Assembly (NCBI RefSeq): GCF_003287935.1
Contig: NZ_CP030287.1
Coordinates: 8,303,369-8,367,368 of the forward strand
Direction of reading: 5' to 3'
DNA from: Streptomyces sp. ICC1
GTDB lineage: Bacteria > Actinomycetota > Actinomycetes > Streptomycetales > Streptomycetaceae
Length of the DNA stretch: 64,000 nt
In this document: one piece after another, positions 1 to 64,000 of the stretch
How the letters are laid out: the number at the start of each line of letters is the position of its first letter
Position numbering within the stretch: position 1 is the first letter of the stretch
Position numbers and translations under genes: made by a program
The notes under the pieces: generated by a model
Seen by the model: the letters and a program-made list of their open reading frames with translations, nothing else
Databases searched by the model: none
What the model was told of the DNA's origin: nothing

Positions 1-5
1 GTGGA

Positions 6-38
6 TCGTCGGCAGCGTCATATGTGTATAAGAGCCAG
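6..38 (+). other. Nextera read-1 adapter remnant (synthetic)
   Basis: The stretch matches the 33-nt Nextera read-1 oligonucleotide (TCGTCGGCAGCGTC followed by the 19-nt mosaic end) at 31 of 33 positions. The mismatches are at 21 and 35. This is library-preparation DNA, not genome. Everything left of about position 39 should be treated as non-biological, and it marks an assembly end or join. Confidence 0.95.
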
Positions 39-54
39 GGGTGGTGGTGGGGGC

Positions 55-393
55 TCACCACTCGGCGAACGAGCCGTCTTCGTGGCGCCACACGGGGTTG
101 CGCCACGCGTCGAAGCGGAACGGCTCGGGGTCGGTGACGTGGTCGAGGAACTCCCGGCGGGTGAAGAGGCGTTCACCGAGGGCGAGGGCGAGGGCGAGGG
201 GGATGTTGGTGGCGTTCACCCGATCGGAGCCGGCCTGCATGCGCTCGGGGAGGACGGGCTCCTGCGCACGCACCGGCTCGGCGCGCCCCTCGATGACGGG
301 CTCGCCCCGGCCGACGACGCCCTCGTCGGTCTCGACGCGCACGAACAGCCGGCGGGGCGGGGCCGTGAACGTCTCGATACGGGTGATCTTCAC
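55..393 (-). pseudogene. Collapsed galactonate-dehydratase-like gene (enolase superfamily)
   Basis: A GTG start at 393, preceded by GGAGAGG, opens with [20 protein letters not shown], the N-terminal capping strand of D-galactonate/mandelate-racemase-type dehydratases. About residue 43 the sequence jumps to a mid-barrel segment ([13 protein letters not shown]) and then to DPEPFRF and the family C-terminus [16 protein letters not shown]. The product would be 112 residues against about 380 for the family. The acid-sugar-binding and metal-ligand regions are missing, so it cannot be active. The frame stays open across the joins, which suggests that assembly collapse through short GAGGGCGAGGGCGAG-type repeats is as likely as true deletion. 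It lies downstream of a GntR regulator on the same strand, the usual arrangement for a sugar-acid catabolic operon. Confidence 0.7.
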
Positions 394-531
394 TGCGGAC
401 GGTGTCCTCTCCTGGTGGGGATGGCAGGACGTGTCTGCTGGTGCTGCGGGTAATGCCGGTGCCGCGGATACCACGGGCGCTGCGGACGCCGCTACGGGTA
501 CTGCGGGTGGTGCGGTACGGCTGTGTCCCCC

Positions 532-1221
532 TCAGGGGTGGTCGCGGCGGGCCATGTCGAGGAGGTCGAGCACGGCCGCGTGCGCGCCGTCCGCGTCCCC
601 CGCGCGGACCTGGTCCACCACGGCCCGGTGGATCGCGTGCGGGTGCTCGAAGTCCCCCTCGTGCACCGTGCGGTCGCGTTCCACGAGGGCCGGGATGATC
701 ACCCGGTACATCTGGGTGAAGAACAGGTTGTGCGAGGCGGTCAGCAGCGCCAGGTGGAACGCGGCGTCCGCCCGTACGTGCAGGACCGGGTCGCTGCCGC
801 TCGCGGCCATCGCCGCCAGCGCCGCGTCCAGCGCGGCCAGGTCCTGCTCGGTCGCCCGTACGGCGGCCAGCGCGGCCGCGGCCGGTTCGATCGAGCGGCG
901 CAGCTCGAGCAGGTCCGAGAAGAAGCAGTCGGGTGCGCCGGCCGCGAGCTTCCAGCGCAGGACGTCGGCGTCGAAGAGGTTCCAGTCGGTGCGCGGGCGC
1001 ACGAAGGTGCCGCGCTTCTGGCGGGCGTCGAGCAGGCCCTTGGCCATGAGCACCTTGACGGCCTCGCGGAGCACGGTCGTGCTGACGTCGAGCTCTTCCA
1101 GGAGCCGGGGGAGGTCGAGCGTTGCCCCCTCGTCGTACGTGCCGTCGAAGATCCGGCGGGCCAGCTCTTCCACTGCGGCCTTGTGGACCCCGCGGCCGGC
1201 GTACGCGGCTTCGGTGCTCAA
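532..1221 (-). CDS. GntR-family (FadR subfamily) transcriptional regulator
   Basis: The 229-residue protein has an N-terminal winged helix (about residues 12-75; LLEELDVSTTVLREAVKVL is the recognition region) and an all-helical FCD ligand domain (about 95-220) with histidines and acidic residues (HVRADAAFHLALL, HRAVVDQV) typical of the metal-binding effector pocket. The TTG start at 1221 is preceded by GGAGAGGGG. It is encoded just upstream of a dehydratase remnant on the same strand, so a sugar-acid (galactonate- or gluconate-like) effector is the natural inference. The small palindromes at 1291-1325 are candidate autoregulatory operators. Confidence 0.85.
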   Translation of the reverse strand: MSTEAAYAGRGVHKAAVEELARRIFDGTYDEGATLDLPRLLEELDVSTTVLREAVKVLMAKGLLDARQKRGTFVRPRTDWNLFDADVLRWKLAAGAPDCFFSDLLELRRSIEPAAAALAAVRATEQDLAALDAALAAMAASGSDPVLHVRADAAFHLALLTASHNLFFTQMYRVIIPALVERDRTVHEGDFEHPHAIHRAVVDQVRAGDADGAHAAVLDLLDMARRDHP

Positions 1222-1290
1222 CGACGTTTCCCCTCTCCGGGTAGGGTTTTCGGGCCTTTGGTCCCTACTTGACCCCCCGGCAAGGCAAAG

Positions 1291-1325
1291 ACTTGCACAA
1301 GTAATCGTTAATTAGCAATTATTGC
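1291..1325. promoter_or_regulatory. AT-rich palindromic sites upstream of the GntR gene
   Basis: Two perfect small palindromes lie 70-105 bp upstream of the GntR start: ACTTGCACAAGT (1291-1302) and GCAATTATTGC (1315-1325). The intervening DNA is unusually AT-rich for this genome. Position and symmetry suit a GntR operator or promoter. This is an inference from sequence only. Confidence 0.45.
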
Positions 1326-1467
1326 GCCGGGCTCCGGAATCCCTGATTCCGGCCGCTCCCGTCTACCGCGCGGCGGCCCGGTACCGGCGGCCGACCTGGC
1401 ACCGGTGGCCGGTCCGGCCTGCCGAAGCGCGGGATCGGGCAAGTACCGCTTCGCGCCGAGACCTCGC

Positions 1468-2217
1468 TCAGGCGGGCCGGCCGACGGGCCTCCTGGTGGT
1501 GGTGCGTGCCCGCTGCTCCCGCGCCGCCTGCTCGGGGTGGCGGGCGCGCCAGTACGGATTGTCGTGCGGCAGGGCGCTGCCGACCCGCCCGTACATGCCG
1601 AACCACATCAGCATCACGCCCACCACGAAGCTGAACAGCACGTTCGGGATGTGGAAGGCCAGGAAGTTCAGCCCGGTGTCGAGCAGCGCCAGGTTCAGGA
1701 ACCCGCTCGCGATGAACAGCAGGCCCAGCACGATGTTGAGGGTCGACGCGAAGCTCCCTCCGATCACCATCCCGGTGAACAGCAGCGCTCCGATGCAGAT
1801 CGACAGGACGCTCAGCGCGCCGTTGGTGTTCAGGGCGAGCACCGTGTCCCCGCCGGTGTCGAAGAAGCCGACCCGGTCGATGAGCCCCAGGATCCCGAAG
1901 ACCACCAGCAGCAGCCCGGTCAGGCCCGCGCCGACCCGGTAGACCTTGCTGAGCTTGTGATCGGCGGGCAGGTGGTCATCGAGCCGGGCGTTGACGGGGC
2001 GCAGCAGCCGGCGCGCCATCCCCTCGGACGGCTCCGCCGGGTGGGACGGCGGACGGGGCTCGTGGGCGACGTACGGCGCGTAGTTCTCGTGCGACTCGTG
2101 GCACCCGTAGAGCGCATGTGGCGCGTAGGACTCAGGCGGTGCGGGAGGCGCCTGGGCCGCGCGGGGCGCGCGGGATGTACGAGGCTTGCGAGACGGCTGG
2201 GAAGCGTGGGCGGCCAT
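1468..2217 (-). CDS. DUF4383 integral membrane protein
   Basis: The 249-residue protein has a Pro/Ala/His-rich cytoplasmic N-terminus (about residues 1-75) followed by four hydrophobic segments (about 95-115, 130-155, 160-180, 185-210), the DUF4383 pattern. The ATG at 2217 follows GAGGAGG with good spacing, so the longer upstream frame is not needed. The C-terminus is arginine-rich. The family is common in actinobacteria and its function is unknown. Confidence 0.8.
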   Translation of the reverse strand: MAAHASQPSRKPRTSRAPRAAQAPPAPPESYAPHALYGCHESHENYAPYVAHEPRPPSHPAEPSEGMARRLLRPVNARLDDHLPADHKLSKVYRVGAGLTGLLLVVFGILGLIDRVGFFDTGGDTVLALNTNGALSVLSICIGALLFTGMVIGGSFASTLNIVLGLLFIASGFLNLALLDTGLNFLAFHIPNVLFSFVVGVMLMWFGMYGRVGSALPHDNPYWRARHPEQAAREQRARTTTRRPVGRPA

Positions 2218-2289
2218 GGCGCCCTCCTCTGCTCCGTTCCAGCATCCGCCGACGCCCACCCGGGGACAACCCCGGCGCGCTCAGCCGCC

Positions 2290-3537
2290 TCAGCCGTGGC
2301 CCCGCTCGGTCCGGATGTCCGACACCACCCGGTGCGCGGCCGACCGTACGGCCTCCATCTCCTGCAGGAAGGCCCAGTAATCGGGGTGGCGGTCCTCCAG
2401 AGCGGCCAGGGCCCGGTCCACCCGGGCCACCGCCTCGTCCAGCGGGCGCGCGTGCCGCGCCTCCGGGACCGTACGGCCCTCCATGGCCAGCCGCTGCGCG
2501 TCCCGGATCGCGAACCGCGTCCGCTGCACCTCGCCCTGCGGATCCCGCGCCACCGCCTCCAGCCGCGTCAGCCGCTCCTGGGCCGCCGAGACCGCCTCGT
2601 CGGTCGCGTCCAGTGCGACCCGCACCGCCTCCACCAGCGCCGCGACGTCGGCCCAGCGCTGCTGGTCGCGCGCCCGGCCGGCCTCCGCGAGCCGGTCCTC
2701 GGCCTGCGCGACATCCCGTACCGCCTGCTCCGGCACCTGCTGGAGGTCCTGCCAGCAGGCCGCGCTGAAACGCCGGCGCAGCTCGCTGAGGACCGGATCC
2801 ACCCGGTCCGCCCGGTTGCGCAGCGCCTGCGCCCGGGTCCGCAGGCTCACCAGCCGCCGGTCGATCTCCGCGGCCCGCTCCGGGAGGCGCGCCGCCTCGG
2901 CCCGTATGGCCTCGGCGTCGCGCAGGATCCGGTCGGCGCGCTGCACGGTCTCCTGCACACCGTGCTGCCCGGCACCCTGGTTCAGCTTGGTCAGCTCCGG
3001 CCCCAGCGCCGCGAGCCGGGCGGCCAGGTCGTCGGCCCGCATCCCCTTCCCGCGCACGTCGTCCAGCGCCGTGCTCGCCGCGAGGAGCGCGGCCCTGGCC
3101 CGCTCCCGGGCCGGCGCCACCCGGGCCAGCTGCGTCTCGGCCTTGTCCAGCAGAGGCTGCAGCCCCTGCGCGAACCGGTCCAGCTCGCCCTTGACCCGTA
3201 CGAGCTCGTCCTTGGCCCGGGTCAGTTCCTCCCGGGCCCGCGTCGCGGTGGCCGCCTCCAGCTCCGCGCGGTCGAGGTCGTGCGCGTCGACGGCATCGAT
3301 GTACACGTGGCTGACCTGGTCGATCCGCTGCCCGAGCGCGACGAATCCCTCGCCCGCCCGGCGCGCCTCCGGTGAACCGTCCGCGGCCGCGATCGTCTCG
3401 ATCGAGATCCGCAGATCCCGCTGCGCGGTGTCCAGCTCGTAGAACGCCGCGGCGGCGGCGTCCTTGGCCGCCTGCGCGTCCGCCCGCCGACTCTCGTCCC
3501 GCCCGCCGCCGAACCATCGCCGGGGTGCCGTCGTCAC
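2290..3537 (-). CDS. Conserved coiled-coil protein of unknown function
   Basis: The 415-residue soluble protein is almost entirely helical and rich in Ala, Arg, Glu and Leu. Heptad-like repeats (for example ATRAREELTRAKDELVRVK and later AQEALRARADR-type stretches) predict long coiled coils from about residue 80 to 360. No signal peptide, membrane span or catalytic motif is visible. It reads away from the tRNA-Val gene. I do not recognise a function; a structural or scaffolding role would be a guess. Confidence 0.75.
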   Translation of the reverse strand: MTTAPRRWFGGGRDESRRADAQAAKDAAAAAFYELDTAQRDLRISIETIAAADGSPEARRAGEGFVALGQRIDQVSHVYIDAVDAHDLDRAELEAATATRAREELTRAKDELVRVKGELDRFAQGLQPLLDKAETQLARVAPARERARAALLAASTALDDVRGKGMRADDLAARLAALGPELTKLNQGAGQHGVQETVQRADRILRDAEAIRAEAARLPERAAEIDRRLVSLRTRAQALRNRADRVDPVLSELRRRFSAACWQDLQQVPEQAVRDVAQAEDRLAEAGRARDQQRWADVAALVEAVRVALDATDEAVSAAQERLTRLEAVARDPQGEVQRTRFAIRDAQRLAMEGRTVPEARHARPLDEAVARVDRALAALEDRHPDYWAFLQEMEAVRSAAHRVVSDIRTERGHG

Positions 3538-3655
3538 AGTTGCTCTCTCCCGTACGCGCCCGAATCGCCCCTGCCCCTACCCCGGTCCATTCTCCCTCAC
3601 GGGAACGGGTTTGCGTGGGGGGTACGCCCTCGATGTAGGCTGTCCACTCATCCAC

Positions 3656-3730
3656 GGGTGCGTAGCTCAGGGGTAGAGCGCTGCTCTTACAAAGCAGATG
3701 TCGGCGGTTCGAAACCGTCCGCGCCCACCA
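3656..3730 (+). tRNA. tRNA-Val (anticodon TAC)
   Basis: A full cloverleaf is present. The acceptor stem GGGTGCG pairs with CGCGCCC, the anticodon loop CTTACAA has a TAC anticodon, and the T-loop GGTTCGAAACC is intact. The discriminator A is followed by an encoded CCA at 3728-3730. A strong hairpin terminator starts four bases later, so it is probably a monocistronic tRNA gene. Confidence 0.97.
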
Positions 3731-3733
3731 GCG

Positions 3734-3769
3734 AGAAGACCCCCCGCCGTTCACGGCGGGGGGTCTTCT
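3734..3769 (+). terminator. Hairpin terminator after tRNA-Val
   Basis: A perfect 16-bp stem (AGAAGACCCCCCGCCG at 3734-3749 paired with 3754-3769) closes a TTCA loop and is followed by a short pyrimidine-rich run. It is placed to end tRNA-Val transcription. Confidence 0.9.
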
Positions 3770-3967
3770 GCATCCAGGAGCGTCTCCGTGCGCCCTTCGT
3801 GCTCCTTGCTGCTTCCGGCACCGTGCAAGGGGCGCTCACCTCCGGAGCGCGAGGAGGGGGCGAGGTGGCACAACCCAAGTGTGGCGCGGTGACCTCGGAC
3901 GGGCAGGGCTGACATCAATGGGGTCGGACGCCGACTGTTTCGGGTGGGGGAGCGGGATAGTGGGGGT

Positions 3968-4192
3968 ATGTGCCGATCCATTAAGACGTTGCGTCCGCCC
4001 GCGATTCCGGAGAAGGCGACCGAGGAGGAGATCCGGGCCGCCGCCTTGCAGTACGTGCGGAAGGTGTCCGGGTTCAGGGCGCCCGCCGCGCACAACCAGG
4101 AGGCGTTCACCGCCGCCGTCGACGCGATCGCCGAGGCGACGCGGGACCTGCTCGACGGGATCCACGTCAGGGGGGCGGCCGCGGCGGGTTAG
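3968..4192 (+). CDS. DUF2277 small protein
   Basis: The 74-residue protein begins MCRSIKTLRPP, the hallmark opening of DUF2277, continues through a helical middle (KATEEEIRAAALQYVRKVSG) and ends in a short Ala/Gly tail. Its length fits the family. Its stop overlaps the stop of the convergent stress-protein gene at 4189-4192. Function is unknown; the conserved Cys near the N-terminus may bind a metal, which is speculation. Confidence 0.85.
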   Translation: MCRSIKTLRPPAIPEKATEEEIRAAALQYVRKVSGFRAPAAHNQEAFTAAVDAIAEATRDLLDGIHVRGAAAAG

Positions 4193-4809
4193 GCGAGATC
4201 CGTGAGCGGTGGCCAGGCGGCGGCCGGGACCGCGTTTTCTTCCAGGGGGAACACCGCGACCGGGCAGTCGGTGTGGAGGAGTACCGCGTTGGTCACCGAG
4301 CCCAGGCGGGGGGAGAGCGGGCGCTTGCGGTGGCGGCCCATGACGATCAGGTCCGCGGCTTGGGAGGCGGCGACCAGGTGACCGGCCGCGTCGCCGGGCG
4401 CCGACAACTGCTCGACCGCCACCTCCGGGAACCACCACGGGGCAGGCGGCGCGGCTCGCGCAGGCCAGGCCGTTCGAGCCGAGGAGGGGGCTGGCGGAGC
4501 CGCCGCGGCCGCGGGAGCCGAGAAACCATCAGCTGGGCGCCCTCGCCGAGGCCCGGCAGCACGTTGTCGGGGGTTCCCGTGCGGCCGTCGAGGGCCTCGC
4601 GGACCCGGATGAGCACGGGGTCGTCGTCCCGGCGCGGCTCGTCGAAGGCGCCGGACAGCGCCGAGCCGATCGTGTCCGTGGAGAGGCGGGCGTGCACGAT
4701 GCGCAGCGGTGCGCCGGCCATCAGGGCTTGGGAGAGGGCCCATTCCAGGGCCGTTGGAGTTCGCGGAACCGCCCACGGCGGCGATCACGGGGCGCTGGCT
4801 CTGGTCCAT
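4189..4809 (-). pseudogene. Universal stress protein gene with three frameshifts
   Basis: The start (ATG at 4809 after AAGGAG) gives MDQSQRPVIAAVGGSANS, a UspA N-terminus. The homologous sequence then shifts frame near 4755 (to ALEWALSQALMAGAPLRIVH), near 4525 (to GSRGRGG, the ATP-binding GxxGxxG region) and near 4425 (to PEVAVEQLSAPGDAAGH). It ends with the second Usp domain (ADLIVMGRHRKRPLSPRLGS) and PLTDLA. Each break is a single-base gain or loss and every segment is otherwise well conserved. Sequencing indels are therefore more likely than genetic decay. An intact gene would be a two-domain Usp. Confidence 0.75.
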
Positions 4810-4860
4810 GGCGGGCTCCTTGTGGGCAGCGGTGCGTGGACCCAGCCTCGCGGGGGCGGA

Positions 4861-4923
4861 CGCCTGGCGGGAGTGCCCGATGGTCCCGAGCGGGTCGGGA
4901 CCATCAGGCGCTCCCGCCAGGCG
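4861..4923 (-). terminator. Long imperfect hairpin
   Basis: An outer 13-bp stem (CGCCTGGCGGGAG, 4861-4873, with 4911-4923) and an inner 11-bp stem (GATGGTCCCGA, 4879-4889, with 4895-4905) form a near-continuous hairpin with a 5-nt loop. It starts 15 bp past the stop of the surface-protein gene at 4938, so it most likely terminates that transcript. It also lies just upstream of the stress-protein start. Confidence 0.7.
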
Positions 4924-4937
4924 TACGGCGTGCGGGA

Positions 4938-5351
4938 CTAGGCGTGGCCCGTGCGGCGGCGGAGGAACCAGGCTCCGGCGCCGAGTGCGGTCGCGACGAG
5001 GGCGCCGCCCGCGGCGATCTCGCCCGGGCTCATGGAATCGATGCTGCCGCCGAGCCCGCCGCGGGCCGCGCCCGGGGTGATGTTCAGGGCGACGGTGACG
5101 CGCTCGCCGCCGGGGCCGCCGCACTCGAAGGTGACGGGGTGTGAACCGGCGCTGATGTTGCGGGAGGTGGTGGCCGCGCCGAAGAGGTTGGTGGCCTCCG
5201 CGTTGCCCGGGGTCAGCCATACGTCGCCGAAGGCGCGCGAGGAGGCCTTGCCGGTACGGGTCCCGCAGCCGGTGACGTTGAGGCTGACCCGGCCGCCGGG
5301 GGCGACGTTGGTGGGGGAGACGCTGCCGGAGGGCTGGGCCTGGGCGAGGGT
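4938..5351 (-). CDS. Cell-surface protein with C-terminal membrane anchor (5' truncated)
   Basis: The fragment of about 137 residues reads AQAQPSGSVSPTNVAPGG onward, a beta-rich extracellular domain with paired cysteines (VTGCGTR and VTFECGG). It is followed by a single C-terminal membrane helix (about the last 30 residues) ending in WFLRRRTGHA. There is no LPXTG/LAXTG motif. AQAQ looks like the end of a signal peptide whose start is missing. Upstream of about 5352 the reading sense switches frame to an unrelated N-terminus, so the gene is truncated at a join. Confidence 0.55.
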   Translation of the reverse strand, partial: TLAQAQPSGSVSPTNVAPGGRVSLNVTGCGTRTGKASSRAFGDVWLTPGNAEATNLFGAATTSRNISAGSHPVTFECGGPGGERVTVALNITPGAARGGLGGSIDSMSPGEIAAGGALVATALGAGAWFLRRRTGHA

Positions 5352-5353
5352 GT

Positions 5354-5401
5354 GTCGGGGTCGCGAGGGGTCCAGCCGGGCGGTGGTGACGGGTCGCTCA
5401 T
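5354..5401 (-). CDS. Orphan N-terminus MSDPSPPPGWTPRDPD (fragment)
   Basis: An ATG at 5401 with GAGGAG eight bases upstream opens MSDPSPPPGWTPRDPD, a Pro-rich start typical of Streptomyces membrane proteins. After about 16 codons the sequence becomes the surface-protein coding frame, which is out of phase with it. It is probably the 5' end of a different gene joined artefactually. The identity cannot be determined. Confidence 0.35.
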
Positions 5402-5586
5402 CTCCGGGGCTCCTCGGCGCCGTACGAAATATCCACATCTGTACCTCATGCTGTCTACCCGATGGCCACCGCTTCCGCTCCGGACGGGCGTAATTCGTTC
5501 GCGTGGATCGCCCCTCCGCACTAAGCTCGCGCGCTTTGACCGTTCTGCGAACGACACAGCAACGACGTGGGAAACGGAGGGGTGCG

Positions 5587-6414
5587 GTGCGTGAGACGGC
5601 AGCCCGGCGCGCCGGGCTCTACGGGGCGGTCGCGGCCGGGGGCTTCCGCCGGTACGCCACCTACGGGACGGCGACCGCGGCCGGGGTGTTCACCAACACC
5701 GTGTTCGGCTTCATCCTCGCGTACACGTACATCGCGCTCTGGGACGAGCGGCCCGGTCTCGGCGGCTACGACCAGTCGCAGGCCCTGACCTTCATGTGGG
5801 TCACTCAGGCGCTGCTCGCCGCGGGCGCGCTGATCGGCGGCGGCTTCCAGGAGGAGTTCCAGGAGCGCGTCCGTACGGGTGACATCGCCGTCGACCTGTA
5901 CCGTCCGGCCGACCTCCAGATGTGGTGGCTGGCGGGCGATCTGGGCCGGGCCGGGTTCCAGCTCCTGGGCCGAGGGGTGGTCCCGCTGGTGGTGGGCGGG
6001 CTGGCCTTCCACCTGGCGCTGCCCGCCGACCCGGCGCGCTGGCTGCTGTTCCTGGTCTCCGTCGGCCTGGGGCTGGTGGTGAGCTTCGCGCTGCGCTACC
6101 TGCTGGGGCTGGCGGCGTTCTGGCTGATGGACGGGTCCGGGATCAACATGATGGCCACGGTCGCCTCCATCTTCTTCTCCGGGATGCTGCTGCCGCTGAC
6201 CGTGTTCCCCGGCGGCTTCGGGGAGTTCGTCCGCGTCCTGCCGTGGGCGGCCATGCTCCAGGTGCCGATGGACGTGCTGCTCGGCGAGGGCGCGGGCGCC
6301 GGAAGCGCGGCCGGGGCGCTGGGCTTCCAGGCCGCCTGGGCGGCGGCCCTGTTGGGGCTGGGCAGGGTGGTGCAGTCGGCTGCGACGCGCAAGGTGGTGG
6401 TCCAGGGTGGCTGA
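5587..6414 (+). CDS. ABC-2 type exporter permease, first subunit
   Basis: The 275-residue protein has six predicted membrane helices and the ABC-2/DUF990-type layout, including a conserved loop ERVRTGDIAVDLYRPADLQ between helices 2 and 3. The GTG start at 5587 follows GGAGG (5576-5580). Its stop overlaps the start of the second permease by 8 bp and the ATPase follows directly, so the three genes form a tight operon for a heteromeric exporter. The substrate is unknown. Confidence 0.85.
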   Translation: MRETAARRAGLYGAVAAGGFRRYATYGTATAAGVFTNTVFGFILAYTYIALWDERPGLGGYDQSQALTFMWVTQALLAAGALIGGGFQEEFQERVRTGDIAVDLYRPADLQMWWLAGDLGRAGFQLLGRGVVPLVVGGLAFHLALPADPARWLLFLVSVGLGLVVSFALRYLLGLAAFWLMDGSGINMMATVASIFFSGMLLPLTVFPGGFGEFVRVLPWAAMLQVPMDVLLGEGAGAGSAAGALGFQAAWAAALLGLGRVVQSAATRKVVVQGG

Positions 6415-7303
6415 CCGGGTGGCCGAGGCGACGACTCCCGTACGCGACCGGCCGGAGCGGGCCCTCCACGGCCCGCTCCCGCCCCGGCGCAACCGGGCCG
6501 TGGAGGGCCTGCGCGGCTACGGGCTGATCGCCGCGATGTGGATCCGGTCGACGATGACGTACCGCACGTCCTTCTTCCTCTCCACCCTGGGGAACGCGGC
6601 GATCACGCTCCTCGACTTCGTCGCGATCTCCATCATGTTCTCGCACGTGGACGAGCTGGGCGGTTTCACGCTCCCCGAGATCGCACTGCTGTACGGGTCC
6701 TGCTCGGCCTCCCTGGGCCTGGCCGACCTGCTGCTCGGCAACACCGACCGGATCGGCACCCGGATCCGGGACGGATCGCTCGACACCATGCTGGTCCGCC
6801 CGGTCCCGGTGCTCGCCCAGGTCGCGGCCGACCGGTTCGCGCTGCGCCGGCTGGGGCGCGTCGTACAGGGCCTCGCGGTGCTGGGATGGGCGGTCTCGGA
6901 GCTGGACCAACTGCACTGGACGGCCGGGAAGGTGCTGCTGGTGCCCGTGATGATCACGGCCGGGGCGGCGATCTTCGGCGCGGTGATGGTGGCGGGGGCG
7001 GCGTTCCAGTTCCTCGCCGGAGATGCGGCGGAGGTGCAGAACTCCTTCACCTACGGCGGCTGCACGATGCTCCAGTACCCGCCGACGGTCTTCGGCAAGG
7101 ACCTGCTGCGCGGGGTGACCTTCATCGTCCCGCTCGCCTTCGTCAACTGGCTGCCCGCGCTGCACGTGCTGGGCCGGCCCGATCCGCTGGGGCTGCCGGG
7201 GTGGGTGGCGTACGCGAGCCCGCTCGTGGCCTTCGCGGTGTTCCTCCCCGCGTCGCTGGCCTGGCGCGCGGGGGTCCGTTCGTACCGCAGCACGGGGAGC
7301 TGA
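6407..7303 (+). CDS. ABC-2 type exporter permease, second subunit
   Basis: The 298-residue membrane protein is a paralogue of the upstream permease. It has a basic N-terminal tail, six hydrophobic segments and the equivalent loop (RIRDGSLDTMLVRPVPVLAQ, about residues 122-141). GTG at 6407 overlaps the end of the first permease, indicating translational coupling. In this family two different permeases and one ATPase make the transporter. Confidence 0.85.
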   Translation: MADRVAEATTPVRDRPERALHGPLPPRRNRAVEGLRGYGLIAAMWIRSTMTYRTSFFLSTLGNAAITLLDFVAISIMFSHVDELGGFTLPEIALLYGSCSASLGLADLLLGNTDRIGTRIRDGSLDTMLVRPVPVLAQVAADRFALRRLGRVVQGLAVLGWAVSELDQLHWTAGKVLLVPVMITAGAAIFGAVMVAGAAFQFLAGDAAEVQNSFTYGGCTMLQYPPTVFGKDLLRGVTFIVPLAFVNWLPALHVLGRPDPLGLPGWVAYASPLVAFAVFLPASLAWRAGVRSYRSTGS

Positions 7304-7309
7304 GCCCGC

Positions 7310-8278
7310 ATGGCCGATCCGCTGATCTCGCTGGACGAGGTCGAGAAGGTCTTTGACGTACGGCGCCGGGTCGGGTGGATGCGCCGGGAGAAGCGGCAGG
7401 TCAGAGCCGTGGACGGGCTCAGTTTCGAGGTGGCGCGGGGCGAGGTGGTCGGCTACATCGGGCCCAACGGCGCCGGCAAGTCGACCACCATCAAGATGCT
7501 GACCGGCATCCTCACCCCGAGCGGCGGGGAGCTGCGGGTCGCCGGCATCGACCCGGCGCGGGAGCGGATGCGCCTCGCGCACCGGATCGGGGTGGTGTTC
7601 GGGCAGCGCACGACCCTGTGGTGGGACCTGCCGCTGAAGGACTCGTACGGGCTGATGCGGCGGATGTACCGGATCCCGGCGGCGCGGTTCGCGGAGAACA
7701 TGGAGCGCTGTGTGGACCGGCTGGACCTGGCCGAGCTGCTCGACGTGCCGGTGCGCCAGCTCTCGCTGGGCCAGCGGATGCGCGGGGACATCGCGGCGGC
7801 GCTGCTGCACGACCCGGACGTGCTGTACCTGGACGAGCCGACGATCGGGCTGGACGTGGTCAGCAAGGCGAAGGTGCGGGGCTTCCTGCGGCAGCTGAAC
7901 GAGGAGCTCGGGACGACGGTGCTGCTGACCACGCACGACCTCCAGGACATCGAGCAACTGTGCGAGCGGGTGATGGTGATCGACCACGGGCGGCTGATGT
8001 ACGACGGGTCGCTGGGCGGACTGCACACGGCCGGCGGGGCGGGGGAGAGCGAGCGGACGCTGGTGGTGGACCTGGAGCGGGAGTTCCCGCCGATCGAGGT
8101 GGCCGGGGCGCGGGTGGTCAAGGTGGAGGGTCCGAGGCAGTGGCTGGCCTTCCCGGCGCGGGCTTCGGCCGCGCCGCTGGTGGCGGCGGTGGCGGCGGAG
8201 TACCCGCTGCTCGACCTGTCGGTGCGGGAGCCGGACATCGAGGACGTGATCGCGCGGATGTACGCGGGACGGGGATAA
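7310..8278 (+). CDS. ABC transporter ATP-binding protein
   Basis: The 322-residue protein has Walker A GPNGAGKST (about residue 52), a Q-loop region, an LSLGQRMRG signature (about 148), Walker B VLYLDEPTIGLD (about 171) and H-loop TTHD (about 202). The C-terminal 80 residues form the extension typical of DrrA/NatA-like exporters, ending DVIARMYAGRG. It starts 6 bp after the second permease and energises that exporter. Drug or lipid export is the usual family role; the substrate is not indicated. Confidence 0.9.
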   Translation: MADPLISLDEVEKVFDVRRRVGWMRREKRQVRAVDGLSFEVARGEVVGYIGPNGAGKSTTIKMLTGILTPSGGELRVAGIDPARERMRLAHRIGVVFGQRTTLWWDLPLKDSYGLMRRMYRIPAARFAENMERCVDRLDLAELLDVPVRQLSLGQRMRGDIAAALLHDPDVLYLDEPTIGLDVVSKAKVRGFLRQLNEELGTTVLLTTHDLQDIEQLCERVMVIDHGRLMYDGSLGGLHTAGGAGESERTLVVDLEREFPPIEVAGARVVKVEGPRQWLAFPARASAAPLVAAVAAEYPLLDLSVREPDIEDVIARMYAGRG

Positions 8279-8353
8279 ATCAGGGAGAACCCTGAGTTGG
8301 AGCCGGGTCCAAAGTCATACAACTCTTGGGGGCGACTGCTTAGGCTGGTCCTC

Positions 8354-9238
8354 ATGAGTGACGAGCGGCCTGAGAAGCCGTTGCCCCAGGAGCCGGTGTC
8401 GCGGGAGCCGCTGTCGCGGGAGCCGGTGTCGGGCGGGCCGGTGTCGAGCGGACCGGAGCCGCTGTCGCCGGAGCCGGTGTCGCAGGAGCCGGTGTCGCAG
8501 GAGCCCGTGCCGAGGGCGCCGGCCTCGTTGGAGAAGGCGCCGCTGCCGGATCTGAGGGCTTCGGACGCGGACCGGGACCGGGTGGTGGACCGGCTGCGCG
8601 ACGCCGTCGCCGAGGGGCGGCTCGACATGGACGAGTTCGAGGAGCGGCTCGAAGCGGCGTACACGTCCCGTACGTACGCGGAGCTGGAGCCGCTCACCCG
8701 GGACCTGCCGGCGCTCGGTGCGACGGCCCCGGTGGCGGCCTCCCCGGTGGGCCCGGCCGCTCCGGTCGGCCTGGCGAAGGGTGTGCCGGCCGGTTCGGAG
8801 TCCGCATGGCCGGCCAGGATCGTCGGCGGCGGCCCGGCGGGCGGCCCGGCCATGGCCGTCGCGGTCATGTCGGGCTTCCAGCGCAAGGGCAACTGGACCG
8901 TGCCCGCCCTGTTCCACGCGGTGGCGTTCTGGGGCGGTGGCGATCTCGACCTGCGCGAGGCGAACTTCGCCGAGCGCGAGGTCGTGATCAACTGCGTCGC
9001 CGTCATGGGCGGCATCCAGATCACCGTGCCGCCGGGCGTCGAGGTCGACGTACGGGGCATCGGCGTCATGGGCGCCTTCGACCAGCGCGACAACCCCGGG
9101 CCGCCGGAACCGGGCGCTCCGCGCGTCGTCGTGACGGGCTTCGCGTTCTGGGGCGGGGTGGAGGTCAAGGTCAAGCAGCCGAAGTCGGCTTCGCGCAAGA
9201 ACGGCCTTCCCCGGTCGGAGCGGCGCAAGGAGCTGTAG
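8354..9238 (+). CDS. DUF1707 and cell-wall-stress (LiaF-like C-terminal) protein
   Basis: The 294-residue protein has three parts. An N-terminal low-complexity region (about residues 8-58) is built from repeated EPVSQEP/EPVSREP units. A DUF1707 domain follows (LRASDADRDRVVDRLRDAV, about 65-118). A beta-rich C-terminus (about 165-290) resembles the LiaF/DUF2154 toroid with repeated AFWGGG and VMGG turns. No membrane helix is apparent. DUF1707 proteins of this type are abundant in Streptomyces; their role is unproven. Confidence 0.8.
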   Translation: MSDERPEKPLPQEPVSREPLSREPVSGGPVSSGPEPLSPEPVSQEPVSQEPVPRAPASLEKAPLPDLRASDADRDRVVDRLRDAVAEGRLDMDEFEERLEAAYTSRTYAELEPLTRDLPALGATAPVAASPVGPAAPVGLAKGVPAGSESAWPARIVGGGPAGGPAMAVAVMSGFQRKGNWTVPALFHAVAFWGGGDLDLREANFAEREVVINCVAVMGGIQITVPPGVEVDVRGIGVMGAFDQRDNPGPPEPGAPRVVVTGFAFWGGVEVKVKQPKSASRKNGLPRSERRKEL

Positions 9239-9400
9239 GCCGTCCCGTCCCGGGAGCCCATCCGGGCCGCGGGAGGTGCTCGGCGGAGGGGTACGGCCCG
9301 CCGCTCCCCGGAGGAGTACGGCGCGCCGGGAACTCTCCGGGCGCCCCGGGAGTCGGATGCTGTGCAGACAAAACCGGCGCCCGGGGGAAGGCAGGAGCAC

Positions 9401-10696
9401 GTGGAGCAGGGCAGCACGACCAAGACACGGGGTGGCTTCGTGTTCAGCGAGGCGGACGAGGAGCGCCGGCGCGGCGTCCGCCGGATGAAGCGGACCGCCA
9501 CCGGCCTGCTGATCCTGGTGGCGCTGGTCTACGTCGCGGCGAAGTGGGCGGAGCACGCCGGCGCGGGCGGCTGGACGGGGTACGTCGCGGCCGCCGCCGA
9601 GGCGGGCATGGTCGGCGCGCTCGCGGACTGGTTCGCGGTCACCGCCCTCTTCCGGCGGCCGCTCGGCCTGCCCATCCCGCACACCGCGATCATCCCGACC
9701 AAGAAGGACCAGCTCGGCGTCTCCCTCGGGGAGTTCGTCGGGGAGAACTTCCTCTCCGCGGACGTGGTGCGCACCCGGCTGCACGCGCTGGGCATCGGCG
9801 GCCGGCTCGGCTCCTGGCTGGCCGAGCCCGCGCACGCCGACCGGGTCACCGCGGAGCTGGCCACCGCCCTGCGCGGGGCGCTGACGGTCCTGCGGGACTC
9901 CGATGTGCAGGCCGTCGTGGGCGAGGCGATCACACGGCGGGCCGAGACGGCGGAGATCGCGCCGGGGATCGGCAAGACGCTGGAGAAGGTCGTCGCGGAC
10001 GGCGGCCACCGGCGGGTCGTGGACCTGGTGTGCACGCGGGCGCACGACTGGCTGGTCACGCACGCCGAGTCGGTGGAGGCGGCGGTGCAGGGCGGGGCGC
10101 CCGGCTGGACCCCGCGGTTCGTGGACCGCAAGATCGGCGACCGCGTGTACAAGGAGCTGCTCCGCTTCGTCCAGGAGATGCGGGACATGCCGGAGCACCC
10201 GGCGCGCGGGGCGGTGGACCGCTTCCTCGCCGACTTCGCGGCGGACCTCCAGTCGGACACGGAGACCCGGGCGCGGGTGGAGCGGCTCAAGTCCGAGCTG
10301 CTCGCGCGCGACGAGGTGCAGGACGTGATCGCCTCCACCTGGACGGCGGTCCGGTCGATGATCCTCTCGGCGGCGGAGGACGAGCGGAGCGCGCTGCGCC
10401 TGCGGGTCCGGTCCTCGCTGATGTCGCTGGGGGCCCGGCTGGCCACGGACGGCCGGCTGCAGGACAAGGTGGAGGGCTGGATCGAGGGTGCCGTGGTCTA
10501 TGTGGTCACCAACTACCGCGCCGAGATCACCTCGCTGATCACGGACACGGTGGCGGGCTGGGACGCCGAGCACACCTCCCGCAAGATCGAGGCCCACATC
10601 GGCCGCGACCTCCAGTTCATCCGCATCAACGGCACGGTGGTCGGCGCGCTGGCGGGCCTGGTGATCTACACGCTGTCGATGGCGCTGGGGGCGTAG
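9401..10696 (+). CDS. DUF445 membrane-associated protein
   Basis: The 431-residue protein has membrane segments near both ends (about 28-46 and 410-430). Between them lies the DUF445 domain, recognised by AEAGMVGALADWFAVTALFRRP near the N-terminus, IPHTAIIP, and IGRDLQFIRINGTVVGALAGL at the C-terminus. GTG at 9401 follows AGGAG closely. An upstream in-frame ATG-type start at 9362 lacks a better ribosome site. Family function is unknown. Confidence 0.85.
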   Translation: MEQGSTTKTRGGFVFSEADEERRRGVRRMKRTATGLLILVALVYVAAKWAEHAGAGGWTGYVAAAAEAGMVGALADWFAVTALFRRPLGLPIPHTAIIPTKKDQLGVSLGEFVGENFLSADVVRTRLHALGIGGRLGSWLAEPAHADRVTAELATALRGALTVLRDSDVQAVVGEAITRRAETAEIAPGIGKTLEKVVADGGHRRVVDLVCTRAHDWLVTHAESVEAAVQGGAPGWTPRFVDRKIGDRVYKELLRFVQEMRDMPEHPARGAVDRFLADFAADLQSDTETRARVERLKSELLARDEVQDVIASTWTAVRSMILSAAEDERSALRLRVRSSLMSLGARLATDGRLQDKVEGWIEGAVVYVVTNYRAEITSLITDTVAGWDAEHTSRKIEAHIGRDLQFIRINGTVVGALAGLVIYTLSMALGA

Positions 10697-10914
10697 GTCG
10701 GGCGGGCCGCGGTGCGGACCAGCAGGTCGCTGCCGACGATCTCGGGGCTCATCCGGCGGCCGGTGGTGAACAGGATCGGCACGAGCTTTCCGCCGGCCAC
10801 GGTGTAGACGCTCAGGGCCGAGCGCCCGGTGGCGCCGTCGGCGGCGATGCACAGCTCGCGCTTCCCGTCCCCGGTCAGGTCCGCGAACTCCCGCGGCCGG
10901 ACCCCGGCGCGGCC
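10666..10914 (-). CDS. C-terminal fragment of a secreted repeat (FG-GAP/VCBS-like) protein
   Basis: This frame reads FADLTGDGKRELCIAADG, a calcium-binding DxTxDGxxE-type FG-GAP motif, then LSVYTVAGGKLVPILFTTG and a stop that lies inside the convergent DUF445 gene. Coding potential ends at about 10915, where the sequence becomes C-rich and non-coding. It is the last 80 or so residues of a gene cut at a join. Confidence 0.5.
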   Translation of the reverse strand, partial: GRAGVRPREFADLTGDGKRELCIAADGATGRSALSVYTVAGGKLVPILFTTGRRMSPEIVGSDLLVRTAARPTYAPSAIDSV

Positions 10915-11046
10915 GGGACCCTCCCTCTTCCCTGCGCCGCCGAACCCCTTCCTCGTCCTGCCCCCCCCCGTTCCCGGGCCGGCCCCTCCCGGTGCGCCGC
11001 CGCACCGGGACCGGTGTCAGGGCCGGCGGTCCGGTGCGGCGGCGCG
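10915..11046. other. Low-quality C-rich junction with a palindromic hairpin
   Basis: The stretch has no gene. It contains a 9-C run (10961-10969) and, at about 10923-10945, a degraded resemblance to the reverse complement of the Nextera read-1 oligo (CTCTT then GCGCCGCCGAA). From about 10988 comes GGTGCGCCGCCGCACC, an 8-bp-stem palindrome that could end the gentisate operon. The left half is best explained as an assembly join. Confidence 0.5.
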
Positions 11047-11048
11047 GC

Positions 11049-12161
11049 TCAGGAGGCGGGCTGGTTCCCGTCGTTGTCCGGGTACGCCTCTTCGCGGTGG
11101 AAACCGAGGGAGCGCATCACCGGGAAGTCGTTGAACGAGAACAGGCAGGCGTCCTCGGACGCGTCGAGGTTGCGGTGCTCGTGCCAGGCCCAGGACGGGA
11201 CGCAGAAGACATCGCCCTGCTTCCACTCGAAGCGCTGCCCGGCGACCACCGAGACACCGTGCCCCTTGGCGGCCGTGTAGATCACCGAACCGGTGTGCCG
11301 GTGTGCCTTGGTGGCCTGGCCCGGGAGCAGCAGCTGCATGTGCGCGCCCATGGTGGGCATGACCGAGCCGCCGGTCACCGGGTTGGTGTACTCGGCGATG
11401 ATCCCGTCGTACGGGGAGCCACCGGTGGCCTTGGCCAGGCCGAGCAGGGCCTCGTACGTCGGCTCCCACGGGTAGGCCAGCAGCGGGGAGTAGGGTCGGC
11501 TCCACTTCTCGGCGCCGTACGGGAGCAGGTTCGCGGCGTAGGTGAGCACCGAGGAGTTGACCACCTTCCCGGGCCGCTGGTACAGCTCGGGGTGGACCTC
11601 GTAGAACCCCGCGTCCAGGGCGTTGACCAGCGGGATGTCCAGGCCGTCCTGCCAGATCACCGGGGCGTCGGTCCCGTCGTTGCCGTGCTCGTGCCAGGTG
11701 CCGTTCGGGGTGATGGCGAAGTCGCGGGGGCCGACCTTGAGCTTCTGTCCGTCCACGATGGTCCACGCCCCGGTGCCCTCGTGCACGAAGCGCAGGGCCG
11801 CGGCCTGGTGGCGGTGGGCGGTCATCGCCTCGCCCGGGCCCATGATCTGCAGGCCGGTGTAGAGGAGCCCGGCGGCCGCACTGACGTCCCTGCGGCCGGG
11901 GTTGACCAGCATCACGACGCGGCGGCCCGCGTCATCGGCCCGGACGAGGTCCAGGGCCTTGTGGACCAGTGGCCGCAGCTCCTCGTAACGCCACAGCACC
12001 GGAACGGACTTGGGCTGCGGGTACCAGGGCTCGATGTCATTGGCCACGGTCCACAGCGCGCCGGCCTCCAGGGCCTCGAGCTCGGCGTAGTAGGCGGTGA
12101 GTTCGGGGGTGTCGGACACCCGGGCGCGGCCGAGTGCGGTGTCGTCCTGTTCGGTGGTCAT
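11049..12161 (-). CDS. sdgD: Gentisate 1,2-dioxygenase
   Basis: The 370-residue bicupin protein catalyses O2-dependent cleavage of gentisate to maleylpyruvate. The N-terminal cupin holds the iron-binding set (MTAHRHQAAALRFV, about residues 112-125, and a later NGTWHEHGN histidine). The second cupin (about 260-350) repeats the pattern (KAHRHTGSVIYT, SWAWHEHRNLD). ATG at 12161 overlaps the nitrilase stop by ATGA. Length and motifs are standard. The symbol is by analogy with the Streptomyces salicylate (sdg) pathway. Confidence 0.9.
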   Translation of the reverse strand: MTTEQDDTALGRARVSDTPELTAYYAELEALEAGALWTVANDIEPWYPQPKSVPVLWRYEELRPLVHKALDLVRADDAGRRVVMLVNPGRRDVSAAAGLLYTGLQIMGPGEAMTAHRHQAAALRFVHEGTGAWTIVDGQKLKVGPRDFAITPNGTWHEHGNDGTDAPVIWQDGLDIPLVNALDAGFYEVHPELYQRPGKVVNSSVLTYAANLLPYGAEKWSRPYSPLLAYPWEPTYEALLGLAKATGGSPYDGIIAEYTNPVTGGSVMPTMGAHMQLLLPGQATKAHRHTGSVIYTAAKGHGVSVVAGQRFEWKQGDVFCVPSWAWHEHRNLDASEDACLFSFNDFPVMRSLGFHREEAYPDNDGNQPAS

Positions 12162-13204
12162 GAGCCCTCCTCGGGGGTGGCGGTCAGCGGCGCGGACAGT
12201 GGTGCGGACCGGGGCGGCGCGGCCGGCGGGGCGGTGAAAGTGATCGGCAGGCGCGGGCGGTTGTCGACTTCGAGGCGGAAGACGTCGAAGCGGTTGTAGT
12301 GCCCGGTGATGTCGTGCATCTGCTTGGGCTGGATGCACCGGGCCAGGTCGATCTCGGCGTAGACGATGCCCTCGACGTCGACGAGCGGCTCCGTGACCGG
12401 GCGGCCGTCCGGGCCGAAGATCCCGGACAGGGCGCTGCGCGGGCGGTTGAACAGGGCCCGGACCTCCTCGTCCTCCCCGGCGACGGCGTCGACGATCTCG
12501 GGGGAGACGGTCGAGCAGGCGACGACGGAGAAGACCTTGCCCTCGAAGCTGTGGGCGGCGGTCCGTACGGCGATGGCGTCGGCCATGTCGTAGTCGGCGG
12601 GTGCCACCGGCAGGGCGATGTAGCAGGCCGCGTGCACGAGTTCGCCCTGCGCCAGGAGCGAGAAGCGGGCCAGGGTGTTGGTGTTCTCCCCGCAGGCGAG
12701 GGCGCCGAGCGGGCCGACGGGGGTCGGGTGCACGCGCAGGGAACTGCCGTCGCCACCGGTCCAGGTGAGCTTCTCGGCCCAGGTGGGCACCAGCTTGCGG
12801 TGCACGCCGAGCAGTTCGCCGTCGGGGCCGATGGTGAGCAGGGTGTTGTAGAGCACGCCCAGGCTGTGCGGTGCGCGCTCGTTGACGCCGATGACGAGGA
12901 CGATCCCGTACTGGCGGGCCGCCGCGCGCAGGGTGTCGACGTGCGGGCCGGGGATGTCGATGGAGGCGCGCTGCAGGCGCTCGAACCAGGGCGAGCCCTG
13001 GACCGGGTTCATCGTCCAGTTCCAGTACGGGTACCCGGGGACGAACGCCTCCGGGAAGACGACGAGTTCGGCGCCCTTCCCGGCGGCCTCGGCGATCAGG
13101 GCGACGGCCTTGTCGACGGTGGCGGCGGGATCGAGGTAGACGGGGGCGGCCTGTACGGCGGCCGCGATGAAGCGGGGCAGGTCACGCTGGGGAGGAATCT
13201 CCAT
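12158..13204 (-). CDS. Nitrilase-superfamily hydrolase (branch 1-like)
   Basis: The 348-residue protein has the complete Glu-Lys-Cys catalytic set of carbon-nitrogen hydrolases: FPEAFVPGYPYW (Glu, about residue 50), HRKLVPTWAEKLTW (Lys, about 135) and ALACGENTNTLAR (Cys, about 170). The CGEN context and length are those of true nitrilases (nitrile to carboxylate) rather than amidases. It lies 19 bp after the hydroxylase gene and overlaps the gentisate dioxygenase start by 4 bp, so it is embedded in the operon. An aromatic nitrile such as 2-hydroxybenzonitrile would feed the pathway; this substrate is inference. Confidence 0.88.
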   Translation of the reverse strand: MEIPPQRDLPRFIAAAVQAAPVYLDPAATVDKAVALIAEAAGKGAELVVFPEAFVPGYPYWNWTMNPVQGSPWFERLQRASIDIPGPHVDTLRAAARQYGIVLVIGVNERAPHSLGVLYNTLLTIGPDGELLGVHRKLVPTWAEKLTWTGGDGSSLRVHPTPVGPLGALACGENTNTLARFSLLAQGELVHAACYIALPVAPADYDMADAIAVRTAAHSFEGKVFSVVACSTVSPEIVDAVAGEDEEVRALFNRPRSALSGIFGPDGRPVTEPLVDVEGIVYAEIDLARCIQPKQMHDITGHYNRFDVFRLEVDNRPRLPITFTAPPAAPPRSAPLSAPLTATPEEGS

Positions 13205-13223
13205 GGGATCTCGGCCGTTCCGT

Positions 13224-15515
13224 TCAGAGGGCCGGCGCGGTGACGCGCGGCAGCCATCGCTGGTGCACCGCCGCGGCGGGCTGCCGCAGCAGTTCGAGGC
13301 GGGGCGGGACCCGGTCGGTGCGCGAGGCCGGCGGCCGCGCGCTGCCGGCCCGCCAGGACTGGGCCCAGGGCGCCGCCGGTCCGCGGTAGCCCTGGGCGGC
13401 GGCCGCGTGCAGGGTCCACAGGGGGTCGTGGAGCTGGGCCCGGCCCACCGCGCACAGGTCGGCCCGGCCGGCCAGGATCACCGAGTTCACGTCGTCGTAC
13501 GTGGAGATCGCGCCGACGGCGATGGTCGCCGCCCCGGTGGCGTTGCGGATCAGATCGGCGTAGGGGGTCTGGTAGCTGCGGCCGAAGCGGGGCCGCTCGT
13601 GGGACACGACCTCGCCGGTCGAGACGTCGATGGCGTCGGCGCCCGCCGCGGTCAGGGCGCGGGCGATGTGCACGGCGTCCGCCTCGTCCAGTCCGCCCTC
13701 GGCCCAGTCGGCGGCCGAGATCCGGACCAGGAGGGCCTTCGTGGCCGGCCACACCGCCCGCACGGCGCCCAGCACTTCGAGCGGGAAGCGCAGCCTGCCG
13801 TCCACGGCGCCGCCGTACTCGTCGGTCCGCCGGTTGGTCAGCGGGGACAGGAACCCCGACATCAAGTGGCCGTGCCCGTACTGGAGTTCCAAGACGTCGA
13901 AGCCCGCCCGGTCGGCGCGCTCGGCCGCGCGCACGAAGTCCCGTACGACCAGGTCCATGTCGGCGCGGCCCGCCTCGCGGGGCACCGGGACCCCCTCGGC
14001 CCACGGCAGCGCGGAGGCGGCCAGCAGCGGCCCCTCGGCCGCCCGGCGGCCGGCGTGCGTCAGCTGGATGCCGAGGCAGGTGTCCGACTGGCCGTGCGCG
14101 AAGGCGGTGATCCGCCGCCAGGCGGCCTCCTGCTCGTCGGTCCACAGGCCGGGGCAGCCCGCGTCGGTCCGGCCGTCGGCGCTCACCGCCGTCATGCCGG
14201 CGATGACCAGGGCCGCGCCGCCGAGGCTCTGGGTGCCCAGGTGGACGAGGTCGAAGTCCCCCGGGACCCCGTCGCGGGCCGTGGACAGGGCCATGGGCGG
14301 TACGACGATCCGGTTGCGCAGGCGCAGGCCGCCGAGCCGGAAGGGCCGGAACATGGGCGGCACCGGCGCCGAGGCGTTGACGGAGGTGGTGAACTCCTCG
14401 TCGCGCACCCGCAGGTTGTCGTAGGTGACCCGGCGGCTGCGGGTCAGCAGGTTGAAGGCGAACTGGTGCGGATCCTGGCCCGTGTACCGGTCGATGTTCT
14501 CGAACCATTCGAGGCTGGCCTGGGCCGCCCGCTGGGTGGACTCCACGACCGGCTTGCGCTCGTCCTCGTAGGCGGCCAGCGCGCTCTCCACGTCGGGGTG
14601 CTCGTGCAGGCAGGCGGCCAGCGCGAGGGCGTCCTCCATGGCGAGCTTGGTGCCGGAGCCGATGGAGAAGTGGGCCGTGTGCGCGGCGTCCCCGAGCAGC
14701 ACGGTGTTGGCGTGGCGCCAGGTGCGGTTGCGCACGGTGGTGAAGCGCAGCCACTTGGAGTTGTTGGGGATGAGCCGGTGCCCGTCCAGGTGCCCGGCGA
14801 GGATTTCCTCGCAGCGTCGGATCCCCTCCTCGTCGCTGGCGCCGGGCGGCAGGTCGATCCCCTCGGACCGCGCGAATCCGCCGCGCCGCCAGGTGTCCTC
14901 GTCCATCTCGACGATGAAGGTGGAGCGGGTGTCGTCGTACGGGTACGCGTGCACCTGGAGGGTGCCGAAGTCCCCCTCCTCGACGATGAAGGTGAAGGCC
15001 TCGAAGACCTTGTCCGTGCCGAGCCACATGTAGCGGCCCGAGCGCTCGTCGAGATCGGCGCCGAAGGTGTCGGCGTAGGCGGCCCGGGTGGCCGAGCGCA
15101 CGCCGTCGCAGGCGACCACCAGGTCGTATTCGGCGGCCAGTCGCTCCGGCGGCGGGGACTGGGTCGAATAGCGGACGTCCACCTCCAGAGCGGCGCAGCG
15201 CTCCTGGAGGATGCCCAGCAGCCGGCGCCGTCCCAGGGCGGCGAAACCGTGGCCGCCGGAGGTCAGGGTCCGGTCGCGGTGGCGGACGTCGATGTCGCTC
15301 CAACGGGCGAACTCCGCCGACATCGCGGCGTGGACGGCGGGATCGGCCTGCGCGATGCCGTCGAGGGTCTCGTCGGAGAAGACCACCCCGAAGCCGAAGG
15401 TGTCGTCGGGAGCGTTGCGCTCCCAGACGGTGACCTCCCAGTGCGGGGAGAGCTGCTTGGCCAGGGCGGCGAAGTACAGGCCGCCCGGCCCGCCTCCGAT
15501 GACTGCTATGCGCAC
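13224..15515 (-). CDS. sdgC: Bifunctional salicylyl-CoA 5-hydroxylase (FAD monooxygenase-OYE fusion)
   Basis: The 763-residue fusion has two flavin domains. Residues 1-390 form a PHBH-type FAD hydroxylase (GGGPGGLYFAAL dinucleotide motif at 7, LLGDAAHTAHFSIGSGTKLA at about 280). Residues 400-760 form an old-yellow-enzyme domain (FRPFRLGGLRLRNRIV, LTHAGRRA, GYGHGHLMSGFLSP-like active site). This architecture is shared by salicylyl-CoA 5-hydroxylase and 2-aminobenzoyl-CoA monooxygenase/reductase. The adjacent gentisate dioxygenase and thioesterase favour salicylyl-CoA. The GTG start has AGGAGG upstream and overlaps the thioesterase stop by 10 bp. Confidence 0.85.
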   Translation of the reverse strand: MRIAVIGGGPGGLYFAALAKQLSPHWEVTVWERNAPDDTFGFGVVFSDETLDGIAQADPAVHAAMSAEFARWSDIDVRHRDRTLTSGGHGFAALGRRRLLGILQERCAALEVDVRYSTQSPPPERLAAEYDLVVACDGVRSATRAAYADTFGADLDERSGRYMWLGTDKVFEAFTFIVEEGDFGTLQVHAYPYDDTRSTFIVEMDEDTWRRGGFARSEGIDLPPGASDEEGIRRCEEILAGHLDGHRLIPNNSKWLRFTTVRNRTWRHANTVLLGDAAHTAHFSIGSGTKLAMEDALALAACLHEHPDVESALAAYEDERKPVVESTQRAAQASLEWFENIDRYTGQDPHQFAFNLLTRSRRVTYDNLRVRDEEFTTSVNASAPVPPMFRPFRLGGLRLRNRIVVPPMALSTARDGVPGDFDLVHLGTQSLGGAALVIAGMTAVSADGRTDAGCPGLWTDEQEAAWRRITAFAHGQSDTCLGIQLTHAGRRAAEGPLLAASALPWAEGVPVPREAGRADMDLVVRDFVRAAERADRAGFDVLELQYGHGHLMSGFLSPLTNRRTDEYGGAVDGRLRFPLEVLGAVRAVWPATKALLVRISAADWAEGGLDEADAVHIARALTAAGADAIDVSTGEVVSHERPRFGRSYQTPYADLIRNATGAATIAVGAISTYDDVNSVILAGRADLCAVGRAQLHDPLWTLHAAAAQGYRGPAAPWAQSWRAGSARPPASRTDRVPPRLELLRQPAAAVHQRWLPRVTAPAL

Positions 15516-15937
15516 GGGGCGCCTCCTCGGTTGTTCTCGATCAGTTCGGGGGCCTGGCGGCCCGCCTTGGTGAGGACCTCGCGGACCTCGGCCGGCCAGG
15601 GGGTGGTCCCGGTGGCGCGGGCGGCGGAGTGGGCGATGACCATGCGGCCGGTGGCGGCCTCCGCACCCTCCTCGCCGTGGACGGTGAAGGCGTAGTGGAG
15701 GGAGCTGGTGCCGACCTTGGTGATCCGCAGCTCGGTCCGCACGGCCTCGCCGAACCAGAGCCGGGCCCGGTAGTCGGCCTCGAAGTGGACGCGGGGCGTG
15801 CTGCCGAAGAGGTGCGACAGGCCCAGCCGGCGCAGGAGCACGGCCTCGGCGGACTCGACCCAGCGCACGACGGTGGAGTGGTGGTAGTGGCCGGCCGCGT
15901 CGGTGTCGGTCCACTCGACGCGGCGGTTGCCGTCCAC
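15506..15937 (-). CDS. 4HBT-fold acyl-CoA thioesterase (gentisyl-CoA type; 5' end uncertain)
   Basis: The hot-dog thioesterase begins at or before VEWTDTDAAGHYHHSTVVRW, the catalytic Asp motif of 4-hydroxybenzoyl-CoA-type thioesterases, and is 135-145 residues long. A GTG at about 15937 (VDGNRRVEW) could be the start but has no ribosome site. The frame upstream turns into Pro/Arg noise before a G-run at 16038, so a few residues may be lost. It overlaps the hydroxylase start, consistent with release of gentisate from gentisyl-CoA. Confidence 0.75.
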   Translation of the reverse strand: MDGNRRVEWTDTDAAGHYHHSTVVRWVESAEAVLLRRLGLSHLFGSTPRVHFEADYRARLWFGEAVRTELRITKVGTSSLHYAFTVHGEEGAEAATGRMVIAHSAARATGTTPWPAEVREVLTKAGRQAPELIENNRGGAPCA

Positions 15938-16025
15938 GCCGGGCCGGGGAGGCGCCCGGGACCCGGGGGATCGGCCGGCGCCGCCGCCGTTGCGACCCGC
16001 CCGGGGCGGGTGGGCGGCGCGCCGC

Positions 16026-16048
16026 GGGGGGGTTGCCGGGGGGGGGGG
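16026..16048. other. Poly-G junction artefact
   Basis: A 7-G run (16026-16032) and an 11-G run (16038-16048) are separated by TTGCC. The thioesterase gene loses coding sense just left of here, and the BNR protein starts in mid-gene just right of it. Poly-G tails are a known artefact of two-colour Illumina chemistry. Confidence 0.7.
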
Positions 16049-16049
16049 C

Positions 16050-17099
16050 TGGCCTCGTGTCCACAGCCCAGCAGCCGCCGTCCGCCGTGCAGGCGACGGT
16101 GTCGAACGACCCCGGGTCCAGCGCCCGCCAGGTGCGGCCACCGTCCCGGGTCACGTCCGTGCCCGTCGGGCCCACCGCGAGGGCCGTGCCGGCGCCGTAC
16201 GGGAACCAGGCCGCGCCCGAGCGGTAGGCCGGCGGCGGGGCCGCCGCCTGCCGCCATGTGCGGCCCCCGTTCGAGGACACCGCCGCGGCCTGCGGGGAGG
16301 CCTGCCCGGTGCGGTAGTCACCGCCGACCGCCAGTCCCCTCGTACGGTCCCGGAAGGCCAGGGCGAAGACCCCGCGCGCCGGGTCGCCCGCCGGGACGGT
16401 GGAGTCGGCCACCTTCCAGGTCAGGCCGCGGTCCGCGGAGTGCAGGACCCGGGCGAGGGCGCCGCCGCCCGTGGCCAGCCAGACGTCGCGCGACCCGGCC
16501 GCCACCAGGCACTGGCCGCTCGCGGCGAAGCCCGCCTCCCCCGGCAGCGCGTCCGGCATCCCCGTGTTCGGGAGCACCCGCCAGCTCCGACCGCCGTCGT
16601 CCGTGGACAGGATGCGGAACTTCCCGTCCACCGGGTCGCTCATCGCGAGCCCGTGCCGGGAGTCGAAGAAGGTGAGGCAGTCGTAGAAGGCCCGCGGGTC
16701 GGAATTCCGGAAGGTCTCGGTCCACGTGGCTCCGCCGTCCTCCGTGCGCAGCACCCGGGAGGCCTCGCCCTCCCCGATGGACAGGGCCACCGCGCGCCGC
16801 CCGTCGAAGGCCTCGATGTCCCGCAGCTCGAGCCCCTCCGCGACGGCCCCCGGCGGCGAGACGTCCCGCCAGCTCCGCCCGCCGTCCGAGGTCCGCAGCA
16901 CGGTCCCCTTCGAGCCGGCCACCCAGGCCGTGGACCGGCTGACCGCCGCCAGCCCCCGGAAACGGGAGTCCTTGCCGGTCTCCTTCAGTGCCCAACCCGC
17001 GCCCCGGAGGTCCGGTGACTCCCCTGCGGCCTGCGCCGGTGAGGCCACCACCCCCAGCAGCAGAGCCGCCGCACACATGCCAACTCCCCAAAGTCTCAT
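16050..17099 (-). CDS. Secreted BNR/Ycf48-like beta-propeller protein (3' truncated)
   Basis: The protein starts at ATG 17099 with a signal peptide (about residues 1-24, ending AQA). It contains at least six propeller blades marked by Asp-box/BNR motifs SxDGGxTW (TSDGGRSWRD, TEDGGATWTE, STDDGGRSWRV, HSADRGLTWKV, SSNGGRTWRQ, TRDGGRTWRAL). About 350 residues are present. The last readable part is VACTADGGCWAV, normally about ten residues from the end in this family, so only a short tail is lost at the poly-G junction. The function of such exported 'oxidoreductase-like' propellers is unknown. Confidence 0.8.
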
Positions 17100-17542
17100 G
17101 GCGCCGGAAGCTAACGCACCCCGGATTCACCGTCCAGGGCGCGTCCCGGCCACCGCCTCCCGAGGGCGGGCCCGCGCCCTCCGTTCGGGTCGCTCTCCTC
17201 CCCGTGCACGAGGCCGCGCGCCTCGACCCCGAGATGCTCCCCAACATCGCCCGGTCCAGCACGTCACCGCGACCGGGGCCACCAAGGCCGAGGTCTACCG
17301 CAACGACCTGGTGCCCAAGCAGCAGACCGGCAGCGCCACCGTGCTCGCCGCCCGGCTGAACCTGCTCGACGTCCACGCCACCCCGCGCAGCGGGAAGTGG
17401 CTCAACCAGGCCGGTGAGAACCTCCCCGTGACCGTGCTCGGCGACCAGGCCGCACAGCGCCTCGGTGTGACCGCGCCGGGCGAGCGGGTCTGGTTGGGCG
17501 GAGAGCCGTACGTCGTCACGGGAATCCTGGCGCCGAACGACC

Positions 17543-17572
17543 TAGTGCTGTGACCTCATAGGTTCGCCGGGT
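17543..17572 (+). repeat. IS630 left terminal inverted repeat
   Basis: The repeat begins TAGTGCTGTGACC and pairs with 19286-19315. The first TA is the duplicated target. Confidence 0.85.
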
Positions 17573-17628
17573 TGGTGGTCGTGGCGGTTGGATGTGGGGT
17601 GGCGTCCGATCCGACCGGTGGAGGTGCG

Positions 17629-18743
17629 GTGGCCGGGCCTGTCCGTGTGCGCAGGCTCACCGACCAAGAGGGGCAACGGCTGCAGCAGATCGTGCGCCGA
17701 GGCAGCACGAGTTCGGTGCGCTATCGGCGCGCGATGATGCTGCTGGCTTCGGCCGGCGGGAACCGCGTCCCGGTGATTGCTCAGCTGGTCCAGGCCGACG
17801 AGGACACCGTCCGGGACGTGATCCACCGGTTCAACGAGATCGGCCTGGCCTGCCTGGACCCTCAGTGGGCGGGAGGCCGTCCCCGCCTGCTCAGCACTGA
17901 CGACGAGGCCTTCGTCATCGAGACGGCCACCACCCGCCCGGTCAAGCTCGGCCAGCCTTTCACCCGCTGGTCACTGCGTAAACTCGCCGCCTACCTGCGC
18001 AAAGTCCACATCCGGACCATACGCGACGGCCGCGAGGCATTACGCCGCCTCCTCGCCCGCCGTGGCGTCGCCTTCCAACGCACCAAGACGTGGAAGGCGT
18101 CACCCGACCCGGACCGCGAAACGAAACTGGACCGGATCGAGGAAGCCTTGGACCGCTTCCCTGACCGGGTCTTCGCGTTCGACGAATTCGGCCCCCTCGG
18201 GATCCGGCCCACCGCAGGCTCGGGCTGGGCCGGCCAGGGCCACCCCGACCGGGTGCCCGCTACCTATCACCGCACCCACGGGGTGCGCTACTTACACGGC
18301 TGCTACTCCGTCGGGAGCGACACCTTGGGGGTATCAACCGCCGCAAGAAAGGTGCCGTGAACCCGCTGGCCGCCCTGAAGTCGATCCGCGCCGCCCGGCC
18401 CGACGGAGCCCCGATCTACGTGATCATGGACAACCTGTCCGCCCACAAGGGCAGCGACACCCGCCGCTGGGCGGAGAAGAACAAGGTCGAACTGTGCTTC
18501 ACCCCGACCTGCGCCTCCTGGGCCAACCCGATCGAAGCCCACTTCGGACCACTGCGACAGTTCACCAACTCCAATCACCCGAACCACACCGTCCAGACCC
18601 GGGCCCTGCACGCCTACCTGCGGTGGCGCAACGCCAACGCCCGCCACCGAGACGTCCTGGCCGCCGAACGCAAGGAACGCGCCCGCATCCGAAGCGAGAA
18701 GGGCATTCGCTGGGGCGGACGACCACTCGGCCAGGCGGCCTGA
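17629..18743 (+). CDS. IS630-family DDE transposase (two frames, -1 shift)
   Basis: The gene starts at GTG 17629 after GGTGGAGG. ORF A (to 18360) carries a helix-turn-helix region (about residues 10-130) and the first catalytic Asp in VFAFDEFGPLG. ORF B (18357-18743, -1 frame) carries the second Asp (IYVIMDNLSAHKG) and the Glu (WANPIEAHFGPL). The join falls at TTGGGGGTATC (about 18327), where slipping back one base on the G-run restores the expected GINRRKKGAVN. Either programmed -1 frameshifting or a one-base deletion explains it. Without the shift the DDE triad is incomplete. Confidence 0.85.
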
Positions 18744-18754
18744 GACGTCTCAGG
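18739..18754. terminator. Symmetric palindrome joining two convergent stop codons
   Basis: CCTGAGACGTCTCAGG is a perfect 16-bp palindrome. It contains the transposase stop (TGA, 18741-18743) and, symmetrically on the other strand, the acetyltransferase stop (18750-18752). The two genes end face to face with 6 bp between stops, and the palindrome may act as a bidirectional terminator. Confidence 0.6.
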
Positions 18755-19220
18755 GCTCTTGCTGCCCAGGTCGCCACACGTACCGGATGTCCGGCTCGCG
18801 TTCCTCGTTGCGGTAACCGTCGGTGCACTCAGCAGCGGCGAAGCTGTGCCGCTCGTAGAAGCGCCGCGCCGACTCGTTGACCTGGAACGTCCACAGCGCC
18901 AACCCGGCCGGACGACATTGCTTCGCCTGGTGCACCAGGCGGCCGCCGATCCCCCGGCCCTGCCAGGCGGGATCAAGATAGAGCTGGTCCAGGTCTTCGC
19001 CGTCCAGCACCATCATCCCGACCACCGAACCTTCGACTGTCGCCACCCACGTCTCGAGGTCGGGCACCACCACTTCCCCGAACCAGGACCGGACCTGGTC
19101 GTCCGTATGCGCTCGGCGCACGCTCGGAAGCGCCGCCGTGAAGGAACGCAGCCAGACCTCGGCCACCGCGGCAGCGTCGGACTCGACCGCTCGACGGACG
19201 ACAAAGTTGTTGCTCTCCAC
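18750..19220 (-). CDS. GNAT acetyltransferase carried inside the IS
   Basis: The 156-residue protein has the N-terminal strand FVVRRAVESDAAAVAEVW, motif A with the acetyl-CoA pyrophosphate loop (LDPAWQGRGIGGRLV, Q/RxxGxG/A type, about residue 92) and motif B (NESARRFYERHSF). GTG at 19220 gives the usual GNAT N-terminus; GTG at 19244 adds eight residues. Neither has a clear ribosome site. It lies wholly between the IS ends. Possible roles are acetylation of a small toxic molecule or a fortuitous passenger; the substrate is not predictable. Confidence 0.8.
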   Translation of the reverse strand: MESNNFVVRRAVESDAAAVAEVWLRSFTAALPSVRRAHTDDQVRSWFGEVVVPDLETWVATVEGSVVGMMVLDGEDLDQLYLDPAWQGRGIGGRLVHQAKQCRPAGLALWTFQVNESARRFYERHSFAAAECTDGYRNEEREPDIRYVWRPGQQEP

Positions 19221-19285
19221 AGCGACGCATGATCGCAGACACACGATGCGGCCGCATCCGACTTCTCCACGACGCTCGGACCGGA

Positions 19286-19315
19286 ATCCGGTGAACCTAT
19301 GCGGTCAGAGCACTA
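19286..19315 (-). repeat. IS630 right terminal inverted repeat
   Basis: It ends GGTCAGAGCACTA and is the partner of 17543-17572. The terminal TA duplicates the target. Confidence 0.85.
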
Positions 19316-19838
19316 GCCCCCGAACTCGGCCCCGCCGCCGTGGCCGGCTGGCCCCAGGCCGCGGCCCGGCTGGGCGCGGACGGCACCGCCGCCGCCGGCT
19401 ACCTGCGCTCCCACCCCGAACGCGTCCCCGACGTGCAGTCCGTGGCCGGCGCCACCGCGAACGGCCCATCCGAGCAGGGTCGCCGTCAGCCGGCCGTCCG
19501 ACCTCCTCACGGCACGCGGCGAGGCGAAGCGCGCGCTCAGCGGGCTGGCCCTCGCACTCGCCGCGGCTACGCCCTCGCCCAGGGCCGGCCGCCCTCCATC
19601 ACGCTCCACACCGTCGCCGCCTGCCCGCTCGTCTCCGTGCTGGTGGCCGCCGTCGCCGGAATCCACCCGGCCTTGCGCGCGGCCGGGGCGTCCCCCACGG
19701 ACGCCCTGCGATCGGCCTGAGGAACGGACCGGGGGCCACAGGCCGTCCTCCGGGCCGCGCGCTCCGGCGCGGCTGGCCGGCCGGCCGGTCAGCGTCTCGC
19801 GGACGCGGCGCGGAGGACGGCCTCCTCGGTCTCCCGGC

Positions 19839-20231
19839 TCAGGCCTGGGTCGGGTCCTCGGGGATCGGGTGCACCTCTACGGGGTCGTTGGAGGGCTTCC
19901 CGCCCGCGCCGGGGCACGCCGACGCCCGGGCGGCGATCTCCAGGGCCCGGTCCTCGCTCTTGACGTCGACCACCCAGTACCCGGCCAGGATGTGCCCCTC
20001 CTGGGCCGGCCCGTCCGTCACCTGCGGACGCCCGTCGCTTCCGGCACGCACCGTCTTGACCAGCGAGGGGCCGCCGAGGCCCTGCCCCTCGACCCACTCG
20101 CCGGCGGCGGTGAGGTCATCGTTGAGGGCGCCCATGTGGGCGAACATGGCCTCCATGTCGTCCTTGGAGTACGCCGTCATGATGGCGTCCCACTGATCGG
20201 CCGGCACGTTCATCTGGATCATGTACTTCAT
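19839..20231 (-). CDS. YCII-related (DGPF-domain) protein
   Basis: The 130-residue protein opens MKYMIQMNVPADQW and contains VTDGPAQEGHILAGYWVVDV, the DGPF-type motif of YCII-related proteins that usually accompany ECF sigma factors. The ATG at 20231 is preferred over 20240 because homologues begin MKYMI. No partner sigma factor is adjacent here, and the region upstream is intergenic. Function is unknown. Confidence 0.8.
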   Translation of the reverse strand: MKYMIQMNVPADQWDAIMTAYSKDDMEAMFAHMGALNDDLTAAGEWVEGQGLGGPSLVKTVRAGSDGRPQVTDGPAQEGHILAGYWVVDVKSEDRALEIAARASACPGAGGKPSNDPVEVHPIPEDPTQA

Positions 20232-20438
20232 GTTCCTCACCCTTCCGGGGCGGCTGCTGGGCTTCTCCGACTTCTCGGCTTCTCGGCCTCTCGGGCCTAC
20301 GAAGGGGTAGACAGCCGGGCGCCGCGAAACTCATCGGCTTTCCCGCCATCACATCACCGGGAGCGGCCGAGGGGGTCTTCTCGTGGGTGTCCTCGGCGCC
20401 GGATGGCGGGGGAAAGGCCGGCGCGGGAGGCTTGAGGC

Positions 20439-21383
20439 ATGCGATGGCGTGTGCCAGGTGCGGTGGCGGCTGTGGTGGCCGCCGTCCTGCTGGTGGCCAC
20501 CACAGCCGCCACCCCGCCGCCGGGCGGGGGCGACACCGAGCAGCGGGTGGACATCGGCGGCGGGCGGAGCCTGTACCTGCGGTGCTCGGGCTCCGGGAGC
20601 CCGAGCGTGGTGCTGCTGGCCGGGCTGCACGAGGCCTCCGACCCGTGGTCGCTGACCGACACCGCCCCGCCCGTGCCGAAGGCCCCGGCGGTGCTGCCGG
20701 GAGTGGCCGCGTTCACCCGGGTCTGCACCTACGACCGGCCGGGCACCATCCGCTACACGCAGCCACCCGAGCTCACCGACCGCAGCACACCCGTACGGGG
20801 GACCCGGGCCCTGCCCGACATGGTCGAGGACCTGGACCGGGTGCTGACGGCCGGGCACGTACCCGGCCCGTACCTGCTGGTGGGGCACTCCTTCGGCGGG
20901 ATGCTCGCGCTGCGGTACGCCCAGGAGCATCCGGAGCGCACGCGCGGGCTGGTCCTGGTCGACGCGCTGGGACCGGCCCTGAAGCCCGCGATGGGGGCGG
21001 ACTGGGCGGCGTACGTCGAAGCGCTGCGGCATCCGGGTACGCCCTTCGACGCCGATCCGGACTTCGAGCAGGTCGACATCGACGGCGGGGTCACCGCCAT
21101 CGACCGGGGCGGCCCGCTCCCCCCGGTCCCGGTCGCGGTGCTCAGCAAGACCGCGCCCTTCGCCGCGCCGCCCACGATGTCCAAGGACCTGCTGGCGAAG
21201 CTGGAGAAGGCGTGGCCCAAGGCCCAGCAGGCCCTGGTGGGCCTGCGCCCGCAGACCCCGCACCTGCTGGCGACCGGTAGCGACCACTACGTCCAGCTCC
21301 ACGACCCGGACCTCACGATCGCGGCGGTCCGCCTCGTCGCGGACCGGGCCACGGCCCAGCCGAAGACAACGGCAGGCATCTGA
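20439..21383 (+). CDS. Secreted alpha/beta-hydrolase
   Basis: The 314-residue protein has an N-terminal signal peptide (about residues 1-28, AVVAAVLLVATTAA). The alpha/beta-hydrolase core has the oxyanion loop (LLAGLHEASDPW), the nucleophile elbow GHSFGG (Ser about residue 149) and the catalytic His in TGSDHYVQLHDP (about 288). CTYDRPGT at about 95 is typical of the extracellular class. The start at 20439 has GGAGG nearby. Esterase or epoxide/haloalkane-type hydrolysis is possible; the substrate is unknown. Confidence 0.82.
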   Translation: MRWRVPGAVAAVVAAVLLVATTAATPPPGGGDTEQRVDIGGGRSLYLRCSGSGSPSVVLLAGLHEASDPWSLTDTAPPVPKAPAVLPGVAAFTRVCTYDRPGTIRYTQPPELTDRSTPVRGTRALPDMVEDLDRVLTAGHVPGPYLLVGHSFGGMLALRYAQEHPERTRGLVLVDALGPALKPAMGADWAAYVEALRHPGTPFDADPDFEQVDIDGGVTAIDRGGPLPPVPVAVLSKTAPFAAPPTMSKDLLAKLEKAWPKAQQALVGLRPQTPHLLATGSDHYVQLHDPDLTIAAVRLVADRATAQPKTTAGI

Positions 21384-21481
21384 CTCTCCGGTCTGCGATC
21401 AGCGGCGGTGAATGATGTGACCGTACCAGATAGTTTTGTTGCAGACGATTTATTTCGGATCGACTTGTTAGGCTGGGAGGC

Positions 21482-21961
21482 ATGACTGCCATGGCGCCCA
21501 CCCGGACCGAGCCCGACCTCTCCTTCCTCCTGGACCACACCAGCCACGTCCTGCGCACGCGGATGGCGGCGGCCCTCGCCGAGATCGGTCTCACCGCCCG
21601 CATGCACTGCGTCCTCGTGCACGCCCTGGAGGAGGAGCGCACCCAGATCCAGCTCGCCGAGATCGGCGACATGGACAAGACGACGATGGTCGTCACCGTC
21701 GACGCCCTGGAGCGGGCCGGACTCGCCGAGCGGCGGCCGTCCACCAAGGACCGCCGGGCCCGCGTCATCTTCGTCACCGAGCGGGGCGCGGCCATCGCGG
21801 GGGAGAGCGCCCGCATCGTCGACCAGGTGCACGCCGACGCCCTCGCCTCCCTCGGGGACAAGGACCGCGCGGCCCTGCTGCACGGTCTGAAGCAGCTGGC
21901 CGGGGGCGGTCTGGAAACCCCGTCGCAGAGCCCGCGCCCGGCCCGCCGGGCCCGCCAGTAG
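21482..21961 (+). CDS. MarR-family transcriptional regulator
   Basis: The 159-residue protein has a winged helix from about residue 35 to 110. MDKTTMVVTVDALERAGLAERR is the recognition helix, and KDRRARVIFVTERGAA is the beta-wing with the D-x-R motif. The upstream 60 bp (AT-rich, containing TAGTTTTGTTGCAGAC) is the only AT-rich patch nearby and probably holds promoter and operator. The hydrolase ends about 100 bp upstream on the same strand. Confidence 0.85.
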   Translation: MTAMAPTRTEPDLSFLLDHTSHVLRTRMAAALAEIGLTARMHCVLVHALEEERTQIQLAEIGDMDKTTMVVTVDALERAGLAERRPSTKDRRARVIFVTERGAAIAGESARIVDQVHADALASLGDKDRAALLHGLKQLAGGGLETPSQSPRPARRARQ

Positions 21962-22086
21962 GGGCCCCGGCCCTCGCCCGCGTCCCCCGGATGGCCCCGT
22001 CACAGGGCCGCCGGGCGGCTTCTGGCAGACAGTGGGAAGAGGGCACTCTGCCCCAGGGGGCACCACCATGCCGGAGGCGTACGCAC

Positions 22087-22575
22087 ATGGGACTGTTCGA
22101 CTTCATGAGGTCCGACAAGAAGAAGGAACAAGCCGAGAAGGCGGCCGAGAAGGCGGCTGAGCAGGTACAACAGCAGGCCGCGGCGGCGCCCGCGCCCCCG
22201 GCCGCGATGCCCGGCGGCGCCGCCGCCAAGTACACCGACTCGGCGGCGGCCACCAAGGCGGCCGCGGAGCGCATGGCGGCCGCGGCGCCGAAGCCCGCGC
22301 CCGCACCGCCCGCCGCGCCGCCCGCGGCCCCGCGCATGACGCACACGCCCACCCCGGCCTCGGCCGCGCACAAGGCGGTGCCCGCGGCGCCGAAGCCCGC
22401 GCCCAAGGCGCAGCGCACGTACACCGTCCGCCCGGGCGACTCGCTCTCCGCGATCGCCCGCCGCGAGCTCGGCAACGAGGGCCGCTGGCGCGAGCTCTAC
22501 GCCATGAACAAGGGCGTCATCGGCTCCAACCCCGACATGATCCACCCGGGCATGAAGCTCAACCTCCCCGGCTAG
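22087..22575 (+). CDS. LysM-domain protein with Ala/Pro-rich linker
   Basis: The 162-residue protein starts MGLFDFMRSDKKKEQ and continues with a charged helix and a long Ala/Pro-rich linker (about 25-115). The C-terminal LysM domain (about 117-162) reads TYTVRPGDSLSAIARRELG, with the NP turn and MIHPGMKLNLPG end. No signal peptide is seen, so any peptidoglycan contact would need non-classical export; similar LysM proteins are common in Streptomyces. Confidence 0.82.
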   Translation: MGLFDFMRSDKKKEQAEKAAEKAAEQVQQQAAAAPAPPAAMPGGAAAKYTDSAAATKAAAERMAAAAPKPAPAPPAAPPAAPRMTHTPTPASAAHKAVPAAPKPAPKAQRTYTVRPGDSLSAIARRELGNEGRWRELYAMNKGVIGSNPDMIHPGMKLNLPG

Positions 22576-22622
22576 ATCCCCTGTCGTCGCAGGACGCAGC
22601 ACGCAGAACGCGGGAAACACGA

Positions 22623-22658
22623 GAGGGGCCCGGATCCTTTCCAGGATCCGGGCCCCTC
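22623..22658. terminator. Bidirectional hairpin terminator
   Basis: A perfect 16-bp stem (GAGGGGCCCGGATCCT, 22623-22638, with 22643-22658) around a TTCC loop lies between the convergent LysM and DUF5324 genes. Confidence 0.9.
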
Positions 22659-22679
22659 CCACGTGCCCCGCCGGGTGGG

Positions 22680-23453
22680 TCAGCGGTGCTTGCGCTTCGC
22701 GTCCTCCGCGTCGATCCGGGCCTCCGCGGCCTCGGCCTCCGCTTCCAGCGCCGACGAGGGCAGCGAGCCGGGATCGGACTCCGCCCCCGCCTCGCGCTCC
22801 TTGACCGCCAGCTCGTCCTCGAAGCTCCCCTGGGCCGCCTCGTCGCGCGCCGACAGCTCGGTGGCCGCCGGCGGCTCGACGAGCCAGTCCGGGTTCGACT
22901 GCTGGTCCCACCACTTCCACGCGGCGTAGGCCCCGCCGGCCAGTACGCCGACCAGCGCGGCGCCCTTGAGCAGCCGGCCCGTGCGGGCCCGGCGCTCGTG
23001 CTTGCGGACCAGCTTCTGCACCTCCTTCGCCGACACCTGACCGCGCAGCGCCGCCAGCGTGGCCGTCGATCGCGAAGAGAGCTCCTCGGCCACCGGCTGC
23101 GCCGCCGCGAGCGCGCTCTCGATCCGCGGCTGCGTGTAGTCGGCCGCCTGGCGAACCGCCCGGCGGGACTGCTTCACCGCGTTCACCGCGGCCCGGTCGA
23201 CGTTCGGCGGCACGTGCGTGCGCGCCGCTCTGATCCGGGGCTGCACATGGCAGCCGTAGGTGGTGCGGGCCTGCCGGGCGGCCGCGTCGGCCGCGGACGA
23301 CACCTTCGGCGCCAGTCGCTCATTTGCCTCTTGGGCGTAGTGCACCGCTGCATCCTTGGCGGATTCTGCGTACGGTGCCACCACTTCCGCTGCGTGCAGG
23401 AAACTCTCCCTGGCACTTTCGGCTGCCAGGCGCACGCTTTCCTTGCGGGTCAC
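22680..23453 (-). CDS. DUF5324 membrane protein
   Basis: The 257-residue protein begins with an Ala-rich helix (VTRKESVRLAAESARESFL) and has long amphipathic helices to about residue 160. A single membrane span (GAALVGVLAGGAYAAW, about 168-185) leads to an acidic C-terminal tail ending KRKHR. The GTG at 23453 after GAGGAGG is chosen over the longer frame from 23480. It is divergent from ppiB. Function is unknown; the family is limited to actinobacteria. Confidence 0.78.
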   Translation of the reverse strand: MTRKESVRLAAESARESFLHAAEVVAPYAESAKDAAVHYAQEANERLAPKVSSAADAAARQARTTYGCHVQPRIRAARTHVPPNVDRAAVNAVKQSRRAVRQAADYTQPRIESALAAAQPVAEELSSRSTATLAALRGQVSAKEVQKLVRKHERRARTGRLLKGAALVGVLAGGAYAAWKWWDQQSNPDWLVEPPAATELSARDEAAQGSFEDELAVKEREAGAESDPGSLPSSALEAEAEAAEARIDAEDAKRKHR

Positions 23454-23638
23454 GGGATCCTCCTCCTCGGTGGCGGACACAGTTCACCTTTCCACCCTTT
23501 GTCGGATCATGCCTCCCATACCGCTGACCGGCATGCGCGACAGGGCATACGAGTGGACGATTTCAGTCCCGTGCGGCCCTCCGTGGGAGGATCTGGAACC
23601 GACAGTGATGACCAGTGATGACTAGGGAAGGCAGATCC

Positions 23639-24166
23639 GTGGCCGAGAAGCTCTACGCCACCCTGAAGACCAGCCACGGCGACATCGAGATCGAGCTGCT
23701 GGAGAACTTCGCTCCGAAGACCGTGCGCAACTTCGTGGAACTGGCCACCGGCGCCCGCGAGTGGACGCGCCCCACGGACGGCCAGAAGACCACGGACCCG
23801 CTCTACGACGGCACCGTCTTCCACCGCGTGATCAGCGGGTTCATGATCCAGGGCGGCGACCCGCTCGGCAACGGCACCGGCGGCCCGGGCTACCAGTTCG
23901 CCGACGAGTTCCACCCCGACCTGGCCTTCACCAAGCCGTACCTGCTCGCGATGGCCAATGCCGGCCCGAACACCAACGGCTCGCAGTTCTTCATCACCGT
24001 GGCCCCCACCGCCTGGCTGACGCGCAAGCACACCATCTTCGGCGAGGTCGCCGACGAGGCCAGCCGGAAGATCGTGAAGACGATCGCCGCCGGCGCCACC
24101 AACCCGCGCACCGAGCGCCCCCTCGACGACGTGGTCATCCAGTCCGTCGTCGTGCACAAGGGCTGA
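23639..24166 (+). CDS. ppiB: Cyclophilin-type peptidyl-prolyl cis-trans isomerase
   Basis: The 175-residue cytoplasmic cyclophilin has the active-site motif FHRVISGFMIQGGDP (catalytic Arg and Gln, about residues 61-75), MANAGPNTNGSQFFIT (about 104-119) and HTIFGEV (His about 135). There is no signal peptide. GTG at 23639 is used because homologues start AEKLYATLKT; the ribosome site is weak. The order ppiB, rhomboid, crgA matches the Streptomyces chromosome near oriC. Confidence 0.92.
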   Translation: MAEKLYATLKTSHGDIEIELLENFAPKTVRNFVELATGAREWTRPTDGQKTTDPLYDGTVFHRVISGFMIQGGDPLGNGTGGPGYQFADEFHPDLAFTKPYLLAMANAGPNTNGSQFFITVAPTAWLTRKHTIFGEVADEASRKIVKTIAAGATNPRTERPLDDVVIQSVVVHKG

Positions 24167-24273
24167 CCCGGAGCCCGGGAACCTTTCGCATCCGCCCGTC
24201 CGTACTCGATGCGTACCGGACGGGCGCGGCGGATCCGCCGCCCCGCCGCCGACCGAGGGCACCGAGGGGACCG

Positions 24274-25158
24274 ATGGACACCGAGCGTCTTCCGGGCTGC
24301 TACCGCCACCCGGACCGCGAGACCGGGATCAGCTGCACGCGCTGCGAGCGGCCGATCTGCCCCGCGTGCATGATCAGCGCCTCGGTCGGCTTCCAGTGCC
24401 CCGCGTGCGTCCGCGGGGGCTCGGGCACCGGCCGCGGGCCCGCCGCCAACGCCCCGCGGACCATCGCGGGCGGGGTGGTCGCCGCCGATCCGCACCTGGT
24501 CACCAAGATCATGATCGGGATCAACGCGGCGGTGTTCCTCGCGGCCGCGGCCCTGCCCGCCCTGCCGCTCGACCTGGGGCTGATCGCCCATCTGAGGCGG
24601 GTGTGGGGCGGGCCGCTCGAAGGCGTCGCCGCCGGTGAGTACCACCGCCTGCTGACCTCGGCGTTCCTGCACGTCGAGTGGTGGCACATCGCCGGCAACA
24701 TGCTCGGCCTGTGGTTCCTCGGCTGCCCGCTGGAGCAGGCGCTGGGCCGCGTCCGCTACCTCGCCCTCTACCTGCTGTCGGCCCTGGGCGGCAGCGCCCT
24801 CGCCTATCTGCTGAGCGCGCCGGACACCATGACGTACGGCGCGTCCGGGGCGGTCTTCGGCCTGCTCGGCGCCGGCCTGGTGCTGGCCCGCCGGACGAGG
24901 GACGAGACGGGCCCGCTGGTCACCGTGCTGGTGATCATGCTGGCGCTGACCTTCGTGCCAGGGCTGTACGTGTCCTGGGAGGCCCACATCGGTGGTCTGG
25001 CCGGCGGTGCGCTGGTCGGGCTGGGCCTGCTGTGGCCCGCCACGGGCCACAGCACGCGGCATCGCAAACTCGTCCAGTGGGGCACCTGTGCGGCGGTGTT
25101 CCTGCTGGCGGCAGCCGTGATCGCGGTCCGGACGGCCGGACTTCCCGCACTCACCTGA
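24274..25158 (+). CDS. Rhomboid-family intramembrane serine protease with N-terminal zinc finger
   Basis: The 294-residue protein starts with a B-box-like zinc finger (CYRHPDRETGISCTRCERP and CPACMIS, cysteines and histidine within the first 45 residues). Six membrane helices follow. The catalytic Ser lies in GASGAVFGLLG (about residue 191) and the catalytic His in EAHIGGLAGG (about 238). WHIAGNMLGLWFLG is the L1/HN region. It lies 107 bp downstream of ppiB on the same strand. Confidence 0.92.
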   Translation: MDTERLPGCYRHPDRETGISCTRCERPICPACMISASVGFQCPACVRGGSGTGRGPAANAPRTIAGGVVAADPHLVTKIMIGINAAVFLAAAALPALPLDLGLIAHLRRVWGGPLEGVAAGEYHRLLTSAFLHVEWWHIAGNMLGLWFLGCPLEQALGRVRYLALYLLSALGGSALAYLLSAPDTMTYGASGAVFGLLGAGLVLARRTRDETGPLVTVLVIMLALTFVPGLYVSWEAHIGGLAGGALVGLGLLWPATGHSTRHRKLVQWGTCAAVFLLAAAVIAVRTAGLPALT

Positions 25159-25182
25159 TCACACCGGCGTCAACTCTCCACA

Positions 25183-25240
25183 GAGTTATCCACAGATCTT
25201 CTGTCTTTTCCTCAGGTGTGGATGACGCTGTGGATAACTC
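25183..25240. promoter_or_regulatory. Inverted pair of DnaA boxes
   Basis: GAGTTATCCACAG (25183-25195) and CTGTGGATAACTC (25228-25240) are perfect 13-bp inverted copies 32 bp apart. Each contains a consensus DnaA box (TTATCCACA / TGTGGATAA). A third near-match, TGTGGATGA, lies between them at about 25217. The site sits between the convergent rhomboid and crgA genes. It could bind DnaA or simply form a hairpin terminator; there is no replication gene here, so it is not oriC itself. Confidence 0.65.
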
Positions 25241-25261
25241 ATGGGGAGAGCTTGCGCGCAG

Positions 25262-25516
25262 CTACTTCCACTGCGTGGAGACACCGAATCCCGCGGCGAT
25301 GAAGCCGAAACCGACCACGATGTTCCAATTTCCGAGGGCTTCCACCGGAAGCTGGGTCTCGGACAGGTAAAACACGACGATCCACGCCAGGCCGACCAGG
25401 AAGAACGCCAGCATGACCGGAGCGACCCAGTTGCGGTTCGTCAGCTTGATCGCCTGTGGCGTCCGCGTGGGCGGAGGGGTGTAGTCGTCCTTCTTGCGGA
25501 TACGTGACTTCGGCAC
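25262..25516 (-). CDS. crgA: Cell division inhibitor CrgA
   Basis: The 84-residue protein starts at GTG ([20 protein letters not shown]) and has two membrane helices (about 32-50 and 62-80) and the terminal GFGVSTQWK. This is CrgA, which coordinates FtsZ ring assembly and septation in aerial hyphae of Streptomyces. Length and sequence are typical. It is divergent from the DUF881 gene, with a 90-bp intergenic promoter region. Confidence 0.95.
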
Positions 25517-25607
25517 GAGGGGCTCTCCTGTCGATGCGCTGGGGACCTTGCCTGCCCCGGGCGTCCGTTAGCGTAGTGGACCTGTGGCGTTGAAGGAGAA
25601 GGGTACG

Positions 25608-26384
25608 TTGAGCAAATCCGACGACTCCTCCGCGGGTCCCCGTCGCCGTGCCAGACCGGTCCGGCTGCTCACGGCCGCCGTTTTCGCCCTGGCCGGCTTG
25701 ATCTTCGTCACCAGCTTCAACACCTCCAAGGGTACGAACATCCGCACGGACGCCTCGCTCCTCAAGCTGTCCGACCTGATCCACGAGCGCAGCCAGAACA
25801 ACCTGGACCTCGAGAAGAGCACCGCGACGGCCCGCGGCCAGGTCGACGCCCTGGCCGACCGGGACAACGGCAGCACCAAGGCGGAGGACGCCCGGCTCGC
25901 CGCACTGCGCGCCGCCTCGGGCACCGAGGAGATCACCGGCAAGGCCGTCACGGTCACCCTGAACGACGCGCCTCCCAACGCCACGGCCCGCATCCCCAAC
26001 GTTCCCGAGCCCCAGCCCAACGACCTGGTGATCCACCAGCAGGACCTCCAGGCCGTGGTGAACGCCCTGTGGCAGGGCGGCGCCGAGGGCATCCAGGTCA
26101 TGGACCAGCGCCTGATCTCCACCAGCGCCGTGCGCTGCGTGGGCAACACCCTGATCCTCCAGGGCCGGGTGTACTCGCCCCCGTACAAGGTGACGGCGGT
26201 CGGCGACCCGGGCGCGCTGAAGAAGGCCCTCGCGGCCTCGCCCGCGCTGCAGAACTACCAGCTGTACGTGAACGCGTACGGACTGGGCTGGAAAGTGGAC
26301 GAGCACAAGGCGCTGACACTGCCGGGGTACTCCGGCACAGTGGACCTCCACTATGCGAAGCCGCTGGAGTCCGCCACCCCGTGA
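25608..26384 (+). CDS. DUF881 exported protein
   Basis: The 258-residue protein has one N-terminal membrane segment (LLTAAVFALAGLIFVTSF, about 20-38) and an extracytoplasmic DUF881 domain with a coiled coil (about 60-95) and conserved NALWQGGAEGIQVMDQRLI. A TTG at 25608 after AAGGAGAAGG is preferred to GTG 25584, which lacks a ribosome site. Such proteins sit between crgA and class E sortase genes in Streptomyces, as here. Confidence 0.85.
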   Translation: MSKSDDSSAGPRRRARPVRLLTAAVFALAGLIFVTSFNTSKGTNIRTDASLLKLSDLIHERSQNNLDLEKSTATARGQVDALADRDNGSTKAEDARLAALRAASGTEEITGKAVTVTLNDAPPNATARIPNVPEPQPNDLVIHQQDLQAVVNALWQGGAEGIQVMDQRLISTSAVRCVGNTLILQGRVYSPPYKVTAVGDPGALKKALAASPALQNYQLYVNAYGLGWKVDEHKALTLPGYSGTVDLHYAKPLESATP

Positions 26385-26618
26385 CCGTGACGTCGACGTA
26401 CCGCGCCTGCTGGTACGGACGTTCAGCGAGGTGTGCCTGACCGCCGGCTCCCTGATCGTGCTCTTCACGGCCTACGTGATGCTGTGGACCGGGGTCAAGG
26501 CCGACCAGGCCATGGACGGCGAGATGGCCCGGATGCGCGACCGCTGGGCGGCCGTCCCCGCGGCCGCGGCCGCACCGGCCCCGCAAGCCGCCCCGGCCCC
26601 CGAAGCCGCACCGGCCCC
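26353..26618 (+). CDS. srtE: Class E sortase, N-terminal fragment
   Basis: About 88 residues remain: a basic N-terminus, one membrane helix (about 25-48, LTAGSLIVLFTAYVMLW), TGVKADQAMDGEMARM and an Ala/Pro linker. This matches the start of actinobacterial SrtE proteins, which join LAXTG surface proteins to the wall. The catalytic domain with TLxTC is missing because the sequence runs into library adapter DNA at 26619. Start is overlapped with the DUF881 end by 32 bp; position after DUF881 supports the call. Confidence 0.7.
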
Positions 26619-26779
26619 CTATACACATCTGACGCCGGCGGCGAACCACAAATTAATCGATCTAAGATATGATCACGTGGATCGGGTGCAGGAACACGTC
26701 ATTTTTGTTTTATCAAGCAGAAGCGGGCAACGAAGTAAATGCGTAGTCTGGGGGGCCCGGAGGTGGGAATAGAGGACAG
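26619..26779. other. Illumina adapter concatemer (synthetic, non-genomic)
   Basis: Five library elements are recognisable in order. TATACACATCTGACGC with a degraded GCCGACGA (26620-26644) is the read-1 adapter complement. The region 26677-26703 resembles the P5 complement. CAAGCAGAAG then CGGGCAACGA (26714-26733) is P7, followed by an 8-nt index-like spacer. GTCTGGGGGGCCCGG (26746-26760) corresponds to the read-2 primer part and 26761-26779 to the 19-nt mosaic end. No coding frame crosses it sensibly. It joins a truncated sortase gene to an unrelated locus. Confidence 0.95.
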
Positions 26780-26796
26780 GCCCAACTGGGGCCTGT

Positions 26797-26975
26797 GGGG
26801 GGGCAGAGCCCGCTCTGGCCCGTGGGGAGGCAGAGCCCGCTCCAGCCCGTCCGGCGTTTGAGGACCGGGGTCCGGGGCGGAGCCCCGGGGCCTCGGGCGC
26901 AGCCCGGGCCCGGCGGGTCCGGGCTGCGCCCGGGGAACGGGGGAAGGGCGGGGAGGGGACCTGCCCCGCAGGGGT
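26797..26975. repeat. GC-rich Streptomyces-type dispersed intergenic repeat
   Basis: The stretch contains a direct repeat GGCAGAGCCCGCTC (26802 and 26829), the phrase CAGCCCGTCCGGCGTTTGAG (26844-26863) that recurs between genes in many Streptomyces genomes (from memory), and a 13-bp hairpin (GGGCGCAGCCCGG, 26895-26907, with 26919-26931). No credible gene is present. It occupies the place where ftsI should follow ftsL, so the assembly may have jumped here through the repeat. Confidence 0.55.
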
Positions 26976-26988
26976 GCGTGTCACGGCG

Positions 26989-27498
26989 TCACCGTCCAGG
27001 GGTCTGGGAGGGCTGGGGCGCTCCGGCCGGTGCCGGCGGCGCAGCGGGGGTGGCCGATCCCGAAGGGGCCGGCGCCGGGGAGCCGGCCGGGCTGGGTACG
27101 GCTCCGGCCGGTGCGGACGAGGCCGGCGGAGCGGACGGCGGGGGCGGCTCCGCCGCGGGGGACGCGGCGCCGGCGACCTTGCCGTCCGGGCCGATGAAGA
27201 CCGGGCTGCCCCCGGGCACCAGGCCCAGCTCGTGCGCCCGCCGCTGCAGCGCGTCCGGCGCCGAGTAGCCGTCCACGTCCCGCTGCAGCGCCTGCTCCTC
27301 GTCCGTGAGCACGGTGGTCTCCTTGCGCAGCTTGCTCAGCTGGAAGGAGCCCTGGTTCAGTGCCGAGTTCAGCAGCAGCAGGCTGATCAGCCCGCCGCCG
27401 AGCAGCGCGACCACCAGCAGGACGAACGGCGTGCGCGCCGCCTGTCCGGCCGGGCTCCCGGCCAGGACCCGCCCGAAGCGTCCCCCGCGTGGACTCAC
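26989..27498 (-). CDS. ftsL: Cell division protein FtsL
   Basis: The 169-residue protein has a short cytoplasmic N-terminus, one membrane helix (about 24-46, [21 protein letters not shown]), and a coiled-coil-like extracytoplasmic segment (about 50-95) including [18 protein letters not shown]. The C-terminal half is a Pro/Ala/Ser tail. GTG at 27498 overlaps the rsmH stop (GTGA). FtsL bridges FtsQ/DivIC and FtsW/FtsI at the septum. The ftsI gene expected next is absent. Confidence 0.85.
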
Positions 27499-28454
27499 AG
27501 CCGCGCCTCCCGGATCCGTTCCACCCCGCGGAAGCGGGCCGGCGCGGCACGCCGGTTCTCCGCGATCTCCTCCTCCGTCGGCAGTTCCGCGCCGCGCGTG
27601 AGGAGCTTCAGCTTCGGCTGGTACTTCTCCGGTACGACCGGCAGCCCGGGCGGGGCCGTGTTGGCCGCGCCGGCCGCGAAGACCTGCTTGACGAGGCGGT
27701 CCTCCAGCGAGTGGTAGGAGAGCACCGCGATCCGCCCGCCGACCGCGATCCGGTCCACCGCGGCCGGGATGGCCCGCTCCAGTCCGGACAGCTCGCCGTT
27801 GACCTCGATGCGCAGCGCCTGGAAGGTGCGCTTGGCGGGGTTGCCGCCGGTCCGCTTCGCCGCCTGCGGGAGGGAGTCGCGGATCAGTTCGACCAGGCGC
27901 GCGCTGTTGGTGAAGGGGTTTTTGTCCCGCTCGCGCACGACGGCGGACACGATCCGCTTGGCCTGCTTCTCCTCGCCGTACTGGCGCAGGATGCGGACCA
28001 GCTCGCCGGGCGCGTAGGTGTTGAGCACCTCGGCCGCGCTGATGCCGGTCGTCTGGTCCATCCGCATGTCCAGCGGCGCGTCCTGCGCGTAGGCGAAGCC
28101 GCGGTCGGCCTCGTCCAACTGCATGGAGGAGACGCCGAGGTCGAAGAGGATGCCCTGGACGGCGGGGATGCGCAGGCCGTCCAGTACGTCGGCCAGGTCC
28201 GCGTAGATGGCGTGGACGAGGGTGGCCCGGTCGCCGAAGGGCGCCAGGCGCTCCCCGGAGAGGCGCAGGGCCTCCTTGTCGCGGTCCAGGCCGATCAGGT
28301 GGGCCTCGGGGAACCGGGTCAGCAGGGCCTCGCTGTGGCCGCCGAGGCCGAGGGTGCAGTCGACGACGACGGCCCCGGGCCTCTCCAGTGCCGGGGCCAA
28401 CAGGTCCAGGCACCGCTGGAGCATCACCGGGACGTGTCGGGACTCGCTAGTCAA
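27495..28454 (-). CDS. rsmH: 16S rRNA (cytosine-1402-N4)-methyltransferase RsmH
   Basis: The 319-residue methyltransferase has [13 protein letters not shown] at the start, SAM-binding [13 protein letters not shown] (about residue 37) and [11 protein letters not shown] (about 55), [19 protein letters not shown] (about 104-122) and [11 protein letters not shown] near the C-terminus. Length is normal. The TTG at 28454 follows GAGAGGG. It is the first gene of the division and cell wall (dcw) cluster and is translationally coupled to ftsL. The 315 bp upstream hold no gene and presumably the divergent promoters. Confidence 0.95.
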
Positions 28455-28768
28455 AGCGCCCTCTCAGATAACGGCGCGGCAGGCATACGCCGCGCCGCGC
28501 ACGCGGAGTCTTACCAAAGTGGCCGGGCGGCCGCTTTCGGGCCGGGCTCCGGCCGGTTTCGCGTCACTTTAGTGCAACGGTCGCCGCGGTCAACGAACCG
28601 CCCCGCGCGCCGTGCGCCGCTCTCCCGACGAACCGGCGAACGCCCCGAATCACCCGGATGGGCGCCTGCCCCTCACCCCTGTGGGTTAGCTCACAACAAG
28701 GCGTCGTGACCTTCTTTGTCCACCCTCACTCAATGCCCGGACGTGCTGTGACCACTAACGTCGTACCC
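28455..28768. promoter_or_regulatory. Intergenic promoter region between rsmH and carbonic anhydrase
   Basis: No gene is seen in this 314-bp region between divergent genes. It must hold the dcw promoter on the minus strand and the carbonic anhydrase promoter on the plus strand. I see no confident -35/-10 pair. CACCGGATGG-type and GTGACC repeats are present but unremarkable. Confidence 0.4.
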
Positions 28769-29320
28769 ATGACGACTTCCGTACCCGTGCCCGCCGAGTC
28801 CGCCGTCAAGGTCACCGGCGACCGTTCCGTCACCGACCGGCTGGTGGCATCGAACCGCGACTACGCCGCGGAATTCACCGATCCCGGCATGGACGCCCGC
28901 CCCGTCCTCCACGTGGCCGTCGTGGCCTGTATGGACGCCCGCCTCGACCTGCACGCCGCCCTCGGCCTGGAGCTTGGTGACTGTCACACGATCCGCAACG
29001 CCGGCGGCGTGGTCACCGACGACACCATCCGCTCCCTCACCATCAGCCAGCGGGCGCTGGGCACCCGCACGGTGATACTCATCCACCACACCGGCTGTGG
29101 CCTCGAAAGCCTGACCGAGGACTTCCGCCACGAGCTGGAGGACGAGGTCGGGCAGCGCCCCGCCTGGGCCGTCGAGGCCTTCCGGGACGTGGACCAGGAC
29201 GTCCGCCAGTCCATGCAGCGGGTCCGCACGAACCCCTTCCTCCCCCACAAGGACGATGTGCGAGGCTTCGTCTTCGACGTGCACACCGGGCTCCTGAGGG
29301 AGATCGATCCCACCTCGTGA
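28769..29320 (+). CDS. Beta-class carbonic anhydrase-like protein
   Basis: The 183-residue protein has the beta-carbonic anhydrase zinc and dyad motifs: VACMDARLDLHAALGL (Cys, Asp-Arg dyad, about residues 54-70) and IHHTGCGLES (His and Cys zinc ligands, about 109-118). It is at the short end of the family, like the subset found beside moxR in Streptomyces. ATG at 28769 is the best start. Its role is bicarbonate/CO2 interconversion if active. Confidence 0.88.
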   Translation: MTTSVPVPAESAVKVTGDRSVTDRLVASNRDYAAEFTDPGMDARPVLHVAVVACMDARLDLHAALGLELGDCHTIRNAGGVVTDDTIRSLTISQRALGTRTVILIHHTGCGLESLTEDFRHELEDEVGQRPAWAVEAFRDVDQDVRQSMQRVRTNPFLPHKDDVRGFVFDVHTGLLREIDPTS

Positions 29321-29476
29321 GTGACACGGGACCGCAACGCCGTCAAGAATGCGGGGAGACGTCACCCGGAGGACCTCCGGGCCGGTGTCCGCACTCTCGC
29401 TTTTCTGAGGTGTTTCGGGGTGGGCCGGTCCGTGCCATGCGCGCGTCGGCCCTGGGATTGGGTCGAGGAGAACCAG

Positions 29477-30486
<1,010 letters not shown>

Positions 30487-30487
<1 letters not shown>

Positions 30488-31899
30488 TGAGCGCCGGTGC
30501 CCCGCACGGCGCCGGCGGCCCGGACGCGCGGGAAGGCGGCGGGTTCCGCGCGTCGCTGGCCGGGCTGACCACCCGCGGCCGCTCCTTCCTGGCCGCCGGG
30601 GTCGCGGCCGCGCTGTGCGCGTACGTCCTGGGCCAGTCGGAGCTGCTCCGGGTCGGCCTGCTGCTCGCCGTACTGCCGCTGATCTGTGTCCTGGCCCTGC
30701 ACCGCACCCGCCACCGGGTCTCCGGCAGCCGCCGGCTGAACCCGATGCGGGTGCCCGCCGGTGCCGAGGCCCGGGTGCAGCTGCGCGTGGACAACACCTC
30801 CCGGATGCCCACCGGCCTGCTGATGCTCCAGGACCGGGTGCCCTACGTGCTCGGCCCGCGGCCCCGCTTCGTCCTGGACCGGGTGGAGCCGGGCGGCCGC
30901 CGCGAGGTGTCCTACCGGGTCCGCTCCGACCTGCGCGGGTGCTATCCGCTGGGCCCCCTGCAACTGCGCCTCTCCGACCCCTTCGGGCTGGTCGAGCTGA
31001 CCCGCTCCTTCTCCGCCTACGACACCCTCACGGTCATCCCGCGCACCGAGGCGCTGCCGGTGGTCCGCTTCACCGGCGAGTCCTCCGGCTACGGCGACGG
31101 CAGCCGCCGCTCGCTGGCCCTGGCCGGCGAGGACGACGTGATCCCGCGCGGCTACCGGCGCGGCGACGACCTGCGCCGGGTGCACTGGCGCTCCACGGCC
31201 CGCTACGGCGAGCTGATGGTGCGCCGCGAGGAGCAGCCGCAGCGCAGCCGGGCCACCGTGCTGCTGGACACCCGGCGCCTCGCCTTCGAGGGCGCCGGCC
31301 CCGACTCGGCCTTCGAGTGGGCCGTCTCGGGCACCGCTTCGGCCCTGGTGCACCTGTTGGAGCAGGGCTTCTCGGTGCGGCTGCTGACCGACACCGGGGA
31401 CTGCGTGCCCCGCGAGGGCGGCGGCTTCACCTCCGGCGGGCAGGAGTCCGCGGAGGCCGCGGGGCTGATGATGGACACCCTCGCGGTGGTCTCCCACTCC
31501 GACGGCGCCGGGCTGTCCCGCGCGTACGACGCGGTCCGGGGCAGCGGGACGGGCAGCGGTTTCGGCGGAGCCGGCGGTGACGGGCTCCTCATCGCCTTCT
31601 TCGGAGACCTGGACGACGTACAGACGGAACTGGCGGCCAAGATGTGCCGCCGCAGCGGAGGGGCCGTGGCGTTCGTACTGGACTCCGCGGACTGGTCCGG
31701 GCGGCCGCCCGGGCTGGCCTCAGTGATGGCGCAGGGGCTGCCTCCGCTCCAGGAGCGCCTCGGCAGGCTGCGGGACGCGGGCTGGACCGCGCTGGCCGCC
31801 CCGCCCGGGGTGGCCTTCGGGGAGCTGTGGCGCCAGGCCGGCCACGCCCCGATCGGGACGGGCGGCGGTTCGGGTTCGGCGGGGGGCTGGGGAGGTAGC
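30487..31899 (+). CDS. DUF58 membrane protein (3' end cut by adapter)
   Basis: The 471 residues present include two N-terminal membrane helices (about 30-70), a beta-rich middle and the DUF58 core motif RGYRRGDDLRRVHWRSTARYGELMVRR (about 218-244), followed by a VWA-like region. The sequence is near full length for the family when it meets the Nextera adapter at 31900. The open frame continues for another 1200 codons but in a non-coding frame of the pullulanase gene; that 1673-codon reading is spurious. Confidence 0.88.
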
Positions 31900-31932
31900 T
31901 CGTCGGCAGCGTCAGAGGTGTATAAGAGCCAG
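31900..31932 (+). other. Nextera read-1 adapter remnant (synthetic)
   Basis: TCGTCGGCAGCGTC followed by a mosaic end with two mismatches (31917 and 31929) matches the 33-nt Nextera read-1 oligo. It separates the DUF58 gene from a pullulanase fragment read in a different frame, so it is a chimeric join. Confidence 0.95.
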
Positions 31933-31933
31933 G

Positions 31934-35425
<3,492 letters not shown>

Positions 35426-35494
35426 GCCGGGGCCGGGGTGGTCCGCACCAGGACGGGGCGCGGGTGCCGGTGGGGGTGCCGGCACGGGTGCGCG

Positions 35495-36052
35495 TCAGAC
35501 GAGCGTGAGCTGGTCGAGCCGCTTCTCCAGCAGGATCACCCCGTACACCTGCCCGTCCTTGCCCACCTTGTGGGGGAACTCCCCGACCACCCGGTAGCCC
35601 GCGCCCTGGTAGTACGCGAGCAGCCGGGGGTTGGTGGAGACGCAGTCCAGCCGCGCCCGTTCGCGGCCGGTCCTGGCGATGCGCCGCTCGGCATGTTCGA
35701 GCAGCCGCCGGCCGGCCCCGACGGGCGCGGCCTCGCGTTCGACCATCAGACGGTGCACGTAGCCGGCGACGGGGGGCTGGACGCCCCAGGCCTCCTCGTC
35801 GGACCACCACAGCTCGTAGGCCCCGACGGCGTGCCCGTCGCCGTCGGAGGCCAGCCAGACCTCGCCCTCGCGCATGATCGCCCGGAAGTGCGCGGCGTCC
35901 TTCTCCCCGGGCTTCCACTGCTCGATGCCCTGCCCGCGCATCCAGCGGGCGGCCTGGTCGTACAGCGCCACGAGCGTGCCCGTGTCCTTCTCCCCGGCCG
36001 TCCGGAACAAGATCCCGTCGTCAATGATCACGCGGGCATTATTGCGCGCCAT
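35495..36052 (-). CDS. GNAT acetyltransferase
   Basis: The protein of about 185 residues has a GNAT fold: LFRTAGEKDTGTLVALYDQAARW at the start, MVEREAAPVGAGRRLLEHAE (acetyl-CoA loop, about residue 120) and STNPRLLAYYQGAGYRVVGE (motif B, about 150). The start is uncertain: ATG 36052 or GTG 36031, neither with a ribosome site, while homologues start near IIDDGILFR. It is convergent with the pullulanase gene. The substrate is unknown. Confidence 0.8.
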   Translation of the reverse strand: MARNNARVIIDDGILFRTAGEKDTGTLVALYDQAARWMRGQGIEQWKPGEKDAAHFRAIMREGEVWLASDGDGHAVGAYELWWSDEEAWGVQPPVAGYVHRLMVEREAAPVGAGRRLLEHAERRIARTGRERARLDCVSTNPRLLAYYQGAGYRVVGEFPHKVGKDGQVYGVILLEKRLDQLTLV

Positions 36053-36103
36053 TTGATCAAGGAGCGCCCAGGAATCGCTCAACGGGCTCCGCTCGACGTG
36101 CAC

Positions 36104-36190
36104 GGTTCAGCGCGGACCGTTCAGCGCGGACCGTGCGGCGCGGACCGTTCAGCGTGGGCCGTGCGGCGCGGCTCGTTCAGCGCGGCTCGG
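36104..36190. repeat. Short tandem repeat array (about 15-bp unit)
   Basis: Degenerate copies of GTTCAGCGCGGACCG and GTGCGGCGCGGACCG alternate about six times between the GNAT upstream region and the end of the TetR gene, the last copy overlapping the TetR stop. It may be a slippage-prone locus. No regulatory protein is suggested. Confidence 0.7.
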
Positions 36191-36899
36191 GCACCGTGGT
36201 GCCGTACAGGGCCGGCGTCAGCGCCACCAGCCGTCCCACCAGCTCCCCGAACGGCCCGTCGGCCGGCTCGTCCGCGAGGATCCGTACGAGGATGCCCGCC
36301 ATCTCCGTGTCGTACGCGGCGCTGACCGCGGCCAGCGCCGCGAAATCGTGCACGAGCTGCAGTTCCAGCTCGCCGCGCGGGATCTTCCGGCCGTCCAGCC
36401 AGATCAGCGCGGTCGACTCGGCGAGCGAGACCCACGAGCGCACGACGAGCGCGAGCCGCGCGGGCGGCTTCTCCACGCCGAGGTGCGCGAGGATCTGCTC
36501 GTACGCCGCCTGCCGCACCTCGTCGATCATCGCGTTGGCCCGGCTGCTGCCGACGGCGGGGCCGCCCCGCATCAAAGCCGAGAACCCGGGCCCGTGATCG
36601 TCGACGAAGGCGAAGAACCGACCCATCACCCGCAGCAGCCGCGCACCGAGAGGCCCCTCCTGCGGCTCCACGAACCGCAGCGCCAGCTCGTCGGCGGCCC
36701 GGCGCAACGCGGCCTCGTACAGGCTCAGTTTGCCCGGAAAGTAGTGGTAGACGAGCGGCCGGGATATCCCCGCCGCCGCCGCGATCTCGTCGATGGACAC
36801 ATCGTCGGGCGACCGGTGGCTGAACAGCTCCAGCGCCACCCCGATCAGCTGCTGCCGCCGCTCCTCGACACCCATCCTGCGCCGCACCCCGGTTGTCAT
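36177..36899 (-). CDS. TetR-family transcriptional regulator
   Basis: The 240-residue protein has an N-terminal HTH (RQQLIGVALELFSHRSPDDVSIDEIAAAAGISRPLVYHYFPGK, about residues 14-58) and a helical ligand-binding C-terminus. The ATG at 36899 fits homologues (MTTGVRRRMGVEERR). The stop lies in the tandem repeat. No target gene is evident because the flanking DNA is a join on one side. Confidence 0.88.
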   Translation of the reverse strand: MTTGVRRRMGVEERRQQLIGVALELFSHRSPDDVSIDEIAAAAGISRPLVYHYFPGKLSLYEAALRRAADELALRFVEPQEGPLGARLLRVMGRFFAFVDDHGPGFSALMRGGPAVGSSRANAMIDEVRQAAYEQILAHLGVEKPPARLALVVRSWVSLAESTALIWLDGRKIPRGELELQLVHDFAALAAVSAAYDTEMAGILVRILADEPADGPFGELVGRLVALTPALYGTTVPEPR

Positions 36900-37123
36900 G
36901 CGGGACACCCTACTGCGCGACCCGGCGGGCACCCCCGGCGGACGCCCCGGTGACCGTCCCGGTGGCCGCCCCGGTGGGGGCGGTGGCCACTGTGGCCTGC
37001 GGCTTTAACGGGCGTTTAGCCGTGGGGAGTCCACTCCGGGTGTCTGCCGCAGGGGTGCGGCCGGATTCGTTTCACGCCGGATCGGGGATCCGGCGTCACT
37101 TGGGGAAGTTGACACGATGCCTC
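36900..37123. other. Gene-free region upstream of the TetR gene, ending at a join
   Basis: Proline/glycine-repeat-like DNA (GGCGGACGCCCCGGTGACCG and variants) is followed by a somewhat AT-richer stretch (37060-37120) that could hold a promoter. I see no gene. At 37124 the sequence becomes an inverted copy of part of pafC, so the right end is a join. Confidence 0.4.
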
Positions 37124-37178
37124 CATGGAGGGGTGGTGCCACCTCTCCGAGGCGCGGCGCACCTTCCGTCTCGACCGG
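37124..37178 (+). repeat. Inverted 55-bp copy of an internal pafC segment
   Basis: This segment is the exact reverse complement of 37556-37610. On the plus strand it encodes MEGWCHLSEARRTFRLDR, the same residues that pafC encodes on the minus strand. Identity begins and ends abruptly. This is typical of a fold-back (inverted chimera) artefact. Confidence 0.9.
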
Positions 37179-38182
37179 CCCCCGGCGCCCGTGTCCTCGA
37201 CGCCCCTGACCTCTACACCCGTGTCCTCATAGGCGGCGAGCGCCTCCCGGGCCGCCTGCCGCGCGCTGTCCGCCAGCTCCACGGGGGCCACGATGCGCCC
37301 CTCGCGGCCCAGCCGCAGCGCCAGCCGGCGCAGCGAGGCCGGGTCCGGGCTGCGCAGGGTGATCCGCAGTCCGCCCTCGGGCAACTCCTCGGCACTGTCG
37401 TGCGGGTAGTACTCGGCGACCCAGCGCCCGCCCGGACCGACCTCGACCACGACCTCCGGGTCCTCGGCGGCCGGCTGGACCAGCCCCACCGACAGGTCGC
37501 GCGGCTCGATGGCCGGCGGGTCGGAGCGCTCGTCGAGCAGCCGGATCTCCGCGACCCGGTCGAGACGGAAGGTGCGCCGCGCCTCGGAGAGGTGGCACCA
37601 CCCCTCCATGTAGGTGTGCCCGACCGCGAACAGCCGGATCGGGTCGACGGTGCGCTCGGTCAGCTCGTCGCGCGCCGGCGAGTAGTAGCGCAGCCACACC
37701 CGCTTCCGCTCGGAGATCGCCCGGTCCACATCGGCGAAGACCCCGCCCTCGGACTCGAAGGTCACCGAGAGCCGGGAGCTGGCCCCGGCCGCCTCGCCGG
37801 CCGCCGCCTCCAGCTTCGCCGTGGCCCGCAGCAGGGCGTCGCGGTCGCTCTCGCGCAACCCCGGCAGGGTGGCCACCGCGCGGGCGGCGACCAGCAGCGC
37901 GGTCGCCTCGTCGGCGGCCAGCCGCAGCGGCTCGGCCGTGGACTCCCCCGAGGCGTCGGGATTGCGCCACCAGATGCGCTCCCCGTCGGTGTCGATGTCG
38001 AGCAGGTCCCCGCCCCGGAAGCTGGTCCCGCACATGGGGAGCACGTCGAGGTCCGAGATCAGCTCGTCCTCGGTGATCCCGAAGGCGCGGGCCACGTCGG
38101 CGACGTACGCGCCGGGGCGCTCACGCAGATAGGTCACCAGGGACAGCATCCGGCGCGTCTGGTCGATGGCGTTGGCAGCCAT
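37179..38182 (-). CDS. pafC: WYL-domain regulator PafC (3' end disrupted)
   Basis: The protein starts at ATG 38182 after GGGGGAGA (MAANAIDQTRRMLSLVTYLRE), with an N-terminal winged helix (to about 60) and a WYL domain (about 145-235) containing ERKRVWLRYYSPARDE and MEGWCHLSEARRTFRLDRV. A WCX C-terminal domain (about 245-325) ends ARQAAREALAAYEDT. The last residues run into the inverted 55-bp copy, so the natural stop is lost. PafB/PafC form the heterodimeric activator of the RecA-independent mycobacterial/actinobacterial DNA-damage response. Confidence 0.85.
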
Positions 38183-38302
38183 GCTGGTACGTCTCCCCCT
38201 CAGGGCGTTGCTCACTGGATTCGCGCGGCCGGCCACGGCCCCGCGCGGATTGCGTACGGCTACGCGCCCGTCCGCGCTCGCGCGCGGCCCGGCACGGCCC
38301 GG

Positions 38303-39274
38303 TCAGCCCTTGGCCACGGCACGCAGCCGGTCCACCACGTCGGCCCGCAGGTCCGCGGGCTCCAGCACCACGACATCGGGGCCGAACTCCACCAGCCACG
38401 CGTCCAGCCCGTGCCCGTACGGGATCTCCAGCTCGTCCCAGCCCGCCCCGCCCGCGCTCTCGCGCACGGCCGTGGCCTTGGCCCGCAGCGGATAGCCCGC
38501 CCCGGCACGCAGCCGGATCAGCGCCGAGCGGTCCGCGCTCTCCCCGGCCCAGCTCGCCACGGTCTCCCGCACGGTCACCACGTCCGGGACATCGGCGGTG
38601 TACTTCGCCGCCCGCGAGCGGACCTTCCCCGTGATCCGCGAGAGCCGGAACACGCGCTCCGCCCCGCGGTCGCGGTCGAAGCCCGCCAGGTACCAGTGGC
38701 CGCGCCAGCACTCCAGGGCCCAGGGCTCGACCTGACGGGCCTCGGGACGCGCGGCGGTGGACTTGCGGTAGTCGAAGACCACCGGCCGGCGGTCGCGGCA
38801 GGCCAGCATCAGCGGCTCGAAGGCCGCCTCGTGGACCGGGATCCGGGGCTCGATGGCACTGTGCTGGCCCTCGTACGGATCGGAGGCCTCCGGCATGCCG
38901 CCGGCGCGCAGCTTCTGCAGCGCACCGCTGGCGGCCCCGGCGAGCCGCGCCTGCTGCCAGACCTTGGCGGCGAGCCCGAGGGCCGCGGCCTCCTCGGCGT
39001 CCAGCGCGACGGGCGGCAGCCGGTTGGAGTCCCGGCGGGCCAGGTAGCCCGTATCCCCGTCCAGGTTCTCGACCGTCTCGATGACCAGGCCGAGCTCGCG
39101 CAGATCGTCCTTGTCCCGCTCGAACATCCTGTTGAAGGACTCGTCGTTCCCGGCCTCCATGTAGGCCTCGATGGAACCGCGCAGCTCGCGCTTGCTCAGC
39201 GGCCGACGGGTCCCCAGCAGACACAGCGCCAGATTCATCAGCCGCTCGGCCTTGGCAATCGCCATCGAGCCCAT
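38303..39274 (-). CDS. pafB: WYL-domain regulator PafB
   Basis: The 323-residue protein has an N-terminal HTH (MAIAKAERLMNLALCLLGTRRPLSKRELR) and a WYL domain with VVFDYRKSTAARPEARQVEPW and WYLAGFDRDRGAERVFRLSRI (about 160-225), followed by a WCX domain. ATG at 39274 or 39265 could start it. It lies upstream of pafC on the same strand with a 120-bp gap. The pair sits in the proteasome locus but acts in DNA-damage transcription. Confidence 0.9.
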   Translation of the reverse strand: MGSMAIAKAERLMNLALCLLGTRRPLSKRELRGSIEAYMEAGNDESFNRMFERDKDDLRELGLVIETVENLDGDTGYLARRDSNRLPPVALDAEEAAALGLAAKVWQQARLAGAASGALQKLRAGGMPEASDPYEGQHSAIEPRIPVHEAAFEPLMLACRDRRPVVFDYRKSTAARPEARQVEPWALECWRGHWYLAGFDRDRGAERVFRLSRITGKVRSRAAKYTADVPDVVTVRETVASWAGESADRSALIRLRAGAGYPLRAKATAVRESAGGAGWDELEIPYGHGLDAWLVEFGPDVVVLEPADLRADVVDRLRAVAKG

Positions 39275-39361
39275 CCGCCCTTCCGGTCCTTCGAGAGGCG
39301 TCCCCGCGCACACCCTCGTGACCGCTGACCGTACCGCCCCGGTGGTCCAGGGCAAAAGCGA

Positions 39362-39387
39362 GGGCCCCCGCCTCACGGCAGGGGCCC
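39362..39387 (-). terminator. Hairpin after FKBP gene
   Basis: GGGCCCC and GCC pair with GGC and GGGGCCC around a TCAC loop with one bulge. It lies about 22 bp past the FKBP stop and upstream of pafB, so it probably limits read-through into pafBC. Confidence 0.65.
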
Positions 39388-39408
39388 CACGGCTTCACCA
39401 ACGACTGA

Positions 39409-39786
39409 TCAGGCGCCCATCAGGTCGCACACGAAGATCAGCGTCTCGCCCGGCTTGATGGCGCCGCCGGCGCCGCGGTCGCCGTACGCGAGGTGGGCCG
39501 GGATCGTCAGCTTGCGACGGCCGCCGACCTTCATGCCCTGGACGCCCTGGTCCCATCCGGAGATGACCTGGCCGACACCGAGCTGGAACTGCAGCGGCGC
39601 GCCGCGGCCCCAGGAAGCGTCGAACTCCTCACCGGTGGAGAAGGCCACGCCCACGTAGTGGACGGAGACGCGGGAACCCGCCTTGGCCTCGGCGCCCTCG
39701 CCCTCCCAGATGTCCTCGATGACGAGGTCGGTGGGGACCGGACCCTCGGGGAAGTCGATCTCGGGCTTCTCGAGCTTGTCGCTCAC
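39409..39786 (-). CDS. FKBP-type peptidyl-prolyl isomerase, cytoplasmic
   Basis: The 125-residue single FKBP domain has VSVHYVGVAFSTGEEFDASW, FQLGVGQVISGWDQGVQGMKVGGRRKL and the terminal GGAIKPGETLIFVCDL. The GTG at 39786 has GGAG upstream. It is the first of two FKBP genes between pafBC and pafA, a conserved actinobacterial order. Confidence 0.93.
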   Translation of the reverse strand: MSDKLEKPEIDFPEGPVPTDLVIEDIWEGEGAEAKAGSRVSVHYVGVAFSTGEEFDASWGRGAPLQFQLGVGQVISGWDQGVQGMKVGGRRKLTIPAHLAYGDRGAGGAIKPGETLIFVCDLMGA

Positions 39787-39833
39787 GGAACTGCTCCTCA
39801 AAACTCACGAACAGGGGGACAACCGGGACAGTC

Positions 39834-40772
39834 TTACATCACGGCGAGGATGTCGAGGCTGAAGACCAGCGTCGAGTTCGCCGGAATGGTGCCCTGCTCC
39901 TTGTCACCGAAGCCCGCGTCCGGCGGGATGACCAGCAGGATGCGGCTGCCGACCTTCTTGCCGAGCAGGCCTTCCTTCAGACCCTTGACCGAAAGCTGCT
40001 CCAGCGGCCACGTCACGGACTGGTCCGTGGCGTACGTGCTTTCGAAGGTCTTGTCGTCCTTCCACGTCTTGCCGTTGAACTTGACCACGACGTTGTCGGT
40101 GTCCTTGACTACGGCGCCGTCACCCTCCAGGACGTAGTCCGAGACCAGCTTGGCCGGCGGCGTCGCGTCCTTCGGGACGGTCACGGAGACTTCCTTGCCG
40201 TCCGTGTTCACGCCGACCTTGGGCAGGTCCTTGTTGTCCTGCGGGATCTCCTTGCCCTTGGCCGAGGCCGGGATGGAGGTGCCCTTGACGATGTCCACGA
40301 CGAAGACGAGCGTGGCGTTCGCCTTGATCTTCTCGCCCGAGCCCTGCGCGCCGTAACCGAGGTCCGGCGGGATCACGAGCTCCAGACGGCTGCCGACCTT
40401 CTTGCCCTCGAGGCCCTGGTCCCAGCCCTTGATGACCTGGCCGGCGCCGATGGTCACGTCGAACGGCTTGCCCTTGCCGAAGCTCTGGTCGAACGGCTCC
40501 TTGCCGTCCCACACCTGGCCGAGGTAGTTGACCTGGGCGACATCGCCCTTCTTCAGCGCCGGGCCGTCGCCCTCGCTGATGGTCACCACCTTCAGTTCCT
40601 TCGGCGGGGTGCCCTTCCCCTTGGCCAGGGTGGGCTCTTCCCCGAACTTGGCACCCTTCGTGATCGCGGGCGCCCCGTTCTTCGTCTCGGCGGAGTCGGA
40701 GCCGCTGTCGCCACACGCTGCTGTCGACAGCAGCAGAAGGGGTACGACAAGCAGGCCGGCAAGTCGGCGCAC
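39834..40772 (-). CDS. Lipoprotein with two FKBP domains
   Basis: The 312-residue protein has a lipobox signal (LLLLSTAAC, Cys about residue 21) and two FKBP-like domains. The first (about 60-155) has VNYLGQVWDGKEPFDQSF and IGAGQVIKGWDQGLEGKKVG. The second, more diverged (about 215-312), has VVVKFNGKTWKDDKTFEST and VKGLKEGLLGKKVGSRILLVIP, and lacks the usual YxG/GWD aromatic residues. Extracytoplasmic folding of secreted proteins is likely. GTG 40772 is preferred over upstream starts because it places the signal peptide at the N-terminus. Confidence 0.9.
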   Translation of the reverse strand: MRRLAGLLVVPLLLLSTAACGDSGSDSAETKNGAPAITKGAKFGEEPTLAKGKGTPPKELKVVTISEGDGPALKKGDVAQVNYLGQVWDGKEPFDQSFGKGKPFDVTIGAGQVIKGWDQGLEGKKVGSRLELVIPPDLGYGAQGSGEKIKANATLVFVVDIVKGTSIPASAKGKEIPQDNKDLPKVGVNTDGKEVSVTVPKDATPPAKLVSDYVLEGDGAVVKDTDNVVVKFNGKTWKDDKTFESTYATDQSVTWPLEQLSVKGLKEGLLGKKVGSRILLVIPPDAGFGDKEQGTIPANSTLVFSLDILAVM

Positions 40773-40824
40773 GTGTTCCTCAGATCTCAGACGGCTGGAC
40801 GGTCGTCGCCACTCTAAGCCGTGC

Positions 40825-40859
40825 ACAGGGCCCCGTACGAGATCCGTACGAGGCCCTGT
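40825..40859 (-). terminator. Hairpin between pafA and the FKBP lipoprotein
   Basis: ACAGGGCC and CGTACG pair with CGTACG and GGCCCTGT around a short loop. It lies 40 bp past the pafA stop and would end the pafA transcript. Confidence 0.7.
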
Positions 40860-40898
40860 CCAAGATCAGCGCTATGTCACACCACGCCCCACGGCGCC

Positions 40899-42260
40899 CT
40901 ACATCCCCGCGATCAGCTTCTCCACCCGGTCGTCCACCGAACGGAACGGGTCCTTGCACAGCACGGTGCGCTGCGCCTGGTCATTGAGCTTCAGATGCAC
41001 CCAGTCGACCGTGAAGTCCCGCCGCTGCTCCTGCGCCCGGCGGATGAAGTCGCCCCGCAGCCGCGCCCTCGTCGTCTGCGGAGGAACCGACTTCCCCTCG
41101 AAGATCTTGAGGTCGTTGCAGATCCGCGCCGCCTGCCCCTTGCGCTCCAGCAGGTAGTACAGCCCGCGCCTGCGGTGGATGTCGTGGTAGGCGAGGTCTA
41201 TCTGAGCCACCCGCGGATTCGACATCGTCATGTTGTGCTTGGCCCGGTACCGCTCGATCAGCTGGTACTTCATGACCCAGTCGATCTCGGTCCCGATCCG
41301 GTCCAGGTCCTCCGCGTCGATCGCGTCGAGCGTGCGGCCCCACAGCTCCAGCACCTGGTCCACGACACCCGTGCGGATCCCCCGCCGCTCGGCGAAGTCC
41401 ACCGCCTTGTCGTAGTACTCCCGCTGGATCTCCAGCGCCGAGGCCTCCCGGCCGCTCGCCAGACGCACCTTGCGCTGACCCGTGATGTCGTGGCTGACCT
41501 CGCGGATCGCCCGGATCGGGTTCTCCAGCGTCAGGTCCCGCATCACCGTGCCCGCCTCGATCATGCGCAGCACCAGATCGGTCGCCCCGACCTTCAGCAG
41601 CATGGTCGTCTCGGACATGTTCGAGTCGCCCACGATGACGTGCAGGCGCCGGTAGCGCTCCGCGTCCGCGTGCGGCTCGTCGCGCGTGTTGATGATCGGC
41701 CGCGAACGCGTCGTGGCCGAGCTGACGCCCTCCCAGATGTGCTCCGCCCGCTGGCTGACGCAGTAGACCGCGCCCCTCGGCGTCTGCAGCACCTTGCCCG
41801 CACCGCAGATCAGCTGCCGCGTGACGAGGAACGGGATGAGAATGTCCGCGAGCCGCGAGAATTCCCCGTGCCGCGCCACCAGATAGTTCTCGTGGCAGCC
41901 GTACGAGTTGCCCGCCGAGTCGGTGTTGTTCTTGAACAGATAGACGTCTCCCGCGATTCCCTCCTCGTGCAGACGGCGTTCGGCATCGACGAGCAGGCCT
42001 TCGAGAATGCGCTCGCCGGCCTTGTCGTGGGTGACCAGTTCGATCAGGTTGTCGCATTCGGGAGTTGCGTACTCCGGATGCGAACCGACGTCGAGGTAGA
42101 GGCGGGCGCCGTTCCGCAGGAAGACATTGCTACTGCGGCCCCATGACACAACACGGCGGAAGAGGTAGCGCGCCACTTCGTCAGGAGACAGTCGGCGCTG
42201 TCCCCTGAACGTGCACGTGACGCCGTACTCGTTCTCCAGCCCGAAAATGCGGCGGTCCAT
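40899..42260 (-). CDS. pafA: Proteasome accessory factor PafA (Pup ligase)
   Basis: The 453-residue carboxylate-amine ligase attaches prokaryotic ubiquitin-like protein Pup to lysines. [18 protein letters not shown] carries the nucleotide/Mg2+ Glu (GxExE-like, residues 9-11). [17 protein letters not shown] contains the catalytic Asp (about 57), and [19 protein letters not shown] is the central conserved motif. Length is exact for the family. The prcBA and pup genes that should lie upstream are absent because the sequence changes to an unrelated locus beyond about 42300. Confidence 0.96.
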
Positions 42261-42377
42261 GACTGAACATTACGCCTTCTGCTCTGTTCTGAAACCGAGT
42301 TCGCGGGCGTCGTTTCGATCATTTTCCGAAGACGGAGGCCGTTGATCAGCGCCTCGATCTGCGCCGGGCCGGCCGGG

Positions 42378-42707
42378 CCGGCCGGGGAGCGGTTGCTGCA
42401 CTGGGACCTGCACTACGACAACGTGCTCGCGGGCGGTCGCGAGCCGTGGCTGGCGATCGATCCGAAGCCGCTGGCCGGTGACCCGGGGTTCGAGCTGCTG
42501 CCGGCGATCGTCAACAACTTCCGTGAGGCGGAGGTGCGGTGGCGCTTCGACCTGCTTTCGGAGGCGGTGGGCGCGGACCGGGAGCGGGCTCGGGCGTGGA
42601 CGCTGGGGCGGGTGTTGCAGAACTGCCTGTGGGACCTGGAGGACGAGGAGCAGCCGGCGGAGGTCCAGTTGGCGGTGGCGGAGCTGCTGCTCGGGGGTCG
42701 GTCGTAG
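42378..42707 (+). CDS. Aminoglycoside/hydroxyurea-type phosphotransferase, C-terminal fragment
   Basis: The fragment begins near ERLLHWDLHYDNVLAGGREPW, the catalytic loop (HxDxHxxN) of APH(6)/hydroxyurea phosphotransferases, and continues with AIDPKPLAGDPGFELLPAI (metal-binding DPK). About 105 C-terminal residues remain of roughly 290. The N-lobe is missing and the preceding DNA (GGGCCGGCCGGGCCGGCC) is a low-complexity join. It ends 9 bp before a GNAT gene. Confidence 0.75.
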   Translation, partial: PAGERLLHWDLHYDNVLAGGREPWLAIDPKPLAGDPGFELLPAIVNNFREAEVRWRFDLLSEAVGADRERARAWTLGRVLQNCLWDLEDEEQPAEVQLAVAELLLGGRS

Positions 42708-42716
42708 GCTGCCGGC

Positions 42717-43193
42717 ATGATCCGTAGCGCTGTCGTCGGGGACGTTCCCGTCATCCAGGCCATGATCCGCGAGCTCGCGGAGTACGAGAGGGTGCCCGAG
42801 GAGGCGCGGGCGACCGAGGAGCAGTTGCGGGAGGCGCTGTTCGGGGAGCGGCCGGCGGCTTTCGCGCACATCGCGCAGACGCCGGAGGGGGAGCCTGTCG
42901 GCTTCTCGCTGTGGTTCCTCAGCTTCTCGACGTGGCGCGGGGTGCACGGCATCTACCTGGAGGACTTGTACGTGCGCCCGGGGGTACGGGGCGGTGGCCA
43001 CGGGAAGGCGCTGCTGGCGGAGCTGGCGCGGATCTGCGTGGAGCGCGGGTACGAACGGTTGGAGTGGTCGGTCCTCGACTGGAATTTGTCTGCCATCGAC
43101 TTCTACCGATCGGTCGGCGCGGTGCCGATGGACGAGTGGACCGTGAACCGCCTGACGGACGACGCGCTCCGCAAGCTGGGCGGGGCTGAGTGA
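42717..43193 (+). CDS. GNAT acetyltransferase (diamine N-acetyltransferase-like)
   Basis: The 158-residue protein resembles SAT-type enzymes: AMIRELAEYERVPEEARATE, WRGVHGIYLEDLYVRPGVRGGGHGKALL (acetyl-CoA loop RGGGHG, about 88-102) and VLDWNLSAIDFYRSVGAVPMDEW. The motif YERVPEEA followed by EDLYVRPxxRGxGxG is the spermine/spermidine acetyltransferase pattern. It overlaps the small downstream gene by GTGA. Confidence 0.85.
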   Translation: MIRSAVVGDVPVIQAMIRELAEYERVPEEARATEEQLREALFGERPAAFAHIAQTPEGEPVGFSLWFLSFSTWRGVHGIYLEDLYVRPGVRGGGHGKALLAELARICVERGYERLEWSVLDWNLSAIDFYRSVGAVPMDEWTVNRLTDDALRKLGGAE

Positions 43194-43435
43194 GCGCACC
43201 GGAGCCCTTGCCACCGATCACTACCGCGCTCAAGGCAGCCCTCCGCCACCTGCGGAGTGTCCGTGGCCGGCGTCCCGGAGCGCCCTGCACCGATGCCGCC
43301 TACGCGGCGTGGCGGGACGACATTGCCGAGGCTCTGGACAACCTGGCGGAGCACCTGGAGCAACCTGCGGACAGGGCCATGGCACGTACCGAGGCGGTGG
43401 CCGCCCGCGCGGAGGCGGAACGCTTGCGCGCGTGA
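43190..43435 (+). CDS. Small helical protein of unknown function
   Basis: The 81-residue protein starts at GTG 43190, overlapping the GNAT stop. It is helical and Ala/Arg-rich (ITTALKAALRHLRSVRG, EALDNLAEHLEQPAD), with no membrane span or known motif. Translational coupling suggests it is a real gene co-expressed with the acetyltransferase. Confidence 0.55.
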   Translation: MSAPEPLPPITTALKAALRHLRSVRGRRPGAPCTDAAYAAWRDDIAEALDNLAEHLEQPADRAMARTEAVAARAEAERLRA

Positions 43436-43479
43436 CTCCTGGCCTCCGTCTTGCTGGAGTCTCGAAGTCACGCGGGGCG

Positions 43480-44424
43480 TCACGGCACGCGGCCGCGGGG
43501 CCCAGGCCGTCCGGCTTCGCCCCAGAGTTCCCGGGGCCCGGACTGGTAGACCTCGAACTCCTCCGCGCCGGGTACGAAGTCGATCGACGCCCAGGAAGTG
43601 ACCCGGGTGTCCCGGAGCCAGAGCGTGTAGCGGCCGCCGTCGAGTTTTTCCGGGTAGGGGAACATCCCCTGGGTCTGGAGTCCGACGGCGAACATGGGGA
43701 GCCAGTCGGCCACGTCCTCCGGGGACAGGGACGTGGTCGTCCGGCGGCCATCGGCCGGCCACGGCTTCCCGCCCAGGTACGTCTTCACGTGCGTCCGGTA
43801 GGCACGTTGTTGCCGGAGGCGCATGAAGGCGGAGGAGCTGACGAACGGGCCGGATGCGCTTCCGTCCCCCTCGACGGTCAGGCGGACCACGGCCTCCCCG
43901 CCGTACTCCGTGGCGTACGGGGAGACGATGATCCCGCCGGGCCGGGTCTGCCGGACGATGTCCGCCGGGATCTCCTGGAGGGAGGCCGTGATGAGTACTC
44001 GGTCGTACGGGGCGCCTGCGGGCCAGCCCTGGGAGCCGTCTCCGACGACGGCGACCGGGTTGTAGCCGGCGGCATGCAATCGGGCTCGGGCCGTGGCCGC
44101 GTTCTCCGGGTCGAACTCGATGGTGGTGACCGTTTCCGAGCCGACCCGTTCGGACAGCAGAGCCGCGTTCCAGCCGGTGCCCGTGCCTACTTCCAGGACC
44201 TTGGCACCAGGTTGCACGTCCAAGGCCGCCAGCATGGAGAACACCATGGCGGGCTGAGAGTTGCTGCACGTCGGGATGTTTCCCCGGGCGGGGCCCTTCG
44301 TGTCGCTGTGGCCGGAGTCCTGGCCCTCCGAACCGCCGCCGCCGTGACCGGCGCCCGACTGGCCGTCGTCCTGCTGGCTTCCGCCCTGGCCCGAGCCGCT
44401 GCCTCCGCCGTGCTGTCCGCCCAT
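43480..44424 (-). CDS. Protein-L-isoaspartate methyltransferase-like protein with Gly-rich N-terminus
   Basis: The 314-residue protein starts at ATG 44424 after AGGAG. Residues 1-48 are Gly/Ser/Gln/His/Asp-rich (GGQHGGGSGSGQGG and more). The PIMT-type domain then begins NIPTCSNSQPAMVFSMLAAL, with SAM motif LEVGTGTGWNAALLSERVG (about 75-93), TIEFDPENA and VGDGSQGWP (post I) and motif II YDRVLITASLQEIP. The usual N-terminal 60-70 residue lid is replaced by the low-complexity segment. The C-terminus extends past the standard domain, as in Streptomyces FxLD-associated and related methyltransferases. Substrate is uncertain. Confidence 0.72.
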   Translation of the reverse strand: MGGQHGGGSGSGQGGSQQDDGQSGAGHGGGGSEGQDSGHSDTKGPARGNIPTCSNSQPAMVFSMLAALDVQPGAKVLEVGTGTGWNAALLSERVGSETVTTIEFDPENAATARARLHAAGYNPVAVVGDGSQGWPAGAPYDRVLITASLQEIPADIVRQTRPGGIIVSPYATEYGGEAVVRLTVEGDGSASGPFVSSSAFMRLRQQRAYRTHVKTYLGGKPWPADGRRTTTSLSPEDVADWLPMFAVGLQTQGMFPYPEKLDGGRYTLWLRDTRVTSWASIDFVPGAEEFEVYQSGPRELWGEAGRPGPRGRVP

Positions 44425-44495
44425 GAACGTGCTCCTTCTCGTGAGGGATGAGAGTGAGCGGTGCTGTGAGCCGCCCCGGCTGATCGGTGGATCGG

Positions 44496-44852
44496 TCACC
44501 GGGGCGGAGTCTGTGGGGTGGGGTCAGTCGGACCCTGGAGTGAGGGCCCCGGGAGTGCGCTCCGGCCGGGCCTGCATCTGCCGTTCTCCGGCCTCTGCCA
44601 GGAACTCCAGAAGGGGACTTCCCCGGAGCCAGGTGGTGCGAGAGCTGGGCGGTCCATTCGCCGCTTCACAACGTGCGCCAGCTTCACGGCGACGTCGGGG
44701 CGGACACTGCCCAGCCTCACCAGCCCCGGGCCGGGCGGCGCCGGGTCGATGCCCAGGGAGGGGCGAACGATTCCAGCGGCTGTCAGCGATTCGCGCAGCG
44801 ACTCCACGACCGTGCTCGGGGTCACTGTCTCCAGTTCGTGCGAGCTGTCCAT
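44496..44852 (-). CDS. Small Streptomyces protein, possibly frameshifted
   Basis: The N-terminus MDSSHELETVTPSTVVESLR and SLGIDPAPPGPGLVRLGSV up to VAVKLAHVV resembles small unnamed proteins found beside Streptomyces methyltransferase genes. After about residue 64 the frame turns Pro/Arg-rich. The alternative frame there reads LLEFLAEAGERQMQARP, which looks more protein-like, so a one-base error near 44660 is possible. Function is unknown. Confidence 0.5.
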   Translation of the reverse strand: MDSSHELETVTPSTVVESLRESLTAAGIVRPSLGIDPAPPGPGLVRLGSVRPDVAVKLAHVVKRRMDRPALAPPGSGEVPFWSSWQRPENGRCRPGRSALPGPSLQGPTDPTPQTPPR

Positions 44853-44939
44853 GAGAGGGACGCTAGGGCCGGGTGCCGGGTCCTGTCGGGGCTGATTCGC
44901 CGGGATTCTCGGGCTGGTCCGTGACCTTCCGGCGGATTC

Positions 44940-45565
44940 TCAGGCGGTGTCGAGAGCCCGCCGGGCGCGGGCGATCACGCGGTGGGCGTCTGCCCCGTAG
45001 ACCGCGGAATCGGAGAGTGCCTGCCAGACCTTCCGGTACACGCCCACGCTGTCCGCGTCGTCCAGCCAGAGTTCCGCGTGCCAGTGCAGCATCTCCTGAC
45101 GCTTCACACGGGCCCGTACGGCCTCCTCCGTGTCCCGGACGGACTGGTGGAGGTCGGCGTAACGGGTGAAGACGCGGCGGGCGTACTCGGCGGTCTGGAG
45201 CATGCCCACGACCGTGGAGCCCTGCCAGACGTGGAACGTCCTCGTGCGTTCGTACTCCGCTGTCAGCGTGTCCTGGACCGGCTTGTGGCCCGCGGCCAAC
45301 TGTCTGCGCCACGCGCGGGACCGGGACTCCAGGCTCCGGAGCCGGGTGATCAGCTCCTCAGCCGCCTGTGGATGTCCGGTGGCGTCCGCCCACGCCAGCA
45401 GGTCGTCCGTCGTCGCGGTCTGGCGCCCGGTCTCCAGTTTGCTGATCTTGGACTGGGTCCAGCCGAGCAGGACCGCCAACTGGCGGCCGGTGAGACGCCG
45501 ATCGGTGCGCAGCTCGCGCAGCCGCGCACCGAGGCAACTCGTGCTTGTTGGAAGTCGGTGCTCAC
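44940..45565 (-). CDS. XRE-family regulator with DUF5753-like domain (one-base frameshift)
   Basis: The likely start is GTG 45565 (VSTDFQQARV), overlapping the DUF6879 stop by GTGA. One base is missing near 45530: the expected LGARLRELRTDRRLTGRQL lies in the next frame and continues as AVLLGWTQSKISKLETGRQTAT (HTH), then a DUF5753-type C-terminus (STVVGMLQTAEYARRVFTRY, WHAELWLDDA). Total length would be about 208 residues. Such Xre/DUF5753 proteins regulate small partner genes next to them (WhiJ type). Confidence 0.75.
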
Positions 45566-46092
45566 TCGGCGGACGGCACCTGTTCCGCGAAGGTCTCGTA
45601 CGGCACGGCGTGGTGCCACGCGGCGTCCCGGACCTGGCACGCGCGGGCCACCTCGACGGGGTCCGTGACCAGCTCGACGCCGGTCATCACGTCGTCGTCA
45701 TCGAAGTGGAGCCGGGCGATCACCCGGGAGTCGAAGAGCCAGAAGTCTTCGTTGGGAAGTTGCAGGGCTTCGGCTTTGGAGCGCCACAGGTTGCGGATGT
45801 CCTCGCCGACCGCGCTGTTGCGGCGGGCGTTGTCGAGCAGGTAGCTCTGACCGGGCGTGGGTGGGTTGTCGGCGATCCGCACCCGCTCGAAGCGCTTGCC
45901 CAGGGCGGACTGTTCACGCCGGGACACGCACCAGGGGTCGTCCAGGTCCCAGCCGGTGTCCTCGCCCCGAACGAACCGCTGGTACGTCTCGGTCTCCTCG
46001 TCCGACTGGTAGCGGCGCCGGGTCTCCAGACGCCAAGCCGTGTGCGCGAAGGTCCGGAACATCCCGGCGAACTCCTCGAAGCCGATCAGCAC
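45562..46092 (-). CDS. DUF6879 protein, partner of the XRE regulator
   Basis: The 176-residue protein reads VLIGFEEFAGMFRTFAHTAWRLETRRRY, then WFLFDSRVIARL-type (FWLFDSRVIARLHFDDDD) and a C-terminal YETFAEQVPSAE. It is typical of DUF6879, which in Streptomyces is encoded next to Xre/DUF5753 regulators. GTG 46092 follows AAAGGA. It is translationally coupled to the regulator. Function is unproven. Confidence 0.78.
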   Translation of the reverse strand: MLIGFEEFAGMFRTFAHTAWRLETRRRYQSDEETETYQRFVRGEDTGWDLDDPWCVSRREQSALGKRFERVRIADNPPTPGQSYLLDNARRNSAVGEDIRNLWRSKAEALQLPNEDFWLFDSRVIARLHFDDDDVMTGVELVTDPVEVARACQVRDAAWHHAVPYETFAEQVPSAE

Positions 46093-46226
46093 GGGCGTCC
46101 TTTCCGTGTCCCACGAGTCCCGACCGGGGTGGGGCGGGTACGGACTCCCTGTCCTGCGTGATGCGCGATGAATCTCGGGACGCGACGCGGAAGGGCCCGG
46201 CTGGCTCCCGTGCGCGTGCCAGGGGA

Positions 46227-47189
46227 TCAGGGGGCCGGACGGGGGTTTGGCGGCATGATCTGGGGCTCCAGGATGACTTTGCCCGTGGTGGCGCGGTTTT
46301 CCAGGTCGCGGTGGGCCGTGGCGGCTTCGGACAGGGGGTAGCGGCGTAGGGCGGGGCGCAGTCGGCCGGAGGCGGCCTCGGCGAGGGCGCGGGTTTCCAG
46401 GAGGCGGAGGGGGTCGTCGCCGCCGGCGCGTTGGAGCATGGCGGGGCCGCGGACGTTGAGCGTGGTGACGGAGCGGGCTTCGAGTGCGGTGCGGTCGGCG
46501 TCGGTGAGCGGGATCGGGCCGCCGGACCAGCCGAAGACGAGGTGTTGGCCGCCGTCGGCCAGGAGGTCGAGGGCGGTGCGGGCGATGGTGCCGCCGACGG
46601 AGTCGAAGAGGACGGTGGCGCCGTCGGGGTGGTGGGCGCGTACGGCGTCGGCCCAGTCGGGGCGGGTGTAGTCGAGGGCGAGGTCGGCGCCGGCCGCGGC
46701 GGCGAGGGCGGTCTTGTCGGGTCCGCCGGCGAGGGCGATGACCGTGGCTCCGGCGTTCTTCGCGTACTGGACGAGCAGGGTGCCGATGCCGCCCGCGGCG
46801 GCGGGGACGAGGGCGACCGAGCCCGGGCCGAGGTCGGCGAACTGGAGGATGCCGAGCGTGGTGCGGCCGGTCCCGATCATGGCCACGGCTTCGGCGGTGT
46901 CGAGACCCGGTGGGACGGGGTGGACGCGGGTGGCGTCGGCGACGGCGTACTCGGCGTAGCCGCCGGGAGTGAATCCGAGGTGGACGACGACGGTGCGGCC
47001 GAGCCAGGCGGGGTCGGTGCCGGGGCCGAGGGCGTCGACGGTGCCGGCGACTTCGCGGCCGGGGATGGTCGGGAGCTCGGGGAGGGGTGCGGGCGGGCCC
47101 TGGACGCCGCGGCGGAGGCTGGTGTCGAGGAGGTGGACGCCGGCGGCGGTGACGGCGATGCGGAGCTGGTCGGGTGCGGGGACGGGGAG
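46227..47189 (-). CDS. Zinc-independent quinone oxidoreductase (MDR family; 5' truncated)
   Basis: The 320 residues present begin VPAPDQLRIAVTAAGVHLLDTSLRRG, and IPGREVAGTV, GYAEYAVADA, the NADPH-binding AAAGGIGTLLVQYAKNAG and SVGGTI follow. This is the QOR branch of medium-chain reductases, without catalytic zinc. The natural start (about 25 residues more) is missing: the 5' end runs into an 11-G run at 47191, and Pro-Pro-Pro is read from it. Confidence 0.8.
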   Translation of the reverse strand, partial: LPVPAPDQLRIAVTAAGVHLLDTSLRRGVQGPPAPLPELPTIPGREVAGTVDALGPGTDPAWLGRTVVVHLGFTPGGYAEYAVADATRVHPVPPGLDTAEAVAMIGTGRTTLGILQFADLGPGSVALVPAAAGGIGTLLVQYAKNAGATVIALAGGPDKTALAAAAGADLALDYTRPDWADAVRAHHPDGATVLFDSVGGTIARTALDLLADGGQHLVFGWSGGPIPLTDADRTALEARSVTTLNVRGPAMLQRAGGDDPLRLLETRALAEAASGRLRPALRRYPLSEAATAHRDLENRATTGKVILEPQIMPPNPRPAP

Positions 47190-47190
47190 C

Positions 47191-47201
47191 GGGGGGGGGG
47201 G
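47191..47201. other. Poly-G junction artefact (11 G)
   Basis: This run of 11 G lies exactly where the quinone oxidoreductase loses its N-terminus and an ABC permease fragment begins. It matches the 11-G run at 16038-16048 in length and role. Confidence 0.7.
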
Positions 47202-47251
47202 AGGTGGGGGTGCGGGGCGAGCCCGGCGCCGGCGGGGGAGGCGGGGGCGAC

Positions 47252-47470
47252 GAGGGGCACCTGGAGGAAGGGAAGGGACGGGGCGGCCAGCGAGTCGTTC
47301 AGCCGGAGCGGCGCGCGCGCGTGGGCGGTCTGTGGCGGGCTGAACCGCTCCCCGCACGCGACGCGGGCGAGGTCGCAGGGGGCGAGGTAGAAGAGGGCGT
47401 AGAGGGCGATGGACAGGGCGAGCAGGACGGGCAGTGCCCCGCCGAGCCGTTTGAGCGCGAAGAGGGTCAC
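47252..47470 (-). CDS. ABC transporter permease (DppB/OppB type), N-terminal fragment
   Basis: GTG 47470 after AAGGAG starts VTLFALKRLGGALPVLLALSIALYALFYLAPCDLARVACGER, a typical OppB-family N-terminus with one membrane helix and the conserved PGD-like turn. After about 73 residues it dissolves into Pro/Ser noise near 47250. A few positions (for example PCD for PGD) are unusual, suggesting low sequence quality. Confidence 0.6.
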
Positions 47471-47532
47471 GCGCTGCGCTCCTTCCGGGTGCCGACCCGC
47501 AGGCGCGAGCCCTCGCGCGGGTCGAGGGCGCC
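47467..47532 (-). CDS. C-terminal tail of a second ABC permease (fragment)
   Basis: The frame reads ALDPREGSRLRVGTRKERSA and a stop that overlaps the next permease start. The ALDPR motif is typical of the C-terminus of DppC/OppC-type permeases. Only about 21 residues are present before the sequence changes to a CpaF-like fragment on the other strand. Confidence 0.5.
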   Translation of the reverse strand, partial: GALDPREGSRLRVGTRKERSA

Positions 47533-47709
47533 GCCCTCAACACGGGCCACGAGGGAGGCTGCGGCACGGTCCACGCGAATGCCGCCGCCCACGTACCGGC
47601 CCGGCTGGAGGCCCTGGGGACGGCCGCCGGGCTCGACCGGGCCGCCCTGCACAGCCTGCTGGCGGCCGCGCGGTCCCCCTTCGTCCACCTCGTGCGGGAC
47701 CGGGCCTCC
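47533..47709 (+). CDS. CpaF/TadA-type secretion ATPase, internal fragment
   Basis: The plus strand encodes ALNTGHEGGCGTVHANAAA, the conserved His-box region of CpaF/TadA ATPases, then VPARLEALGTAAGLDRAALHSLL and a VHLVRDR strand. Only about 59 residues are present, with no start, Walker motifs or stop. It is sandwiched between a permease tail and a MocR-type gene, so it is a misplaced fragment. Confidence 0.65.
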
Positions 47710-47752
47710 CGGCGCCCGGGCGCCTCGGCCCCCGCCCCGGGGCGGGGCCGGA

Positions 47753-48868
47753 CTCGTCGACGCCCTGCGCGCCGCACCGTGTCGCATCGACCTCTCTCCC
47801 GGAGTGCCCGACCTGGCCGCGTTCCCGCGCTCGGCCTGGCTCCAGGCCGAGCGCCGGGTCCTCGCCCGGCTCACCCCCGCCGACTTCGGCTACGGGAACC
47901 CCCAGGGCACGCTCGCGCTGCGCGAGGCGATCGTGGGCTGGCTCGCCCGGGGCCGGGGCATCCGCGCGGACCCCGGCGAGGTGGTCGTCGTCGCGGGCGT
48001 GGCCCAGGCGCTCGGACTGCTGGCCCAGGTGCTGCGCGCCGAGGGCGTCCGGCGCATCGCGGTGGAGGACCCCGGCTCGCTCGGGGCCCGGCAGCAACTG
48101 GAGCACGGCGGCATGGAGATCCTGCCCGTACCGGTGGACGCGGGCGGGATCGACACCGCGGTCCTGGCGGCGGGCCGGGCCCAGGTGGCGCTGCTGACCC
48201 CGGCGCACCAGTTCCCGACCGGGGTGGTCCTCGACGGGGAGCGCCGCCGCGAGCTCCTCGGCTGGGCGGCGGCCGGCGGCGTGGTCATCGAGGACGACTA
48301 CGACGCCGAACACCGCTACGACCGCGCCCCCGTCCCCGCGCTCCGGGCCCTGCTGCCCGATGCCGTCTGCTACGCGGGCAGCGTGTCCAAACTGCTCGCC
48401 CCCGCCCTGCGGTTGGGGTGGCTGCTGGTCCCGCCGCGCATGCTGGACGCCGTGATCGAGGCCAAGCGGTACGCCGACCTCGGCAACCCGGTCCTCGCCC
48501 AGCTCGTGCTGGCCCGGCTGATGGAATCGGGCGAACTGGAGCGCCACCTGCGGTTCGTGCGGCGCCGCCACCGGGCCCGCCGGGACATCATGCTGCGGGC
48601 GATCGCCGCCGAGCTGCCGGGCGCCCGGGTGCACGGAGCCGCCGCCGGACTGCACTTGATGGTCACCTTCGACGGCGCGGACTTCGACGACACCGCCCTC
48701 GCGGCGGCGGCCCTGGACCTCGGGGTCAAGGCCCAGCCCCTGTCCTGGCACCGCCTCGGCCAGGGCCCGCCGGGCCTGGTCCTCGGCTACGCGGCGAGCC
48801 CGCCGGGAGAACTGGAGGAGGGCGTGGCGGCCTTCGGCACGGCACTGCGCCGCCTGCGGGCTTCCTGA
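47753..48868 (+). CDS. MocR/PdxR-type regulator, aminotransferase-like part (5' truncated)
   Basis: About 371 residues of the fold-type I aminotransferase domain remain. They include IDLSPGVPDLAAFPRSAW, YGNPQGTLALREAIVGWLARGRGI, VVIEDDYDAEHRYD and the PLP-lysine in YAGSVSKLLAPALRLGW. The N-terminal GntR winged helix that defines MocR regulators is missing, replaced by unrelated sequence upstream of about 47750. It ends 105 bp before a surface-protein gene. Confidence 0.8.
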   Translation, partial: LVDALRAAPCRIDLSPGVPDLAAFPRSAWLQAERRVLARLTPADFGYGNPQGTLALREAIVGWLARGRGIRADPGEVVVVAGVAQALGLLAQVLRAEGVRRIAVEDPGSLGARQQLEHGGMEILPVPVDAGGIDTAVLAAGRAQVALLTPAHQFPTGVVLDGERRRELLGWAAAGGVVIEDDYDAEHRYDRAPVPALRALLPDAVCYAGSVSKLLAPALRLGWLLVPPRMLDAVIEAKRYADLGNPVLAQLVLARLMESGELERHLRFVRRRHRARRDIMLRAIAAELPGARVHGAAAGLHLMVTFDGADFDDTALAAAALDLGVKAQPLSWHRLGQGPPGLVLGYAASPPGELEEGVAAFGTALRRLRAS

Positions 48869-48973
48869 CCCGGAAAGTTTTTCGGGAACGGCGGCAACCT
48901 CCCGGCGGTTCGCGCGTCGTGCGGGGGTGAAGGGCGTGAACCCGCGCCTTCCAGCCGACCGTGGAGAACCACC

Positions 48974-49396
48974 GTGAAGAACCTGAAGCGTGCCCCGCTG
49001 ACCGTCCGCAAGGCGGCGGCCGTCGCCGTCGCAGCCGCCGGGGTGGCCGTCGCGCTGGCCGGGCCGGCCTCCGCCGCGCAGGGGGCGTCCGCGTCGCCGA
49101 CCCCGCCCGCGCCCGCCCCGGCGGTGACCGCGCCGAGCACCGCGCCCAGCGCGGCCCCCTCGGCCGCCCCGAAGCCGCAGCCCTCGGTGAGCGTGCCCCC
49201 GGGCGCGAAGCCCGGCGCGACCCCGAGCACCTCCCCCAGCGCCGCCCCGAGCGCGACCCCGGCCGTGCCCGGCGAAGCCGAGCTCGCGCATACTGGCTCC
49301 TCCGCCACCACCGCCGCACTGGCCGGCGGGGCCGGCCTGCTGGTCACCGCCGGGGCCGCGACCCTGTACGCCGTGCGGCGCCGCGCCAACGGCTGA
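48974..49396 (+). CDS. LAHTG-anchored cell-surface protein (class E sortase substrate)
   Basis: The 140-residue protein has a signal peptide (about 1-35, VAVAAAGVAVALAGPASAA), a Pro/Ala/Ser/Lys-rich stalk (about 36-108), the sorting signal LAHTG (about residue 110), a membrane helix and the basic tail YAVRRRANG. LAXTG is the motif recognised by class E sortases. The start is GTG 48974. A wall-spanning stalk without a globular domain is unusual but known among Streptomyces surface proteins. Confidence 0.85.
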   Translation: MKNLKRAPLTVRKAAAVAVAAAGVAVALAGPASAAQGASASPTPPAPAPAVTAPSTAPSAAPSAAPKPQPSVSVPPGAKPGATPSTSPSAAPSATPAVPGEAELAHTGSSATTAALAGGAGLLVTAGAATLYAVRRRANG

Positions 49397-49404
49397 GGAC
49401 CCAC

Positions 49405-50073
49405 GTGCTCCACCCCGCACCGTCCATCGGCCCCGCCGCGCCCGGCTTCGACCGGCCGCGGCGGGGCTTGTGGTCGTTCCTGCTGCGCCGCGAGCGCCTC
49501 TCCGCCGAGGCTCCGCCCGCGCGGGCGCAGCCGTACCGGCACGCGTACACGTACACCCACGACCGGACCGGCGGGGACCACGGTCCGCAACCCACCGTGA
49601 CCGAGCTCTACCACGCCCACCGGCTGCGCATGGTGCGGCTGGCCGTGCTGCTCGTGGACGACCTGGGCACCGCCGAGGACGTGGTGCAGGACGCCTTCAC
49701 GGCGCTCTACCGCCGCCACGGCGAGCGGATCGCGGAGGTGGACAACGCGCTGGGCTACCTGCGCACCGCCGTGGTCAACACCGCGCGCTCCGTGCTGCGC
49801 CGGCGCAGGACCGCCCGCGCGTGGACCCCGCCGACGCCGGCCGACGTACCGTCCGCCGAGGCCTCGGTGGTCCTGGACGAGGCGCACCGCGAGGTGCTCG
49901 CCGCGCTGGGCCGGCTGACGGCACGGCGGCGCGAGGTACTGGTGCTGCGCTACTGGGCGGACCTGAGCGAGGCGGAGATAGCCGAGACGCTGGGGATCAG
50001 CCGGGGCGCGGTCAAGTCGAACGCGAGCCGGGGTCTGGACGCGCTGGAACGGATTCTGGAGGGTCGGATATGA
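49405..50073 (+). CDS. SigE-family ECF-like RNA polymerase sigma factor
   Basis: The 222-residue protein has a 60-residue basic N-terminal extension, then region 2 (ELYHAHRLRMVRLAVLLVDDLGTAEDVVQDAFTALYRRHG, about 70-110) and region 4 (LTARRREVLVLRYWADLSEAEIAETLGISRGAVKSNASRGL, about 172-214). The GTG at 49405 lies 9 bp after the surface-protein stop, with GAGGA upstream. It overlaps the next gene by ATGA, so sigma factor and membrane protein are co-translated. Confidence 0.88.
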   Translation: MLHPAPSIGPAAPGFDRPRRGLWSFLLRRERLSAEAPPARAQPYRHAYTYTHDRTGGDHGPQPTVTELYHAHRLRMVRLAVLLVDDLGTAEDVVQDAFTALYRRHGERIAEVDNALGYLRTAVVNTARSVLRRRRTARAWTPPTPADVPSAEASVVLDEAHREVLAALGRLTARRREVLVLRYWADLSEAEIAETLGISRGAVKSNASRGLDALERILEGRI

Positions 50074-50642
50074 GGCCAGGGGAAGGCCCGGAGGAGTCCC
50101 CCGCGGCGTTCCCGGCCGGGAGCGCGGCCGGGGGAACGTCCGAGCGGCCCGTCGAGCACCGGCTGCGCCGCGCCCTGGACGCCCGCGCGGCCGGGATCAC
50201 CGTGCGCGAACTGAGCCCGGCGCGGCCGCCGGGGCCGGGCGTACGCAGGCTGCCGTGGGCCCGGCTGCGCTCGCGGGGCTTCGCGCTGCCGCTGGCCGGG
50301 CTGGCCGCGGCGGCGGCCGCGGTGGTGGGGTACGCCGTGCTGGCTCCGGATCCGGCCCGGATGGGGCCGAACCCCGTACCGGTGCCGCCGGCCGCGCCGC
50401 CGTCGGCCTCGCCGACCGGTGGGGACGATTCCCCGGCTCCGTCCCCGACACCGGCGCCGCTCAGCCCGTCGCCCTCGGTCAGCGGGCCCACGCCGCCCGG
50501 GCCGCTCCGGCCGGGCGGGTCGTCTCCGAAGCCGCCGCAGCCGAGTTCGACCCCGTCGGGTCGCTCGTCCGCGGCGACCTCGCCCTCCTCGTCGGCCGCC
50601 GTCCCCTCGCCCGCGCCGACCCGCTCCCCGGGTTCGCGCTAG
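50070..50642 (+). CDS. Single-pass membrane protein, putative sigma-factor partner
   Basis: The 190-residue protein has a cytoplasmic N-terminus (about 1-70) with EHRLRRALDARAAGITVREL, one membrane helix (about 73-93, LPLAGLAAAAAAVVGYAVLA) and an extracytoplasmic Pro/Ser-rich tail. Position after a sigma factor suggests an anti-sigma or sensor role; no zinc-binding HxxxCxxC is present. The stop codon TAG (50640-50642) is supplied by the palindromic element at 50639, so the natural C-terminus may have been longer. Confidence 0.65.
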   Translation: MRPGEGPEESPAAFPAGSAAGGTSERPVEHRLRRALDARAAGITVRELSPARPPGPGVRRLPWARLRSRGFALPLAGLAAAAAAVVGYAVLAPDPARMGPNPVPVPPAAPPSASPTGGDDSPAPSPTPAPLSPSPSVSGPTPPGPLRPGGSSPKPPQPSSTPSGRSSAATSPSSSAAVPSPAPTRSPGSR

Positions 50643-50806
50643 GGGGTGTCTGGTGGATCTCCGCGGCGTCGCGACGCCCGGCACGCACTCTCGCCGCACC
50701 GGCCGAAAGCCCAAGTACGCCCAGTACGAGTGCTTCCGGCCGGCACGCCGAGAGCACGCACCGGACGCCGCTCCTTCCCCGCGGAGATCCACCAGACACC
50801 CCCTAG
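50639..50806. mobile_element. MITE-like palindromic element (168 bp)
   Basis: Perfect 28-bp terminal inverted repeats beginning CTAGGGGGTGTCTGGTGG occupy 50639-50666 and 50779-50806. The interior has no gene and contains further paired segments (GGCCGAAAGCCCAAGTACGC and related), so the single strand could fold into one long hairpin. It resembles short palindromic repeats seen between genes in Streptomyces (from memory). It sits between convergent genes and provides the stop of the upstream one. No transposase is encoded; mobilisation in trans is inferred. Confidence 0.75.
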
Positions 50807-50814
50807 TCCAGCGG

Positions 50815-51276
50815 CTACGCGGCGGCCGTCGGCGTGTTCTTCACGGCGGCCACCAGGGGCGCGAGTTCGGGCTTCAGCGCGGCCTCGTCCAGTGCCTCGC
50901 GCAGGGCCGTGTCGTTGGTGGGCCTGGCCTCGGCCAGCAGGGCCAGGCCGGCCGGGCTGACGTCGGTGTAGATGCCCCGCCGGTCGGTCGGGCAGAGGTA
51001 GCGGTTCAGCAGCCCGCGGTCCTCCAGCCGGCTGACCAGCCGGGTCGTCGCGCTCTGGCTGAGCACCACCGAGTCCGCGACCTGGTGCATCCGCAGATGG
51101 CCGCCCACGCCCGCGTGCTGGCGGCTGAGGACGTCGAGCAGCGAGTACTCGCGCACGCTCAGCCCGTGCGCGCTCTGGAGCGCCCGCTCGATGTGCGTCT
51201 CGATCCGGCCGTGCAGGAGGGAGAGGGCGCACCAGCCCTGGGAGAGGGCGGTGAGTGCGCTGTCCGTGGCCGTCAT
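50815..51276 (-). CDS. MarR-family regulator of the adjacent exporter
   Basis: The 153-residue protein has a winged helix (about 48-105: MHQVADSVVLSQSATTRLVSRLEDRGL then CPTDRRGIYTDVSPAGLALL). ATG 51276 follows AAGGAG. It is divergent from an MFS exporter gene; the 190-bp intergenic region holds repeated GCAATA/GCAAATA CCCGCG elements. Repression of the exporter relieved by a ligand is the standard model. Confidence 0.9.
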   Translation of the reverse strand: MTATDSALTALSQGWCALSLLHGRIETHIERALQSAHGLSVREYSLLDVLSRQHAGVGGHLRMHQVADSVVLSQSATTRLVSRLEDRGLLNRYLCPTDRRGIYTDVSPAGLALLAEARPTNDTALREALDEAALKPELAPLVAAVKNTPTAAA

Positions 51277-51320
51277 GGGCTGCTCCTTCAAGGCGTGTCC
51301 CCCCAGGATAGGCCACTCGC

Positions 51321-51362
51321 GCAATAGCCCGCGCTTGCAAATAACCCGCGTCTGCAATTAAT
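51321..51362. promoter_or_regulatory. Candidate MarR operator/divergent promoter
   Basis: GCAATAGCCCGCG (51321-51333) and GCAAATAACCCGCG (51337-51350) are close direct repeats 16 bp apart, followed by GCAATTAA. They lie in the AT-rich centre of the marR-MFS intergenic region, a good place for dimer operators. Confidence 0.5.
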
Positions 51363-51466
51363 GTGGACGCAGGCAAGCCGCCATGGCAAGAGAAATATCG
51401 CCATCCGGCGTCCGGCACCCACGCCGGGTCGCGCGGCACACGCAACCTCCCCCGAAGGACACCCCC

Positions 51467-52684
51467 ATGCCTCTCGCACTACTGGCCCTGGCCATCGGAG
51501 CCTTCGGGATCGGCACCACCGAATTCGTGATCATGGGCCTGCTCCCCGAAGTCGCCGGCACCTACGGCGTCTCGATCCCCACCGCGGGCTTCCTCGTCAC
51601 CGGGTACGCCCTCGGCGTGCTGTTCGGCGCGCCGCTGATGACCGTCCTCGGCACCCGCGTCCCCCGCAAGCGCATGCTGATGCTGCTCATGGGCCTGTTC
51701 ATCGTGGGCAACGTGCTCTCCGCCCTCGCCCCGTCCTTCGGCGTCATGCTCGCCGGGCGCGTCGTGGCCTCCCTCGCCCACGGAGCCTTCTTCGGGATCG
51801 GCGCGGTGGTCGCCGCCGAGCTCGTCGCCCCCGAGAAGAAGGCCGGAGCCATCGCCATGATGTTCACCGGCCTCACCGTGGCCAACGTCGTCGGCGTCCC
51901 GCTCGGCACCCTGGTCGGCCAGCACCTCGGCTGGCGCGTCACCTTCCTCATCGTCGCCTCGCTCGGCATCCTCGGCCTGCTCGGCATCGCACGGCTCGTC
52001 CCCGACCTGCCCCGCCCCGAGGGCGTGCGGATCCGCCACGAGCTGGCCGCCTTCCGCAACGTCCAGGTGCTCTTGGCCATGGGGATGACCGTCCTCGGCT
52101 TCGGCGGGGTCTTCGCCGCCATCACCTACATCACCCCGATGATGACGAACGTCGCCGGCTTCGCCGACACCTCCGTCTCCTGGCTGCTGGTCCTGCTCGG
52201 CCTCGGCATGGTCGTGGGCAACCTCGTCGGCGGCCGGTTCGCCGACCGCGCGCTGATGCCGATGCTGTACGTGTCCCTGGGCTCGCTGGCGCTGGTCCTG
52301 GCGGCCTTCACCCTCACCGCCCACACCAAGGCCGGGGCCGCCGTCACCGTCGTCCTCATCGGAGCCCTCGGCTTCGCGACCGTGCCGCCGCTGCAGAAGC
52401 GGGTCCTGGACCAGGCCGCCGGCGCCCCCACCCTGGCCTCGGCCGTCAACATCGGCGCCTTCAACCTCGGCAACGCCCTCGCCGCGTGGCTCGGCGGGCT
52501 CGTCATCTCCGCCGGGCTCGGCTGGACCGCCCCGAACTGGGTCGGCGCGGCGCTCGCCGCCTCCGCCCTGGTCCTCGCCGTCGTCTCCGGTGCGCTGGAC
52601 CGGCGTACGGCGGGACGCACCGGCGCCGGCCGGGTCGTCGCGGCCGGCGCCCCGGCTGCCGCGGGCGTCCCCGCCCACCACTGA
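51467..52684 (+). CDS. MFS drug/metabolite exporter (DHA1 type)
   Basis: The 405-residue protein has 12 hydrophobic segments. The start MPLALLALAIGAFGIGTTEFVIMGLLPEV is characteristic of the DHA1/AraJ-like arabinose/drug exporters (motif D1 GTTEF). A motif-A-like loop (GTRVPRKRML, about residue 66) and GFATVPPLQKRVLDQAAGAP follow helix 10. ATG 51467 is preferred over 51383, which would add 28 non-hydrophobic residues. It is divergently encoded from the MarR gene. Confidence 0.9.
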   Translation: MPLALLALAIGAFGIGTTEFVIMGLLPEVAGTYGVSIPTAGFLVTGYALGVLFGAPLMTVLGTRVPRKRMLMLLMGLFIVGNVLSALAPSFGVMLAGRVVASLAHGAFFGIGAVVAAELVAPEKKAGAIAMMFTGLTVANVVGVPLGTLVGQHLGWRVTFLIVASLGILGLLGIARLVPDLPRPEGVRIRHELAAFRNVQVLLAMGMTVLGFGGVFAAITYITPMMTNVAGFADTSVSWLLVLLGLGMVVGNLVGGRFADRALMPMLYVSLGSLALVLAAFTLTAHTKAGAAVTVVLIGALGFATVPPLQKRVLDQAAGAPTLASAVNIGAFNLGNALAAWLGGLVISAGLGWTAPNWVGAALAASALVLAVVSGALDRRTAGRTGAGRVVAAGAPAAAGVPAHH

Positions 52685-52694
52685 TCCACCGCGC

Positions 52695-52739
52695 CGCCCC
52701 GTCCACCCCCCTCTTCCCTGCCCCCCGGCCAACGCCCAG
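52695..52739. other. Probable junction between MFS and protease genes
   Basis: C-rich sequence with CTCTTCCCTGCC, possibly a corrupted mosaic end plus read-2 adapter complement (CCGGCCAACGCCCAG compared with CCGAGCCCACGAGAC). The protease gene begins here without a start codon or ribosome site. The adapter reading is tentative. Confidence 0.4.
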
Positions 52740-54008
52740 CCTCAGCCCCCTGCCCCCGTGCCGCAGGCGACCGGCGCCGAGGGCTGGCCTCCCCCGCCGC
52801 CCGCGGCCCCCGCGTACGGGACCGGCGGCGGCGAGGGCGGCGGCGCCTGGGGCGTGCCCCTGACCGCCGAAGGCAGCCCGCAGCCCAAGCCGAAGGGCAA
52901 GGGCGGCCTGATCGCCGGCGTGCTCGCGGCGGCCCTCCTCGCGGGCGGCGTCGGCGGCGGCGTCGGCTACTGGGCCGCGGAGCGCAGCTCCGACGGCTCC
53001 GGCTCGACCACGGTCAGCGCCGGCAACACCCCCAAGGACCTCAAGCGGGACTCGGGCTCCGTCGCGGGGCTGGCCGCCGGCGCGCTGCCAAGCGTCGTCA
53101 CCATCGAGGCCTCGGCCGGGGACGGCGAGGGCGGCACCGGCACCGGCTTCGTCTACGACCAGCAGGGCCACATCCTCACCAACAACCACGTCGTCGCCTC
53201 CGCGGCCAACGGCGGCAAGCTCAGCGCCACGTTCTCCGACGGCAAGAAGTACGACGCCGAGGTCGTCGGCCGGGCCCAGGGGTACGACGTCGCCGTCATC
53301 AAGCTGAAGAACCCGCCGTCCGGGCTCAAGCCGCTGCCGCTCGGCGACTCCGACAAGGTCGCGGTCGGCGACTCGACCATCGCGATCGGCGCCCCGTTCG
53401 GCCTGTCGAACACGGTCACCACCGGCATCGTCAGCGCCAAGAACCGCCCCGTCGCCTCCGGTGACGGCTCCGGCGGCAAGAACTCGTACATGAGCGCCCT
53501 GCAGACGGACGCCTCCATCAACCCGGGCAACTCCGGCGGCCCGCTCCTCGACAGCCGCGGCGCGGTCATCGGCATCAACTCCGCGATCCAGTCGGCGGGC
53601 AACGGCGGCTTCGGCGGCGGCCAGGCCGGCTCCATCGGCCTCGGTTTCGCCATCCCGGTCAACCAGGCGAAGAACGTCGCCGAATCGCTGATCAAGACCG
53701 GCAAGCCGGTCTACCCGATCATCTCGGTCTCCGTGGACCTCGCGGCCAAGACCGACGGCGCCAAGATCTCCGAGACGGGCGCGGCCGCCAACGAGCTGGT
53801 CGACCCGAACGGCCCGGCCGGCAAGGCGGGCCTGAAGCCCGGCGACATCATCACCGAGCTCGGCGGCAAGCCGATCGACAGCGGCCCGACCCTGATCAGC
53901 GAGATCTGGACGTACAAGCCGGGCGACACGGTGAAGCTGACCTACCTGCGCGGCGGCAAGCCGACCACGGTCGACATCACCCTCGGCTCGCGGGTGGGCG
54001 ACAAGTAG
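52722..54008 (+). CDS. HtrA/DegP-like membrane serine protease with PDZ domain (5' end missing)
   Basis: About 428 residues remain: a Pro/Gly-rich cytoplasmic region, one membrane helix (about 60-85, LIAGVLAAALLAGGVGGGVG), a trypsin-like domain with His (TNNHVV, about 158), Asp (GYDVAVIKLK) and Ser (NPGNSGGPLLD, about 278), and a C-terminal PDZ (about 345-425, GPAGKAGLKPGDIITELGG). The start lies upstream of a C-rich join at about 52700-52740; an in-frame GTG at 52758 has no ribosome site. Degradation or refolding of exported proteins is the family role. Confidence 0.88.
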   Translation, partial: PPANAQPQPPAPVPQATGAEGWPPPPPAAPAYGTGGGEGGGAWGVPLTAEGSPQPKPKGKGGLIAGVLAAALLAGGVGGGVGYWAAERSSDGSGSTTVSAGNTPKDLKRDSGSVAGLAAGALPSVVTIEASAGDGEGGTGTGFVYDQQGHILTNNHVVASAANGGKLSATFSDGKKYDAEVVGRAQGYDVAVIKLKNPPSGLKPLPLGDSDKVAVGDSTIAIGAPFGLSNTVTTGIVSAKNRPVASGDGSGGKNSYMSALQTDASINPGNSGGPLLDSRGAVIGINSAIQSAGNGGFGGGQAGSIGLGFAIPVNQAKNVAESLIKTGKPVYPIISVSVDLAAKTDGAKISETGAAANELVDPNGPAGKAGLKPGDIITELGGKPIDSGPTLISEIWTYKPGDTVKLTYLRGGKPTTVDITLGSRVGDK

Positions 54009-54036
54009 TCCGTACGCGACACGCAACTGGCTTGAT

Positions 54037-54076
54037 GGGAGGGGCCGCAGGCGGGATTCCGCCTGCGGCCCCTCCC
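54037..54076 (+). terminator. Strong hairpin terminator after the HtrA-like gene
   Basis: A perfect 18-bp stem (GGGAGGGGCCGCAGGCGG, 54037-54054, with 54059-54076) closes a GATT loop 28 bp after the protease stop. Confidence 0.92.
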
Positions 54077-54082
54077 AACATC

Positions 54083-54098
54083 CGCTTATGCTTCCAGC
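54083..54098. promoter_or_regulatory. Candidate LysR operator half-site
   Basis: GCTTATGC (reverse complement GCATAAGC) lies in the short intergenic region just before the LysR start. A matching CCATAAGC occurs at 55046-55053 upstream of the cysteine dioxygenase gene. The shared octamer is a candidate recognition element for the LysR protein. Confidence 0.4.
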
Positions 54099-55004
54099 GT
54101 GTTCGATACGCGGCACATACGGACGTTCCACGAGGTGGTCACCTCCGGGTCCTACTCGGCCGCCGCCCGAGTGCTGGGGTACACCCAGCCCGCGATCACC
54201 CAGCAGATGAAGGCGCTCGAACGCGCCGCGGGCACCCCGCTGTTCACCCGCGTCGGGCGCCGCATGCAGCTCACCGAGGCCGGGGAGTCCATGGCCCGGC
54301 ACGCCGAGTCCATACTCGCCGGCCTCTCCGCCGCCGAGGCCCAGCTCCAGGCGTACGCCCGGCTGCGCACCGGCCGCGTCCGGCTGTGCGGCTTCCCCAG
54401 CGCCAACGTCACCCTGGTCCCGGAGGCCCTCAGCAGCCTGGCCAAGGAGCACCCGGGCATCCAGGTCGAACTGCTGGAGCAGGAGCCGCCGGACTCCCTG
54501 CGCAGGCTCGAGCGCGGCGAGTGCGACATCACCCTGGCCTTCACCTATCCCGGGCTGCACGAGCAGGTCCCCGACGAGGTCTCCGAGGTCAAGCTGCTGG
54601 AGGACCAACTGACGGTGCTGCTGCCGACCGGCCACCCGCTGGCCCGCCGGCGGGCCGTGCACCTCGCGGACCTCGCCGGGGAGCGGTGGATCGCGGGCTG
54701 CCCGCGCTGCCGGGCGAACCTCCTGCACGAGTGCGCGGAGCTGGGCTTCGTCCCCGACATCCGCTTCGCCACCGATGACAACCTGGTGGTGCAGAGCCTG
54801 GTCGCGCAGGGCCTCGGCGTGGCCATGATGCCCGCCCTGGTGCTGCCCTCGCTCTCCTTGAGCAGGGCGTGCGGGCGGGTGCTGGAGCCGGCCGCACGCC
54901 GCCACATCGCCGCCTACGTGTACCGCGACCACGCGCGGATCCCGGCGACGGCGGCGGTGCTCGACGCCCTGCGCCGGGTGGCCTCGAACCGCGTGGGCTG
55001 CTGA
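54099..55004 (+). CDS. LysR-family transcriptional regulator
   Basis: The 301-residue protein has the LysR HTH (RHIRTFHEVVTSGSYSAAARVLGYTQPAITQQMKALER, about 5-42) and an LTTR effector domain (about 92-295) with RVRLCGFPSANVTLVP and DEVSEVKLLEDQLTVLLPTGHPLA. It is immediately upstream of a cysteine dioxygenase/YeiH-type pair on the same strand. In enterobacteria the LysR protein YeiE regulates sulfite response and lies beside yeiH, so a sulfur-related role is inferred. Confidence 0.88.
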   Translation: MFDTRHIRTFHEVVTSGSYSAAARVLGYTQPAITQQMKALERAAGTPLFTRVGRRMQLTEAGESMARHAESILAGLSAAEAQLQAYARLRTGRVRLCGFPSANVTLVPEALSSLAKEHPGIQVELLEQEPPDSLRRLERGECDITLAFTYPGLHEQVPDEVSEVKLLEDQLTVLLPTGHPLARRRAVHLADLAGERWIAGCPRCRANLLHECAELGFVPDIRFATDDNLVVQSLVAQGLGVAMMPALVLPSLSLSRACGRVLEPAARRHIAAYVYRDHARIPATAAVLDALRRVASNRVGC

Positions 55005-55118
55005 GCGGGCCACCGCGCCTTCCCGTCCCCGCGGACGCGTCAACCCATAAGCAGATCTTCGGAGTTCGGCTCAGAACTGTCGTTGGACGTGATGGGCAGG
55101 CTCACCGACGCTCCGGGT

Positions 55119-55673
55119 ATGACCACCACCACGCCGGCCCGTACGACCGCGAGGACGGCCGCCCTCGTCAGTGAGATCCGCACGGTCGTGAACCGCGGGC
55201 TCGCCCCGGACCTGACCGCCTACCTGGTCGGCGAACGGCTCGCCCCGCACCTGGGGACGACCGGTCTGCTCACCCCCGCGCAGCGCGAGGGCCACCCCGA
55301 CCGCTACCGGCAGCACATCCTGCACGCGGAGCCGGACGGCAGCTTCTCGGTGGTGGCCCTGGTGTGGCTGCCGGGTCAGGAGACCGCCATCCACGACCAC
55401 GTCTCGTGGTGCGTGGCCGGGGTGCACGAGGGCGAGGAAAGCGAGCTCCGCTACCGCCTCGCCCCCGCCACGGCGACCGGGGGCGCCCGGCTGGTGGCGA
55501 CCGAGCAGGTGGTCAACGGAATCGGCGACGTCTGCGGCTTCGCCCCGCCCGGCGACATCCACAGGGTCCGCAACTCCTGCGCCACGAAGGCGATATCCCT
55601 CCACGTGTACGGCGCCGACGTCGCCCGCCTGGGCAGCAGCGTCCGCCGTGTCTACACGCTCCCGGCCGACTGA
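55119..55673 (+). CDS. Cysteine dioxygenase (type I, cupin)
   Basis: The 184-residue cupin oxidises cysteine to cysteine sulfinate. Iron ligands are seen in PGQETAIHDHVSWCVAGV (two His, about residues 87-104) and PGDIHRVRN (third His, about 146). The conserved Tyr (YRQHIL) and VYG near the end fit actinobacterial CDOs. ATG 55119 is chosen by homology; 55083 and 55092 are alternatives and none has a clear ribosome site. It overlaps the transporter start (TGATG). Confidence 0.85.
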   Translation: MTTTTPARTTARTAALVSEIRTVVNRGLAPDLTAYLVGERLAPHLGTTGLLTPAQREGHPDRYRQHILHAEPDGSFSVVALVWLPGQETAIHDHVSWCVAGVHEGEESELRYRLAPATATGGARLVATEQVVNGIGDVCGFAPPGDIHRVRNSCATKAISLHVYGADVARLGSSVRRVYTLPAD

Positions 55674-56731
55674 TGGCCCTGCTGAACCGCCCGGTGAGCG
55701 GGGCGGGATCGCTGACCCGGCGCGTTGTTTCACGTGAAACATCCACACCGTGGCCCGGGTTGGGGCTCGCGGGAGCCGGAGTGCTGGTCGCCTGGTCGCT
55801 GCACCGGCTCGTGCCCGGGGTGCCGATGCTGACCGCCTCGGTCGTGCTCGGGATCGCCGCGGCGCACCTCCCGCGGCTCCGGAGCTTCGTACGGGGCTCC
55901 GCGCGCCCGGGCCTCTCCTTGGCGGGGCGCCGGCTGATGCGGATCGGCATCGTCCTGCTGGGCCTGGCGCTGGGCCTGGACCAGGTGCTCCGGCTGGGCT
56001 GGGCCACGGTGGCGATGGTGGCCGGCGTGGTCGCCGCCACCTTCCTCGGCACCCTCTGGCTCGGCCGCCGACTGGGACTCCCCGGCGACCAGCCCCTGCT
56101 GATCGCCACCGGGTACTCGATCTGTGGGGCCTCGGCCATCGGCGCGGTCAGCGAGGTGTCCGGCAGCGACGAGGAGGACGTGGCCTCCTCCGTCGCCCTG
56201 GTCACCCTGTGCGGCACCCTTGCCATCGCCGTGCTCCCCCTCCTGCAAGCCCCGTTGGGACTCTCGGACCCGGAGTTCGGCCGCTGGGTGGGAGCGAGCG
56301 TCCACGACGTCGGCCAGGTGGTCGCGACCGCCCAGACGGCCGGCCCGGGAGCGCTCGGCGAAGCGGTGCTGGTCAAGCTGATGCGGGTGGCCATGCTGGC
56401 CCCGCTCGTGGCCGCGGTGGCCTTCTCCGTACGGGCCCGCAGGCGCGGGGTGCGCACCGCCTCGGGCCGCCGGCCGGCCCCCGTACCGCTGTTCGTGGCC
56501 GGCTTCCTGGCGGCGGCCGTGCTGCGCGCCACCGGGGTGCTGCCCGACGCGGCACTGGAGTGGGCGCACACCGCGCAGGAGCTGCTGCTGGCGGCCGCCC
56601 TGTTCGGCCTGGGCAGCGCGGTCCACCTGCCCACCCTGTCCCGTACCGGCGGCCGGGCCGCCCTGCTGGGCCTCGGGGCCTGGATCATGGTGGCCGGGGT
56701 CTCGTACGCGGGGGTCCTCCTCACCGCGTGA
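55673..56731 (+). CDS. YeiH/PSE-family putative sulfate or sulfite exporter
   Basis: The 352-residue membrane protein has 9-10 hydrophobic segments and the UPF0324 motifs RIGIVLLGLALGLDQVLRLG, GYSICGASAIGAVSEV and GRWVGASVHDVGQVVAT (about 205-222). It is co-translated with the cysteine dioxygenase, which generates sulfite via cysteine sulfinate, so disposal of excess sulfur is a natural role. The 5' coding region contains a perfect parS palindrome at 55726-55741. Confidence 0.88.
   Translation: MALLNRPVSGAGSLTRRVVSRETSTPWPGLGLAGAGVLVAWSLHRLVPGVPMLTASVVLGIAAAHLPRLRSFVRGSARPGLSLAGRRLMRIGIVLLGLALGLDQVLRLGWATVAMVAGVVAATFLGTLWLGRRLGLPGDQPLLIATGYSICGASAIGAVSEVSGSDEEDVASSVALVTLCGTLAIAVLPLLQAPLGLSDPEFGRWVGASVHDVGQVVATAQTAGPGALGEAVLVKLMRVAMLAPLVAAVAFSVRARRRGVRTASGRRPAPVPLFVAGFLAAAVLRATGVLPDAALEWAHTAQELLLAAALFGLGSAVHLPTLSRTGGRAALLGLGAWIMVAGVSYAGVLLTA
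55726..55741. promoter_or_regulatory. parS site (ParB binding)
   Basis: TGTTTCACGTGAAACA is a perfect 16-bp palindrome identical to the Streptomyces parS consensus (GTTTCACGTGAAAC core). It lies inside the YeiH-type coding sequence at codons 18-23. Streptomyces chromosomes carry about 20 such sites clustered around oriC, so this locus is probably in the origin-proximal core. No other full match is seen in the window. Confidence 0.92.
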
Positions 56732-56878
56732 GCCCGGAACGGAACGGAGTTGGCCAATTCCTGGCCGGAACCGACCGAACGTTCCGACTGCTGCCTGACA
56801 TCTCGACCCCGGCGTGCCACTCTGCCCCCGATCCGCACCGACAACTCTTCATCCGGGCACGGCAGAAGGAGTCATTGC

Positions 56879-57865
56879 GTGAATCGTCATCGGACAGCCG
56901 TATCGGTCTTACTCGCGGCGGGCGCCCTGATCGCGGGAGCCCTGACGCCGGCCTCCGCCTCGGCCGCCGCCGAGCACCCGTCCTCGTTCCGGCAGCAGCA
57001 GACCCAGGGGTTCTGGACCGCGGCGCGCATGCGCGCCGCCACCCCGCTGGACCTCACGGCGGCCCCGGGCACCGGCCGCGTGGCGCCGACCGCCGCGGCC
57101 GGCGCCACGACGATCGCCCCGACGCCGCCGAGCGCCGCCTCAGGAGCCTTCGCCACGGCCTCACCCCCGGCCTCCCCCACGGCCTTCCCGCAGGCGGGCG
57201 GCCCCTGGACGGGCGGCGGGGCGGTCGTGAAGACCTCGGGCCGGGTCTTCTTCACCCTCGGTGACCGCACGGCCTCCTGCTCCGGCGACTCGATCACCAG
57301 CGCCAACGGCAGCACGGTGATCACCGCCGGCCACTGCGTGAAGTATCAGGGCGCCTGGCACACCAACTGGATCTTCGTTCCGGCGTACAACAACGGCAAC
57401 GCGCCCTACGGCCAGTGGCCGGCCACCAAGACTTTCGCGACCGACCAGTGGGCGGCGAGCGAGGACATGAACATGGACGTCGGCCTCGCGGTCGTCGCCC
57501 CGCTGAACGGCCAGAAGCTCAGCCAGGTCGTCGGCGCCCAGGGCATCGTGTTCAACGGGGGCTACAACAAGAAGATGTACTCGTTCGGCTTCCCGGCGGC
57601 GGCCCCGTACGACGGCACCAAGCTCGTCTACTGCAGCGCCAACACGGGCAAGGACTTCCTGCTGACCAAGGACCACAGCATGTCCTGCAACATGACCGGC
57701 GGCTCGAGCGGCGGCCCCTGGTTCCAGGACTTCAACGAGGCCACGGGCCTGGGCACGCAGGCCTCGGTGAACAGCTTCGGCTACACCTTCCTGCCCAACC
57801 GCATGTACGGCCCGTACTTCGGCAACGAGGCGAAGGCCGCCTACGACAAGGCCCAGACCGCCTGA
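56879..57865 (+). CDS. Secreted trypsin-like (S1) serine protease
   Basis: The 328-residue protein begins at GTG 56879 after AAGGAG with a signal peptide (about 1-29, VLLAAGALIAGALTPASASA) and a long Ala/Thr/Pro pro-region (about 30-115). The protease domain has TAGHCV (His, about 158), MNMDVGLAVV (Asp, about 203) and MTGGSSGGPWF (Ser, about 280), with cysteine pairs. It resembles Streptomyces secreted trypsin-like/glutamyl endopeptidases. Specificity is not predicted. Confidence 0.9.
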   Translation: MNRHRTAVSVLLAAGALIAGALTPASASAAAEHPSSFRQQQTQGFWTAARMRAATPLDLTAAPGTGRVAPTAAAGATTIAPTPPSAASGAFATASPPASPTAFPQAGGPWTGGGAVVKTSGRVFFTLGDRTASCSGDSITSANGSTVITAGHCVKYQGAWHTNWIFVPAYNNGNAPYGQWPATKTFATDQWAASEDMNMDVGLAVVAPLNGQKLSQVVGAQGIVFNGGYNKKMYSFGFPAAAPYDGTKLVYCSANTGKDFLLTKDHSMSCNMTGGSSGGPWFQDFNEATGLGTQASVNSFGYTFLPNRMYGPYFGNEAKAAYDKAQTA

Positions 57866-57885
57866 CGCCCTCGAAATCCCCAGCG

Positions 57886-58050
57886 CCACCCACCCCCACC
57901 GCGCGCACCCCCGCCGCCGGCGCCGCGCGCACCCTCGCCAACGGCACCAGCGGGGCGCGCCTCCATCCGTACGCGGACCTCCAGCCCGCCGGCACCCGCG
58001 CCGCCGACCTCAAGTCCCTCGGCTACACCAGCCCCGGATCGGCGGGGTGA
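57886..58050 (+). CDS. C-terminal fragment of the gene upstream of the DinB-like gene
   Basis: The frame reads LHPYADLQPAGTRAADLKSL and GYTSPGSAG before a stop that overlaps the next start (GTGA), the usual arrangement for coupled genes. It begins without a start in Pro/Ala-rich DNA just after the protease, so the gene is truncated by a join at about 57885. The full protein cannot be identified. Confidence 0.5.
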   Translation, partial: PPTPTARTPAAGAARTLANGTSGARLHPYADLQPAGTRAADLKSLGYTSPGSAG

Positions 58051-59039
58051 TCACCACGAAGCAGATCCTGCACGCCCGGTTCCACTTCCCGGCCGCCGAT
58101 GCCGGGCTCTACGGGCAACTCCTCGACCTCGCCGGGAACATCACCCCCCGGGTCCAGCCGATCCCGCCCGACGCCGCCGACCTCGACATCACCGGCGCCC
58201 TGCGCTACTGGCAGTGCGGCGCCGAGGACCTGGCCGCCCTGCTGCGGATGCGGACCATCGGCCTGCACGGCGTGCGGACGACCTGCGCCGTTGCGCCCAA
58301 CCGCATGCTCGCGGCGATGACGGCCGCCTCCACGCCCTTCGGCGCCGCCGCCGTCCTCACCGAGGAGGAGGTCACCGACTGGCTGCGGCCCCGCCCGGTC
58401 GCCGCCCTCCACGGAGTCGGCCCCGCCACCGCCGCCTCGCTGGCCGCGTACGGACTGCACACCATCGGCGACCTCGCCGACGCGCCGCTGCCCGCCCTGA
58501 CCAGGATCTTCGGCTCGGCCACCGGCCGCGCCCTGCACGCCCGCGCCCACGGCCAGGACCTCCGCCCGGTCGACGCCCACCCCGTGCCCAAGTCCCTCAG
58601 CGCCGGCCACCCCTTCGAGGCCGACTGCCTCGACGCGGACCAGCACCACCGCGCCCTCCTCGGCCTCGCCCACCGGCTCGGCGCGAGCCTGCGTGACGAG
58701 GCCCGGGCGGCCACCGGCCTCACCCTCACCGTCCGCTACGCCGACCGCAGCACCTCCACCCGGACCCGGACCCTGACCGAACCCACCAACCACACCCGCC
58801 CCCTGACCGGCACCGCCTACGAGCTGTACGGGCTCCTCGGCCTCCAACGCGCACGCGTACGCTCCTTCGACCTCCGGGCCGAGGCCCTGTGCCCCGCCTC
58901 CGAGGCCAGGCGGCAGCTCACCTTCGACGCGGCCGACGACCAGGCGCTCGCGGTCGAGGCCGCCGCCGACCGGGCCCGGGCCCGCTACGGCCCCGACGCC
59001 GTCAGACCGGCGACCCTCGCGGGCACCGTGACACGGTGA
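58047..59039 (+). CDS. DinB/ImuB-like Y-family polymerase homologue lacking the catalytic start
   Basis: The 330-residue protein aligns in outline with Y-family polymerases: palm remnants (DAADLDITGALRYWQ, about 37), helix-hairpin-helix (VAALHGVGPATAASLAAYGLHTIGDLAD, about 116-145), RALHARAHGQD and a little-finger-like C-terminus. The N-terminal catalytic motif (FxxVDxDxF) and the SxDE motif of active polymerases are not present. It is therefore likely an inactive accessory of the ImuB type. GTG 58047 overlaps the previous stop. Confidence 0.72.
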   Translation: MITTKQILHARFHFPAADAGLYGQLLDLAGNITPRVQPIPPDAADLDITGALRYWQCGAEDLAALLRMRTIGLHGVRTTCAVAPNRMLAAMTAASTPFGAAAVLTEEEVTDWLRPRPVAALHGVGPATAASLAAYGLHTIGDLADAPLPALTRIFGSATGRALHARAHGQDLRPVDAHPVPKSLSAGHPFEADCLDADQHHRALLGLAHRLGASLRDEARAATGLTLTVRYADRSTSTRTRTLTEPTNHTRPLTGTAYELYGLLGLQRARVRSFDLRAEALCPASEARRQLTFDAADDQALAVEAAADRARARYGPDAVRPATLAGTVTR

Positions 59040-59047
59040 ACCCTTCC

Positions 59048-59061
59048 GGTCACAGCACTAG
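59048..59061 (-). repeat. Solo IS630-type terminal repeat
   Basis: GGTCACAGCACTAG is the exact reverse complement of the left end of the 17543 element plus its flanking C (CTAGTGCTGTGACC). Similarity continues inward with GGTTC and CCG. No transposase accompanies it. It lies 8 bp after the DinB-like stop, so an IS630-family relic or an assembly edge at such an element is indicated. Confidence 0.7.
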
Positions 59062-59933
59062 ACCGGCTGTTCGCCGGCCAGCGAAGGGGCCGCCCGGCGG
59101 GCGAACTCCTCGAAGGTGTGGGGCTCACGGCCCGTCAGGTGCCGCACCGCGCTGGTGGTGGAGGTGTTCAACCCGCCGCGCAGCGCCCCGAAGACGGCCA
59201 CCACCTGCTCCGCCAGCCACTGCGGCAGACCGGCCTGGGTCATCGCGGCGGCCGCCGCCTCGCCCGGTACGTCCACGTACTCGATCGGGCGGCCCAGGGC
59301 ACTCGACAGACGTCGCGCGACCTCGGTGTAGGTGATCGCCTCCGGGCCGGTGAGGACGTGCGTGCTGCCGTCGTGCTCGGCCGTGACCAGCGCCGCGGCA
59401 GCGGCGGTGGCGACGTCGTGCGGATCGACCATCGCGATGCGCGCGTCACCGGCGGGGAGGAAGAAGCGGCCGGCCTGCCGGATGGTCGCGGCGGAACCGA
59501 GGACGTTCGACATCATGTGGCTCGAGCGCAGCACCACCGCCGGGATGCCCGAGCCGCGCAGGTGCTGCTCGATGCGGCCGTGCTGGTCCAAGAAGACCGT
59601 CGGGGAACCGGCCTCCGCCCCGATCGTGGACAGCATGACCACCTGCCGGACACCCGCGGCCGCCGCCGCGTCGATCGCGTTCGTCCCGTATTCGACCTGC
59701 CGGGGGTCGTTCGCGCAGAGGAGGAACATGCGATCGATACCGTCGAGAGCCCGCCGGACAGACTCCGGTTCGGCGAAGTCGCCCTGCGCCAGCTCGGTCC
59801 CGCCGCCGAGCACGGCAGCCGCACGATCCGGGTCACGGACGAAGGCGCGGACCGGGATGCCGCGCCCGCCCAGCTCCGTGACGACCCTCGAGCCGATCTT
59901 CCCTGCCGCGCCCGTCACCAGCACCGTCGCCAT
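59058..59933 (-). CDS. NmrA-like NAD(P)-binding protein (atypical SDR)
   Basis: The 291-residue protein has the N-terminal dinucleotide motif VTGAAGKIGSRVVTELGGRG (GxxGxxG, residues 8-13). It continues AFVRDPDRAAAVLGGG, LLCANDPRQVEYGTNAIDAA and the SDR5-like VVMLSTIGAEA, HMMSNVLGSAATI and ITYTEVARRLSSALGRPI. The Tyr-Lys catalytic pair is absent, as in NmrA/TMR proteins that act as sensors or reductases. The stop lies in the IS-like end on its left. Confidence 0.87.
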   Translation of the reverse strand: MATVLVTGAAGKIGSRVVTELGGRGIPVRAFVRDPDRAAAVLGGGTELAQGDFAEPESVRRALDGIDRMFLLCANDPRQVEYGTNAIDAAAAAGVRQVVMLSTIGAEAGSPTVFLDQHGRIEQHLRGSGIPAVVLRSSHMMSNVLGSAATIRQAGRFFLPAGDARIAMVDPHDVATAAAAALVTAEHDGSTHVLTGPEAITYTEVARRLSSALGRPIEYVDVPGEAAAAAMTQAGLPQWLAEQVVAVFGALRGGLNTSTTSAVRHLTGREPHTFEEFARRAAPSLAGEQPV

Positions 59934-60062
59934 CTACGCCCACTCTCCGGGATCGAACTGAGCAGCCCAAAGTATCCGAAGGGTGACACCGAGTCGCGAA
60001 GGGGCGCCGACAAGTACTCCAGCAGTCGTGATCGTGGTTCGTGCCGGGGACAATGTGGCGGC

Positions 60063-60455
60063 ATGAGGATCAACCTGACGAGCGTCCTGGTCGACGACCA
60101 GGCCAAGGCCCTGCGCTTCTACACCGAGGTGCTCGGCTTCGAGAAGAAGACGGACATTCCGATGGGGGAGGTGTCCTGGCTCACGGTCGTCTCCCCGGAG
60201 CAGCCGGACGGCACCGAGCTGGTCCTGGAGCCCGGCGACCACCGCGCGGTCCGACCCTTCAAGGAGGCCCTCTTCGCCGACGGCATCCCGTGGACCTCCT
60301 TCGCCGTCGACGACGTCCACGCCGAGTTCGCCCGGCTGACCGGGCTCGGCGTCCGCTTCACGCAGGACCCGCAGGCGGCGGGTCCGGTCACCACGGCAGT
60401 CTTCGACGACACCTGCGGGAATCTGATCCAGATCGCGCACATGCGGACCGAATGA
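60063..60455 (+). CDS. VOC-family (glyoxalase/bleomycin-resistance-like) protein
   Basis: The 130-residue protein has a paired beta-alpha-beta-beta-beta fold: INLTSVLVDDQAKALRFYTEVLGFEKKTDIP at the start and FDDTCGNLIQIAHM near the end, with Glu/His metal-ligand candidates (ELVLEP, QIAHM). Substrate is unknown; enzymes and binding proteins of many kinds share it. ATG 60063 is the likely start; it is divergent from the NmrA-like gene. Confidence 0.85.
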   Translation: MRINLTSVLVDDQAKALRFYTEVLGFEKKTDIPMGEVSWLTVVSPEQPDGTELVLEPGDHRAVRPFKEALFADGIPWTSFAVDDVHAEFARLTGLGVRFTQDPQAAGPVTTAVFDDTCGNLIQIAHMRTE

Positions 60456-60505
60456 GCGCGGAGCCCGGAGTCCCGAAAGTGAAACCTGAAAGCTGACATA
60501 CGAAA

Positions 60506-60536
60506 AACACCCCGGACTGATTGAGGCCGGGGTGTT
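60506..60536 (+). terminator. Hairpin after the VOC gene
   Basis: A 10-bp stem AACACCCCGG (60506-60515) pairs with CCGGGGTGTT (60527-60536) around an 11-nt loop, followed by TCGTCTG TGTG and a T-rich run, a good intrinsic terminator. Confidence 0.85.
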
Positions 60537-60556
60537 CGTCTGTGTATATTTGAGGT

Positions 60557-60585
60557 TTCACATCTTCGCCGAGCGATGATGTGAA
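60557..60585. promoter_or_regulatory. Inverted repeat upstream of the HelD gene
   Basis: TTCACATC (60557-60564) and GATGTGAA (60578-60585) are perfect inverted copies 13 bp apart within an AT-rich stretch 40-65 bp before the HelD start. This is a plausible operator or promoter-linked element. I cannot say whether it is the rifamycin-associated element reported upstream of some helR genes. Confidence 0.5.
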
Positions 60586-60623
60586 GAAGCTTATGGGGAC
60601 ACTGTATCGCGTCAGGAGTGGAA

Positions 60624-62900
60624 TTGTCAACCGAAGAATTCCGGAATGAGCAGCAATTCATCACCGCTCTCTATGCGCGCCTCGACGATCTGCGTGACGA
60701 GGCCGAACGCGCCGTACAGGGCGCCCTCGGCACCGCCGCGAGCGGGTTCCAGGCGCGGCTGGAACGGGATGTCGTGGTCGCCGAGCAGTCCGGTCTGCTT
60801 TCCGCTCTGGACTCGGGCGAGAACGGCCTGTGTTTCGGCAGGCTCGATTTCTCCGACGGCGCGGACCACCACATCGGCCGTATCGGAATCAGGCAGGACG
60901 ACCGGGACCGCACGCCCCTCGTCATCGACTGGCGGGCCGATGTGGCGCGCCCGTTCTACCTCGCGACCGGGTATTCCCCCATGGGCCTGCGCCGACGCCG
61001 CCACCTCACCACCCAGGGCCGCCGGGTAACGGCCCTGCACGACGAGATCCTCGACCTCGCCGACACCGAGCGCACGGGCCACGAGGGCGCCGACGCGGAC
61101 GCGGTGCTGCTCCCCGCCCTCGATGCCGCCCGCACCGGCCGGATGCACGACATCGTGCAGACCATCCAGGCCGAACAGGACCGGGTCATCCGCTCCACCC
61201 ACCGCGGGATCCTCGTCGTCGAGGGCGGACCGGGCACCGGCAAGACCGCCGTCGCCCTGCACCGGGCCGCCTACCTCCTCTACGCGCACCGCGAGCTGCT
61301 CGCCAAGCGCGGCGTGCTGATCGTCGGGCCGAACCCGGCCTTCCTCGGCTACATCGGCGAGGTCCTCCCGGCCCTCGGCGAGACCGGAGTGCTGCTCGCC
61401 ACCCCGGGCGAGCTGTTCCCGGGCGTCCGCGCGACCGGCCGCGACCGCCCCGGTGCCGCGGCGGTCAAGGGGCGCGTGGAGATGGCCGGGGTCCTCGCGC
61501 GCGTCGTGGGCGACCGCCAGACGCTGCCCGAGACCGTGCCCGCCGGCAGCGGAGAGGACGCCGACGTCGTGCCCGAACCGGCCCTGGAGATCGACCACGA
61601 CGACTACGGGACGCTGCTGCTCGACCGGACCATGGCCCACGAGGCCCGGGACCGGGCCCGCGCCACCGGGCTGCCGCACAACCTGGCGCGCCCGTACTTC
61701 GCCTTCCGGATCATCGACGCGCTCACGGAGCAACTCGCCGACCGGCTCGGCGCCGACCCGTACGGCGGCCCCAACCTGCTCGGCCCCGACGACATCGCGC
61801 AGCTGGGCAAGGAGATCGCGACCAGCGCCGAGGTGCACGCCGCCATCGACACGCTGTGGCCCCCGCTCACGCCCCGGCGGCTGATCGCCGACTACCTCGC
61901 CGATCCCACCCACCTCCCCGAGCGGGAGGCCGACTTGATCCGGCGCACGACGACGGGCGACGCGGACTGGACACCGGCGGACGTCCCGCTGCTGGACGAG
62001 GCCGCCGAGCTGCTCGGGGTCGACGACACCGCGCGGCGCGCCGCCGAGGAGCGCGAGCGCCTGGAGCGCGTCGCCTACGCGCAGGGCGTCCTGGACCTGT
62101 CGGCGGGCTCGGAGAGCTACGAGTTCGAGGACATGGAGAACGAGTTCCTCGCGGCCCACGACATCATCGACGCCGAACGCATGGCCGAGCGGCAGGAGGA
62201 GGAGGACCACCGCAGCGCGGCCGAACGGGCCGCCGCCGACCGGACCTGGGCCTTCGGCCACGTCATCGTGGACGAGGCGCAGGAGCTGTCCGCCATGGCG
62301 TGGCGACTGCTGATGAGGCGCTGCCCGACCCGCTCCATGACCCTGGTGGGCGACCCGGCCCAGACCGGCGACGAGGCCGGCTGCGGCTCCTGGCAGCGGA
62401 TCCTCGCCCCCTATGTCGAGGACCGCTGGGAGCTGGTCCGCCTCGGCGTCAACTACCGCACCCCCGTAGAGATCATGGACCTCGCGGCCGCCGTCCTGCG
62501 GGCCCGCCACCCCGGCTTCGAGCCGCCGAGCTCGATCCGCTCCACGGGGCGGCGGCCCTGGGTGCGGCGGACGGACGACCTCGCCGCGGCGCTCGCCGAG
62601 GCGGTACGGGACTGCGCCCCGGCCGAGGGCCGCCTCGCGGTGATCGCCCCGCGCCCGCTGCACGAGGCGCTCGCGGCCGCGCTGCCCGGCGTACGGGCGG
62701 GGGAGGAGCCGGACCTGACCCGCCCGGTCGTCCTGCTGGATCCGCGCCAGGCCAAGGGGCTGGAGTTCGACACCGTGCTCGTCGTGGAACCGGCGGACCA
62801 CGAGCCCAGCGACCTCTACGTGGCCCTGACGCGCGCCACCCAGACCCTGGGGGTGCTGCACACCGGCCGGCTTCCGCAGGGCCTGGCCGAACAGCCCTAG
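60624..62900 (+). CDS. helD: HelD-like RNA polymerase-recycling helicase
   Basis: The 758-residue UvrD/Rep-like SF1 protein has Walker A GGPGTGKTAVALHRAAYLL (about 205), motif Ia, Walker B HVIVDEAQELSAMAWRLLMRRC (about 548-570), GDPAQTGDEAG and the C-terminal VVEPADHEPSDLYVALTRATQTLGVLH. The N-terminal coiled coil (about 1-60) and the long insertion fit HelD, which releases stalled RNA polymerase; Streptomyces HelR of this type gives rifamycin tolerance. A TTG start at 60624 is used because AGGAG lies 5 bp upstream, whereas GTG 60618 overlaps it. Confidence 0.9.
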   Translation: MSTEEFRNEQQFITALYARLDDLRDEAERAVQGALGTAASGFQARLERDVVVAEQSGLLSALDSGENGLCFGRLDFSDGADHHIGRIGIRQDDRDRTPLVIDWRADVARPFYLATGYSPMGLRRRRHLTTQGRRVTALHDEILDLADTERTGHEGADADAVLLPALDAARTGRMHDIVQTIQAEQDRVIRSTHRGILVVEGGPGTGKTAVALHRAAYLLYAHRELLAKRGVLIVGPNPAFLGYIGEVLPALGETGVLLATPGELFPGVRATGRDRPGAAAVKGRVEMAGVLARVVGDRQTLPETVPAGSGEDADVVPEPALEIDHDDYGTLLLDRTMAHEARDRARATGLPHNLARPYFAFRIIDALTEQLADRLGADPYGGPNLLGPDDIAQLGKEIATSAEVHAAIDTLWPPLTPRRLIADYLADPTHLPEREADLIRRTTTGDADWTPADVPLLDEAAELLGVDDTARRAAEERERLERVAYAQGVLDLSAGSESYEFEDMENEFLAAHDIIDAERMAERQEEEDHRSAAERAAADRTWAFGHVIVDEAQELSAMAWRLLMRRCPTRSMTLVGDPAQTGDEAGCGSWQRILAPYVEDRWELVRLGVNYRTPVEIMDLAAAVLRARHPGFEPPSSIRSTGRRPWVRRTDDLAAALAEAVRDCAPAEGRLAVIAPRPLHEALAAALPGVRAGEEPDLTRPVVLLDPRQAKGLEFDTVLVVEPADHEPSDLYVALTRATQTLGVLHTGRLPQGLAEQP

Positions 62901-63175
62901 CCGACGCGTCGAGATCCCGGCCCGGGGCAACCCCGCCCCTCGCCACGGCGGAACCGAGCAACAGCCAGGGGAGCTCGGTGTGCGCGAGGCCGGCCCACCA
63001 AGTCTTGGGGCGCCGTGGGAGACGTCGGCGCCCAGCCCATGGAGGTAGTACACGGATCTACCAGCCCGGGGAACCAGGCCGCCATGGGCGTGTTGTAGCC
63101 CGGGATGTTCCAGGAGCCGTCGGTGAGGTACGCGGGGAACTGCGTGTGCCCCGTAAGCACGCGCAGCAGGGCCAG
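62901..63175. other. Junction region with an unidentified minus-strand coding fragment
   Basis: No complete gene is present. On the minus strand 63060-63170 encodes LLRVLTGHTQFPAYLTDGSW and IPGYNTPMAAWFPGLV, clearly protein-like but unrecognised. It starts and ends abruptly. The amidohydrolase that follows lacks its N-terminus, so at least one join lies here. Confidence 0.45.
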
Positions 63176-64000
63176 CTGACCCGGCGCCTCGCCGTCCTCG
63201 ACGGCGAGATCGTCGCCGTCGGCGACGAGGCCGACGTCCGCGACTGGCGCGGACCCGGCACCGAGACCGTCGACCTCGCCGGCGCCACGCTCACCCCCGG
63301 CCTCACCGACGCCCACAGCCACCCCGTCTGGGGCATCGAGATGGCCGCCGGCACGGACCTGTCCGCCGTCACCGACCTCGACCAGCTCCGCGCCGCCCTG
63401 CGCGAGGCCGGCCGCGGCCCCGGCGGCTGGGTCCTCGGCCACGGCCTCGACCACAACGCCTTCGGCGGCCGCCCCGTGGACAAGGCGCTGATCGAGGACG
63501 CCGTCGCCGGCGCCCCCGCCTTCCTGCGCCTCTACGACGGCCACTCCGCCCTCGCCTCCGGCGCGGCCCTCGCCGCCGCCGGGGTCACCGGCCCGCGCAC
63601 CTTCGCCCAGCGCTCCGAGATCGTCTGCGACGGCGCCGGGCGGCCCACCGGCCACCTCATCGAGCACGCCGCGATGGACCTGGTGGGCTCGCTGGCGCCG
63701 AAGCCCACGTACGCGGAGCGCCGCGGGAGCCTCAGCCGGCTGCTGTCCGACATGGCCGCCACCGGCCTGACCGGCGCACACGTCATGGACCTCGGCGACG
63801 GCGACGTACCGGCGCTGCTCGCCGGCGTCGAGTACGAGGACGACCTGCCGCTGCGGCTGCGGCTCTCCCCCTGGTGCATGCCCGGCGCCACCGACGCCGA
63901 CCTGGAGGAGCTGATCGGGACGCAGCTGCTCGGCGGCCGCCACTGGCAGGTCGCCGGCGTGAAGTTCTTCATGGACGGCACCGTCGAGGGCGGCACCGCC
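63176..64000 (+). CDS. Amidohydrolase (YtcJ-like metal-dependent hydrolase; both ends open)
   Basis: 275 residues are visible, reading LTRRLAVLDGEIVAVGDEAD, then GATLTPGLTDAHSHPVWGIE with the HxH metal-binding motif, GWVLGHGLDHNAFGGRPVDK, YDGHSALASGAALAAAG, and VAGVKFFMDGTVEGGTA at the window end. These are hallmarks of the amidohydrolase-3/YtcJ group, which hydrolyse amides or related bonds in unknown substrates. An in-frame GTG at 63146 has no ribosome site and the normal start is missing at a join. The 3' end is beyond the window. Confidence 0.87.
   Translation, partial: MTRRLAVLDGEIVAVGDEADVRDWRGPGTETVDLAGATLTPGLTDAHSHPVWGIEMAAGTDLSAVTDLDQLRAALREAGRGPGGWVLGHGLDHNAFGGRPVDKALIEDAVAGAPAFLRLYDGHSALASGAALAAAGVTGPRTFAQRSEIVCDGAGRPTGHLIEHAAMDLVGSLAPKPTYAERRGSLSRLLSDMAATGLTGAHVMDLGDGDVPALLAGVEYEDDLPLRLRLSPWCMPGATDADLEELIGTQLLGGRHWQVAGVKFFMDGTVEGGTA

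What the first reader, a model, noticed from the sequence alone, without database searches (positions are those of the whole stretch)
26619..26779. Embedded Illumina/Nextera adapter concatemer
In order, the read-1 adapter complement, a P5-like complement, P7, an index-like 8-mer, the read-2 primer part and a mosaic end are recognisable, at roughly 60-95 percent identity per element. The sequence therefore contains library-preparation DNA, and the join between the class E sortase gene and the ftsL/rsmH locus is not natural. Any system inferred across this point would be false.
Basis: partly seen in the sequence, partly recalled or inferred. Interest (0 to 1): 0.85.

Follow-up and report, generated by a model that had tools for sequence, protein, structure and literature searches.

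The report
Sequencing adapter scar joining two contigs
A short stretch in this bacterial genome is leftover DNA-sequencing adapter sitting where two unrelated assembly pieces were stuck end to end, so the genes on its two sides are not real neighbours; it is an ordinary technical artefact.

Summary
Window 26620-26779 contains degraded Illumina Nextera adapters: reverse-complemented read-1 adapter (22/25 identical), then P7 + 8-base index + read-2 adapter with mosaic end (46 of 56 fixed bases). Each beats all 2000 shuffles. The claimed P5 complement alone is at chance level.

It is one scar of many. The assembly is a single 9.03-Mb sequence with 162 near-copies of the 19-base Nextera mosaic end (up to 3 mismatches) against 1 in the reversed control. 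Two more lie in this window: 1-38, and 31895-31932, where a DUF58 gene is fused to a pullulanase gene. Readable sites point to one index pair, Nextera 706/504.

The join is false. In 11 of 11 relatives with both marker genes on one contig, they lie 1.83-2.35 Mb apart. The missing part of the sortase gene lies at 0.70 Mb of the same sequence. ftsI, which overlaps ftsL in both relatives read, lies headless at 5.04 Mb, right after another mosaic end.

Best reading: Illumina contigs with adapter-bearing ends were laid end to end. Adapter contamination at contig ends is published (PMC11536531). Not biology. "Concatemer" is slightly wrong: one contig's tail abuts another's head.

The parts
1..38 (+). 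Nextera read-1 adapter (6-38) after the last 5 bases of the i5 index (1-5), heading the piece that follows
   Evidence: 31/33 over the read-1 adapter, 35/38 with the index end; not part of the given finding
26353..26619 (+). 5' part of a sortase-like gene, cut by the adapter (mechanical ORF 26353-26772 runs into it)
Evidence: 26404-26619 matches residues 4-71 of relative G012's sortase next to DUF881, 59% identical; no Pfam match of its own; the C-terminal part lies at G000:C1:700829-701332.
26620..26644 (-). Nextera read-1 adapter, reverse complement: tail of the left piece
   Evidence: 22/25 identical, 0 of 2000 shuffles reach the score
26645..26713 (.). Noise between the two adapters: expected place of i5 + P5 complement (not recognisable above chance), then a T-rich run before P7
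   Evidence: P5 complement reached by 1231 of 2000 shuffles; T-runs also precede P7 in L032, L047, L048
26714..26737 (+). P7: head of the right piece
   Evidence: 18/20 identical over 26714-26733
26738..26745 (+). i7 index AATGCGTA, degraded Nextera 706 (CATGCCTA), 6/8
   Evidence: CATGCCTA exact at 7 of 22 read-2-type sites of the genome, within 2 mismatches at 12 of 22; name from PMC8225968
26746..26779 (+). Nextera read-2 adapter + mosaic end, after which the right piece begins
   Evidence: 27/33 identical
26780..31894 (.). Piece of about 5.1 kb: ftsL-like (-), rsmH (-), carbonic anhydrase (+), MoxR-type ATPase (+), DUF58 (+)
   Evidence: Pfam matches for rsmH, carbonic anhydrase, ATPase and DUF58; ftsL has no Pfam match and is named from its place and likeness in relatives; bounded by adapters on both sides
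31895..31932 (+). Nextera read-1 adapter (31900-31932) after the last 5 bases of the i5 index, heading the next piece; it fuses DUF58 to a pullulanase gene in the false 1673-aa ORF 30487-35508
   Evidence: 31/33 over the read-1 adapter, 35/38 with the index end; DUF58 before, pullulanase domains after in another frame

Best explanation
This is an assembly artefact. Short Nextera fragments were read through into the adapters; reads whose adapter carried two or more errors escaped trimming, so contigs ended in degraded adapter. Later the contigs were laid end to end into one 9.03-Mb pseudo-chromosome. At 26620-26779 the tail adapter of one contig (insert, read-1 complement, noise) meets the head adapter of the next (T-run, P7, index, read-2, mosaic end, insert). 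Shown: the adapters, the common index, the false adjacency, the displaced continuations. Inferred: the trimming failure and the way the contigs were joined. The confidence given is for adapter DNA at a false join; for plain end-to-end laying, rather than another way of joining, I would say about 0.8.
For: Adapter alignment. 162 mosaic-end near-copies against 1 control in G000. At up to 2 mismatches 9 of 41 genomes have matches; G000 has 102, and the 32 relatives without any include all 7 that come as one contig. Readable indexes fit 706/504 best. DUF881 and rsmH are 1.83-2.35 Mb apart in 11 of 11 relatives with both on one contig, and on different contigs in the other 23 of 34. Sortase C-part at 0.70 Mb; ftsI at 5.04 Mb right after a mosaic end. 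In a public collection 80 of 85 listed matches lie within 60 bases of an end of the held stretch. Distances between scars shrink along the sequence (Spearman -0.74).
Against: The P5 part is not detectable here, and genome-wide only 2 copies of P7 with up to 3 mismatches are found, control 0. Many index 8-mers fit no known index within 2 mismatches (9 of 22 and 22 of 36; one of 22 fits 701 better). Distances between scars do not fall strictly: in the window about 26.6, 5.1 and at least 32 kb. The break before the sortase part at 0.70 Mb shows no adapter by eye. No reads were available. The ftsL-like gene is followed by about 200 bases that are not ftsI before the adapter begins, unexplained.
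Confidence: 0.98

Rival explanations
1. A chimeric library molecule: two fragments ligated or PCR-joined through adapters were sequenced, and the assembler followed that read across.
For: The block contains adapter on both sides of a short middle part.
Against: The order insert - read-1 complement ... P7 - read-2 - insert needs library ends inside one molecule, which a normal library molecule does not have. Single head adapters straight after a bare piece end also occur (window 31895-31932). 87 adapter-marked places in one genome are many for rare chimeras.
Confidence: 0.05
2. The assembler or a scaffolder itself joined contigs by overlap through shared adapter sequence, rather than by later concatenation.
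For: Adapter copies sit at the joins, and shared adapter words can mislead an overlap assembler.
Against: Tail and head adapters are reverse complements or different oligos, so they share no overlap in the join orientation; here the tail carries the read-1 part and the head P7/read-2. The shrinking spacing of scars fits contigs laid roughly by size.
Confidence: 0.15
3. A natural insertion (mobile element remnant) that resembles the adapters by chance; the mosaic end derives from the Tn5/IS50 end.
For: The Nextera mosaic end is a Tn5-derived transposon end (recalled), so the end alone could in principle be natural.
Against: P7 and the read-2 tail are synthetic and score above every shuffle. The same library index recurs at other sites. 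0 copies at up to 2 mismatches in 7 of 7 single-contig relatives. The flanks' continuations lie elsewhere.
Confidence: 0.005

Closest known systems
Illumina adapter contamination of microbial assemblies (Moeller et al. 2024, BMC Genomics, PMC11536531)
   Same: Adapter carried into assemblies of isolates and MAGs, concentrated at contig ends, although the source studies reported cleaning reads (parts 1 and 2 of 3 of the text read).
   Different: They counted exact 12-base TruSeq adapters. Here the adapter is Nextera, with 2-3 mismatches per 19 bases at nearly every site, and lies inside a single sequence because contigs were joined across it.
PhiX contamination of isolate genomes (PMC4511556; search listing with start of abstract only)
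   Same: Sequencing reagent DNA left in isolate genomes.
   Different: PhiX is a control genome; here it is library adapter and marks false joins.

Membership tests
Illumina Nextera library adapter (read-through form) | Read-1 adapter complement directly after the insert | tested here: met
   26620-26644, 22/25, 0 of 2000 shuffles
Illumina Nextera library adapter (read-through form) | P5 complement downstream of the read-1 part | tested here: inconclusive
   Score 14, reached by 1231 of 2000 shuffles; a P5 with 4 mismatches in 29 is present at another scar of the genome, L233
Illumina Nextera library adapter (read-through form) | P7, 8-base index and read-2 adapter in order and spacing | tested here: met
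   26714-26779, composite score 56 against shuffle maximum 32
Illumina Nextera library adapter (read-through form) | One library index common to the copies | tested here: met
   Of 22 read-2-type sites 7 exact and 12 within 2 mismatches to 706, 1 fits 701, 9 fit none; of 36 read-1-type sites 1 exact and 14 within 2 mismatches to 504, 22 fit none; 706 and 504 have the highest summed fit of the 12 and 9 indexes tried
Assembly misjoin | Flanks not adjacent in relatives | tested here: met
   0 of 34 relatives with both genes have them adjacent in the assembly; 11 of 11 on one contig are 1.83-2.35 Mb apart, 23 are on different contigs
Assembly misjoin | Natural continuations found elsewhere in the same assembly | tested here: met
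   Sortase C-part at C1:700829-701332, 61% identical to G012's residues 62-229; ftsI, 81% identical to G024's residues 61-665, at 5.04 Mb
Assembly misjoin | Read coverage collapse and soft clipping at the block | not testable with these tools
   No reads available

The most novel reading that the evidence does not exclude
Reference databases may hold a class of falsely 'single-contig' genomes whose internal joins are marked by sub-threshold adapter scars. Here the scars show a sharp mismatch floor over the 19-base mosaic end: 0 exact and 3 with one mismatch, against 102 at up to two and 162 at up to three, as if a 90%-identity trimmer had removed everything better. Such scars pass exact-match screens and completeness checks, yet could be used to map many of the false joins.
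Probability: 0.4. Interest if true: 0.3.

Novelty: not a real feature. Interest (0 to 1): 0.1.

Why it matters
The genome is held as one 9.03-Mb contig, rated 100% complete, 1.19% contamination, so gene neighbourhoods, operons or fusions read from it across these places would be false. In this window the scars cut a sortase-like gene, part ftsL from ftsI, and make a false DUF58-pullulanase ORF of 1673 aa.

Tried and rejected
P5 complement as an independent element: rejected, at chance level.

Natural mobile element or repeat: rejected, because of the library index and P7, and because no copy at up to 2 mismatches is found in the 7 single-contig relatives.

Reference-guided scaffolding as the way the pieces were ordered: unlikely, since ftsL and ftsI, and the two sortase parts, were placed megabases apart.

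A paper for the 90% trimming threshold: searched once (22 papers, 8 listed) and read one hit by passages; it did not bear on it, so the threshold idea rests on recall.

Corrections to my own notes: an earlier count said 8 exact index matches of 22; the right count is 7. Counts that do not agree between calls: one search counts 102 places with up to 2 mismatches, while the listing shows 92 (3 with one, 89 with two) before it goes on to three; I cannot explain the other 10. The map uses these 92, merged to 87.

Full report
What was checked. The block was aligned to the Nextera oligos (printed in PMC10696879, passages seen, and in PMC8225968, passages seen). P7, an 8-base index and read-2 together give 56 against a shuffle maximum of 32. 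The P5 complement is not above chance (1231 of 2000 shuffles reach it). In a scan of the whole window the right part scores 64 and the left part 40, against tops of 34, 34 and 42 in three Markov controls and 32 in the reversed window; the left part alone would therefore not be decisive over 64 kb, but its place beside the right part is telling.

More of the same. The same scan found two more adapters in the window that score 64, at 1-38 and 31895-31932: each is a read-1 adapter (31/33) preceded by the last 5 bases of the i5 index (35/38 in all) and heads the sequence to its right. The second fuses a DUF58 gene to a pullulanase gene in another frame, within a false ORF of 1673 aa at 30487-35508. 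Weaker places (scores up to 37, at about 41881, 53941 and 11221) are within the range of the controls and I make nothing of them.

The whole genome. The window is C1:8303369-8367368 of a one-contig, 9,034,319-base assembly. It has 162 copies of the 19-base mosaic end with up to 3 mismatches; the reversed control has 1. With up to 2 mismatches it has 102, control 1; with up to 1 it has 3, control 0, and none is exact. P7 with up to 3 mismatches occurs twice, control 0. Of the 40 relatives searched, 8 have any copy of the mosaic end at up to 2 mismatches, and these 8 are assemblies of about 420 to 1140 contigs. All 43 of their minus-strand matches lie in the first 130 bases of a contig; for their plus-strand matches the contig lengths are not shown. 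The 7 relatives that come as one contig have none.

One library. Of 95 distinct mosaic-end sites read, 36 carry a full read-1 part, 22 a full read-2 part, 14 a partial one, 12 have N runs upstream and 11 are other. The 8 bases before read-2 fit Nextera 706 best of 12 indexes (124 of 176 letters, next best 73; 7 of 22 exact, 12 within 2 mismatches, one nearer to 701, 9 near none). Those before read-1 fit 504 best of 9 (171 of 288, next best 121; 1 of 36 exact, 14 within 2 mismatches, 22 near none), with many A-to-G changes, so that the commonest letters at two of the A positions are G. The block under study has AATGCGTA, 6/8 to 706. Both index oligos are printed in PMC8225968.

The join is false. 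DUF881 (left flank) and rsmH (right flank) are both found in 34 of 40 relatives. In 11 they share a contig and lie 1.83-2.35 Mb apart; in 23 they lie on different contigs. In relative G012 the gene after DUF881 is sortase-like. Its residues 4-71 match window 26404-26619 and its residues 62-229 match C1:700829-701332, where the match follows directly on an unrelated gene; that place is also the best Pfam sortase match of the genome. In relatives G012 and G024 ftsI overlaps the end of ftsL by 4 bases. In this genome ftsI (81% identical to G024's over residues 61-665) lies at 5.04 Mb, starts right after a mosaic end, and an acyl-CoA dehydrogenase-like gene stands before it (the dehydrogenase name is my reading of the sequence). 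So the natural continuations of both flanks lie at other piece ends. The ftsL name rests on likeness and place in relatives; Pfam gives no match.

How it arose (inferred). Read-through of short inserts put adapter at contig ends; the T-run before P7, also seen at L032, L047 and L048, fits reads running past the end of the molecule. The mismatch floor at two per 19 bases suggests that copies with 0-1 errors were trimmed away; that common trimmers use about 90% identity is recalled, not looked up. Tail and head adapters in this block are different oligos and share no overlap, which favours end-to-end laying of contigs over overlap assembly. The distance between scars falls along the sequence (Spearman -0.74; uniform spacing rejected, KS p about 1e-16; 87 merged places from the 92 listed), as if contigs had been laid roughly by size, though not strictly.

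Comparison with print. Adapter contamination at contig ends is described by Moeller et al. 2024 (PMC11536531; parts 1 and 2 of 3 of the text read). The listings (12 of 62 papers; 10 of 35; 6 of 75) show no title that describes internal adapter scars in a pseudo-contig; only listings were seen, so this is no claim of absence.

Verdict. It is a technical artefact of low biological interest and of practical weight for anyone using this genome's gene order.

Noticed in passing
window 1-38: Another Nextera read-1 adapter (31/33) with the end of its index: the window itself begins at a scar.
   Followed up: yes
window 31895-31932: A third adapter, inside ORF 30487-35508; DUF58 and pullulanase are falsely fused.
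   Followed up: yes
window 26780-26988: About 200 bases of very GC-rich, repeat-like, apparently non-coding DNA follow the ftsL stop codon, whereas ftsI overlaps ftsL in both relatives read. It may be a natural spacer of this species or a further join without adapter.
   Followed up: partly
L249 (G000:C1:700300-701500): The break before the sortase C-terminal part carries no adapter that I recognise by eye, so the adapter count may understate the number of false joins.
   Followed up: partly
G000 as a whole: Adapter copies show a sharp floor at two mismatches per 19 bases (0 exact, 3 with one; 102 at up to two), unlike relatives G030, G035 and G037, whose listed copies are mostly exact or one-mismatch.
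   Followed up: partly
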